The notes beneath the pieces were generated by a model. It saw nothing but the letters and a program-made list of their open reading frames with translations. It made no database searches and was not told the origin of the DNA. Shown here in pieces: positions 1-64,000 of a DNA stretch of 64,000 bases (within the stretch, counting starts at the first letter, position 1; each line of letters opens with the position of its first letter). The stretch comes from Sipunculus nudus (taxonomy: Eukaryota > Annelida > Sipuncula > Golfingiida > Sipunculidae). The stretch covers positions 48,220,079 to 48,284,078 of the forward strand of contig CM049309.1 of assembly GCA_026874595.1 (NCBI GenBank), read 5' to 3'. Both the position numbers and the translations under genes were made by a program.

Positions 1-60
1 ATGACAACGACAGAAGATGAGACTGAAAACAATGTCAATCGGGGGGGGGGGGGGGGGGGG

Positions 61-270
61 ACATCATAAACGGCGCAATAGTCTTCGGGAACTGATAAAA
101 CTAGTCATGATCAATAAACAAATGTGGTTTCAGGACACTAGGTGAAACCAGAGCTGGAGAAACTGACATCATAAACGGCGCACCAGTCTTCGGGAACTGA
201 TAAAACTAGTCATGATCAATAAACAGATGTGGTTTCAGGACACTTGGTGAAACCAGAGCTGGAGAAACTG
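61..270. repeat. 105-bp tandem duplication
   Basis: Two adjacent copies (61-165 and 166-270) of a 105-base unit beginning ACATCATAAACGGCGCA and ending GAGCTGGAGAAACTG. They differ at only a few positions, such as the bases after CGGCGCA and ACACTAGG versus ACACTTGG. A weaker partial copy (TTCGGAAACTGATAAAACTA) follows at about 339-370. Just before the array is an 18-base G run at 43-60. Confidence 0.9.
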
Positions 271-2446
271 ACACCTATCTGTAATTTGAATATATCGACT
301 CGGAAAATGCGTAAAAAAATACAGGTGGCGCTACCAGTGTTCGGAAACTGATAAAACTAATCATGATCAGTATTCAAGGCCAGATTCATAGCAATCGTGC
401 ATTAATTATCGAGATACAGGTGATTTTGTATAATATTTTAAATAAATGTGGGGTGCCCGAACACTCCCTATTACTCTGAGAATATAGGTCGCAGTGACCT
501 AATTTCAGGTTTCCAAGGATAATCTGGAAAGACCTTGGATATTAAGCAAGAGGTTTATAGGTCTAACGGTTATGATGTTTGCCCTGTTAACAGACAGACT
601 GACAGACGGACGGGGGGAGTAATAGCTATAGCCCAGACAGACTTTCAGAGTTGAAAATTGTCCACAATCTAAAATGTAATTTCCTCTGCTGAAAAAGGAT
701 GTTAGGAAATTCATCCTTTTCCCCCCGTCTGTAATGGTGCATTGTTCTGAACATTTGTTGATAGGCAAATTTATATTATGGAAGATGTTTATTCTTTCTT
801 CTGACATTTTGCTTCTGTAATGGATGGAGAGCTCTGAAATATTGTGTATAGGCAGGCCTGAGGGACGGTTTAATTGCCTGTTATAGGTGTATGTCATCAG
901 CGTATTGCGTCTACGTTTGTCCTTGCAATATACCCATAAATGAGAAAGGATGGACAAGTTGCTTAAATATTGGCAGGGATTGATAAAAGTTCAATTGGCA
1001 ATTTATTGAAACTAATTTGGAACGTTCGAGTTTTTTTATGGACTGGACCTTCAGTGGCTGTGAGTGAAGTAATAAGGTCATGGTGACATCGTCATGATGG
1101 AAATTTAGTGCAACAAACACGTCACTGCAATTACGTCATAACAAGAGGGTTCAAAGAATTACTATAAGGGATGGGTTTGTTTTCTTGCTTTTATGTTTTA
1201 CCATCAAAGGTCACCGGCCACGAGTATAAACAACAATGGGATACATTAAAGACAACACAAGCTGTCTGAAATCGAGAGGTGCTCCTCCAGATATGAGACC
1301 CAATCTGGCACAAACTTGTGTTTGTTACCAATATCTCCAAAAGACCATTGAAATATGATTGTACTTTGTGGAGGGGCATGGGTTACGTTACAAATGACGA
1401 ATTTATGGGGAAGAAAATCAAATTTGGGAGAAGATCTGAATGAGTATAAAGACATCAGTAGAGTAATGCATGGATAAGCAATTCCTTAAACGTTTATTCC
1501 GTTTTGATCTTAGCCAGCTGCAGGTATGATTCTAAATCGTGTTACTTCTGCCTGCTTGTAGTGTGAGATTTATTTTAAAAAGTTAATGATAAATCTTCAT
1601 TAATATATGAGACATTTTACACAGATAAAGGCAGAACTAAAACAACTAAGAGAAAAAAAGACGCTGCAAGTTTTATATTATACATGTATTTAATACATGT
1701 CCAAGTATAAAAAGAACAAGAACCTGACTGAACTTCAATTCAGACTTGTATATTTGCACTACAGAAACGCAACATTAGTGAACATCAACAGCCCTTGCCT
1801 AAAATTCAGTTTACTATGTATAAGCATGCACCTGCATTGTATGGCATACTTGATCAGTTGTATTCTTGCTTATTCAACATTATATTCTACATTTATACGC
1901 TTATGTCTAGTTCTGTTCAAAAGCTTATGTAATTTTGCCAGGAACAATAATTACCTGAATGGTATGCTACTCTCACCAAGGGAAGGTTTGACATCTTCAT
2001 CTTACAGCTACTGTCTTTCCTATTTTCCTGATCCAACTTCTGATCAAACTTGGCAAGAACTCTACCAACACTAAACATGCAACTTTAACTCCTTAAATTT
2101 GGCAGAGTCCAAATTCCAGTTGTGGATAATTTACAAGCCATCGACTATCCATGCATTCTACACAAGTACCTTGTCAAAACTCTGATTTTTTTTTTAATTA
2201 ACCAGAACTTATTTAACACATTTACATTTCTTGTCTACAAAAAATACAATAATACATCAGTTTTAATATGAACTTTCAGTTTGTCCTTTATTTCTGTCTG
2301 GAGCAAAAATTGACATATTCCTGCGTCCTTTGAAGATCTGGCAACATAACAAATCTTGTGTACCTCAGGAACTTCAACAAAGTTCATTACAAATGTAACC
2401 AATATAAATATACCTGTATGCCATTCCCTTACTATACTGTTCATAT

Positions 2447-2452
2447 TTTATT
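2447..2452 (-). promoter_or_regulatory. candidate polyadenylation signal for FANCC
   Basis: TTTATT on the plus strand reads AATAAA on the minus strand, about 185 bases past the FANCC stop codon. A second AATAAA lies at 2287-2292. Either could define the transcript end; AATAAA is frequent by chance in DNA this AT-rich. Confidence 0.35.
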
Positions 2453-2636
2453 GAATGTATTTTCTATTAAGCCGGGTTATACTTATTTCTGTGGGACAGG
2501 AAATCTCAGTAGTACCTGAATTACTACCACTCTGGTGACTGGTCGAAATGTAAAATGATACATTTTTTAAGTGATCATACACGGCATGTGTCACTTTGGC
2601 TGGTTTTCTGCGCATTTACCTAAAATACCAAAACTA

Positions 2637-2885
2637 TCAGCTGTTAAATAAAAAGGCTAATAATCTATCTGTTCTTTGCATTAATGTTCCAAAATTCTTC
2701 ATATCCACATCTTTCCCTTCAGGTTGATCCACAAATCCCAGTGTCCTGAGGCGCAGTGTGTTAAATGCTGTATTCACAGAATCCAGGTTGAGTTTACGGC
2801 TGATCTTCTTTGTGGCGATTAGATGTTCCTCCATGAAAGTGACCCAAGTTTCTAGATGAACATATGGGCTCTGGCTATCAGTTAC
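2637..2885 (-). CDS. FANCC: FANCC coding exon 11 (C-terminus)
   Basis: 82 codons plus TGA stop, acceptor GCGTCTCCTCCAG. It encodes the C-terminal helices, from VTDSQSPYVHLETW to DRLLAFLFNS. It runs about 30-40 residues past the human end, which accounts for most of the extra length of this orthologue. Confidence 0.88.
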   Translation of the reverse strand, partial: VTDSQSPYVHLETWVTFMEEHLIATKKISRKLNLDSVNTAFNTLRLRTLGFVDQPEGKDVDMKNFGTLMQRTDRLLAFLFNS

Positions 2886-5800
2886 CTGGAGGAGACGCAG
2901 TCATCATTTACAATTCATGTTACATTTATTGTTATTTTCCAACCCTTTAATCAAATGGTACATAAATAAACTGAATAATATGAAAAAAAACAGATTTATG
3001 AAAGTAAGTATATGAATAGTATATTTCATAGATGTTATTTCACTGCTGATGTAGACAAGAGATTTATATTTACGTCTGGACTTTAGATACCACCTGAAGC
3101 AACCTATAAAACTCAATGCTGTCCATTATGAACAGGGGGGGGGGGGGGACTTTTATGGAACAGCCCTTCATCAATTTCAAATTGCTTTTGAGGGAGTTGG
3201 GTTTAAGTGCAACATGGTTAAATAAGCATTTTTTATTTATTATGTCATAACATATGTGTCATCTTTAGAGGTCACCTGAGAATAAATTCAATTAAAAGTC
3301 AAGCACCAAACAGGCTTTTTATGGATACTGATGATTTTTTAGATGCTGCACATCTAGTTTCTGAGATTTCCGAGGTTTCTAGTTTCAGTTCCCACTCTGA
3401 CTCAATGGTGGTGCAATGTCTCTGACAGCTACTCTAAGAGTGCACAAATAATCTGTCCATATACTGACCTGCTCCAGAACATGTGAAACCACATTACTGG
3501 CTCCAGATGCACAGACCAGGAACAGCATCAACAGCGCCCCCTGTCCATGTTTACATGGATTGCATGACAAATCCTGGCTGGCAGTGATGCTCAGTGTGAT
3601 GTCTGTGGGCTGCAAATTGATCTTCCCAAGCAAACCTCTCAGTGAAGAGACATGCTTTCCAAAGGAAACCTGTTAACAACATATATGGTGATACTGCATG
3701 TCAAGCTAAAAGACCATTTGCTTTGTGTTAAGGTATGTGATTTTAACCCATGAGTACATTTCATAAGTGGTATGAAAGAACCTGTGTTGTTTTTTTTATT
3801 AATAAGAGCTGCATGAATGACAGAAATACCAGTATAAATTAATTTCAACCTATCCTGGAAAACCAAATCTTTCATAAGCACACAGCATTCAAAGAAAAAA
3901 TGATCATGCAGGCTGGCTATCCTGAGAGATTATAACATTAATCACTGACCAAAATTTAGTGATTGATCAACTATTAAATTAGGTTAGCTATTGGAAGAAA
4001 TGTCAATATGAATGTGACCTACCAAAGAATATTAATATTTTATCACTCAAGAGCCCACAAATTTCATGTAAATAACCATGCCTGGTTGCATGGATGAGAA
4101 AAAAAAAAACCCAGAAGTATTCCACATTGATGAAGTCATCAAAAAATTTGGATGTTCAAACTGTACTTAATTTACTTTTAGATTATCTTGACTGACTGCC
4201 ACTTTCTTTGTTGCCATGTTTTCTTTGTGAAACATATACTGAATTACTCTTAAATAAATTTGTTTAGTTTGCTGTATTAGCTATGAAGCGGCATTAATTT
4301 TTATACAGCTACTTTCAGAGCCATCAAAGACTGTATCAATTATTATCAGATCCATCAGTGACCGTATCTGTTATTCTCCTTCAAACAATTTACTGATATT
4401 TCAGGAAAGCCCTATTAATGGCCTCCAATAATGCTTGAGCTGTAACATGAGCCCTTACCTGACACACTTCCCTGCCACAGTGATAACCAAACCCTTCCAT
4501 GGTTGTGATGCATGATGGCAGAACCTGGTCAGAATGTAGATGATAGTAATTTTTAGATATTACAAAACACATACAAACTACAGAGCATCCCAAAAATTGT
4601 CAGATGTAGACTACTATTTATATATGACTCTAAAAAAGCAGGAATCTAAGAATGGAAACTAATATTTCTTCTAGATTATGTTGATGCATGGTTAAAAATA
4701 AGGCATCTTACTGATGAATATTTACAGCACAGAAACATGAAGTATCATACACTTTTTCTTTTCTGTAACTACACCTTTAAGGATGGTGTTGCATATTATG
4801 ATTTTCACACAGGCAGCCATTTTGTTCACCAGTCTTGCCTACACAAACTTAAATCCTGTCAGTCCATATTCTAATGATTTAGTAATACATGGTACAGTGA
4901 TCGGTTAGAAACATAATATCTACCATTTCAGTACTGTCTTAATCATTTAAAAGGGGTCTTACTTTGTATTTAATATAAATATAATTAAGGTAATAGCATA
5001 ACTTTTTTTGTGAAATTCATCCATCAAATTTGAATTAAGATTAATTGATAACCAGTACCAAAAGATATATAACAAGAGGCCTTTATAAAGCATGCATTGT
5101 ATATTTGTCTCAACCAAAAATTTAAAATAAACTACCAGTTTAGAGCCACTAAGAGTGAGCTGCAGGGCAAAGTGGAGCCAGTGCCAGTGCTGAATAAGAA
5201 GAAACCATAGCTGCCCCCTAGTAGCAAGCTGAGTAACTACTCCTGTCATGGCTTCCTTCAAAACAGGGGCTGTCAGCTGCAGCTGGTATTCTTGGATTTC
5301 TGTCATGAGTGCTAAAATAAATTTATGCAAGCAATTCATCTTCAATTAAAATGTATTGTTATAGTTTTCTGTGTTTTACGATATGCTTATATAAAACCTT
5401 AAACAGGAATATTTATTTTAAAGCTTTAAATCTTAAAACTTATTTTCTAGTCAGGTAAATATCCAAATTAATGACCAAGAAATGAATTGAGCAAAATTTA
5501 TAAAAAAATTTTTATCTTTATTAAATCAACCAGTTTCAGAAATAAAAAAATCAGGTGGTGGCATCAAAGTTTGGTTTGCGATGCACCTAACAAAATATAT
5601 GCATGTGTACAATATTTTGTGAGAATCCACCTTGCAATAAAAACTTCTAACACATTTATGGCAAACAACAAGAATGGACATAGTGCCATGACTGAAGCTC
5701 ACATGTGGGCTAAAAAGATGAAAACAATCTTTCATATTCTTTTCTTTAAGGAGAGGTCTGTCGGTAGCCATTTGAACAGAACAGTAGGTAATAGACCTAT

Positions 5801-8800
5801 ATGCTTGTCAACATTTTAATGGTATAAACAGCCTTTGTAAATGTATATTTGGCTAAAAATGGAATAATGGCTGGTTTTACCAGGCAAAGCAAAGCAGAGA
5901 CATAAATACTAACTGCACACTGTACTGCTATCTCAAAATCATACAGGTGTTCTGCTTACCTGACATATCCATCTGTAACTGGAAGGCCAGGTGCTGTAAG
6001 GGCTGTGGGTATACATAGGTTGTCCAATCACATGCCTGCAAGGTAAAGGGGGTTTGTGCCACTGTACATACTATTTATTGCAACGCACAATCATCAGAAA
6101 TGCTACAATGTAATTATAATCATGTGATAAAATAAACTTAGTGTCACTATGGAACAAATAATACCTAACAATAAAAGCAATAAAAATGAAAAAAATATAT
6201 AAATAATCAACTAACTACAGTACTTAATATAAATTTAAAACAAGATGTATCTTATTCACAAGTTTGTGGAAGTGCATTATGACATGTTTGTTATTTACAG
6301 GTTAGCTTAATACTGAAACATCTAAAAGAGCTGTTGATCTGAATACTCAACAAAATTAAATGTAAATTTTCTGAATTTTCTAAATTTGGAGAATGAATTA
6401 TTTTACATACTTTCACCTTGACCAGTCACAGTTACTTCAAGCATAACAATCTAACTAAAGTGTAAAGTTATGACACTCAAAGCATTATTTTCATCCCCAA
6501 TCTGGCAAAAGTTCTGTTAGCATGCTTATTCATTAACATGAGAATTAGTGGTGGGCCGATCATCAAGTTTTATCGAAAGTCAGTCGGTTTGCTGCCACTT
6601 TCAAGCGCTCGATTACCAAAGGCCACTATCGATTACATCATTATAATGATTGTTTTCTTTCAAAAATGCATTTTAGTTATAGGCAGAAATAAATCTTCCA
6701 TTTTATACCATATTCCACGCTTCATATAATGAGTCTGTGTTCCCAAATAACTTCCGTATGTATCTGAGTATGACACAGTAGATGCGAGAAAGGAGGACTT
6801 ATTAAACTTATTATCTGTGAACTCGCAGGGAGCTGCAGGATTGGCGGAGAGTTTTTTAACGAGATGTATATTGCAAAATATGGGCGGGAAGGCGTTAAAA
6901 TACTCCATAAATTCTCCAGGTCTATGCCAATTTTGCGAGATTCTCTCAGAAATAATCTATTCAACCGATGCTAGGTGCCGCTGTTTTGGCCGTCCTTAAA
7001 AAATTCTTTGTTGGGGCTAACCCAGCCGGTCGAGTATTTGGATTTCAGCTGGAATTTTTTCTGGACTAGTTTGCAATTTTTTTTTGTTGGTGTGATGTGC
7101 CCAAAGCGCACCTGGGCCCGTAAAATCTGCCTTCATGTACTAGAAAAACAGCCCTTCTATAGGCCTAACATTCTTAGATGCTCTTAATTTCCATTATGAA
7201 AGATTTTACCCGACCTTGCCGATCGTTTAATGTGATCCTTAAAATTAGTCTGTGTCTATATACGTGGAAGATCGTTACACTCGTGCGCGAAAGAAGAATA
7301 CCTGCCGGGGAAACGCAGGCAATGTTTCTTTGATAAATGCATGTTTCTTTGATAATTGTATATATTTGTCTGAAACGATTTATAATCAATCATCAGTCGG
7401 TTTGCTCAAACCGATGATCGATTATGAAAAAGGAACCGACTCCCACCACTAATGAGAATGAAAAAACACTGGTGAATGGATCTGTTAGGGAATAAACATG
7501 AGTCAGTGTCAAAGCACAGCAGGGTATCTTCCTTACCTCTGGGCTTGTGCAGCATTCATGCAGTGAAAATATTCTATATGACAGCAGCCATGCAAGCTGT
7601 ACCAACTTTGTTTCAAAGTCAGTCTCCACCAGCAGCTTGTGAAGCATGTGCAGCACTGCTGTATGGACTGGGATTTTCTCAACACACACATCTGGCTGAA
7701 ATGTAAAACAGTGAAGGTTATGGAGAATAGGATAAATAATAGCCCAAGCTTAGGTCAGATATAATGCCAATCATAATGGCATTACCATTATGCATATGGA
7801 ATATATTAATCGTTTTTAAATACTTAAAACTTTTGTATAAAGTTGGTACAAACACTGATTTCATTCAGTTTACACCAAGATTATTTTGATGATTTATAAC
7901 ATAAAATAGTTTAAAATTACTCTCGTTGGCTTCATATTGGCGAGGCTAAAATTTCAGGATTTCTCCATTTTTAATGTTTCCCGAGGGGTTCATTATCATG
8001 ATCTCACCAGAACCTATATCAAATCTTTTGTAAAGCCATACCTGTTTGTATTATAAATTGAGAATAAGTCATGAGTTTTTGTTATTCTTCTCACAGAACA
8101 ATGGGCCCGTACACACAGCACAGGTATAGTTTAGTTCAAATTTAAGGGAATGTTTTCCCCATACCTGCATGTATGTAATTTATATGAAGATTTCTCACTG
8201 TTCTAACCTATTCCCATACAAGTATTGGCCACACTTAATAAGAAGGACATACTCAATTGGCCAATTATTCCCGAGGATTTCATTTATGCGATTATTTCCC
8301 ATTCGCGAATATTGCGAAATTAAAACCCTCGCGAACAAAAAGGCAACCACACTATGTTGTAAATGAGAGATAAAATGAATAATTCTCCTGGCAAAGGGAT
8401 CACACTAAGGTAAATAAAACTTGTCCACTGACAGTGTTTGTAATACTTTGAAATTTTCACCTTTCCAACAGATTTACCTTTTGGCAGGAAAATTTGCCTC
8501 TCTGTTAATGACCCATCCTACCCTCATATCAAACTTTTAGACACAGTACACTCAGTATAAACCCAATTCTGCCATTGTATACATGCCATCCAATATGCAC
8601 ACTTGCATGCAGAAAGCAATGAATGTTTTCAACAGTAGCACTGTTATATCAGAAACATGATTGTGCAGGAAAATATAGGAGATGAGGGCCTAAATGTTGA
8701 GGAGCAGAAGAATTATAGACTATAATAATTGGGAAATATGGGAAATACAGGGAGTCCGTGGAAAACCAGCTGTAAAATATTTTGTTTTTGTACCTGCTAA

Positions 8801-11800
8801 TCAGATACTAATATGGAAAACCTCTAGGTGTTAATCTTTCCAACAGATTGGAACAAAATAAAATGCCTTTCAGCGAAAGTGTTTGCCTGTCTGAGACAGG
8901 CAGAAATGCGTTAAATTTCAACACGGGACTCCCTCAGCAAAGCCAGCTCAGTGTCCAGATTTGGTGAACAACACATTAAGAAAGTGCTACAATGAACTTG
9001 TCTTGTGACTGAGACTAAGTATTATGCTGATTAGATTTTTACTTGTTGTTTAATGGTTATTAAAATAAATACTCATGTGTTAAATCTGGTTTGTTCATTC
9101 TTACAAACAAAACACATGAAAAATCAAAAGGTGTTTAATGACTGATAAATAAAGCATTTGTAAACCTGTGTGACAACACATGAAATAACATCCTTACCAG
9201 CTTACTCTTGTGAACTAAACTCTCTACTTGTCTGGGTGATATGTCTTTTTGAGTACCCTGCTGAACCAAACTTAGTACAGCAGCCTCTAAACTTGGTAAG
9301 TGATGGCTCCAAAGGACAGTTGTAACTCTAAGTGGTAACTCTCCTACAATAAGTGACACAGAAAAGTTTGTAAATAATGTTTTAAGTCTGTTGAATATAT
9401 ATTTAATAAGGAATTGCTACATTACTCATCACAAAATCCTTATTAAATGCATCATGCCATGGACAAACACCATTACAGACTTTTTATTTTTATAATATAT
9501 ACATCAGAGCTTTCAGGAACATGGGGGTAAGCATCTCTGATGCTCAAAATCTCTTACAGATGCTCTGTTTGAGGGTCCAAGCGTTCAATGGGACATGCAA
9601 ATTTCTGGCTTTAGAACCTAGTGTCAGTCAGTTACCATTACTGGCTGCCTCAAATGACCCACCAGTCGTGTATAAACACGTTGACACCATGCTGATAACT
9701 AGGGCTTACATTTGGCTCTTAGAATATATTCATATAAAGACACAATTGCTAATCAAATATATAATTAAAATATGATAATTATATAAAATACGAAAAAGAT
9801 TCAATTTTTACAAAAATATATATATAATTATATTCAAAATTTGACACATATCATCTCCCTAAACTCAGATGGGACTTCCCAAAATTATCTTTTTCTTGAA
9901 AGCCCTGTACATATAACCTGATGCATGTATTAGACTCTACATTAATTTTTACAATGTTCTCTTTGCTTTAATAACATTTATTATTCAGTGCATTTTAACT
10001 GAGTGAATATCCAAACGGATTGTCCTGTGGCTATTCCAGTGGAATGTTCACTTTATAATAAAACATCACTATTAATTTAAATGGTTATCTTATAAAATCC
10101 CATTGTCAGACTGTCCCGAAAGCCTTGTTTACAATTCACAAATGACTGACTGACTGTTATTCTTTATAAGGAACTTGAATAACTTCCCTATTATGTATGA
10201 AAAATTTTACCTAAAATTCATGAATAACTGACTTATTATCACAATTATCCACCTACAGTTACAAGCTAAGTGAAAGTATGAAGGTATTCTTGCAGAAGTC
10301 TGCTGCTAAAAGTTATGTCTAGTGTAATGAACAATAGGAAACGAGTAAGATGGATAGGGAAGCATTACTGAGCATTTTTAAGTGATAGGAAAGTTCAATT
10401 AAACTACCTGTTTTGTTTTGGTTCTGTTGGTATTCATACAGCTTCATCATGACGTGACTGGTAGCCTGTGCATTTCCTGACACAGCAACAGCCTCTACCA
10501 TATTAGACAGCAGCCCAGCTATAGAATCAGAATGGAGCATGGACAGGCAGAATTCACACAGCATTGGAAGGCTCTGTGGCAGCCGCTCTGTGGTACATGG
10601 CACAAAACAGTCCAGGTCTGATGACCACATACGACCACAGGGCTTGATCTGCTTCATGATGGACTTCATAAGCTAAAATAAGACAAACAATTTATTCTGT
10701 TAACAGTCACTGGAGAGTCCAAACACATTTATTCAGCTCTCTAGAGCTGTACAGTCAAGCCCACTGATTCAGTTATTGGCATGTCTTCTGTACACACTGC
10801 AAATATAACAATAACTGGTAAGGGATGTTCTGCAGGCTTCAAGGGTTGTATTGTCCAAGTATTGGTTCATATGCAATGTGTGATATATTTATAAGAATAT
10901 GTATTACTAAGTATTGATTAAATCATAAAACAGACCCATTTGTGAGTAATTATTAAGCATATAAGATCAAAGTGTACACTTAATTATAAATGGTCTTTTA
11001 GTCATTGATTCACAGCAGCTCAGTGTTGAGCACCACTTTGACATGCTATGCAACATCCTGACAGCTGAGGTAGGTGTGAAAAATTACTGTGTTAACGGTA
11101 GAATGAAAGATGCAAAATGCTTTTAATTAACATTAAACGTGTGTTATTGGCTGTCTGACTGTGAGTGGCCCACATGCTTAACAAGGCTAACAGGGCTAGG
11201 TGTGATCTTTCAATATGCATGGTCAAATCCAGGTTGCCACTCCTGTGGTATGGTTAAAAAGGACTTGATGTGACATTAATTATGAACTGGCATCGATATA
11301 AACAGATCTTCCAATAACAATAAGTGAGATTATGATATCAATTCATGATATTAACTGCTTTTATATAGGAAATGGTTTGGGATTTCATATTACTGGGACT
11401 ATGAATGGGATTTTCTATAAACAATATGACACTATCTGGGCTTGCCTGTACTGAGTCAATAAACATTTTCTTCTTCATGCTGAACGGAAGTCCTTTCACA
11501 TATTTTTCCTGACTGGTTAAAAGTGAGAAAGGTATGAATCCCATAACCTGTGATGAACATGCTTGTACTTATGTCATGAACAAAGTATGTCAGCTTGCTT
11601 GTAATATTTCCAGCATTGCACAGCTGTAGGTCTGTACAAAGGTTAGTTAATTGCAATAAGGGGCTGTGGGCTGTATGGCAAGACAAATGGCAGCATGAGT
11701 TAATAAACATTAAAATGCAAACTTTCTTCAGAAACAGATATAAGACTAAACCACATTCCCCCCAAAAAAATTGTTCTATGGAGTTGACACTCCAGTCTAA

Positions 11801-14800
11801 TATTTATTACAGATAAATGTTTTAGGTGAAAGACCATAAACTCATCAGTATTATTTCTGTTATTTCTTGCTGGTCTCTCGATCTTTTTTCAAAGAAACCA
11901 TTACATGCATGTATATGACACAAAATGTTCTATTGCTGAAACTGATAAAACTGTGATGTTCATACACAACATTTCAAGAATTACAGTGCATCTTTACATC
12001 TTCCTTTGTTAGCTGGACAAAATTCATGTTTTATCTCACCCAGAACATAAATTTTTGGTCCCACAGTCCATTAAATAATATACTTCTTATTGTTTACTCA
12101 TTTTTACTGACTTATTTGGTGTGGCCTTGAAACTTACTTCCTGGTTGTAAGCCCTGTTATATTCCTCTTGCAGGTAACCAGAGTGTCTGAGGCCAAGCTG
12201 AGGTAACTTTTCATCTTGTATACACACGGTACTTCTGACCTGGGCCTGTTTGTATAAAACAAACACTTGTTGAAGCAAGCTTTCATAATTTGGTTTTATC
12301 ATATAATTAAATGGACATCAAGGTTACTCAGAGTATAAGCGTTCAAAGTTTCTTTAGAAAGAAGCTCCCAAGGGTCAGTGATTCAGCTAAAACTGGCCAA
12401 GCCAAGACAAAGACCAAAAGAACAGTACCTGACACTGAGACAAAGACCATATACATGTTTACCAATTTACCAAACAGTCATCCACTCTATTACACCAGAG
12501 GCCCCCACCCCCCTGGAAAAAAAAGAAAAAATAGTGAACCCTCCATAATATCAGTTAGGTGATGAGAACAAGACTGAACATGAGATCTACGTCATTGCCA
12601 AGGATTACTCTTCCAGCTTAGCCTGGAATTATTAACTATTTTATCATTGTACATTGTTTGAATGCATTCATCTTACAGTATATGCCACATTAGCCAATTA
12701 AGTATGAAAAAATGGTATCTTATCCATGCAAAAAGACACACATAAACATCAAACCTTGACAATGGATTCATTAAATGTGTCTATATGCTATGACTTGATA
12801 AAATATCAAAGCAATCAAGTAATAATTTCAACATTTACTGCCATAAGCCTCCGGTAATTTGTGATACAACAGTTTATGCCCGACATCAAAGAAACATATT
12901 CTAGTCTCTTTTACTACATTACGTTTTCAGCAATGTATGCAGTATGCCCGAAGGGTTGCCTTATTGTATCTGTTATGGCTACTAAGCAACAGTCATAAAA
13001 TACATAGTACAAATCTTTTAAGAACTGCTGTCCTGAGGTACCCTTCTGTACTTCCTGACTTTCAAAGAACTTGCAAGTCATCAAACATATTATTAAATTT
13101 TATTTTGCTTTTATAATACAAATTTCAATATGTGCCAGGTTGTATTATTTACATACCTACCAATGGTAAATGACAAAAAAAATATTCTCCTTGAAAAAGT
13201 GGCTTGCTTTAAAACAAGGTCTACAGGCCTAATGCGAACCTGTGCATTGGGAAATACACCAGGTATAATGCCTCATGCTTGACCATTATGTACATGAACA
13301 ATGCAAGTACTAAACATTTTGAATAAGAAACAATTACACAAACATCACTGCTGAAATTCTGGCATTGGTGCACACAACACAAAAATGATTGTAGCTGGCA
13401 CCACAAGTCTTGTATACAACGAAGCTATCAGAGATATATACATATGCCTAATTTCAGACTGATAAATCAAACACCTCCTGATAAATAAGCAAGCAAAGAT
13501 CATTGTAGGTGGCACCACCAGTCTTGCATACAACAAAGCTATTTGATATGTATAAAAATGCCCAATTTCAGGCTGATATATCAAATTGCTCTGTAGAAAT
13601 AAGCAGGCTCATACACTGTGCAAAAGTCATTGTAGGTGGCGACATCTGTCTTGTAAACAAGAAAACCATCAAAGACACATAGACAGGTCAAAATATCAGG
13701 CCAATACATCAAACTGACCTTCAAGAGTCTGATGCATGGGTGAGAAAGGCAGTTGCCCCAAATGAATTGTGACAAATTTGCTAGCTCAGGCTACTGCACT
13801 GAGTGAACTCATGACCTGCACCTGGCTAGACTGAGTGAACTTTTGACCTGTACCTGGCTGCACTGAGTAAACTCTTGGCCTATTGCATAATCTGACATAG
13901 TTGGCAGTCTGCCAAAGCTATAAATAGATCCAGGCTGAACTTTGGTGCCAAATCTGATGCTGTGGGCAGTCTGCCAACGCTATAAATAGAATGCAGCTAC
14001 TGCACTGAGTGAACTCCTGACCTATACCTGGCTGCACTGAGTGCAGTCTGCCAAAGCTATAAATAGATTCAGACTGACATTTAGCCTGTTGTTAAATCTG
14101 AAATAGTAGCCACATCATTGCATAAGCTCACAGATTGGCTCCACATGCAGTCCTGAGGGGCATGATACCCATGAGGTGATCACATGATACTCATGAGGTG
14201 ATCACATGCTACCCATGAGGTGATCACATGCTGCCCATGAGGTGTTCAAATGACACCCATGCGGTGATCACATGCCTTGTGCTTGGCTGCACTGATTGAA
14301 CTCTTGACCTATATCTGACTGCACTGAATGAGCTCTTGATCTGTTGCAAAATCTGAAACAGTTGGCAGTTTCTCAACCAATTAAAAGATACAGACACAAT
14401 CTTTGCCTGTTAGTAAATCTGTTTGCACATACTGAAAGACTTCGGAAAATTTGAAAATGCTTTTTTTAAGCTGACATATTCATTAACTTTTTACCAAAAA
14501 TATACATAATAATCAAAGATGCAGTCCTTTCATTGTTAAAGGTCAAATAATTCTGCCAAAAAATCATTCAAGTAAACTTAAAAAAAGGCCACCTAAAATT
14601 AATTTTTGTGCAATGTTACAGAAGTTATAATTGGTACAACAATTTAAGAAGAACACTATTGCAGTCCCAGGTTGAAATAGACATAATAATGGCCATAAGA
14701 CCATCTTAAGCTCTTCACAACTCAACCAAAAATCAACAAACTCAATCTGTTCTTATATGATTGAAAGAACCATGTCCTAGGATAATTCTTTTGAAAAACT

Positions 14801-17800
14801 GAATGATTCAACTTGACAGTTTCATCATAAAGATTATAAGATGAAAGAGGCTAAAATTATGAGATTTTGCCCATAAGAAACAGGTCAATGTAAGTGGCAC
14901 CACAAAATCCGCAACTTCAAATATGAGTCATGTTACCAACATTTGCACAATACTTGGTAATGCTAGGTTCTGTCATTTCTGAGATTACTATGTCAGTATG
15001 CTTTCTTGGCCAAATGACTAAGTTCAAATTCGTGTAACTCGGCCAAAATTCACCCAAATTTAACCATTTGAGCAAACTTGAGAGAGATGGTATGAGAGAT
15101 TATTTCCGTGAAATATTGAACAATTTGGCTTGACTGTTTTGGAGAAGATTTTTAAAGTTTTTTTTAGCTTTTTCTGTATAAAATCTAAAAAAATGCAGTT
15201 TTTCAGATGGCTAATTTTTTGCATTAAATTTCATGATGCTAGCTCCAGTCGTTTTTGAGATAGTATGGGTTATTGCACAGATGACAGAAGCTGGACGCCC
15301 AAACACCATCACATTAACTAACAGGTTTGCTAAAAATTTCTACAGATGTATACTGAATGCAAAATTATAATACAGATACATCTCACTGATGGTAAATTCT
15401 TGAAATAAGTAGTGTATGGATACTAATTATTTATAATCCATGTACAGCCGTCTTTATATACCCACAGAGAGCTGTATACCTGTAATTGTAAACATTGCCT
15501 GGCATTAGGAATATCTAAAATCATAAATCTACATTTTTTAAAAGCTTTTAAAAAACATTCTTGTCAATATTAATTATATATAACCTGAAATCTAAATGTT
15601 AAGTGGCATGATGTAACCAATGCTGATAAACTGGTGCCAGGCTAGATGTATATGCTTCACACAGCTAACATATATGGTAAAAATTACTCAATTCAATCTT
15701 TATAATTCAGCCAAAATTCATTCTTTGGAACCATAAAGACAATTATTATAAGAATTATTCAGGGGATTATTCTTGTAAAATATTAAACAAATTAGCCTCA
15801 GTGGTGTCAGTCGAAAAATGTTTTGCAGGTTTATAACTCATATGGGAAAATACAGAAAAATGGCTAAGTTAAGCTTCCCATAACTCGGCCAAAATTCACT
15901 GAACCAAAAACCATTTGAACAAATTTTAATTATCAACATCCAAGGATAATTAACGTGTGAGATTTAAGAATTTGGCCCCATGGTTTTTGAGAAGAAGATC
16001 TTTGTAGCCACTGAGCTAAAATGGGCTGTTATGGCATATGACTAAATTCAGCTTCCCATAACACAGCCAAAAGTCACTGAACTGAGACCATTTGAACAAA
16101 CTTCAGAAAGCACTACCCTTAGATCATTTCTGTGCGATATTAAACAATTTGGCCACATGGTTTCAGAGAAGAAGTTTTTTGTAGCCCTCATTATGATAAG
16201 GGCACTGATGACCCCTGTACAAAAAAGGCTGATGCAGGTGGCTCCACCAATACCTCAATTTAAGATAAAACTCATGTGACAAACATTGGCATAAAATTTG
16301 GTGATGATAGCTCAAGCCGTTTCTTAAATTGAAATTTTAATATGCTTTTTTGGACAGATGACAAAGTTCAACTTCCCGTAACTCGGCCAAAAATCACTGG
16401 AACCATTCGAACAAACTTGAGAGAGATTGTTCCAAGGATCATTTCTGTGAAATATTGGACAATTTAGCTGAACAGTTTCAGAGAAGAAGATCTTTAAAGG
16501 TTTTTAAGGTTTTTCCCTAAAAAATCTAAGAAAATGCAGTTAGCGAAAAAATAAGCAAAATCCGGTAGAGTTTTTTAGATGACTAATTATTTGCATAAAA
16601 TTTTGTAATGCTAACTCTTGCCGTTTCAAGATAGTATGGGTTAAAGTACAGACGACGGACGACGCCACACCATCACATAAGCTCACAGGTTTGCTAAAAA
16701 AAACTAAAATCAACAAACCCATCTCTTTTCTCCTGTCCAAATTAACAATTAACAAATTAAGTCCAAAATCATTTGTGTGAAATGCATTATTCATTAATAC
16801 CTGTTTCTAAGTTATCTCTGAACAATTCAGAAATAATGTCCAACATGCCATATGAAGGAATACAATAATTAAATCTGATCTGTTTTTTTCTTTTCATATT
16901 TTGAAAATATTTGAATCATAGTTATTATAATTTTCACAGAAAACCATTTTGTGTTTGAAATTAGAGAAACTCTACCAAAATCGCATGTAAAGTTGAGCTA
17001 GGGGACATGGCCCCAATAGTACACATTCTGGATGTGACCCTGGATATTTTTTTGGATCATGTTAAATTGCTGCTTGCATAATGGACAATTGCACATAAAA
17101 TTTTTGAAAGTCCCATTCTTGTTCTTGCTTGACTGTATAATATTATGGTAATATATGATCTCAGACCTCTTTTACTTAAAAGAAACAAGGCCTGCAGGCC
17201 TAATGCGAACCTGTGCATATGGATATACACCAGATATAACGCTTCAATGCTGAACCACTACTTTTCATATATATGAACAATGCAAGTACTAAACATTTTG
17301 AACAAGAAACAATACACAAACATCACTGCTGAAATTCTGGCATGGGTGCACACAACACAAAAATTATTGTAGGTGGCACCACCAGTCTTGCATACAACAA
17401 AGCTATTTGATATGTATCAAAATGCCCAATTTCAGGCTGATATATCAAATTGCTCTGTAGAAATAAGCAGGCTCATACACTGTGCAAAAGTCATTGTAGG
17501 TGGCGACATCTGTCTTGTAAACAAGAAAACCATCAAAGACACATAGACAGGTCAAAATATCAGGCCAATACATCAAACTTACCTTGAGCCTGATGCACAT
17601 GGCTGACCAGGCTTAGGTGAGAAAGGCTGTTGCCCCGAGTGTACTGTGACAAATTACTGGCTCAGGCTACTGCACTGAGTGAACTCTTGACCTGCACCTG
17701 GCTAGACTGAGTGAACTTTTGACCTGTACCTGGCTGCACTGAATGAACATGAGGTGATCACATGATACTCATGAGGTGATCACATGCTACCCATGAAATG

Positions 17801-20800
17801 ATCACATGCTGCCCATGAGGTGATCACATGCCTTGTGCTTGGCTGCACTGATTGAACTCTTGACCTAAATCTGGCTGCACTGAATGAACTCTTGATCTGT
17901 TGCCAAATCTGAAACAGTTGGCAGTTTCTCAACCTATTCAAGAAACATACACAATCTTTGCCTGTTATGTAACTCTGCTAAAATTTATCCAACACAAACC
18001 ATTTGAACATACTTGAGAAGGCTCACCTCTGGGACCATTTCTGTAAAATATTGAACAATTTGGCTGGACTCTGTACAAGAAGAAGAAGTTTTTTTTTCAG
18101 CTTTTCCCCTGTATAATCTAAGTAAATGCAGATAGCAAAAATAAGCTGAATCCATCAACATTTGATATGTGACTGAAAATTGCATAAAATTTGGAGATGG
18201 TAGCTCCTGCTATTCCTGAGAAATTATGAATAGTGTATAGATGATTTGTAATATCATAAATCTACATTTTTTAAAAGCTTTTAAAAAACATTCTTGTCAA
18301 TATTAATTATATATAACCTGAAATCTAAATGTTAAGTGGCATGATGTAACCAATGCTGATAAACTGGTGCCAGGCTAGATGTATATGCTTCACACAGCTA
18401 ACATATATGGTAAAATGACTCAATTCAATCTTTATAATTCAGCCAAAATTCATTTTTTGGAACAATAAAAGAACAATTATTATTAGAATGATTCAGGGAA
18501 TTATTCTTGCAAAATATTAAACAAACTGGACTCAGTACCATCAGTTGAAAAACGTTTTGTAGGTTTATAACTCATATGGGAAAATACAGCAAAATGGCAA
18601 AGTTCAGCTTCCCATAACTCAGCCAAAAATCATTGAACCAAAACCATTTGAACAAACTTGAATAATCAACTTCTAAGGATTATTAATATATGAGATTTAA
18701 GAATTTGGCCCAGTGGTTTTTGAGAAGAAGATCTTTGTAGCCACTCAGCTAACATGGGCTGTTATGGCATATGACTAAATTCAGCTTCCCATAACTTAGC
18801 CAAAAGTCACTGAACTGAGACCAGTAGAACAAACTTCAATTATCAACATCTAAGGATAATTAATGTGTGAGATTTAAGAATTTGGCCCAGTGGTTTTGGA
18901 GAAGAAGATTTTTGTAGCCACTTAGCTTACATGGGCTGTTATGGCATATGACTAAATTCAGCTTCCCATAACTCAGCCAAAAGTCACTGAACTGAGACCA
19001 TTTGAACAAAGTTGAATTATCAACATCTAAGGATAATTAATGTGTGAGATTTAAGAATTTGGCCCAGTGAATTTTGAGAAGAAGACTTTTGTAGCCACTT
19101 AGCTAAAATGGGCTGTTATGGCATATGACTAAATTCAGCTTCCCATAACACAGCCAAAAGTCACTGAACTGAGACCATTTGAACAAACTTCAGAAAGCAC
19201 TACCCTAGGATCATTTCTGTGCGATATTAAACAATTAGGCCATTTTGTTTCAGAGAAGAAGTTACTTGTAGCTGTCAGTATGATACGGGCACTGAGGACC
19301 ACCGTACAAAAAAGGCTGATGCAGGTGGCGCCACCAATACCTCAATTTCAGATATGACTCATGTGACCAACATTGGCATAAGATTTGGTGATGATAGCTC
19401 AAGCCATTTCTGAGATTGTGATTTTAGTATGCTTTTTTGGACAGATGACTAAGTTCAACATCCTGTAACTCGGCCAAAAATCACCGAACTTAAACCATTC
19501 GAACAAACTTGAGAGAGATTGTTCCAGGAATCATTTCTGTAAAATATTGGACAATTTGGCTGAACAGATTCGGAGAAGAAGATTTTTTAAGCTTTTTTAG
19601 CGTTTTCCCTATACAATCTAAGAAAATGCAGTTAGCCAAAAAAATAAGCAAAATCCGATAGAGTTTTTTAGATGACTGATTTTATGCATAAGATTTCGTG
19701 ATGGTAATTCTTGCTGTTTTCAAGATAGTATGGGTTAACGTACAGACGACGGACGAGGCCACACCATCACATAAGCTCGCAGGTTCCCTAAAAAAAGACG
19801 AAAAGGAGCTGATAAAAGGTGGAAAAACAATGCGAACTCCCACATTCATACTGAGAAATAGATTTTGCAGATTTTCACTGACCAACTTGACACAAGATGA
19901 AACTAAGTTTTGTGATGGTCTGGCATCCAAAAACACAAATGTGCATCTTGCCAAATGTAAAATACACTATTATTCTGATTTATTTATATTGCTTGGCCTA
20001 AGATGCAATCATTTTTTATTGTAACAATAATTAAATATAAGACTAGGCACCCGATTTATAATATGAAAACATAATGTCTTAATCTCCAGATTTGTCACAT
20101 TAAAATTTTGAAAGAGGTCCAGCATGAGACTTCATTGAATTTAGAGTGAGAGTTATTACCAGTGCCCAGTCTGTAGCCCTCTGTTCCATGGGAGACGAGG
20201 GTTGTTCTCTGATGAACCACAGCACACATCTCATCAGCACCATGTAAGTGGCCTTGTAGCACAGGACAGATGGCAGTGCACACAACCTCCCTAGCAGCTG
20301 TCCAACTGTTGGCAGAGCAGCCATACAATCGTCAACAGTATCCTGAAAAAGAATTAAACCTTCATGTTTTATTTCCAGGCTTATTATAAACTTTAAAGGG
20401 GCATAATCAGGAAAAATATTATGCCTATTCTTTCACACCATCAGTTCAATTTTACTTTATACGAAAGTTTCCCAGCAAACAGTCAAAGTACCGTGCATTC
20501 GGCTGTTTTACACCTTGTTATGGCTCCATGTGTTCGTAAACACATTCCACACATGTATGTTAACCATAACAAGTCTGCATGACTGCAGGTCTGTGAGCCA
20601 CAACGTGATAATTCAGCTAGGGGGAACATGTATTCCATTTTTTTGGGACAAGTCAGTCAGGGCATCTCCTGATTGACACATGTTGTGGCCTTTGTTTATG
20701 TTGACACCTGTGACCACACCTGTTCAACTGTTTTTCTAAACTCTTTTACATGAGTCAGCAAATGGTTTCAGGGCAATATTTTGGCAGATATAAATTTATT

Positions 20801-23390
20801 TTAAAGGAAAGCTATTTTTCATGTTAATGCAACATGTTATATTGGTGATTTGTCCCCTTAAAAAAACTTTCTGGTAAGATAAATAGGAAAAAAAATTATT
20901 TATGTAATTTTTAGCAAGAGCACCGCAAATGTGCATAATACTTCCATCATGTATCTGATAACCTTTGACCTCATTAAATGTGTGAATTTTTATGAGGTTA
21001 TTCAGGTGAGAAACTCTATTGGTAAATATGTATCATGAATTCATGAAAATCCATAGGATATTTTGGTAAGTCACCTAGGTGCCTCCAAAGTGCTGTGACC
21101 TGTGAACTTTTTAAAAATGCATGGATTTTGCTGGAAATAAAACTTAGGCAATATATTTTATTGATTAACATTTCTGATCAGTTTTATCAAAATCCTTCAT
21201 ATTCTTCATAAGTTATTGCAGTGACAACAGTGGACAACAAGACTGACCTGTACTCCAGTCAGTTAAGGCTGACAAAAAATAATTCATTATTCTCTTATAA
21301 CTGTAAGTAAATGCCAGTTTTGGTTGAAATACAGTTTACAAAACTGTTTCTGCCAAACTGATAGCAGAAACTGATGTCTGCCCGACAGAAACCAGCAAAG
21401 GCAGAAACTTGCCCAACCTGACTGCTTATTTACCATTACTGCTTCCAGAAATCATGTCAAAATGGACAGAGTTTCTGTGAGGATCCAGCTAAACAATTTA
21501 TAATTATTTATAACTACAGTCCAACCTTTCTGAAGGACCACCTATAAAATGCTGGCTATTACAACCACTGGATATCAGTCCCTTTCAAAATCCTGTTATA
21601 TATAGATAAACCCTGTGAAATATTACCACCTGGCCAATATGGATTACCGCAGTTTTTTCTAAACCAAAGTAATATACGTGCATTACTAAAAAATTGACCT
21701 GCCTAATACAGATCCTCTTTGAGCTATTCCTTGACCAGTCAGTTGTTTGCCCATGCATGAAGTCTCAGTCACTTGTCTTGTGTACCCCTGCACTGAACAC
21801 AGACTTGTGGTTTGGGCAGCCATCGGCCTGGACATGGTGCCCTGACTAGGCCATGTGAATGGCTCACACAACCTGCTAATCCACAGGAATGGAGGACTCT
21901 TGAAGTTAATCTTTTATTCCCCCCCCCCCCCCCTGGATTTTCTTTAATCTATTCAGTGTATTACATGAAAGACTTTATAACAAAGAGTGAATGACCTTTG
22001 AAGTTTTTAAGAAGTGAGTGATGGCATCATCAAACAATTTTAAGATGTTCACATTCATCGTGTCAGCAGAGCCTCTATAAATACCAGTTTGAATTGTACC
22101 TTATCAGATTGCGTTTAGTGATTAACTTATTAACATACAACCCTCTATTATATTATATATAAACGGGACTGCCTAAAACGTGTGAGCGCCTACGTGCACA
22201 TAGTTTCGGCTGCCTTAGCAAGTGCCTAAATCGCGTGCGGCCGGATTTTGCAGACAACAACGTCTGACTAGAAAAAAGTTATTGTGGGATGTGTTTTGAT
22301 AATTTGTCTGATGAAACTTATTATTTATTATATATATATGATTTATGTTTATATTATATTCATATAATTTATGTGGGTATTAATATAAACAGTACTCATC
22401 ATGAATATTTTTTCACTGTTCATATGTGAGAAATTATAAAAGAATTAACGATTATTAGTCATTTGATTTAAATTATTATAAAAGACCGAATTTGATTATT
22501 AAATTCATATTGAGAATTCAATTATCACTAATAATATTTCTTGGGTGTCTTTATTCTGAGGAAGTGAACTGAAGCCACATACTGGTTACAACAAAATTAT
22601 TCACAACAAACACAACATATACAGAAATATGTGATACAATAAATATATACAGAATATCATTACTGTTATAACAGGCAAAAAATAAGCACAAAGTGAAATA
22701 TATTATGAAAAACAAGTTACTGAGACATATACCACGTATACCGATCCAACTAAAACACTAGCCATTCTAGAATAATTAATATGGCTTTAAAAATAAAAAT
22801 GTAACAACCAAGAACTTGAATCTGAAATATATATTCTTATAACATTTTACCCTATTTACATATGTGACAAATCCACCATTTCTACTAAGTTCTAGATATC
22901 CAAGATTACATGAAAAAAGAAACCATTTATCACAACTGTCACATTGAACCATTTCAGATATACCGTCAGTTAGTTGTACCCAAATGAACACAATAACTAA
23001 AACTTTTTATAAGTGTAAAATCTAAGATCACTATCCCAGATTAAGCTAATTTTATATATAATTTTTTACATTTTAATTAAGTAATATATTACAGTTCAGT
23101 TATTTTGCAGGTCACTTTAGCGATATGACTTATCCTTATATTTTAAATACATACAGCAAAAACGAATTAATAATTAGATCCTTTGATGTTTTGATTGCCT
23201 GTGACTGGTTGAGTAAATCATAGCTTCTGTATTACTATGGCTATTATTCCAGTGAATGTTTGGCAAAATTGGCATCCACATTTAACATTAAATGGCACCA
23301 AACTTCAAAATTTAGACAATTAAGAATTCATGTAAACTGGTACCTGTCCTATTGTACCGGTACATAACTGATGTAACTATTCCATTATTA

Positions 23391-23422
<32 letters not shown>

Positions 23423-24815
23423 TCCTGTCAAAATCGGTAGGCTATTATTAATAGATATATAAATTGGGCCATTGCTTTTAACTATAAACAGGCACTTTCA
23501 AAATGGTAATATTTGTCTTTTAGTTTTTACATCTTTTATTCTACAAGTATTGAATGCATGACGTTCAAGTAGTAAAAAGCCATGGAACTTTGTAAGTAAT
23601 AAATAAGACACAAGGTGTCATAATAAATTATTAATGGGGTAAATAATACGTAGCATGTTATTACAAAACGATATTTGCAACGCATATACTTACTGGATCA
23701 TTGCCTCCAAGTATAGTCATTTTCAAACGTAATTGTTACATATTTATCTTTCCGTCCACCCTCTTTGCCATTCAATTAAAAAAATGGACTCCTCAACTGC
23801 TTTTTTCCCCAAGTAAACCTGTTGCACCATTCAGTGTTACGTCGCCGTTACTCCCCGCCTCACGGCTATCCTTCATGCTTGTGATGTACAGCTGTAATCT
23901 TCATATAAAAAGTAAATATTCATGTTATTCCCCGCATAAATTATATAAAGTTCCCTCAGACAAATTAACAAACCCCCCCTCCCCCCCCCCCAAAATAACT
24001 ATTTTTCTGGCCAGATTTTGTTGTCAGCAAATCGGGCCGCACGCGGTTTAGGCATTTGCTAAAGCAGTCGAAACTGCATGCACATAGGTGTGCGCGCAGG
24101 CGTGCACGCGTTTTAGGCAGTCCCTTAATTAGAGCTTAAAGCTCATTCAGATGGCTGACATTCAGTCAAGGGATGAGCCGGCACAAGCTTAAAATAACAT
24201 ATTAATCAAATGTTAGCAAATTCATTTCATTCATATATCATCACATAAATAACACATACAAGTAAATAATTACAACATATATTTAACACAAAGATCATTC
24301 CCTTTCACAAAATTTGAATCTAATATGTGTGATTGATAGGTTTGTGCTAAATATGGATAATTCTTTTTATAAAGTGCTAATCATTATAAAAAATCTCTAC
24401 TGCTCTGGTTAAACCAAAATTACAAGGACATTCAACCTGAAGCCACACGTCGCACATTAACAGACATGGGGTCTATTACAGTTGTTCTATTGTACTATTA
24501 CTATTACTATTACTTTCAATTTCTGATATTACTATTACTATTACTATTACCACATTTTATCTTCTATTACTATTACTATTACTATTACAGGGGTATCTAT
24601 TACTATTACTATTACATAAACTGATGAAGGATTCTAGACTTTTCGCAGCCATGAGTGCTATAAACTAGCACTGCAATCACATTTTTATATTATATATTAA
24701 TATTAGAAGCACCTATATCATCCAGTTACCTACACAATTTTCTTATACTGTGTCTGTCATTAACAATAAGCCTAATGATACTGGAGATCTTAATTATTTC
24801 AGCTTCTTTAATTTT

Positions 24816-24893
<78 letters not shown>

Positions 24894-26908
24894 AAACCTC
24901 AATGATTATTGGGGCGTTCAAGTCGAAATTATAAGATAATTGTATGAACTCTTGAATACATGTAATTTAAAAGCAACCCATTGTAAACACCCTGGCATAT
25001 GTAAAATATTGATTTATAATTATATGCATACTTGTACATTTTTTATTATTTTCATATATATTTCACATAAATTTATTTTATAGTACATATTTCTGTTAAG
25101 ATTTAATCTTCTTTCGCATAATTAATAAATAAAGATTTTCAGTGTAACTAAAAATGGTCTCCAAAGGAATTATTCATGATTATGTCATATTAATATTTAG
25201 TATCAAAGCTGACAATTTAGTCCTTTATGTATGTATCAGGAGAGGAATTTTGGTAGGGCTGTGTCCTGTTTCTACTGTTTACAAGATTCTGTACAGATTC
25301 TAAACTGGAGACAAAAGTACCCCATCTTCTCAAGTGTATATATATTCATTTGGATATGATGCCATGTTTTATTTTATCACATAGTACATCTTGAGAGTGA
25401 ACAGAGAGGTGGTAAACTTTACAATAATGGTAGCATGCATGGCTTTTATTCTTCAGACATGCCCTTCTTCATTGCAGCAAAACCAGCATAGGATAATTTA
25501 AGAATATGGAGAGTGATTTAAACTTATATCAATTTTACAAAACATATAAAATATTATTTATATCACTTTCACAATTAATTTGGTATTCAACAATCTTATA
25601 CTTTAAATTTTGTACATAACAGGATCTGATTATTTGATATCAAAATTTCAGATTTAAAATAATAAAATATTAACAGTTACTTATATTCTCATATTATATA
25701 ATCAAATAAATTAATATCTTAAAAAAATTGTTCATTTAATTTTCAAAATATAAATTAACATAATTTTAGATACTGAATGAAGGTCTGCAAAATTGGTACT
25801 ATGAAATAACAGACAAGTATTAAAAAAATTATTTTAAAAGAATATTTATATAAATTAAATAGATAATACATGTGCCTGCAGTATGACTTTATCAAAGTGA
25901 TTGTAGTACTGGTATGAGTTTATATAGCATTGTAGGCTTCCATACGTTATGGGTAGTGAAAACACCATAAGCTTATCATGAACATTTTGGGTCTGCACTG
26001 CAACTACATCTGGTTCCATATTCTATTTTTCTTAAATGTGTGTTATTGCAATCTGTATAATTAAAATGCAAACTGGCTTGTGAAAATAAATCTGGGTACA
26101 TTTCAGAATATGCATATGGATTGATGGATGTGAGATAAGATGTACATGTCAATATAATAATACATAATTTATCTGTCTCATAACATCAAACATTCCTCTG
26201 TTTATCCATGGTTTACTAATCAAAGGTCAGATTGTACCAGGTTACCTATTTGGCTGTGACCTGCTCTGTCCAGTACTCTTATGTAATTAGCACCAGTGGT
26301 CACCAGCAGTGTGGCAGCTGGCCCATGCTTGCCTCAACAATAGGCACTTCCTGGGCAATTGCTGGACAAGAATTGAGTGTGTTCAGCATTATTTGCTGAT
26401 ATGCTTCATGATCAAGGGGCTCACAGGAAGTAATAGAAAGTAATATGTATTACTCTATTACTTTGCCTTCTGTTTCTATTACTATTACAATTACAGCTAA
26501 AATTTTTGAGTCTATTACTATTACTATTACTATTACATGGAAAAAGGTGTAATAGTCTATTACTATTACTATTACTTATTACTATTACCCCATGTCTGCA
26601 CATTAATAAGTTGGCAGACAAAGAGAGTGAGCAATATCTATATTTCAGGTTGATTATCAACCGACCTTATACTAAGTTATAGCTGAAGGTACTCCACCTG
26701 CTTGTTAAAATACACAAATACACATACATATTGATACATGCAGACTTACAAAAGTGTGAAGGCATTCTTCTAGCTTGCGGAGAAATGCCCACAGCTGTTC
26801 TAACTTTGGTTGGATAACACAGCTTTGAACTACAGGCTGCTGGACCTGCCACCTGGAGGCTTGCTGGAGCCATCCATCCAGATCTTCCCCACTGATACTG
26901 CTAGACAT
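2637..26908 (-). CDS. FANCC: FANCC, Fanconi anaemia group C protein orthologue (11 coding exons)
   Basis: FANCC is an all-helical adaptor of the nuclear Fanconi anaemia core complex, which with FANCL monoubiquitinates FANCD2-FANCI during interstrand crosslink repair; it works beside FANCE and FANCF. I joined eleven exons at 26750-26908, 20160-20342, 12138-12245, 10408-10672, 9198-9343, 7537-7695, 5960-6035, 5136-5311, 4459-4524, 3469-3669 and 2637-2885. Every junction is GT/AG and keeps frame, giving 1788 nt (595 residues plus stop); human FANCC is 558. Recalled human segments align in order: LPTVGQLLGRLC with [24 protein letters not shown] with HLPSLEKAMLHL, AFLRKLEECL with EFLRKMYEAL. The start ATG follows an in-frame TGA directly upstream. 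Introns 1 and 2 (6.4 and 7.9 kb) are swollen by transposons; the 3' introns are compact. RNF11 lies head to head. No internal stop or frameshift was found, so the gene looks intact. Confidence 0.95.
3469..3669 (-). CDS. FANCC: FANCC coding exon 10
   Basis: 67 codons in phase 0, acceptor GTTGTTAACAG and donor GTCAGTAT. It encodes HVSSLRGLLGKINLQ and ALLMLFLVCASGASNVVSHV, aligned with human KAVLGHLLAMSR and [20 protein letters not shown]. Confidence 0.9.
4459..4524 (-). CDS. FANCC: FANCC coding exon 9
   Basis: A 22-codon exon in phase 0, acceptor ATTCTGACCAG and donor GTAAGGGC. It encodes LPSCITTMEGFGYHCGREVC, which takes the place of human [20 protein letters not shown]. Its identity rests mainly on order and phase. 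Confidence 0.82.
5136..5311 (-). CDS. FANCC: FANCC coding exon 8
   Basis: 176 nt: two bases complete a split Ala codon, then 58 codons to donor GTAGTTTA. It encodes VLKEAMTGVVTQ and LWFLLIQHWHWLHFALQLTL, matching human LLREAVEDQT and [20 protein letters not shown]. Confidence 0.92.
5960..6035 (-). CDS. FANCC: FANCC coding exon 7
   Basis: A 76-nt exon, phase 0 in and phase 1 out, acceptor TTTACCTTGCAG and donor GTAAGCAG. It encodes WTTYVYPQPLQHLAFQLQ, aligned with human LKTYFPYTSPSLAMVLLQ. It is the only reading that links exons 6 and 8 in frame. Confidence 0.9.
6546..7451. mobile_element. non-autonomous hAT element, 906 bp
   Basis: The element is bounded by inverted TAGTGGTGGG termini and flanked by a perfect 8-bp direct repeat ATGAGAAT (6538-6545 and 7452-7459), the target-duplication length of hAT transposases. 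Subterminal sequence around CAGTCGGTTTGC and CGATCATC recurs in inverted orientation. No transposase frame is present, so it would need a transposase from elsewhere. It sits in FANCC intron 6 beside exon 6. Confidence 0.88.
7537..7695 (-). CDS. FANCC: FANCC coding exon 6
   Basis: 53 codons in phase 0 between acceptor TTACATTTCAG and donor GTAAGGAA. It encodes PDVCVEKIPVHTAVLHML and LLVETDFETKLVQLA, matching the human region with HPAIFRVVDEM and ALLETDGALEIIA. The 906-bp hAT element at 6546-7451 ends only 85 bases from this exon. Confidence 0.93.
9198..9343 (-). CDS. FANCC: FANCC coding exon 5
   Basis: 146 nt: two bases complete the codon split with exon 4, then 48 codons to donor GTAAGGAT. 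It encodes [19 protein letters not shown], matching human LWLRHLPSLEKAMLHLFEK. An earlier GTAAGC donor is rejected because it breaks phase with exon 6. Confidence 0.95.
10408..10672 (-). CDS. FANCC: FANCC coding exon 4
   Basis: 265 nt, entering in phase 0 after acceptor TTATTTTAG and leaving in phase 1 at donor GTAGTTTA. It encodes the helical stretch from LMKSIMKQIK to YQQNQNKT. Similarity to human FANCC is low here, but position, length and phase fit the flanking exons. Confidence 0.9.
12138..12245 (-). CDS. FANCC: FANCC coding exon 3
   Basis: 36 codons, phase 0 at both ends, acceptor ATACAAACAG and donor GTAAGTTT. It encodes LGLRHSGYLQEEYN, which lines up with human TQGLGYAPIDYYP. An alternative acceptor six bases downstream (GCCCAG) would drop two residues and keep frame. 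Confidence 0.88.
13212..16694 (-). mobile_element. Helitron/Helentron-like composite, copy D1
   Basis: Read on the minus strand, the 3' end near 13212 is AGGCCTGTAGACCTTGTTT (a degenerate hairpin plus CTTG), preceded by CAGGTTCGC (13234-13244 on plus: GCGAACCTGTG). The other side carries ACAGGTTTGC at about 15320 and CACAGGTTTGC at 16684-16694, the inverted partner. Internal ~180-bp units carry the phrase CTTCCCATAACTCGGCCAAAA. Two terminus-like sites on the right suggest two adjacent or nested elements. No protein domain is recognisable. It lies in FANCC intron 2. Confidence 0.65.
14171..14275. repeat. ~22-bp minisatellite
   Basis: About five units built on ATGAGGTGATCACATG followed by ATACTC, CTACCC or CTGCCC. 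Each unit contains the palindrome TGATCA. The array is inside composite D1 and recurs in D2 at 17749. Confidence 0.9.
17185..19790 (-). mobile_element. Helitron/Helentron-like composite, copy D2
   Basis: Second copy of the composite at 13212. The minus-strand terminus is the perfect 14-bp palindrome AGGCCTGCAGGCCT (17188-17201) followed by CTTG; the subterminal GCGAACCTGTG lies at 17205-17215 and its decayed partner CGCAGGTTCCC near 19780. Compared with D1 it lacks roughly the parts matching 14410-15025 and 15290-15515, then rejoins at 18247 with near-identical sequence to 15520. Units carrying CTTCCCATAACTC recur at about 18609, 18785, 18963 and 19138. Confidence 0.65.
17749..17832. repeat. 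~22-bp minisatellite, second array
   Basis: About four units of the same ATGAGGTGATCACATG repeat as at 14171, with one unit decayed to ATGAAATGATCACATG. The different copy number indicates expansion or loss after the duplication. Confidence 0.88.
20160..20342 (-). CDS. FANCC: FANCC coding exon 2
   Basis: 61 codons in phase 0 between acceptor TTTTTCAG and donor GTAATAAC. It encodes LPTVGQLLGRLCALPSVLCY and VLWFIREQPS, the clearest FANCC signature in the window (human [20 protein letters not shown] and LCCLINKEPQ). Confidence 0.95.
20393..20862. mobile_element. MITE, ~470 bp, AGGGGC/AGGGGA inverted ends
   Basis: The left end TTAAAGGGGCATAATCA and the reverse complement of the right end TTAAGGGGACAAATCACC form an imperfect inverted repeat bordered by TTAA-like bases. 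A related partial copy in the opposite orientation lies at 41925-42055 (shared GCCAAAATATTGCCC and AAATCACCAATA). No coding capacity. It starts about 50 bases upstream of FANCC exon 2. Confidence 0.65.
22165..24124. mobile_element. 1.96-kb DNA transposon with ~100-bp inverted repeats
   Basis: GC-rich arms at 22165-22262 and 24019-24124 are imperfect inverted repeats of ~100 bp. Both begin GGGACTGCCTAAAACG and share GCCTAAA-CGCGTGCGGCC (one base differs at the dash). The interior is AT-rich with no intact transposase. TTAA follows the right end, but the left flank (AAAC) does not match, so no target duplication can be called. The arms' CG- and GC-rich blocks contrast sharply with the surrounding intron. 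Confidence 0.8.
22776..22991 (-). pseudogene. degenerate PHD-finger-like remnant inside the transposon
   Basis: A short minus-strand reading frame contains MVQCDSCDKWFLFSC, which resembles the central part of a PHD zinc finger (CDxCDKWFHxxC). The expected zinc-binding His is Leu, and neither the N-terminal cysteine pair nor the final C-x2-C is visible. It lies wholly inside the 22165-24124 element, so it may be cargo or part of a decayed transposon protein. A chance match cannot be excluded. Confidence 0.35.
24490..24616. repeat. ATTACT microsatellite, left subterminal
   Basis: Interrupted runs of (ATTACT)n in three blocks just inside the left hAT end. A sister array sits just inside the right end. 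Confidence 0.9.
24817..24891. repeat. (TA)n microsatellite
   Basis: About 37 uninterrupted TA units inside the hAT element. Shorter TA/CA runs occur at about 23395-23420 and 36490-36700. Confidence 0.95.
26450..26588. repeat. ATTACT microsatellite, right subterminal
   Basis: Interrupted (ATTACT)n runs ending against the right hAT terminus. On the minus strand they read as an artificial Asn-Ser repeat, so the open frame there is not a gene. Confidence 0.9.
26750..26908 (-). CDS. FANCC: FANCC coding exon 1
   Basis: 53 codons starting at the ATG read from 26908 and ending in phase 0 at donor GTAAGTC. The translation contains WLQQASRWQVQQ and AFLRKLEECLHTF, matching the N-terminal helices of FANCC (human FWMQKLSVWDQ and EFLRKMYEAL). 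Upstream on the transcript strand lie two tiny reading frames, ATG-GAT-AAT-AAA-TAG and ATG-ACC-AAT-GTC-TAG; the second overlaps the true start. Confidence 0.93.
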
Positions 26909-28788
26909 TGGTCATCTATTTATTATCCATGAGAAACCTAGCAGTGATATAAAATATCATTCCATTACATAATGTTTTTTATATTACATTTTACAAGGGT
27001 AAAATGAATATCTTAGCAGTATAATATCTAAAATAATTTATTAACCCAGTGGCATTTCACTGTAACACTGATACCTCTAGACTTATTGTAATGGAGTGTA
27101 TGTAAATACAGAAAAAAAAATAGATAAATCATGAACACTGTCCCAGCATATATTCCCCCCAAGAAAACCTCTCCCAATTATAGAGCAATTAATGCAAAAT
27201 CTTGCTGTAGAAAAGGTAATATACAAAAGGAAACAATATAGTCTGCTGATATTCTTACCAACTTATTTGAACTGAAGAAAAGAAACATTTGATTAAAAAA
27301 AAAATGATTTTACTTTGACAGATCCTGCAATAAAGAAGCACAGTAAGAGTTTAAATATAATAACTAGAATGGCACTCATTGGAGTGCATACCTCTGCCTG
27401 GTCTCGAGGAAAACAGACCCCAACCAAGGTCACGCATAATAAAAGGAAAAGCCGACAAATTCTGGACCGTTCACACTGGATAATTTACTGCGATGGAAAG
27501 ACCAAATGGTATATGACATTTTAGTGGCTAAATAACATCTTCATATACAACAGTATTTATGATAATTACCTAGAATACCAGACATGTCTAGCATATTATC
27601 TTGACATATATATTGCTGACTCCCCATACACGGGTCCTCCGATTATGTCTACAATGAATTCAAGGGAGTTTCGAAGTACACACTCAAATAGTGTGTTTAA
27701 TGATATTTATTAAAGTCATATTTGACTTTTTTTGTGTATTACATGCACCAGAAATTAGGCAGACAGGGGTGTTGGAACGGGTACCCGTTGGAACAGAGTA
27801 CATAGACCTGCAAAAAATTAAATTTCCCTGGTCCATTCCTCCTTAAAGTTTTCTGGAAAATCGTCCAGCAAATTTCTTTTTTTTTGCGTTATCCTTCTGG
27901 CAAACAAAACAAAGCAGCATAAAAACAAACTGACAAGGGTGAAATTTTAACCTCCTTGGCGTGGCATTGGCCCAGGCTTGGCCTTGGGAGCTAAGTTTGG
28001 TCATTCAACACTGTTCAACACACTCGAAGTATAAACAATGATGCTATACATACAAGTCACTTAAAAAAGTATAAATTTGTATATATATATAAAAGCATAT
28101 TGCATTATTTGGTTGGATTAAAAACTGTAAAAATATGATGAACGTACTTATAAACCATATAAGTGGAACAGCAGATCTGGGCACACTTCTCTGACAGTGA
28201 CAGACGACAGGGCACTACAAATATGGCGCCACAAGTCCTCTGTACGCACTGACCCAATGTTTACTTTCGTATGGAACAAACTTGTCTATTTTTATACAAT
28301 TGTTAATACTGTGAAAGCAAAACTTAATTAAAGCAATGTAAGAATATTCAAATGAAATATATTAATAAATGTTCCAATAAAATCCTTTATATAAGAAAAC
28401 ATTTAATACGAAAATAAACATACATATGGATGGCATTCTTATATGAGATTGCACGTGCTTTTCACTCCCATCCTTGTTTGTAAACTTCAACTGGAGAGGT
28501 TCACAATATATCAAATAGGCCTCTAAGAAATATGAAAATCTGTGTGGTTGTGAAATTACTGCCATGATCTTATCAAACTTTCTATATGAATAACATTTAC
28601 TCGGACTTTCGATTAACTTTTCTCAAACAGACTTCCGAATGCTCTTTTTTCAGGGAAGCGCGGATGAATATCTAGATGTCTGCGCATTGCGATCAATGTT
28701 TTGTCTGTCAGCTGTGAAGTGTCGCTCACGTCAGACAGTCTTTGTTTACAGTGAACACACGTAAATAAGGAAGCCAGAAAATGTCATC
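26909..28788. promoter_or_regulatory. shared FANCC/RNF11 upstream region
   Basis: About 1.9 kb separates the two divergent start codons, so both 5' untranslated regions and promoters should lie here, unless FANCC has a more distant 5' exon. The GC content rises near 28620-28790 beside RNF11. CAAATATGGCGCC at about 28217 resembles a YY1-type site (AAnATGGCG). No TATA box is convincing. No coding exon was recognised; the short open frame at 27315-27524 has no known motif. Confidence 0.4.
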
Positions 28789-28899
28789 ATGGGCAACTGC
28801 CTTCAGAGCACATCTGCTGACGATATCTCATTGTTGAGGGGGAATGACACTCAAACTGACCACGAATCTTCTACGCTGGGACCTCCTCCGCCTTACCAG
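28789..28899 (+). CDS. RNF11: RNF11 coding exon 1
   Basis: 37 codons from ATG to donor GTTTGCAA, phase 0. It encodes MGNCLQSTSADDISLLRG and ends PPPPYQ, as in vertebrate RNF11. An upstream ATG at 28781 is out of frame, opens 18 codons and overlaps this start; both ATGs have A at -3, and only this one also has G at +4. Confidence 0.97.
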
Positions 28900-31800
28900 G
28901 TTTGCAAGCGCACGATAAACCATTAGCAGTACTTTGCTTAGCTCACGACTGTTGTGTATTCTCAATGAAGTGCCCAACACAACCTACGTAAATGGACAAT
29001 CTCACCAACCAACAAGGCCCGTTCTCTTAATATAATCAATGGTTTGGTCGAGATCTTTGTTCTGATATTCAGATAACTCAGTGTCGTCAAATATTTTACA
29101 CAACTGATACTTTTAGTGAACAGTGACACACTGACAGTTCTTGTACAGTAATAATAGTCCTTGACTTTCACGTTTCAGGTCAACTTGCTTTCTGGACAAA
29201 GCCCTTTATCATGTATATGTGTACCCCCACGAGATCTTGCCAATCATTGTACACATTACTGCTGAGGTTCTATCATAACACTATATGATATATTTGCATT
29301 CCAGGTAAATAATGTGATCTGTGGATAAATATGTACCCCAAAATTGGCAAAATATACCAGATTATTAAAATTTAAGCCCCAATCTCAGAGTTTAATACTT
29401 TTTTTTGGGGGGGGGGGGAATAACCTGGGTCTTGGATATTTATCTTTCAGGAAATATAAATTCATAACAACAAAGGGGTAGTCAAGACTGTTATGGTTGG
29501 CGGTTTGTATAATTACCTTAATTAGAACATATAAAATGCATGCATTTTATATCAAATATTAAGCTTTATTTCTTGTTTAACCTTTTTTTTCAGAATCTGT
29601 CACAGTGGAAACTGAAGGTCCTTTTTCCTTAATACTTAAAATTTTTGTATTTTAAACGATGTGCACACCCAAAAAGTCCCTACAGGGCAAGTGCAATACT
29701 GAAAAAGTTCTACAAATTGATATGTTGTTTGAGGGAGTTTTTCACAAAAAGTATAATGCATTCTTTCATGATATGAAGATTTGATCATAGTATATATAAC
29801 TTAATTTTATCAATCATTTTGCAGAACTATAGAAACCGGGCTTCAGCCTACCGCCGGTACAACGGGTGTTGCATAATAAATTGTTTCCTGGAAAAGGCTG
29901 ATACATATCATTTTCCTCAGAATTCCCGTATTTAATTTTGCTCATAGCTGGAGTTTATTATATTAGAGGAGGAGGGGTCCGGGGAACCGTCTGAATGGGG
30001 GTGTGGGGGCGGAGCCCCCACCTAAAGCTTAATTTTCCTTTTAAAATAGTAAATGGTTTCCCATTTTCGCGATAGATGCCTCTTCAATCGCAGATAAAAA
30101 TTAACAAAACTTGCTCCGGCAGGTGTCTCGTCTTCACGGCTCACTTAGTAGCGTGTAGGGCTCCTGGTCTAGAGATCGTAGGTTCGATTCCCGGTTCAGG
30201 CGACTTGTGATGCTTAGTTGTTGTTTGTTAGAAGAGTTGAGTGTAGGGACATCTGCAGGGAAAAGTAGGAGCTAAAATAGGGAATGAGAGGAGACAATTT
30301 TATTTATATGTTCCTCAATAGAAGCGAAGCCCGCGTTCTATAGTGGCTCCAATCATTTTGATATAGACTTACAGTGGTCAAATATGTCATAGTTTCAGCA
30401 ATGTAATGTTCAGACATGCCAAAACATGCACAAAGAGTATGAGAATAAGATTAGTGCAGTAATTTCAACTAATTTGCTTGTAATGGTGGCATTCTATATG
30501 CAGTACATATGTGTATAAAAATCTGACATATGATATTCTCTTGAAGTAATTGCATTAATGTTTGTGTCAAGCCCCAGGTCCTGATCTGGAATAGGACTGG
30601 ACCAGATCCAGATCAGGGTTAAGGTTGGACTGAATTTTGATCGTGATTTGGTCTGGGCCAATCACCCATTGGTCTAGACTAATTTCTGATCAGTCCAAAC
30701 CCCTATCAGGATCTGGACCAGTCCAAATCTTGATTCAGACAGAGTTAAAATAATACTAAATAATGCCTCGACACATAGTCACATACTTCTGATTAAATTA
30801 AGGTAAATTAACCTTAGTTCAGCCTACATAAAACTAAAATTAAATTTTTTTCATGGCAAAATTTTACTTATGCCATAATAAAATTGCTATTACAAACTTT
30901 AAATACATAGATTTAGTTTAACAGGTGAACATTAGTAGGACTACTATGTACCTCACATGAATTAATTAAAGGAATAAAAGAATACTACTGACTTTTGTGG
31001 TACATCTTAGCCTTTGTAAAAATATGAAATATGTTAAACCGAATACTTGATGAATAAAACTTTTTCTAGCTTAATTGTATTACCTACATGCATCATTTAT
31101 GTATGAATCAAAATATTCAATTCTGTATAAAAAATAAACAAAAACATTTTATAAATATAAACAATTTTACATTAAATATATAATTCAAAAGCACCTTAAG
31201 CACTGGTGCACTTCCACAGTTTGACATAAGTGATAATTTACTCCTGTTGCAGATACGCGTTAACACAGCGCTTTAACTATAGGCCTACTCCCTATATCGT
31301 AAGCCCTGTTTGTTATGACCTCGTATCCTGAATTGCTACACCAAAGGGGAGCACTGTATTTTTGTCCAATCAGATGAGACCTTGTGCTGGAAGACACAGC
31401 CAAGCGAGGAATACACGGTGCCAACCATTTTCATTTCATTTTGAGTGACAGCTCATCTCCCCGGTAACTGTCTGAACAGGCCACAGACATGGTTTGCTTA
31501 GGGCCTTTGGCATATAGGATGCCCGGCCGTTGAGTTGTAATTTAAACAAAATTTAACAACAAAGGCTGCGTGCACACCTCGCTGGCTGGTTTCAGTTCTG
31601 CAGACAATAGATACATGGCTATGCTAACACTGTCATAATGTCATAATTGACTCAGTCGATCATGCGAGAATACAGAGGGAGCAATTAAAATTCGACCGTA
31701 AACTGCCATCAAGTGTTGCTTGAAGCGCAGCCAGGATGCCTGTCGAGTGTTTGTTTATTGGCATCTGGTTGGCTGCTTGTCACATCATACGCACATTTTT

Positions 31801-34800
31801 TTCAGCGGACAACAAACCGCCATCTGGTGTCTAAATATATCATATACCGTCAAAGCTGGCAGCGTGAAAATTGTTTCTTTACAAGCACAAGATTTCCGCT
31901 GCCTCAGGAGCGTAATTGCAGATGACTTCTCAGCTCCTGAAATCCAATTTTATATCCCTGGTTATGTGGCTTCAGTCCACATATGCATATAAATTGAATC
32001 TGGCTATATACATTATTCATAAAAAAGGCAAATGCAGTGTTACACAATATATGAAAAATTAAATGAAATGTTAGCTGTATACATTATCTTCTTCTTTGAC
32101 ATGCATGCAATGAGACAAAAATATCCTTGATTACAAATATCTGGCAGCTTGTAACATTCTTTTAAATGCAGTCATCATAAATTTATAGTGTACCTAACAT
32201 GACTGGCAACCAGCTGATGCAGGGCCTTAAAATTATTTCTGAGGCTGTTTTGATTTTTTTTTTTTAAATTCCTTAATTAAGTTCGTTAATTGATGTTTTA
32301 TATTGGTAAATTGTCCTTGCTGAGTCTAGTTTCTGTACAGCTGTATAGATAAAGTGGAAATTTTCTTATTTTAACCAAAGTTACTGTTTCAATAAATAAC
32401 TGGGCATTAAAGTAAATACTTTTTAAAAATGGTTGAAAACAGATTAAAATTGATATTCCAATTGAGATACTCTTCCATATTTTGCAGATTTAGTTTATTA
32501 ATACACACTTTATTATGGGTATTTCTGCAATATAAGTAAGTATATAATAACCACATGGAATGGAATGATTACGAGCTGATATTTATATACCATTGAGACA
32601 ACAGCTGACAGAGGCCATGCTGGGTTATTGTAGGTTTGTTATCTCATCACTTAAAATTTGTGCTCTCTTGGGAGTCAACTAGGCCACATTAATATCAGCC
32701 CAGCTGTTAAAGTTGTGCTATATTATCTAGGTCTGGTGGCAGGCTCCATTTCAAGATATATGAGTTATCTATAAAGTTTTGAGTAGCTCTGCTGGTAAAT
32801 TGTGAATTTGTGATCATGTAATTTGTGTGGTAACATTGTCAGTCATAACACACAAGTCACAGGCACTTGCACAGAATAATACCACATTTAAGTAAAAGGC
32901 ATCAACTGCAAATTAGTAAACAAAGAAACCTTTGTACCGACTGGCATTTATATACATGTAATATTGATAAAGTGTTGGTTTTGTTCAGGAAGTATTTTGC
33001 ACCACATATTATGGGGCATGATTGTTATTGTATCCCCAGACAAAGTCGGGGGATACTATGGTTTCATACCGGTCCCGCCGCCGCCGCATATAAATCTTGT
33101 TGGCGCGATAACCCAAAAAATATTTCACGGAACTTTACCAAACTTGGTATATGTATAGATATGAGTAAGAGGACGACGCCTATTTAAAATGAGGTCATGA
33201 CCTTTACTAGGAGAGTGTCCTTAACCTTGAATAGGTCCAATATTGGGGAAAATCACACAAATTCTTTAATATCTCAAGAAATCTTGCATGGATTTATCCC
33301 AAAATCAAGTTGATGGAAGATCATGGATAGGGTTGTCATGTTCCAGAAACTGGTGGCGCCACCTATTATTCTTTACTTGTTTTCATGCCGTTTAATACCC
33401 CCAAAATTGCCACCTTACAGTACTGTGAGCATTATAAGTCAAAAACTAATGGACAGATTTCTTTTATATTATGCATATACATAGGCATGGTTATGGGATG
33501 ATGTTTATTTAAATTGGGGTCATGACCTTTCCTATGATAGTGGCCTTGACCTTGAATATTGCCATTTATGGTGAAAATCACACACCTCTTATGATATCTC
33601 CATTGTTGATAGCCTTATGGATTTCAAACATGACTTATGTATGGCCCACCACTAAAGTAAGAACCCTATAGGTTCTAGGGTCATGAGGTCAAAGGTCAAG
33701 GTCACTGGACTGGCATTTTAAAAGATACTGTGGATGCATTTTAAGCCAAACTTTAATCCCAGGTCTTCCATCTTGAATATATAGCTCACTTGCCAATAGT
33801 GGATGATCCATATAAATTTTGGGGTCACAAGGTCAAAGGTCAAGGCCACAGGAGCTATCTGTCCAAAAATTAGTTTCTGGATGATAATTCCTGCTTTTAT
33901 TGATGTATTGATTTCAAATTTGACTTATATATGTCCCATTGAAAAAGCAAAACTCCAATTGATTTTGGGGTCATGAGGTCAAAGGTCAAGGTCACAGGAC
34001 ACATCTTTAAAAAGATTGTGGATGCATTTTCAGCCAAACATTTCATCTCAGACCTTTCATCTTGCACTTATAAGTCATCTGCCAATAGAGGAAGACCCCT
34101 AACAGTTTTGAGGTCACAAGGTCAAAGGTGAAGGTCACAGGAGTCATCTGTCCAAAAATTAGTTTCTGGATGATAATTCCTTCTTTTATTGATGTATGGA
34201 TTTTAAACTTGACTTGTACATGTCCCATTGGAAAAGCAAGACAAAATTTATTTTGGGTCATGAGGTCAAAGGTCAAGGTCACAGGACACATCTTTAAAAA
34301 GATGTGGATGCATTTTCAGCCAAACATTTCATCTCAGATCTTTCATCTTGCACATATAGTTCACCTGCTAAGAGTGGAAGACCCCTATCAATTTTGAGGT
34401 CACAAGGTCAAAGGTGAAGGTCACAGGAGCCATCTGTCCAAAAATTAGTTTCTGGATGATAATTTCTGCTTTTATTGATGTATGGATTTCAAACTTGACT
34501 TGTATATGTCCCATTGGAAAAGCAAGACCTTAAATGATTTTGGGGTCATGAGGTCAAAGGTCAAGGTCACAGGACACATCTTTTAAAAGATGTGGATGCA
34601 TTTTCAGCCAAACATTTCATCTCAGATCTTTCATCTTGCACATATAGTTCACCTGCCAAGAGAGGAAGAACCCTATCAATTTTGAGGTCACAAGGTCAAA
34701 GGTGAAGGTCACAGGAGCCATCTGTCCAAAAATTAGTTTCTGGATGATAATTCCTTCTTTTATTGATGTATGGATTTCAAACTTGACTTGTATTTGACCC

Positions 34801-37800
34801 ATTGGAAAAGCAAGACCCGAATTGATTTTGGGTCATGAGGTCAAAGGTCAAGGTCACAGGACACATCTTTATAAAGATTGTGGATGCATTTTCTGCCAAA
34901 CAATTCATCTCAGATCTTTCATCTTGCACATATAGTTCACCTGCCAAGAGTGAAAAACCCCTATCAATTTTGAGGTCACAAGGTCAAAGGTGAAGGTCAC
35001 TGGAGCCATCTGTCCAAAAATTAGTTTCTGGATGATAATTCCTGCTTTTATTGATGTATGGTTTTCAAACTTGACTTGCATATGTCCCATTGGAAAAGCA
35101 AGACCCAAATTGATTTTTTCATGAGGTCAAAGGTCAAGGTCACAGAACACATCTTTAAAAAGATCAAGGTCACAGGACCAACATCTTCAACAAGATTGTG
35201 GATTGTTAGATGGAAGAAACAATAAATATGCCAAGTGTCAGTATATGCTGCTTAAAATGGGGGTCGTTCTTAAAGGGGGTGGGCCTACTATGTCTGGGGA
35301 TACTCTGGCACCTGCGGTGCCAAGAAATGTCTAGTTAAATTTAATTTTTGAAAGCCTGTTAAGCTAATTATGCTGTTGATGAAACATTTCAAATATTAAT
35401 TTAGTTTATATTTGAACAAAGTCTAGCATTCTAGGCTGTAGACATCCTGACAGGATGTTACATGAGATGTAATGTTTTATAATATTAGATAAAGTGTACT
35501 TTATTCTCGAAACTATTTACAATCAAGTGTACCTTCTCTAGCTGTTACATGTCTGCTATCTGGCCAGCAGATATAGACATAATTTACAAACCTTGATTGA
35601 ACTTTGGAATTTACTATTCATTACAGAGGCGGAGGGCATATACTGAACTTGAGTGTGGCATAGTTTACAATGTTGTTTTAGATATTTGGATTTACAAATA
35701 AGGCAGGTGAAAAGCTGACTTTAAAGCAAAAAAAAGTTTCTGAGCAGATTTTGATGCAAATACTGTGTGGGATGAAGTAACACTGAAGAACAGTCCATTA
35801 AATTTTGGAGGTTATTTGATTTGCCATTTATGTATTTCTAATTCAATGGTTCTTCCAATGGTGGAGCCATCCATTGGTATATCAGTGACTTGCCCAGTTC
35901 TAGGTCTCACCTGTGTGACTGTGTCATGTAAACTTTGCTCCAGAGCTGTAACACTATGTATACAGGAACTCAGAAAGATGGAGTTAACATGCTGATGGCG
36001 ATACATGTAGGCTCTGACTTCAGTTAAAGATACAGGGAATTTAAGAATTTACCTAGATTCACATCACATTTTACCAATCAATTCTGGTTAAGTGCTAAAG
36101 ATTTACCTGTGTTGGTTAGGTACATTGCTGATAAGCAAGATTCTGATAAAGAGGCAGGCTCATCAAGGAAAATAAATAAATTTTAGGAAGCCTTTATAAT
36201 TTAGAAAAGCCAGAAATTAGAACTGTTTGAACAAAAAGGATCCTGAATTGATGGTCTATGTACTAAACACCTAGTGCTTATGCAAGTATATTGTATTGCC
36301 ATGAGTTTGTATTTTGTTTTGAATTTACTTCAATAAATCCGATCTACTCACTTAAGAGATGCAATATCAATTACACTCCAGATCTTGATCGCTACACCAG
36401 TAGTCGTAATATATAAGATTCTCTGAGTAGATGCTAAAACTGCTAATCAAAGCAGTGGCGTCAATTTTTCTTCCAGGGTGGGGGGGATGACACACACACA
36501 CACATATATATATATTATATATATATGTTTTGGCACCTGTATGACACATTTCATATATATATATATATATATATATTTATACTTAATCAAATTTCAAGTT
36601 TATTTCAAAATAATATTTCACAGTAAACTCATAAATAGAGCCTGTCTATATATTCTATTCAAATCTATTTTTCATTTACAATATATATATATATATATAA
36701 TACTTGGAAAAGTGGGGGGGGGATGATACTAAATAGCACAGATTTCATACATCAGATCACTCACCATGCTTGGATTACTATATTTATTTTTTATATGTAC
36801 AAGTATTGCTGACTCATTATTAATGGTCGCTGGACATTTGCTCAAGCATGATGAGTGGAGAAACAGACAGGAGCATTTTGAGAGCCACCTGTAAGTTTAA
36901 GTGATCTCTCACAACATATTCTTAGGACCATGGTTTACCCTTTCACAAAATTTCATAGAAATTCATTGAGAATTTTTAAAAGATGTTGTTTGGGCAAACC
37001 GAAAAAAGTTTGAATTTGGCTGGATCAGCATCTAGATCAAGATCATCAAAGGATGTTATATGTTCACACTGATTGTCTATTAATCTGGTAGCAATGTAAC
37101 ACCTGATGCTAAAGAACTCCATTTCTTAGAGCTTATGGAACACTGACCCTGCTTATCGGAGTAGGTGGTTGTCTTATAATAAAGCTCTCAGTCTTGAATC
37201 TTCTGGACTTGGAATTTGCTGGTGTTTACGTTCTGGTCATCACTGTCCTGTGCTAATCACTTCATATATGTATATTATTAGTATATAGGCTTACCGTAAG
37301 TTGTATTAGATAGGCAGTTTCAACACAACACTGTTTGTATACTCTAACAAAGGATGCTGCTTATGTTTAATAAAAATGTAACAACAGTTTAATTAGTTTA
37401 CAGGCCACTAAAGAGCACTCAAAATGGGACACTATAATGCCATGATATCATCAGTATAGATTCTTTCAGGACAAAAATATTGCATATTATTTTTAAGTTT
37501 CAGTGATTTTCCATAATCTTCAGCAAACCCTTTTAATGGGAAATGTTAAAAATTTGATAAAGATACAAAAAAAGCTTGAAAAGATATTGCTGTTAGTGTT
37601 AATTTAAATAGTGTCAGAATTTGTCGGAAATCTAAAATAAATGTAAACAGGAAAGGGACTTATAAGGTCGTTTTTCTTTATTTTGTCATAGAAGTTGCAG
37701 TTTTCATCTTTTATGAGCAAAGACTTTAATTTTGAAAGTATATCTCACAATGGATTATCAAGTGTGGTGGATTTCTTTATGATAAAATGCTGCTTAAATT

Positions 37801-40800
37801 AAGTATAATGCATTATTGTTAACAAAAATAAGTTGGTATGAAAATAAAAGTGGAAGTTGGTTAAGTGGGCAAACAGTTTTGGAGCTGTTATGAAAGGACA
37901 CAACGATTTTCAGCCTGCAGTTGCCATGCATGCATCATTAAACCAATGTTGTATTTATGTATTTGTACAGTGAAGTAGATTCAAGAGTTTTACCATGTGA
38001 TATTACAGGCCCACCATAAGAAATGCTACCTCATGATAAAATAAGTGGTGTACACACAATGTCACACATAAAGGCAACTTAATACACTTATCAGCCAGTA
38101 CTGTCTTTTTTATGCCCCCGCCACAAAGTGGCCGGGGCATATAGTTTTACCCATGTCCGTCATTCCGTCATTCCGAAATCACACAGTTGTACAGACTTTT
38201 TTTCGCAATGCCTGCAGATATTGGCCAGATTTTTGGTGTGTGGGCAGATAATGACCAGTTACAGATCGAGTTCGCGTTTCGTCCCGGTTGACCTACTTTT
38301 GACCGTTTTACAGCTCCAAAACTTAGAAAATTTCATGAAAAATAGAAATTTTCATGACAAATACACATGTACAGACTTTTTCACAATGCCTGCAGATATA
38401 TTAGCCTGATTTTTGGTGGGCAGATAATGACCAGTTACAGATCGAGTTCGTGTTTCGTCCCGGTTGACGTACTTTTGACGGTTTTACGGCTCCAAACTTA
38501 GAAAATTTCATGAAAAAAAGAAATATTCATGACAGATACACATGTACAGACTTTTTTTTCGCAATGCCTGCAGATATTGGCCTGATTTTTGGTGTGTGGG
38601 CAGATATAGACCAGTTACAGATCGAGTTTGTGTTTCGTCCCGGTTGACCTACTTTTGACCGTTTGACGGTGCTCTAACATAGAAAATTTCATAAAAAGGT
38701 GCACATGTATGGACTTTTTTTTGCAGTGCCTGCAGATTCAGGCCTGATTTTTGGTGTGTAGGCAGATAATGACCAGTTACAGATCGAGTTCTTGTTTTGT
38801 CTCAGTTGACCTACTTTTGACCATTTGACTGCTCCTGAACATAGAAAGTTTCATGAAAAATATAAATTTTCATAACAAATGCATATGTACTGACTTTTTA
38901 GCTCAGCTGACTATAAGTCATCTGAGCTATAGTCGTGGTCCATTGTCCGTCGTCCGTCCGTCTGTCCGTCCGTCCGTCCGTCCGTAGATGTGGCACGTTT
39001 TGAAACCGTAAGACCTAGGAATCCAAAATTCAGCATAATGTTTGATGTCCCCAAGATCTCCTACCAAGCCGAAAACTGGGTCTTTGCGACTTCGTTCCTT
39101 TGAGAAATTAAGGAAAAACCTCAATTTTTTATTTAAATCCTATTTTCACACTTCAGGACTGCCTAATTTCAAAACCACTCATTTGTTTTTCCTCATATTA
39201 ACCATAAATATTCTTCTATATAGTTCCTATGTACATGCCAGAAATTAAGTCTGTTAAGTATAAATTCTTTAAGTTATGGGCCCAAACATAATGGACTTTG
39301 TAAAAAATCAGGAAAAATATTTACTCACTTAACATGAAAAATTTTGAAACTAGAGTCTATTTTCCCAAGTATATAACTATGTTTAATTAAGATTCAATTG
39401 TTTACCCAAAATTAGATCTGAATTTTGTAAATTTTTTAAGTAATTAGCATAAAAATAAAATCAGTACCTTAAATTTTGCCCAACTTTGACCATGGCACGT
39501 TTTTTTCCTGTAAGTACCATTGATTTAATTTTCACAGCATGTAAACATAAATATTTAATTTGTTTAAATCTGAAATTTGGAAGTAAAAGCTTGAAAATTA
39601 AGCTAGTTATTGATTTTTTTCTTGAGGCTCTATTGTAGTCATTTGCTTTGATTACAGATTACAGATGCAGGGTCCCACTCCAGGTCACTGGAAGTCAGCT
39701 ATGCCAGGGTTTCTGATTTGTTACAGTCACTGGGGGAGATCCCCTGCTGTGACAGGTGTACAGTTATTCTGATATCACCACCCCATTCCCCCCCCCCCCC
39801 CCCCCCCCCGCAAACCCAACCCACCAAATGTTATGCAGTATTGTTATTGTTTTCACTGTATCTCCTTATTTGTAATGCTGTTTCCACTCTGATATGCAAA
39901 AACTTTCCTTAAAAAAGTAATTCAAGGTATAATCCAGAAGATGCAATGTTGTGTAATGTAACATTTTTAAAGAAATCATTTTTCTTTTAAATGATTTTAC
40001 CAATCATAATGGAACCCATCAGTATGCTTAAATTATGATAAAATATGAAGCACATTATGGATAAATAAAGACACAATTCAAAATTGTGAAATCTAAATCA
40101 AGTATTTTTTTTAGACATTTATTGTTTTGCAGATTTAAAAGATATATTTTTGTGGTAAAAAATAAATAAACATTTGTATGCATGATGTGGTGTTATCTGA
40201 CAAGATTGAGATTTATGATGATGCAATTGAGAATTATGAATTATGAAACTTTTATATTCAGATATATATGTTATATTGAAAATGTATAGAAATATAAACT
40301 TAAATTAAAAAAAAAATTGATGTGATAAAAAAATGAGGATTTGTTACAAACATTTGTTCATTATTTTCCTGCATCAGCAGAATTTGAGATCAGGCTTTGT
40401 TTGCCATGTTTTATGTTGTTAATTAGTTATATTTCAACTGTATACATTTCATAAAAAAAAAAATATTTAATAATTTATATTATACAAAAAAAAGATTTGA
40501 TTGAACAAATGTGTAAACTACTGAAATGTCAACAGTTAATCGAAAAGCCAACTAATGATCATGGTAATTGTACAGATCATTTGTTCACAAACTGCTCACA
40601 TGCTTCAGTTTCAACATTAGGGAACACATAGTCAGGTCACAAAATATTATTTGCAACAATTTCTTGCTCATCAATACAAACCAATCATATAAACCAACCA
40701 TGGCCTTTATTACCTCTTCCTCTTACACTTTATCTCCATTTGATATTATTTTAGATTTTTACCTTCAAGGTTAACGTCAGCTGAGCATAGTGACCCATAG

Positions 40801-43800
40801 GTCCCTTGTTTGTACTGATAATGACAGTTACAGATCGAGTTTGCGTTTCATCCCGGTTGACCTACTTTTGATTGTTTTACGGCTCCTAAACATAGAAAAT
40901 TTCATGAAAGACAGAAATTTTTATGGAAAATGCACATGTATGGACTTTTTTTCACAATGCCTGCACTTACTGGCATGATTTTTGGTGTGTTGCTTGATAA
41001 TGACCCGTTACAGATCGAGTTTGCATTTTGCCCTTGTTGACCTACTTTTGACCATACGACACCTCCTGAACTTAAAAAATTTTCCAAATTTTACAAATGT
41101 TTCTAATTTGCCCAAGGCGGGGGCATTCGTGTCGTTCCGACACATCTAGTTTAAGTATGGTTTTTATAGCCAAAAATTTTAAAATTAACATGTTAATGGC
41201 TCAGTGCAGTTAAGTATACCGGGAACTCGGTATATCCAGTGCAACTATATATGTATATCCTTGCATGATTAAAACAGCCCCAGTCTGTTTGTCAAGTTAT
41301 GAGGAAGGTCCCAGATTTAACCCAGGGGTCAAGGACCCTTTGAGTGATATTATATAAACACCTGTGCAAGGTTCAGTAGTGAGATATATGAAAATGGATG
41401 ATGCTGGAAAGATTTAATATAGTTAGAAATTATTTTTCTGTATGAATGGAACTTCTAAGCTCACTTTACAGAACTTGTGTAGTCATTATTCAGATAGAAA
41501 ATAAATGTAAGAAATACATTTGATAGAATGGGTGAGATCTGCTTCATATAGAATCAACAGCCCAGTTCATTTTATCTACACTACTCTGCTATCATCTTTT
41601 GATTCTGGCTGGCCTACATGTTCATGTAAAGGTGCCATAACTGTCAGATTGTGCTTATTAATCAACTCACAGACTTTGTAACTGGTGGTAAGAGTTATAC
41701 AAAATGTAGTTTATCACAGTAGAGGCAAACACAAAGTAGTTCATCTGTGTTGATTGTTATGAAAAGTTGAAAAGTGTATTTAATATATATCATGAAGTAT
41801 TTTGTAATTAGTTATATAGGACTTATCTATTTGTTTCACTAATCTATTTATGATGTCATGCTAAATATCTGATTACTCATAACTGCATAAATGTAGTGTG
41901 TGTGTGCAGTAAGAAACATATTTAAAGGGGCCTAAATCACCAATAAAGCATGTTGAAGTAACACAAGAAACAGTGTCACCTCTGTGAAATAAATGGGCAC
42001 CTGCCAAAATATTGCCCCCAAACCATTGACTTACTCCTGTACACGAGTGTTATACTTATAAACAGTGGACTGTGTCACTTGACTTCATTTTAAATGTTAG
42101 ATTCACTGTGTTCATCATTTAAGATATTTTGGTACTTTACACATTTATTCCTGGGATCACTGACAATAAAGTAGCTTCAGAAATGAGTCATTTGTGTCTG
42201 ATAAATATGAATAAACTGGTATAATAATACTAGTAAAATGCAGTGTAATTGTTTATTATTGTAATATGTTTGCCTAATTTAAATTTAAATGGCTTTCATA
42301 CATTGCTTAATGATTTAAATTGTCTTGATACAAAATCCCATGTTAAGGATAGAATGTCTTAAAGAAAGCTCACATAGGTTCTTTAGATGCTTGATCTGCA
42401 CTTATATAAATAATAACGTGTATCTGATTCCATGATTACATTTGCCAGTTTAACAGTGCCATTCTGCTGGTAGGAAGGAAATGTAATAAGATGCATCTGG
42501 CTAGGTTCAAGTTGTTAAAGTTCAGTCTGTAACATGCAAATAGACATGTTTGCTTAGCTGAGAAGTTGTTTATTTCTTTTCTGTTGGTTGTGTCCTGTTT
42601 CTCTTCTTTGAAAAGGCCACACCATAAATAAGTTGTTCAGCAGACTTTGGGACCAAAAAATAAATACGCATTGAGTCAGTGTATTTTTTATGTATTTATT
42701 TGTTTTAATATAAAGTTTACCAGTCAAATATGTGGAATTTTGCCAACTTGCAATTCAAAACTGTGCTTATAGAAAATATCTTTGAATGAGACATATATGA
42801 ACAACACAAAGTTCAGTATGCATTCCATGATAATGTTTTGAATACTCAGAAGAGATTTATGCAAGAGCACTAATCAGCGACATAATCAAAGATTTAAATT
42901 GGTACTTGCTAAAATGAAAGGATCCACAAAATAAAGCAGTGGCAAACTTGTAGCCTGTAGGACAGTTACTAGTATGTTTTTGGTGGTGTGGCCTTTCTGT
43001 TGTCACCAATTCAGGAAAAAGCCCTGTGTTACCTTCACTGAACTGCAGTATCCCTTGAGTTCATTCGGCCTTTATCAGTACCACAGACATTGATGGCACT
43101 TTAGTACCGTAGTGACTTGGTTATTGTTGTATTCCAAGTTGGAAATTAGGTATTACATACTTTACTGATTGTGTCGTAGGTTTAGTTTTACATTGGCTGT
43201 ATTGATTTTCTCTCAAGTAAGATAATTTGGAAATCTTGTTTGGGCAGCCTTGTTTAAAGACAGTGTCAAAGGTTTAGGTCATCACTGGAAAAGAAAATTA
43301 ATGGCTACACGTATAGTGAAATATGTTTTAAACTGGCCTACATTCAGTACCTAGCTTGTGGTAAAGTAATTATCTCCAGATTTTTTTAATTAAATTATTA
43401 CCAGGTAATTAAAGCTTCAGATGTATTGAAGTTTTCTGTTGGTCCATTCATTTTTCACATTAAAGAGAATTCACCTTCTTTCTTAAATAAAACTGTTTGC
43501 ACACCATATAGTTTCAGCATTTTGTTATCCTAGGATTATAAAATTGACATGATACAACCATCAACTATTTGAAAAGTCAAATGGACATATCATTAGCAAG
43601 CTAATAACTGTGTAACTTTTATAGATGAGACCTTTGTGTATACCATATATTTTGAAAATTAATTTGGGTGGTTTGGGATGATTGTTAGATAATATCACAG
43701 GTTGAAGTTAAATAACAAATAAGAAAATACATTTCATAGACAAAAAGTTCAAGGTCATCATAAACCAATCATACAATTCCCTTCTTTATAAGCACATTGG

Positions 43801-46800
43801 CTTTTGAGTTCTTTTGATTTTGACTCGAGTTGAAGCTTGAACCAGAAGAAATATATCTGTAGTGAGGGCCCATATTTATTATATTCGATGGGATACAGGA
43901 GGTCAAAGGTCACCTTTGAACCTACACTAAAGTTGTGATGGAGTGATGGGGATGTCCCATGATGCTTTGCATAGGTGGCCTGATTGACCAGATTTTGTCA
44001 TGTATATGCAAAGTGAGCCCAGCCATTCTCTCCCTTTCAAAATGTTTTTAGCATTTGGCTCGTTTTGGGTTTGTTTGTAAGGTATATTCAGTTATTGATC
44101 ATTTCAAGACAAGGTCAAGAGGTTTAGGTCACCAGCAAACACGCATATCTAGATTAATTTTCCTTTTTGTGACCATGTAGATCTTTGGAATATCTTCTAA
44201 CTTTGAACTTTGAACCATGCAGTTTATCTGTTTGATTATACTAATAATTTATAGCTTGATTAAATCTAAGATTAATGAAAGGTCAGAGGTCACCTCAGGA
44301 TCAAATGTGCACAAAAAAAATATTTATGCCTTCATAGTAGACTTAATAAACCAGATTTTTCATATTCATTATAGGTCAATTGCCCAGCCACCCTCTCCTG
44401 ACTTGATGACTATTGATAAGTGTTGAGGTATGTATCACTGTGTTCAGTCTAAGTGACGTATAGTTTTTGTTACAGGAGAGTGCTCCAGTATATCATCCTT
44501 CCCCCAATGTCAGCCGGCCAGCATCCCAGCTGACAGAAGAAGAGCAAGTTCAGATAGCTAAACGCCTTGGTCTCATCAACCATTTACCTACAGGGGTGTT
44601 TGATGGCACAAACAAGAAGATGAAAGAGTGAGTCAGTTCAGTTTCTTAACATCCTGCTTAAAACAGCAGGGGTTTGTTAACTGGTCATCAGACACAGCAC
44701 AGAACCTCTGCCTGGGATCTTTGGGCTTAATTGCCCAGATTATACTCAAGCCTGCATTGTAACCATGACAACATGATCTTGTTTTAATTAATTAAATATT
44801 ATTTTAATATTTGGTAATTTAAAGTAGATGTATTTATATTTATATAAAAACTTAAGTGATATAATTCCTATGAAGGAATAACCTGTTGTGTAAGCACTGG
44901 ACCATTAAGATATTTATTTATCTGACCATAGCATATAATCTATAAATTATTAGGCTCACGTCTAAAAAATGATCAGTGTATGTATAGAGGGATAATGTGA
45001 TTTCAGTCCTTGCAATGTACGATGAAAATGTGTCTCAAACCTGCTTAACAAGATAGGATGCAGCCTACTAGTTACAGCTTCAAACTTTAAAGCAGAATGT
45101 CCTAGTTTCATATCCCCTACAGCCTCAAAAGCAAATTTGGTAAAATCTTGAAAGAACCTCAAGATTTTCTGTTATGTTTTAACCGTAGGTGATGATGTGC
45201 TGTATGTAGTTTCAGTGTATAATTGGTGTATTCAATAATTGAATTAACCTACTGGTCCCTCATATCATGTATTTTTAAAATCTTTGGCATGCAGTGTTTT
45301 GCCCCAGTTTTCTGATAATTAAACATACAGGATTGCTTGAACCGAATATCAGACTTTATGTTTTTGTTGATTATTAACATGCAGTGAGTTAATTATCATG
45401 AATATGCAATATAACAGAATCTGCAGTACAGCTGACCCACCTGAAAATGACAATACTGATTTCTGTATGAAATTTTACTGTATTTTATGTGTTTCTTAAT
45501 CATTAAAGGCCCTCTAGGTGCAAGCAAAATCAAAGTCAGATAGCATGTCTGTGGGTCATGTACATACTGTGCTTGTTTATGTTTAGCACGCCATCTGTTA
45601 TAACACTGAAATCTGTTTACCAAGTTGATGGCAGTTCTTGCAAAGTACATAATTTTCATACATTTTGTACATACTGTATATGACTGTGTAGTTTCTTCAT
45701 TTAATGAGACAAGTTTGTGACACTTTCAATATGCTATTATTACAGGTCAGTATAGCATTCTGTAGTTGCAGCACAGTAAATCAGATTACAAACCACCTGC
45801 AGACAGTGCACTTATGTTATACATAAATAAATAATTTAATCTTTTATAAAGTGAACTATAGTGTTGATGCAAAGCATACTACTTCCAGGCTTAAGTTAAC
45901 CATTTAAGTTCAATCAAGATAACATGTGAACCAAGTGCAGATTGGTCTATGTGACTAGAGCTCAACCTTTAGTTTGATTCTCTTACTGCAGAGCATAATT
46001 GTAATCCAAAGATGTATGCTGATATATGAAACAGTATATCAAGTGTATTTATGTAATTGTATATCCACAAAGGCACATGTATAGCAGTAAACCAAATAAT
46101 CAAATACCCAGATTGCCTTTTTCCTGGTGATTTAATAATTCAACAATAATGTTCCCTGGGGGAAGCAAATACCTTATCTGAGCTAAAGAGTGTTACATAA
46201 AAATAACAAGAAAAACCTGAACAGTCTACCTGTATGTTACATAGTGTTATCTTTGTTGGTGCAAGCCCTGTCCACTAGTACAGTATGCTTATCAAAGAAT
46301 AGCTTGATCTGAACAGTTGATCCAGGGTGGTTGTAGCTTGGAAACCTCCCCTTATAGGCACATTTCTACTTAATTGTGCTTTTCACTCTTTGGAGAGTTA
46401 GTATGGAGGTCTGCAGCTTCTCTTATATATGGCAACCTCACCATTACAGGCAAATTATGAGGTCCTGCCAGTGTTTGTAATTGGCAGGTGCCACAGTAGT
46501 CATATTTATATAACTAGATATGATCTTAAATGAATGATAACAGGATTGATCGAGTTTTTGTATGAATACTGACTATTTTACAGAAATATAGAAGTTACTT
46601 AAATACTCAGTTAATAATCAATCATCTTTGGTTATTTTCTTCCAGTCATCAAACATGATTTTACCATCAACTTGTTCCACTAGAATGTAAGTGTATAGTA
46701 TCAGAAATGAATTAAAAAACTCTCTGTGAAAGCATAACAAAGTAACCTTGACGACCCTCAGTGGGATTGAGATATATTTAAAACTAGACTGCTGTCTCAG

Positions 46801-49800
46801 ATATTGATTTTATAAAATAATTTGCAAGGTATGATATTGTTTTAGATAATGAGGTCTGTGCCACTTCCTTCACTGCAGCTCCCATTGGTACACAGGCTCT
46901 GGTGTTTCCATCTTTGTGATAGTATTTTACCTGAATTAAGGGACTGGTCACACAGAAACCTAAGGAATTTTGCTTCAGATAAAGTGTAAACCATATTGCA
47001 GCCCAAGCATACACCTAACAGAACTAAGTAACATATAATATACTGAGCTGTAACGCAGTAAGATGTCTGTATTGGCATATTTCATTTGCTGTATTTGAAA
47101 TACTGCCAAGTCTGAATAAAAGGGGACTGTCGGTGATAAAACTGTACCAGGCATGCAGCACATCTTCAGAACCCTGGCACTACCATAAATATAACAATAA
47201 ACATGGTTTATTTTCCAGGAGTATTATAGGATGTCTGTATTTTACGAGACACATGAGTCATGTTATTTTGAGTCTCGTATTGATCTTTGAGTGTCTCTTG
47301 ATATCTGTCAGTGTGTTTTGCACTCTGCTTGAAGGAATCCTAAATTTAGACTTGATATCTGGTGGATACAGACTCAGTTATTTTATCTCAGACACCTGGT
47401 TAGAATTGCTGCCAGTCAAACATATACAAAGGCTGATTCATCCATTCATTCACTTTTTATTTGCAGACTCGGGGTTGCCTCGCATTTGTAATATTGATAA
47501 ATAGCTGTCATATATGGTTAATACAGAGGAAGTACTAGCTGTTTCATGATTGTATCCCCAGGCAGTTATGGAGTTTGTGCCATTTTATCCCATTTCAGTG
47601 CTGGAAGCAATGCATTGTGTCTTTGAGATGTAATATAATATATCATGATTAGTAGTCCTGCAGGTTTTATACATTGGAAGTGCCTGATATTTAGTAATTG
47701 CGTCTCAGAGCAATTGTATATGATTCACTGTTTTATCTCTAACAAGAAAGATGGCTACAATGAATCAGGTTTCGTGCTTTATGTTGCAATGGATCTGTTA
47801 TTAAATGACATTAATAACCAGACTTGTGCCAGGCCATTTGTAATTGTTTTTGTCGCTGGAACAAAGTGATATAAAACATTGATCATGCCAAAGTAGATGT
47901 AACTCAATAAGGAACCCCAGTAGGAGCTTATGCCAATAGCCTGTCCACTGAATGGAGTATATTCATGATATTTACATATAAATAAATCACAAGGCTACTC
48001 ATTTGCATATTAGTAAATGTGTCCCACTTTAGGTCAAGGGCAGATATTGTTGCTATGGTGACAGCAAAAGGCCAATATAGCAGCCAATGGGCAATCTATC
48101 ACACGTGCAGTGACTGGATGACCGATTCAGTAACTCAAGAAGTGCCTCTTATTCTTTAAAATTTTAAGGGAAAATTTAGACAAATTCTTACAGGTCATTT
48201 GAAACCCATTGTTACCGAAAAAGAATATTATAAATTCAGAAAACCAAATGTTTAGTTATTATTTCTTATGAAATAGTTTTATGTTTCCATGTATGACCAT
48301 TTTGATATAGCTGATAATTGATATGACATATGCATGACCAGAATCCAGCAGAAATTCTCAGTTTCAAATGTGTTCATTTCATGAACTTGGCAAACCAGTT
48401 GCACATTTAGGGTGAAACATGTGCACACAATCTTATTAATTAGACAGGAACCAAGGGAACATCAAACAGGTAAAAATTATTTTTTATTATTGATGGATTA
48501 TGTAATTGAGTTATTACAATGATCTGATATAAATTATTAAATTATCAACCCTAAGCCTTTACCTTATAACACTGCAGGCATGAAGTGTGAGGATGTTACA
48601 GAAATATCTGTTCACCTGTTTAGATGAGGTATCTTGATAACCAAGGATTTGTTTTCATGATAATTTCCCTTCCTTGAACCTCCCCCTCCCCCCCCCCCCC
48701 CCCCAACACACACACTACCAATTGTTTCTAAATCTGTGCTCTGCGTTCGGGTCTCTTGTGACCTGTTGCTTACTGTTAATGATAATGACAGAGCTAGCAT
48801 TGCAGGTCACAGAGTCCACAAAGCATTGATATAGCCAGGTAAATGGCCTGATCAGTGACTCAGCATCCAAGTCAGCTTGTTATTAAAGCCAGCAGATGAC
48901 TCCCGCTTGACACCATGTGATCATACTGTGCAAATTAGTCTATGTCACATGTTTACTTAAGTGGCAGAGATTTTCTGTACCTGGCATAAAAGTTTTTATC
49001 TGTTATGTAATGTTTCAGTAAAATGGTTGCCAGCATATCTTAGCCTTTGCCAGCTTAAATACTTGTGAACTTAAAATCCAAATTAAACAAAGAGAAAGGT
49101 GATAAATCTTATTATTATTCCCAGAAATATAAGAATACTGTAATAAACATTTGTGTTTTAAATGTCTCTTTGTATAAAGTGTGACATTTATGGTATGTAT
49201 TTACAAACAAAAACCACTTTATCCCAAGAGATTTTACTCAGAAAATAATGCACAATAATTCACAATAATAAAAAAAAATTAAGCTTACTGTCAGTACTTC
49301 TGAGATGTTGCCCTAAGTTGATTTCAGTATGTATTGTACGAGAATAGGGTCACCAATACCCAGCCCTACTTATACCCAATGTGTGCATATATATTTAACA
49401 TCTGAGTCATTATATTTCTAAATAGAGCCAGGGCACATTTTCCCTGCACAGATCTTTGATTCATACCCATCTGAAATAAAGGTGATCCAGTATCTGGTAT
49501 CATTAACTGCAATGGTGAAGGTATTTAAATGGGCCTTGGTCTGGAGACCTTGAGACCAATTTTTGCAAGTTTTGATCTTGGCCTTTTAGCCTTGGTCTTT
49601 AAGGAAAAATTTCTCAATCTGATTCTCTACTCTGGTCTCGGCTTCCAGAATGAGCAAACTTCATGTTTAATAAAGTATGCAACATACAATGCCTTCATGT
49701 GCCAGTACGTGTGATTTGCTCTTTGTTTAACTTTTCCTTTCCTGAATCAAAGAAGCTGATTATCCACTCTGCTTGGTTTTGGGCTGGTTGGTTTGATAGC

Positions 49801-52800
49801 AATAGAGCATCAGCCGCTAATATAACATTCACTGATATTTTTATGAATCCTTGACTTTAACCTGTTTCTCTGGCTCAGGGTTAGAGCACAAGACTCAAAA
49901 GCTGGGAGATCATGGGTTCGAATCTCAGTTAGGTGGTGAGGTTTTTCACAATCGGCCCTCACCCAGGGGGGAGAATGCTCTGCAGGCTTAATGGGAAGGC
50001 AGTGCTGAAGTATGTGATACTGCGCTGTCACGGAGTCCAAAACCGGAATGGAATTCTGCAGATGTACAGTTAAGATAGTGTAAACTTCAGCGTGAAGCTC
50101 ACACCAAAATGAAGGTGACAACTCACCCTCAGTCACGTGTCACCTGGTCAGTAGCTTGAAATCCGTCGTTAAAGACTTGACCGCACTTGGCTAGCGTACT
50201 GACTCAGAATCTCGGCAGGTGACCTCTCCTTTTCGCGGTTTCCATCCCGGCCCTTGGTAAGGTCGCTGGCAGGTCGGCCTGGCTGCACTTCGGCGCGAGT
50301 GCATTCCTCTTACATCCCTCCCCTTTCCATAGACTGGCTGGTGTGACTGTAGCAGAATGTCTTTAAAACACATCATTAATCAGGGTTATTTCTCTTCAGT
50401 CTAGTATATGACAGCACAACATATCAAATTAAACTTCAATTACTCGAAACACTAAGACGAATACTTATCATTCCGAAAAAATACGAGGCTTCATATTAAA
50501 ATTGTCTTATGACCCGTTGTCTTCAGACCTGTCTTCCCTGACAATATGCGAGCTGGTGTCCATCATGAACACAGGCAGGACAGGGCCGCCTCATATTCAC
50601 TCATCCTGATTTCCAGCCCTCACACTGTCGAGTGATATTGTATACCTCAGTACTTAAGGAACAAAGTAAACTGAATCATGCATGGATGAGAGCAGAACCA
50701 GGCCGCTTCACATCCAACCGTTACAAACATTACTAAGGCACCATGCAGCTGGATGATTACTAAGATTAAGAGGGGGCTCTGGAGATTCAGTGCACTTCTC
50801 ATAGTCACACTCCTCATAATCCGGAACAAATTCGTGTTCCTGTGCAAGATTCATCTGCAAGGGACAAAAACCATCCGTTGCATCTCCACTGCAGATGAAG
50901 TCTCTTAACTATGTTAGTTAACGTTTCTAATACGTAACATATCTAAGCGCTTATTTAACAAAATCTTGGAGGTGCCTCAGACTCTGGACCCTGCGGCCTC
51001 TGCTGGTGGTGCGATGGTCCTTTCCCCCCCCAAGTTGCAGAGCTTCACTGTCATGGACACCTTTTTCTCTCTCAGCTACCATCTGAGAGCGTTCCACTTC
51101 TGGGTCCGGCGTCCCTACAGCTGCATCTAAGGGATCAGAACCTTCTTGAGCAGAGGGTCCGTTTCCTGAAAGGTCTGATTCCTCTAGATCTGATTCCGAA
51201 TATAGGTTTCCAGTGACTGGAGAATCACTGTCTGCATCAGAGTGTCTATCGCTGGTTTCTTCTTGCTCAGGGTTTTGCTCCTTTGAGAACTGGATCCTGG
51301 TCCAGCGAAGCCAAAATGGCAAATGCTCTGTAGGACAAGCCTTCAAGTTATGGTGTATGAAACAGTCGCGTTTCCTAGTCTTCACACTATAGAGGGGATG
51401 CCTGCTGACGATAATCAAGTAGGGTCCCTTGTATACTGGCTGTAGTTTTGGGCTGGTGCCCTTCTTGTTGGTTTTATCTAACTCATATACCAGCTCACCA
51501 GGTTCAAACACTCTCTCACGTGACTTAAGCTCATAGTGCCTCTTCTGATAGGCTTGTATCGTCTTCAGATTTTGCCTGACCTGTTCATGGATCTTAGTTA
51601 GCCTGTCCCTAAGGTCCTTGACCCACTGGTTTACGCTACACCCCTGTGAGTCTTTTGTTCCGCCAGGTGCTGAGTCAAGTATAAGATCCTCTAGTTGGAC
51701 TACTTCTCTCCCCAGCATGACCTGATTGGCCGAGAAACCGGTTGAACTGTTCACCATTGAGTGCTAAGCCAAAGCTATCATTGGAAGATCACGATCCCAA
51801 TGTTTAACGTTCCCAACGATCAGACAACGTATCATTTGGAGGAGTGTCCTATTATGCCTTTCAAGCTGTTTGTTGGAGTTTGGATGGTACGGTGTCGTCC
51901 TGGTACGTATTTGTTTCCTGCCTCACTATCAGTGAACGGGACTAACACATCTAAATGTACTCTCTCCATTGGATAACCAGCGTGATTAGGTCTTTTCGTG
52001 GCCTTTTTGTTCTTGTGGCACAAGTCACACGTCTGGCAGTGTAACTTACAATCTTGACTCATCTGGTACCAAATGTAAGACCATTTCAGTCTTGTGAGCG
52101 ATTTCTCATAAACAAGGTGTGCTTCAGCTTTACTACCGTGGCACATGCTCAAAACTTCTGCTTGCAGGGACCTAGGAACAACGAGGTATGTCCAAGGGCC
52201 GGCTGTATCTTCCAACTTGTAGTTCAGCGCTGGATCTATAAGCAACAGCTGAGACTTGAGGAACCACAGCCACTTAGTCGCCTGGCTGTTCAGATTGAAG
52301 TCTGCCTGCGTTGGCAATTCATTGTAGTCTTCAGATGACATCAATATTATCACTGATCTGATGTCGGGGTCCTGTTCCTGTAACTCAGCAAGTTCAGTTG
52401 GAGAGTAATCCTGCACAGGATTGGATGGTGCTGCCTCCTTCTCTTGGGAACTTTCCTCACATCGCTGGACTGTCGTGGCAAATACAATGTGCTTATCAGG
52501 CGAGGCAAACCAATCACCTGCACCACAAACTGCTGAGTCCCAACCCAGCAGCTTGGCTGCCTGAAACTGGGAATCCGGGCTGTCTGAGATGCAGGCATCG
52601 AGCCGCCTCATCCCCAATGACAACACGTCGTCGACATCATTGTGGAAACTCTCCCACAGGTAATGAGCCATGGTGCAGTTCCGGCAACCTCTGCAAGGAA
52701 GGTGTTCCCCATCGCAGACAGCTTGATAACAATTGCACCTGTCCAATAGATCTTGCAAACGGGAAAGCGTACCTTCGCTCTGATGTATCACGCCTGGCCA

Positions 52801-55800
52801 TTGCATAATTACAAACTTTGCCAGCTCTTCAATCCGTTTTGTTAACTGTTCCTTGATGTATCTTAATGGCACGAGCCAAGCTAGGCAATTATGATCTGTC
52901 CTGACAACGAACCTCCTTCCCAAAACGTAGTGACTGAAGTGCCGGCAGAATCTCATAATTGCAAGGAGCTCCTTCCGCATGGTGCAGTACCTCCTTTGTT
53001 CTGGTGTTAGGACGAAGCAGCCCAACACTTTTGTTTTCTCAACACTGAACCCCCCTGTATCAGTCAGTGCAGCTGTTCGGACTGAGTAAGTGCTGAGTGG
53101 TGGATTGCCTGCACAGACCAGCGCGGCCGATTCAGAACAAGCCTTACCACCACCCTTGTCCCAATCCCCATTGTTCTGATCTTGTGGGACAATTGTTCCT
53201 ACAATCTCTAAGGCAGTGCCAACACTGACCCCAGCTTCCAGAGTCACATGATGGTCAGAGTTGTTTATCACACTGAGAAACCCATCTTCTCTGGTGTTAG
53301 CGGTTGATCCAAGAAGTCCTTTCAGGTTTCTGCCGAGGGGTTCTACGATGAATTCAAGGCCGTCCACTGCACCTAGCACTTTAATCTTGATTCGAGAAAC
53401 CATGTTAGGCGGTATGATATGCCTTCTTCCAGTGGTCACCACATAAACTGGGCACAGCTGTCCATTGTAAGTTTGTTTAAGTACTGTATTTTCTGGCATG
53501 AATATAGTGTTGGTTGCAAAGTTCATGGAACACTCCTTGGCTGTCAGGAATTCTAAGCCCAGCTGGACTGGGTCTGTTATGTCTGCTACATACCACTGCC
53601 ATTCATACTGCTTGTCCCCAAGTTTGAGTGTTCTGCCATCGACTTTGACATTTGGGATAAGACTAGCATCTTTTTCAATACTTTTCAGGTTTACTCGGTT
53701 TGTATTGACGATTTCGCCGGCCGGTATCTGCTCAAACTGGTCTTTGCTCAAAATGGACACCTGTGCGGCTCTGTCTACTGTTGCATTTGCATTTAATCCA
53801 TTTAACTCAACGGGCATCACCAGTGATTGCCCTCTACCAAAAGTCCGATTTGCTTCAATGGTCACCAGGTCTTGATCTTTCTTTAATTGCCTGTAAACCC
53901 CAGGTGCAAGGCTTGGCTCGATTACATTTTCCTTTGCTTCCAGATGGCCATTTAGGAGTCGGGTTGAGTCTTGGCCAGTGGACCCAACCCTTTGGCATTT
54001 AAACCCTGTGCCGTTTCCTGGCCTGATTTACTCAGGCAATCTTGTTTGAAATGGACCTTTTGGTGGCATTTAAAGCAAACTGTTTCTTCAGGTCTCTGGG
54101 GTGAACGACTGTAACTTGGTGACCTAGATCTTGACCTTGATGGTTCCATCAACGTTTGGAGCATAGATTCTAAACGGCTCATCCTTTCATTGAATTGCTC
54201 GTTCATTTTTTCCATTCGTTCGTTCATTCTCATCTCAAATCCAGAACTGCCTGTTGATTCACTGAGTCTAGCAGACTCAAAGTTGGGAGCATCCCTAGCA
54301 CTCGTGGCTCTGACGGAATGGCTGGTCTCCTCCCCCGAGTCTGGATGACTGTGGTAACTTACCCTGCGGACTGGCAGTGATGACTTGCCATAAATTGCCT
54401 TATAGTTGTTTGCAGCATCTTTGACATATTGCACCGCTTTGTGCACCTTTGTTGGGTTCCTGCACATAGCTGTGGCTGCTGCCTTTTTATCAAGGCAACC
54501 TTTCAAGAAGTACTCGACCGCTAACTGCTCCACAGTGGATTCTTTTGCTCCAGGGAAGCCGTTCATGACTTGAAATAGGACCTTCTGGCCAAACTCCTCT
54601 AACGTTTGTCTTTCCTCCTGTTTCAAATACTGTAACTCCCTACGAACAGTGATGGGCGCCTCACTAATTCCAAAACGCTTGCTTAGCTTGCGGGTCAAGG
54701 TTCGGTAATCCGAGTCCTCACATAGTCTAGTGCTTTACCCGAAAGGCAGTCTAGAAGGCGTTCTGCACGTTTACGACTGGACCATCCATACTGTTCTGCA
54801 TACCTGCTGAACTGGTAAATAAAGCTGTCCCAGTTGGTGTTCTTGCCGCCAGAGAAGGTTATTAACTTTGGTGCCTGGGGGCTGCCAGAGCGACCTGTGT
54901 GGGCCCTGTGATGACCACCATGTCTCTCCTCTGAGCTATCGGAGCTGGAGCTATGATGGCGGTGCTTAGTGTGTTTTCTCTTCAGACATCTGTACTCACG
55001 ATCACTTGAGCTATCTGAACTTTCTGAAGTGCTTGAGTATCCATGATCCCTCCGTCGTCTTCCTGATTGTTTGCAACCCCTAGGCCTGTGATCCTCTACA
55101 GGGAGATATTCCACATGACGCCTTGGTATATGTTCCCAAGACCTTGAGTGTCTTATGGTTTCGTGGCTATGTCTCTTCTCCCAGGAAGTTGGTTCCCTGT
55201 CTCGAACATGCAGATTGTCCCTGTCTGGTCTCCGTTGCACCTGAGATGGGGGCACATCATAGCTATGGTAATATGGGTCTTGATCATGACAACGGCCTGC
55301 ATCCAGATGTTGGCTTGGGTTGCAGTGTCTTGTTGCTAAGCGACTTGTGACTAATGCCACTCTTGGCCTCCTAGGAGGAGGTTCACGATTTGGAGAATGG
55401 CTTTGGACCTCATGGATAATGAGCTGGTTACCCTCCTCGTCTGAGTGGCATGAGTAGCCCGTTGTTGAATTAGATGCTGAGCCGACTGAGTCCACCTGTC
55501 GACGTCGGTTGGGTGCACTTAAAGCCAATATGTCTGATGATGGCATCGTATCGGCTATATCCTGTATGGTGTTTGGGTTACTACCAGAGCCTCTGGCTTT
55601 ACCGCTGTTTTTTGTAGCATTTCCCCCATACACTCCTTGTTTGGGATGGGCTCGTAACAGCTGGCCAATTTTGGGATCACTATGGGCTATCCCACTTTTT
55701 TCCACATTTGCTGGAGCACTGTCTTCCTCTTCCACGTCAGAACCTAATTCTATATTCGAGAAATGCAGTCTCCCGTCTTGAACGAGCTGGAGCCATGTTG

Positions 55801-58800
55801 CAGCCAAGACTCCCGTCACATCTTCTAGATCATCTGGACCAAAATCTGGGTTTTCATCTCGTAACAGGATGATCTCTTTGGCGGTGTCTTTATTAAGTAT
55901 ATCAGGCAGATGTTCAGCCATCTGTCTGGCTGACACCTTACAAACATCTAACTGCTTATGACTAGCCATTCTATAACAATAAGTGAATACAACAGGCTAT
56001 TGCAATTACTCCTGCTTCCTTCCTTCACTCGCTCCCTTTATTTTTTAATGCAAGGTGAAGAAAGTAAACAAAGAGCAGGGCTTACTAGAACTGTAAATAA
56101 CTGGTTTAATAAGCCAAATATGAAATTGAAATAATATAAAGTTAGTAGCTTAGTGAGCTGGGACAGGTGAAGTTTTCAGCTGTACCAACTGTTCACGCAT
56201 ATATGTGACATATATAAAAGATATGCAACTGATCAGCTTAAGCATCAAGCCATATGAACAATGAGACTATATACTGTAATGAAATAAGCACAGTATAGAT
56301 ATAACAGACAGAGGTGACTTAGAAATAAACAAATAAATGCAGGCTCCAAGTTTAATGAAAGAGAAAACTTATGCAGAAAACTGCAAAAAGCTAATATACT
56401 GAAGGGCTAAGGGGATTAGTCAATAAGGCAAAATGACTTAAGCTGAGCCCTAAGTATTAGATACTTCAAAAAAAAAATAGTGCCAGAATAAGTGACCTGC
56501 ACTAAAAAGGCTAAGGGGCACAATAAATATATCAGTATGTTTGAGTATGGCTCAATGAGCAGCTCATTGACAGCCAGGGGATCTTTAATGTAGTACAAAC
56601 TACAAGGACACTGCAAGCTCCCAAAATAATGTCAATAGAAATGTGCTTAGTAATCAAGGTAGTAAGTCAATCACTTAAAGTTACAGCAACTGGCAACTCT
56701 CAATGATAAGTGTAGTAAGTTTATAACTGAAAGTAATGAAAACTGGTAGGGAAATACCTTGATGCTTAAGTCATGAGACAATGCTGTACGATTATATTAT
56801 TACTGTTACTTGTTTTTCTGGATTAGTTGTGACAAGGTGTGGTGTAGCAAGGGCACAGTTATAAACACAGCTTAAATATAGACTATGAGCTGCACAGACT
56901 CACTAGTTAAGAGTCTGAGCAACTCGCTTAAATATAAAGCACTTACAAGTGTAGCTACTTACAGTGAGGTCTGTAAGTAAATGGCAGTGAATGGACCACT
57001 GACAGTGAATGTGTATTGCACTGCTAGTATATGTCAGTGCAGATTTCACTGACAATGAAAGCCAAATGCAGTGAATGATTTTCACTGCAAGTATATGTCA
57101 GTGCAGATATCACTGACAGTGAAAGCCAAATGCAGTGAATGATTTTCACTGCAAGTATATGTCAGTGCAGATATCACTGACAGTGAAAGCCAAATGCAGT
57201 GAATGATTTTCACTGCAAGTATATGTCAGTGCAAATATCACTGACAGTGAAAGCCAAATGCAGTGAATGATTTTCACTGCAAGTGTATGCCAGTGCAAAT
57301 ATCACTAACAGTAAAAGCCAAATGCAGTGAATTATTTTCACTGCAAGTATATGTCAGTGCAAATATCACTGACAATGAAAGCCAAATGCAGTGAATGATT
57401 TTGTCACTGCAAGTATTATGTCAGTGTAAATATCACTGACAGTATGAACAAACTGCAAATTGGTTCAATGAAATTTTTGGTGTCAGTGATTAGCTGTCAC
57501 TGAATGCAAAAAAAAACTTGTTTTACAGCAGATGTCCTGGCAGAATACTGGCTATTAGCAAGATAATAGGTAGATTTGACAAAAGAGGGAGTAATTTTAA
57601 TAAAGTATTTAAATTTTGCTTAAGAAGTGAATTTTGAAACTATTTAAATTGTTGACAACAGGTAGGGTTGGTCCCAGAAAGACCGTTCATCCACGTGTGC
57701 CGCTCCCTCTGATCACGTGATCAGCAGGCAAACTGTTTACTTCAGGTTTAACAAGGCACAGTAATAAATTTAAAAGGAATACTGGGTGGCCGAAAGAAAA
57801 GATGTATTCAAATATTGTGTGATGAAGTTATAGGTCGCTAGGACATAAAATTCTGCCTGTACAACGGCTGCAGAGCGGGGTTGCATGCACAGCTGAAAAC
57901 GCAACCAATACGTTATGGACAAGGCGGGCGACAATGGAGGTATTGTCGCGGGGCCCGCTTCAATTTTGTCAAAATTTGACAAAAATATTTATCTTCGTCG
58001 CCAAATGTAAACTTCAGCGTGAAGCTCACACCAAAATGAAGGTGACAACTCACCCTCAGTCACGTGTCACCAGGTCAGTAGCTTGAAATCCGTCGTTAAA
58101 GACTTGACCGCACTTGGCTAGCGTACTGACTCAGAATCTCGGCAGGTGACCTCTCCTTTTCGCGGTTTCCATCCCGGCCCTTGGTAAGGTCGCTGGCAGG
58201 TCGGCCTGGCTGCACTTCGGCGCGAGTGCATTCCTCTTACAATAGCATTAAAATTGGAGGTGGTTACCATAAAAACAAATTCTTGACTTTGATAGAGTTT
58301 ACTGGAAACAGAAAAAAACAATCAAAATCATATCTGAGTCAAGATTAAATGAGAAATTATTAATTTAGTCTCTCGCAAGTCTTCTTCAGTAAGAGCAGTC
58401 ATTCAACCAAACTTCCTGAAAGTCATGTCACTAGATTTTGAGAATTTATCCTGCTTGATGCAAAGAAGTAAACACTGATTACACATACCGGGTAATTCTC
58501 CTTGCTGCAGTTATTGATAAAGAAGCCTGTAAAATTTTACAAAAAGGATGTATTTGAATGCACTTGATGGACCTCCAGTGTACATTAATAGTCACTGAGA
58601 TCAGGAAGCACTGGAGCCATCATAAACTTCAGGTGACCTGTGATATATAATCACATGGAAGACTTCCCACTGATGTTAACATTACACACAACCACATGGG
58701 GTCCAACTGTCATGGCCATGCTTTCTGTGTTCACCTCTGTAGCTCATAGTACATTTTACAAAACAAATTTGAATATTCATGATCAGCTGTGCAAACCTTG

Positions 58801-61800
58801 CCAAGCTTGTTTATAAATGTCACAAGCTTTTCTTGTTCATATACCTGAAATCACATGCATAGGAAGAGTATTTCACTACCTTGTAGGGATTGAAATTATA
58901 AACAGTCCACAAGCTTTTTTGTATATTTATATATGATCGAGACTTTTGGTATTTTGAAAGACATAAGTGTAGTACTGTGACCTAGCAGCCTAGACCTATA
59001 ATAAAAAGAATGCATCATGACCGGGTCATTCGAGACTGTGCTTGTAACCATATTTATAAGCTTAGACGGGCTGCTTTGTCTGTCAGTTTGTCAAATAAGA
59101 TTTGTCTCTTGTACCTCATGGTCATCAATTTCAGGGGATATGAGGCTTCATAGTTAGTTCAAACACTGATTGGACTCTTGACAATAAGAAATGTTGGTAC
59201 ATATATGGCAGCAGTGATACAAAATAATTGAGGCATGGTACGTCAAACATCATATGATACAAGATAGTAATGATACAATACATGTCTTCTGCCTGGTTCA
59301 TGAAAAGTAAACTGGTACTTACTTCCTCCTGTAAAAATTGTTATTAAACCATCAATAAAATTTTATTTCCTAACAGACTTATATATCATGACACACTATT
59401 CATTCAGGTTATAATGTTGTCAACATGTAAAGCAATTGCCAGTACAGGTTCCTCTGATAATACTGATATGATATGTATGACTGTGTATCAGTGTATGAGT
59501 TGCATTGTGTATTAACTGTTACACCGATAATTCCCATCCTCATCTTTATCTTTCATAATAGTTTCAACCTTATTGTAGGAGCAATGTTGTATATATAAAT
59601 TTACTGGTAAATATTAAAATTTTAGTTTTAAATGTTTGAACTTGCTGGATACTTTAATGACTGGCTAGGTACTGAGATATTTTACCCGGCTGCATGTCTG
59701 TATACTATATGTTTAGTACCTTTAAGTTGTCAACCATTGAGCCTGTTCATTTGATTATGTGATGATAATAATAATGATATTGTTCATTTTCCATGAATAT
59801 TACTCATTAGGTTCTGTAAGGACTTGTGAAGAAAGATTCTGGTTTGTTGGAGGTTAATTAGTCAAATTATCTATTTTGTCATCATAGCATTCACACACCT
59901 TAAAATTACCTTAAAACTCCTCATTTTAAACTAAAAATAAACTGCCAACAAAAATGAACTAAATTGTATCTGTTTGGGCCAATACAACTTTTTATACACA
60001 TCTGTATTACAGGTGCAATAAATACTTTCAAGTTTTCTCTCACCTTAAATGCAGATGTGTTATAATATTTCTTCCAGGAAAGTCTTAGATAAAAAGTAAT
60101 GCTTTCGCCAGTGTAAACAGTTGTGTTTATCTTTTCACATAACTTGGGTTTGTTTACTGGTTCTTATATCATTCAGGTATGGATTTGATGTGAATCAACT
60201 GCATATTTGTTTGTGTCAGTCATTTGTCACTACTTAACAAGTATGTCTACTGTATTATGTCCTGTAACACAAACAGCCACATAATTATGTAACATTCATT
60301 CATAGATCCCTAAGATTACTGATCATGCAGGGCAAATCCTGAATTCATTTCCTTTTATGAGAGTACCTGGTTTGTTTGAACATTTTGGAGGAACAACAAC
60401 TTTTCATTGTGAACATTTTGGAGGGACAACAACTTTTCATTGGAATGATGTTACATGTATTGGCAGTGTTGTTGTTGAGTAACCTTTAGGACAAGAATGA
60501 GTTCAGTCCCACCCTTCAGAGGCCAAGACTGAGTCTGATTCCCCATCAGAGTCTGTGCAACCTTAGATTTTAGTGCCTGAATTCTGGTCTGAGATGACAC
60601 CAGGGTTATAGCCACGCCTATTGGTGCCACTTGGGGGTACGGGCTTCTGCTGGCCGGCACAGAGCTAACATTTGGGACCCACCATCCTGCACAACAGATC
60701 TTAAAGACCGTAAAAAATCAACTACCAGCAATGAAACATTGGTTATTTATTACCCCAAACTGTATTGAATTTGTGCCTCATCAGTATATTTACAAAAATG
60801 AATTGATCAAGAGCCAAAATAATCATAACACATACAATAATGCCCTTAGGCATGCAGGCCTGGGACCCCCCTGCTGTGGCCACCCCTGCTCACTTTGCCA
60901 GTGTCTGTAAATTTAGCCGGCGCTCAAATTTTTCAAGCTATAAGCCTTGTTGACACAAAAGTGAAATATGGCGGTCTAATTCAGTGTTTTAGATTTCTGA
61001 ATTGTCAGAATATAATTTGAACAAAATGTGAATATAAATAGCAGAGGATACATAATAAGTCAAACTTTAGCAGCCCTGGGCCAGCCTTAGTGATAAGTAT
61101 AGCTTTGTTTATACTAGAAAGATCTTACTTGATCTAGCCAGATCTAGCTTGGACCACATTTCATCTTTCATTTTTTGTGGAGGGCCAATGGACTGTTTAA
61201 CAATACCTGTTAGTGTTCAAATCTTGCTTTTACACTCAGCATCTGGTCCAATCAAAACTGCGCATGTATTACTCCAGATCAAGCGAATTTCACTCCAGTT
61301 CTATTTACTCACAAAATTGAGCACACTCAAATGGCAGTCTAGTGAATCTTGTAGATGCCAGAATCTAGACCCATCTGACACTTGCTGGTCTAGCTAAGAC
61401 CATTCCAAACTGAAATCTAGCATGTATGCCACTGATCTAGCACATTACAAGACTCTAGATGGATCTAGGTTTGGTGTGAAAATGGGGCTATTGCCTTCTG
61501 AGGCTAAGACTTGTAGTGCCTGGCTTCGAGAGCAGAATCGAGGCCAAGATTAGTCTCAAGACCACCACCAATGAAGAAGAGCCCTAAAGGTCCACTCTTC
61601 ATCTGTCAGATTTAGTTTGGAGATTCACTCTGATGTCTTAATTAATAACATCATCTTGATATTTCCTAACCCAGAGATGGGGCACGGGGTGCAGCAAGCA
61701 CATGCCCATCCCTTCACCTTTTATTACCCAAAACCAAGGAAAAATGGAATATTATTTGCTTAATACTGAAAAACCTCAAATTTTTCATTCTCGCACAATT

Positions 61801-62928
61801 TGCTTCCCTATGCTTCTGGATGTGAAAATTTTGTAAAACATTTACTAGCACTTTTGGCACACATGTTTACTTGTGCAAGGGTGTTAACCTCCCCCCCCCC
61901 CAACTTTTCTAAGGTCCTGTTTCTGGTCCTGTAGCCCATCTGGTGTACATGAAAACCTGAAATTAAAAATTGAATTCATCCTCATTCTTTAGACAGTGTC
62001 GTTGGCAGGCCATCAACCTATCCTAAAAAAAATATTTTTTAAAGTTCAAGTCTCCTTAATATATGGGTCATGGGGAGAATGTTCTGTTCTCTGTTTTGAT
62101 TTATGGATGAACAAATATTTGGAAAAACAAGATACAGACATATTGGGATCTACTGTATATGGGTCACAATGTTTTGCCTTAGTGATGCATTGTGTATACT
62201 TGTGTACTAACTTTTTGTCCTAAGATGTTTTATAAATTTGTTTATATCTGTCTAAAATTTTATGTACAGTTAAAGTTACTAAAACCTTGAAACTGTGACC
62301 ACCAAGGGACCTTGATAAAGTGGTCACATTTTCAAGGTGGTCATCCAAGTGAGGTATTATATAAAGAGAAATAAGAATCAGGGCCATGAACAAGTGGTCA
62401 TTATTTAGAGGTGATCGCTATACTGAGGTGGTCATTGGATGAGGGATTTCTGTATTTCAGGAACAATTATTTCATCCCACATAATTATAATCCTAGGAAA
62501 ATCAATTGGTCTGATGCAGTATGTGCATAATTATGCCTTTTGTTAAATGTGCTTAATCATTGTATTCTACATTATGTAAGCAGAGTCATGATGTATTACA
62601 CATTTAGTACTTCTTTGTTTTACACATTTAATGTTTCATATATGTAATTATAATGTCTACCATATTTCATAGTATGAATGAATTTAAATTATTTTGTCAT
62701 ATGTTACAAACATGATTGTTTTATCTCACAGTTCATGTGAACTTTTTATCTTACAGATGTGTGATATGCATGTGTGAATTCATGATGGGAGACGCTGTAC
62801 GGTACCTGCCCTGTTTGCACACATACCACAAGGAATGTATTGACGACTGGTTAATGCGCTCATTTACCTGCCCGTCTTGTATGGAACCAGTAGATGCTGC
62901 TCTACTCACGACGTACGAGACCAGCTGA
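28789..62928 (+). CDS. RNF11: RNF11, RING finger protein 11 orthologue (3 coding exons)
   Basis: RNF11 is a small membrane-anchored RING-H2 E3 ligase/adaptor on endosomes. It binds HECT ligases of the Nedd4/Itch group through a PPxY motif and, in mammals, joins the A20 complex that limits NF-kB signalling. Exons 28789-28899, 44476-44627 and 62757-62928 join in frame (435 nt, 144 residues; human 154). Visible features: MGNC start with Gly2 for myristoylation and Cys4 for palmitoylation; PPPPY at 32-36; YHP at 43-45; TEEEQ segment at 57-61, part of the ubiquitin-interacting-like region; RING-H2 ligands C89, C92, C107, H109, H112, C115, C126, C129. The C-terminal block DDWLMRSFTCPSCMEPVDAA is identical to human as I recall it. 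T125 corresponds to the human residue reported as an AKT site. Introns are 15.6 and 18.1 kb, full of transposons. Confidence 0.97.
30003..30021. repeat. GC-rich perfect hairpin
   Basis: GTGGGGGC-GGA-GCCCCCAC forms an 8-bp stem with a 3-base loop, in a GC-rich island (about 29965-30025) within AT-rich intron. Confidence 0.85.
30130..30370 (+). mobile_element. tRNA-derived SINE
   Basis: A tRNA-like head with a GGCTCACTTAGTAGCG A-box-like segment and a perfect B box GGTTCGATTCC at 30181-30191. First and last bases of the head (TCGTCT... and ...AGGCGA) nearly pair as an acceptor stem, but the T stem is mismatched, so it is not a working tRNA gene. The 3' end of the SINE is uncertain. Confidence 0.6.
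30594..30728. repeat. imperfect foldback repeat
   Basis: GGACTGGACCAGATCC near 30595 is repeated in inverted form as GGATCTGGACCAGTCC near 30710, with pairing continuing towards TCAGGGTT and AACCCCTATC. The whole would fold into a long hairpin. It may be a small MITE. Confidence 0.65.
33033..35334 (+). mobile_element. Helitron/Helentron-like element A, 2.3 kb
   Basis: It starts TCCCC after a host A and ends CTAG before a host T, the Helitron insertion pattern. The first bases make a hairpin (GTATCCCC at 33030-33037 with GGGGATAC at 33049-33056). A perfect inverted copy of GTATCCCCAGAC recurs as GTCTGGGGATAC at 35292-35303. The 3' hairpin GGCACC-TGC-GGTGCC (35307-35321) lies nine bases before CTAG. 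The middle is mostly a tandem array of ~287-bp units. No Rep/helicase frame, so non-autonomous. Confidence 0.75.
33681..35200 (+). repeat. ~287-bp tandem array with AGGTCA motifs
   Basis: The phrase TCATGAGGTC recurs at 33681, 33971, 34258, 34546, 34833 and 35119, a spacing of 286-290 bp. Each unit has AGGTCAAAGGTCAAGGTCA (three AGGTCA half-sites, spacings of one and zero) and a second, slightly altered copy (AGGTCAAAGGTGAAGGTCA in later units) about 145 bp on. Confidence 0.93.
35335..38111 (+). other. RNF11 intron 1, between elements A and B
   Basis: No exon or transposon is recognised. There are CA/TA microsatellites at about 36490-36575 and 36680-36700. The open frame at 36478-36726 is translated microsatellite. 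Confidence 0.6.
38140..41070 (+). repeat. ~178-bp tandem units of element B
   Basis: TTACAGATCGAGTT recurs at about 38259, 38435, 38615 and 38777, then after the insertion at about 40828 and 41008. Units also share GACCTACTTTTGACC and AATGCCTGCAGAT. Element C splits the array into four plus two units. Confidence 0.9.
38899..40808 (+). mobile_element. Helitron/Helentron-like element C, nested in B
   Basis: The start hairpin TAGCTCAG...CTGAGCTA spans 38899-38929. GCTCAGCTGAC (38901-38911) has a perfect inverted copy GTCAGCTGAGC at 40776-40786, followed by a GACC-CATA-GGTC hairpin (40792-40803) and a CTTG terminus. Near the start is a GTCCGTCCGTC run. Both flanks are element B repeat, interrupted in mid-unit, which shows nesting. 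No protein frame. Confidence 0.72.
41925..42055 (-). mobile_element. partial MITE related to 20393-20862
   Basis: TTTAAAGGGGCCTAAATCA, CACCAATAAAGCATGTTG and GCCAAAATATTGCCC match the reverse complement of the right part of the MITE at 20393-20862. The other end was not found. Confidence 0.6.
43910..43922 (+). promoter_or_regulatory. DR1-type nuclear-receptor motif
   Basis: AGGTCA-A-AGGTCA, a perfect direct repeat with one-base spacing. A second, AGGTCA-G-AGGTCA, is at 44280-44292, about 190 bases before exon 2. They may be remnants of element A-type repeats. Function is not shown. Confidence 0.35.
44476..44627 (+). CDS. RNF11: RNF11 coding exon 2
   Basis: 152 nt, acceptor TTTTTGTTACAG and donor GTGAGTCA, phase 0 in and phase 2 out. 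It encodes APVYHP, QLTEEEQVQIAKRLGLINHL and PTGVFDG, matching human QLTEEEQIRIAQRIGLIQHL. Confidence 0.97.
44628..49863 (+). other. RNF11 intron 2, 5' part
   Basis: No exon or element with clear ends was found. A 17-base C run lies at 48688-48704. Open frames such as 47133-47504 have no recognisable domain and are AT-rich. Confidence 0.6.
49864..50078 (+). mobile_element. tRNA-derived SINE, cut by the LTR element
   Basis: The head CTGGCTCAGGGTTAGAGC (A-box region) and GGGTTCGAATC (B box, about 49914) match a tRNA gene layout, followed by a non-tRNA body ending near GTACAGTTAAGATAG. The LTR retrotransposon begins directly after. The tRNA-like part lacks a clean acceptor stem, so it is a SINE head. 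Confidence 0.65.
50079..50314 (-). repeat. 3' LTR (left copy)
   Basis: 236 bp, identical to the right copy except one base (CACCTGG here, CACCAGG there). Confidence 0.97.
50315..50328 (-). other. polypurine tract
   Basis: GGAAAGGGGAGGGA on the minus strand abuts the 3' LTR, the usual plus-strand primer position. Confidence 0.85.
50951..51870 (-). pseudogene. integrase C-terminal part with GPY/F motif
   Basis: The frame open from 51757 (268 residues) encodes the integrase C-terminus: STGFSANQVMLGRE, then YKGPYLI with GPY at residues 111-113, followed by an acidic Ser-rich tail. The same frame continues upstream through YHPNSNKQLERHNRTLLQ, the region of the catalytic Glu. An in-frame TAG at 51764-51766 separates them, so the integrase is interrupted here. 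The last ~110 residues have no known domain. Confidence 0.85.
51832..53950 (-). pseudogene. pol remnant: protease, RNase H, integrase N-part; reverse transcriptase missing
   Basis: A 677-codon frame from 53865, open further upstream so that it overlaps the gag end in another frame, as is normal for gag-pol. The protease motif is ATVDRAAQ (Asp31, Arg32), where retropepsins have D-T/S-G/A; the hydroxyl residue is lost. A linker follows, then the RNase H part (YCTMRKELLA, RTDHNCLAWL). No reverse-transcriptase palm (YxDD) lies between them, so roughly 200-300 codons are absent. Integrase follows with CHGS and AHLVY histidines, CQTCDLC and first catalytic Asp in VHLDV, then breaks near 51900. There the core with the second Asp is missing and the frame changes. 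Confidence 0.88.
53952..55969 (-). pseudogene. gag-like gene, split by a frameshift
   Basis: Starts at ATG 55969 (MASHKQLDVCK). It has a charged, Arg/Ser/His-rich N-terminal half and then a retrotransposon capsid-like start, PKLITFSGGKNTNWDSFIYQ. This frame stops at 54695, but capsid-like sequence (QEERQTLEEFGQKVL) goes on in another frame to 53952, indicating a one-base indel near 54715. The second part has an Arg-Ser run and a zinc knuckle CFKCHQKVHFKQDC (C-x2-C-x4-H-x4-C); its usual Gly before His is Val. The apparent start of the second frame is TTG, so it is not a separate gene. Confidence 0.85.
57035..57450. repeat. 64-bp tandem array in the LTR-element leader
   Basis: Six units start with CAGTGCA or a close form at 57035, 57099, 57163, 57227, 57291 and 57355, exactly 64 bp apart, plus a partial seventh at 57422. 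Each carries several CAGTG/CACTG words, including CACTGACAGTGA and CAGTGAATGATTTTCACTG, which can fold back. Confidence 0.95.
57989..58005 (-). other. primer-binding region
   Basis: TTTGGCGACGAAGATAA on the minus strand abuts the 5' LTR. TGGCGACGA is the expected type of tRNA 3'-end complement, but I cannot name the tRNA. Confidence 0.7.
58006..58241 (-). repeat. 5' LTR (right copy)
   Basis: 236 bp, one difference from the left copy. ATAG directly follows and matches the four bases before the left LTR. Confidence 0.97.
58246..62264 (+). other. RNF11 intron 2, 3' part
   Basis: No exon is recognised. A 32-bp phrase (GAACATTTTGGAGG then ACAACAACTTTTCATTG) is tandemly duplicated at about 60378-60441. 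A block around 61115-61460 is rich in GATCTAG/CTAGATC words. Confidence 0.6.
62265..62454. mobile_element. TA-bounded MITE, copy 1 (190 bp)
   Basis: Starts TACAGT, ends CTGTA, and contains GTGACCACCAAGGGACC, AAGGTGGTCATC and GAGGTGGTCATT. The TACAGT...CTGTA ends fit Tc1/mariner-type MITEs with TA target sites. It ends about 300 bases before RNF11 exon 3. Confidence 0.75.
62757..62928 (+). CDS. RNF11: RNF11 coding exon 3 (RING-H2)
   Basis: 172 nt after acceptor TTTTATCTTACAG. One base completes the split Glu codon, then 56 codons and TGA. It holds the whole RING-H2 finger and the end LLTTYETS (human LLSSYETN). Confidence 0.98.
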
Positions 62929-64000
62929 GACTGTGATGTCCACCCAGCCAAAACAACTGTCATGTTTCTTTACTACCCTGAGAAGAGCTTGACAAATGTC
63001 TAGCTTAAAATCCTGAGGGATATTTGAAGTATATTGTAACCTATGTATTATCACCATGGTGTTTCATAGCCCCCTTGACGCAATGTCCAAAGACATGCTT
63101 ACAATAACACAAACAATGGGGTACTAAAAATATTCTTATTATTTATTATGGTAATTCTGATTGTGCCCCTCCGTGTCATCTTGTCTATGTTCATGTATTT
63201 AAAAAATGTAATTAATGTCAAGTTTGAACACTAGAGGGCACTGAGGAGCAAAAGCAGTACTACTGTAAATAACAGTTATCATGTTTCAGTTTACCCCATT
63301 TAATTAGCTCACACTGACAGTCACACATACACCTTACATATCTAATATAAAATTCAACATTAATCTTTAAACCATGGCTGATTTTGCATTGGCCTTTCAC
63401 ACTGTTCAATATTTCATTTTCTGGTATCATTGACTGAATATGATATACACTGGAGAAAACTCCAACACAAAGCTGCTTTACCAAATCTCCATATATCTGT
63501 CATACAAAATCTGCTCCCAGCCATATGGTTGATTACTGACATAAAGGCTGGCTGTGTGGTAGCCCTTTTGACAAATCCAGATCATATATGCAAGGATGCC
63601 ATTTATATTGGTGTATGTGGTGAGACGCATTTCTGAGGGTGGCTTAAACTAAACTGGATGATGGGATAGATGTATATAGCACTGTTTGTTTTCATCAGAT
63701 TAGTTTAATATGTGAAGTTGATTGTATCAGTTGGGTTGTGATTCCTTAGATATGGAAAGACAGTATGACTGAAGATGCTTGTAATACAGTAAAAACACGA
63801 AATTACGACCACCAATAGGAACTCGATATAGTGGTAGCATTTTGAGGTGGTTGTCTAAGGGAGGTCTTATATATAAAGCAAGAAAGAATTGGAACTGTAA
63901 ATAGGTGGTCCTTATTTTGAGGTGGTTGCTAAACTAAGTGGTTATGAGGTGAGGGTTGACTGTAAATCAGGACTGTTTTAGGCTCCACAAGTGGGCTGAG
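62929..64000 (+). other. RNF11 3' untranslated region and flank
   Basis: Sequence after the stop codon has no further recognised exon. No canonical AATAAA is present to the window end, so the 3' end either uses a variant signal or lies beyond. Confidence 0.55.
63785..63964. mobile_element. TA-bounded MITE, copy 2 (180 bp)
   Basis: TACAGTAAAAACACG at the start and TTGACTGTA at the end; shares ACGACCACCA, GAGGTGGTTG and GAGGTCTTATATATAAAG with the copy at 62265. It probably lies in the RNF11 3' untranslated region or just past it. Confidence 0.78.

Follow-up and report, generated by a model that had tools for sequence, protein, structure and literature searches.

The stretch of Sipunculus nudus DNA analyzed here (the window, 64,000 nucleotides) contains three elements, A, B and C, which taken as a whole are best explained as three HINE families, that is, non-autonomous elements moved by Helentrons of the Helitron2 class, with a probability that we put at about 0.88. 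As the original prediction had it, the three have unrelated sequences and one plan: the hairpins, the exact inverted arms and the terminal CTAG or CTTG were all located (Table 1), and a sequence-blind search recovers all three. The assignment to non-autonomous Helentrons also found support in the anatomy, the tandem arrays of A and B, the TT sites of A and the dispersal of copies by the thousand. It is further backed by a Rep-helicase-endonuclease gene lying in an element that shows this layout at the only end located. The layout itself is the published Helitron2/HINE plan. That several families conserve shape rather than sequence, as predicted, is supported for A, B and C and has already been published for Helitron2 (PMC3627910) and for oyster HINEs (PMC7492417). 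That a single rolling-circle machinery serves several families, as also suggested, is at present a hypothesis.

Table 1. Positions of the elements and of their structural parts in the window
Feature	Positions	Strand	Description
Element A	33030..35334	+	non-autonomous Helentron (HINE), central array of about 288-bp repeats
A start hairpin	33030..33056	+	8 bp + A.G mismatch + 3 bp, loop 3
A far-end arm	35292..35303	+	first 12 bases, exact inverted copy
A far-end hairpin	35306..35322	+	TGGCACC/GGTGCCA, loop 3
A terminal CTAG	35331..35334	+	followed by TT
Element B	38112..41149	+	non-autonomous Helentron, about 180-bp repeats, interrupted by C
B start hairpin	38112..38140	+	7 bp + C.C mismatch + 5 bp, loop 3
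B far-end arm	41116..41126	+	first 11 bases, exact inverted copy
B far-end hairpin	41129..41143	+	GTGTCG/CGACAC; CTAG next at 41146-41149
Element C	38901..40808	+	non-autonomous Helentron, nested in B
C start hairpin	38901..38927	+	6 bp + C.T mismatch + 5 bp, loop 3
C far-end arm	40776..40786	+	first 11 bases, exact inverted copy
C far-end hairpin	40792..40803	+	GACC/GGTC, 4 bp only (weak); CTTG next at 40805-40808
D copy 1	17186..19788	-	far-end arm (2 mismatches, by eye), palindrome, CTTG; limits by eye
D copy 2	13215..16694	-	far-end arm (1 mismatch), palindrome, CTTG; limits by eye

The first bases are GTATCCCCAGAC in A (at 33030), ATGCCCCCGCC in B (at 38112) and GCTCAGCTGAC in C (at 38901). 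HINEs are expected to repeat their first 8-15 bases in inverted form at a subterminal position of the far end, and such a copy is exact over 12, 11 and 11 bases in A, B and C, respectively. Each of the three also folds a start hairpin from the 5' arm and has a second hairpin between the far arm and the 3' end, that of C being the shortest. Central tandem repeats, which are common in HINEs and not required, occur in A and B, with none listed within C. A canonical Helitron1, with a 5' TC, a 3' CTRR, A/T insertion and no start hairpin, was rejected: the starts are not TC, the A sites are TT and a start hairpin is present. Its CTRR fits the CTAG of A and B, but not the CTTG of C. The two D copies, which had been predicted to follow the same plan with one mismatch, do so in part: the arm, the palindrome and the CTTG are present, the single mismatch applies to one copy and becomes two in the other, and a start hairpin forms in neither. 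D copy 1 also contains empty copies of a site that is occupied by an A copy elsewhere.

The layout of A, B and C is not due to chance. With an exact 11-base arm, the sequence-blind search gave three matches in the window, namely A, B and C, compared to one in 40 dinucleotide shuffles. When the far-end hairpin was defined more strictly, the search returned 11 raw matches, two of them doubtful, over 344 kb made up of the window and loci of which many had been fetched for holding an A end, against none in the reversed control; within the window it recovers A and B and misses C. Permitting one arm mismatch was abandoned as a test, signal and chance being inseparable: the reversed window then gives three chance matches, so that cases with one mismatch are weak when alone. 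Rfam at gathering thresholds gave no matches in the window. Neighboring copies of A, B and C show agreement in strand; a tRNA-promoter pattern intended as a strand-domain control had 414 matches, too few on C1 to serve.

With ends present in thousands to tens of thousands of copies, these families shape the genome through the mechanism that moves them. The 3' end pattern of A has 3456 genome matches (control 0), the TT after CTAG being built into this pattern and hence no evidence there. The start hairpin of B has 2963 strand hits genome-wide (control 0), and C has 27291 strand hits for the start hairpin (control 0) and 8923 for the 3' end (control 2). The empty-site alignment called for by the original prediction succeeded at two A loci, which have a single TT when empty and a TT on both sides when filled, with no longer target duplication. 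The first empty site is a 55-bp array, and the second is a D-type repeat, of which the window contains three empty copies; at both loci, the joined flanks are gap-free at the junction once one TT is removed. This pattern could arise by duplication of TT or by insertion between two Ts, which are indistinguishable in it. For B, the alignment covers one side only, where loci L058 and L060 are 98% alike until the first base of the element. The insertion of C into B was discarded as a clean empty site, as the B repeat lacks some 37 bp where the two meet, by a manual count.

MITEs that move by cut and paste, have terminal inverted repeats and duplicate a TT target would also leave the one-TT and two-TT states of the A sites, an origin that we consider highly improbable. 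A MITE needs inverted repeats at both very ends, whereas in A, B and C the far arm lies 31, 23 and 22 bases, respectively, short of the end and is followed by a hairpin and CTAG or CTTG. Head-to-tail junctions in a further family, G, and a Helentron Rep gene inside an element of the same start design argue against MITEs as well.

Two additional families, F and G, were found, and G is the only family for which an end, and just one, could be linked to an autonomous Rep-helicase-endonuclease element. A Helentron gene occurs on different chromosomes in two copies, C7:31578448 and C11:50385293, with 99.4% identity across 7368 bp, and their shared sequence ends exactly at the TT preceding the G-type start hairpin GCTTGCCGGAAATC...GATTTCCGCAAGC. 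The gene has DUF6570, OTU, Helitron_like_N, PIF1 and Exo_endo_phos domains. Shorter G elements adjoin the Helentron and share its array, with an identity of up to 89.5% across 1100 bp. Family G comprises 3459 3' ends and 142 head-to-tail junctions (control 0). Its 3' stem carries compensatory changes from C-G to T-A and once from G-C to A-T, and at least one stem pair is broken in 7 of the 27 scored 3' end variants. Only one end, the junction and the array connect the autonomous element with G, its far end lying beyond the sequence reached; a TTCCGGCAAGC arm, a GACC hairpin and CTTG or CTAG would make it a complete autonomous G element.

The autonomous Rep-helicase element linked here carries a G-type start end, and four Rep loci read over 16 kb or more, none of them to both ends, yielded no Rep gene accompanied by ends of A, B or C. 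Rep matches number 143, and two Rep lineages, E1/E2 and E3/E4, have no detected mutual nucleotide similarity beyond simple repeats. The E1/E2 and E3/E4 comparisons were of no use for locating element ends, as similarity stops near the reading-frame edges, and the nearer pair of copies on C7 and C11 was therefore compared instead. An F-type 3' end in E4 (1673-1713) was rejected as the end of the E4 element, as it seems to have inserted independently close to a splice acceptor. We give slightly better than even odds to each family having its own autonomous Helentron that recognizes the end sequence of that family, in which case the shared layout would reflect common descent of the mechanism rather than one shared enzyme. 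The linked autonomous element, with its G-type end beside shorter G-type elements, the dissimilarity of the two Rep lineages, and the space for many partners among the Rep matches point this way. Against it, none of the loci read gave a Rep element that bears the ends of A, B or C. Most likely, A, B and C depend on Helentrons of this genome, each with a partner that recognizes either its own end or the hairpin shape.

We propose that the encoded HUH-type Rep would nick at the element start and that the helicase would peel off one strand. The far-end arm thus exposed could pair with the first bases, which would open the start hairpin and mark where to stop.

All six start hairpins that were folded have a single mid-stem flaw, in one merely a G.T pair. 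The flaws are A.G, C.C, C.T, G.T and two bulges, located 6-8 pairs from the stem base, and they differ in kind between the two G forms. The far-end arm of the same elements has no such flaw, a contrast biased by the exact far-arm match having been a search criterion. Among the listed genome sites the stem is not perfect in 94 of 97 for A and in 100 of 100 for both B and C; as copies share descent, families and not sites are the unit of count. In six of six cases, the computed stability of the first bases paired with the far-end arm exceeds that of the first bases paired with the right arm of the hairpin (taken one base shorter in F). A flawed start hairpin with a flawless far-end arm would therefore favor end-to-end pairing over the local hairpin. 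This combination is possibly a new observation; it could help such elements recognize the stopping point, and it fits both the switch model of 2013 and the requirement of certain HUH enzymes for flawed hairpins.

The flaw is probably functionless, having arisen by chance in one founding copy per family and passed to all copies. The 97-100 sites per family are not independent, and the three perfect sites of A may be no fewer than under drift. The search bias noted above, the one-mismatch subTIRs described for most oyster HINE families (PMC7492417), and the short and seemingly perfect hairpins of fungi given in PMC5148889 agree with such a neutral origin. By contrast, chance does not readily account for a flaw that recurs in every start hairpin at a similar depth, with differing chemistry even between the G forms. 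We regard it as rather unlikely that the flaw has been conserved as a working component at the ends of Helentron-type elements, acting as a sprung latch opened by the displaced far end, as a Rep recognition mark like that of bacterial REP, or as both. If it were, the rule would concern shape, and elements of any sequence could obey it. With a flaw recurring in unrelated start hairpins and absent from the far arm, the published switch idea becomes measurable with short DNAs.

Comparison with known systems places these families close to HINE/DINE-1, which, as described in PMC4067079, resemble A, B and C in their subterminal inverted repeats (12-15 bp there), start palindrome or inverted repeat and far-end stem-loop, and the present families in central tandem repeats, TT preference and no clear target duplication. 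Their partner is a Rep-helicase-endonuclease element, once in the opposite orientation. The sequences differ from those described here. The words "mismatch", "bulge" and "imperfect" are absent from the main text of that article, figures aside. Helitron2 is similar in that the 5' ATIR folds as a 5' hairpin, the 3' ATIR lies just upstream of the 3' hairpin, compensatory changes occur and the ORF is sometimes reversed; a switch-like endpoint model was proposed for it (PMC3627910), in whose main text, apart from the sequences of Figure 5C, "mismatch" and "bulge" do not appear. A possible parallel to the present start hairpins is provided by the REP hairpins of E. coli, where the HUH nuclease TnpA_REP needs a mid-stem mismatch (PMC8266576). 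Unlike the present case, this enzyme is bacterial and domesticated, and another REP group described there has perfect stems. The Cg_HINE/Pearl elements of bivalves (PMC7492417) share an 11-12 bp subTIR, an adjoining complementary IR of 7-12 bp, a far-end palindrome, satellite-like arrays and, with C, a GTCC-type microsatellite; some oyster HINE families are unrelated in all modules. In that account no autonomous element could be related to Cg_HINE, whereas here a single boundary links one Helentron gene to a HINE-type end, which touches on this question from the oyster study.

The original prediction that elements A, B and C, three non-autonomous Helentron (HINE) families, differ in sequence and share one plan was confirmed in the window: in each, the start bases fold back on an arm close by, and an inverted copy of the first bases (the far arm) lies near the far end, followed by a short hairpin and then by CTAG or CTTG before T. 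The far arm exactly copies the first 12 bases of A, 11 of B and 11 of C; the 3' terminus, with T next, is CTAG in A and B and CTTG in C, which is nested inside B. A layout-only search of the window found three places, namely A, B and C, and 40 dinucleotide shuffles gave one match. A stricter far-hairpin search of 344 kb, a set enriched by many loci chosen for containing an A end, gave 11 raw matches against 0 in the reversed control, of which one G start makes up three and two (starts CTTTTGACAAA and ATACCATGGTA) are doubtful. This search recovered A and B of the window, missed C, and revealed two further families, F (start TGTATCCGCC, in locus L014) and G (start GCTTGCCGGAA). F is similar to A in its first bases and directly behind the hairpin, so it may be a relative. 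The two composites D match the plan in part only: they have the far arm (with one mismatch in one copy and, by eye, two in the other), the palindrome and CTTG, and are without the start hairpin. AT-rich stretches lie directly inside the start hairpins (TATGG at 33057, ATAGT at 38141, TATAG at 38928; F and G alike), and a 236-bp duplicate with 99.6% identity occupies window positions 50079-50314 and 58006-58241, about 8 kb apart. The element families presumably resemble bivalve repeats.

Elements, start hairpins folded as DNA, and pattern counts across the 1.43-Gb genome that the window comes from
Element	Window position	Start hairpin	Loop	Start hairpin, strand hits genome-wide (control)	3' end, genome matches (reversed control)
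A	33030-35334	8 pairs, one mismatch, 3 pairs	3	1826 (0)	3456 (0)
B	38112-41149	7 pairs, one mismatch, 5 pairs	3	2963 (0)	
C	38901-40808	6 pairs, one mismatch, 5 pairs	3	27291 (0)	8923 (2)
D, minus strand	about 19788-17186; about 16694-13215				
F		8 pairs, bulge, 5 pairs	3		
G, autonomous		6 pairs, bulge, 7 pairs	3		
G, shorter		13 pairs, one being G.T	3		
G, family					3459 (0)

At the 3' ends of A, all seven Watson-Crick stem pairs were kept in 21/31 and one pair differed in 6/31, the remaining 4/31 being of other length and left out of scoring. At least one stem pair was broken in 7 of 27 scored variants of the G 3' end; these variants have either C-G or T-A as outer pair, and a single case has A-T in second place.

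Perfect start stems, which are free of the single mid-stem flaw, were found in 3/97 A, 0/100 B and 0/100 C sites among the first 100 matches listed per family, all on chromosome C1. Since copies share descent, families are the counting unit, giving five, perhaps four, independent units. The chemistry of the flaw varies (A.G, C.C, C.T, G.T or a bulge), which argues for a matter of shape rather than of sequence and does not in itself prove function. The far arm and the first bases pair flawlessly, an exact far arm being one search criterion, and this pairing was computed to be more stable than that of the start hairpin itself in 6/6. A passage on the E. coli REP hairpin describes a mid-stem mismatch needed for its HUH enzyme (PMC8266576); the flaw in these Helentron-type ends might have a role.

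Most likely, the encoded HUH-type Rep would nick the element start, the helicase would then unwind, and the displaced far arm would capture the first bases out of the start hairpin, so marking the element end; the nick and the unwinding are proposed because of the encoded domain set. The layout, the unrelated families and the switch idea are already published, a pairing switch at the ends having been put forward in 2013 in a passage of PMC3627910. New are the families, the link between one Helentron gene and a HINE-type end and, perhaps, the start-hairpin flaw: the titles and abstract openings searched do not state it for Helitrons, and 'mismatch' and 'bulge' are absent from the main texts of PMC3627910 and PMC4067079.

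Of 195 candidates, 150 were scored, yielding 143 Rep matches (PF14214), 10 of them within open frames of at least 1600 codons. The first Rep lineage encodes DUF6570, OTU, Helitron_like_N, PIF1 and Exo_endo_phos; the second has an N-terminal Herpes_teg_N (tegument protease-like; L065:2905-6000), and the domain search found no OTU in it. The Helentron copy at C7:31578448 matches the one at C11:50385293 at 98.8-99.4%, and the likeness continues beyond the reading frame, stopping exactly at TT and a G-type start hairpin. Of an autonomous element with this design, the one located end is that of this Helentron gene, with its G-type start hairpin. The reading frame runs opposite to the orientation given by the hairpin, a reversal known before from passages of PMC3627910 and PMC4067079. 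On C11, the G-type start of the Helentron directly abuts the 3' terminus of a shorter element of family G, both sharing an array; head-to-tail G junctions number 142 in the genome (control 0). Toward the other end of the element, a further 5 kb hold a truncated G start, followed by the G array again. This start, at L074:3188 upstream of the Helentron gene, lacks most of the right arm of its hairpin. Within the reading frame, likeness is 86% between Rep copies E1 and E2 and 93% between E3 and E4 (L061-L068), with similarity lost near its edges, although a closer Rep pair has long non-coding flanks in common; it seems from these comparisons that exchange of the non-coding parts outpaces their divergence.

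The empty-site check confirmed clean boundaries for A at two loci. One copy, treated as a single element of about 3.5 kb from its two ends (start in L005, end in L006), is inserted in a 55-bp array, and its flanks joined minus one TT are identical to intact units at 114/118 and 112/118 positions. Another copy (L001, 2584 bp) lies within a repeat of the D type; when its flanks are joined and one TT is left out, they match three empty window sites at 97, 89 and 91%. As all these junctions are gapless, A targets TT, with TT flanking both sides and no longer duplication; in sequence, TT duplication and insertion between two Ts are indistinguishable. B in L058 begins at the exact base where the similarity to L060 breaks, and the C-in-B junction (window 38900/40808) is not clean, as the repeat unit of B lacks about 37 bp there (by hand). 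Five same-strand A starts at C1:1407723-1418682, spaced about 2.6-2.8 kb with the last flanked by a 55-bp array, are probably a tandemly repeated composite of A and such an array.

Neighbouring A, B and C copies within about 50 kb, among the matches listed (C1:0-25 Mb), tend to agree in strand across families. At 20-50 kb, the same strand was seen in 22/28 A-B, 27/31 B-C and 15/19 A-C pairs, values reached by 0/500, 0/500 and 7/500 label shifts, respectively; for A-B pairs at 0.5-1 Mb it was 183/352. The first 1.2 Mb of C1 is nearly all minus strand among the matches listed (63/64 C starts, 9/9 B, 4/4 A), and its recurring close C pairs hint at segmental duplication. With this region excluded, pairs closer than 100 kb agreed in 56/77 (A-B), 31/49 (A-C) and 32/56 (B-C), and pairs with G in 13/35, opposite to the trend. 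Gene strand, replication direction or duplication are possible sources of the agreement. Elsewhere, C5:52594471-52636366 has more than 20 same-strand matches to a tRNA-promoter pattern, about 1.6 kb apart, and is by this layout a tandem array of tRNA-like genes.
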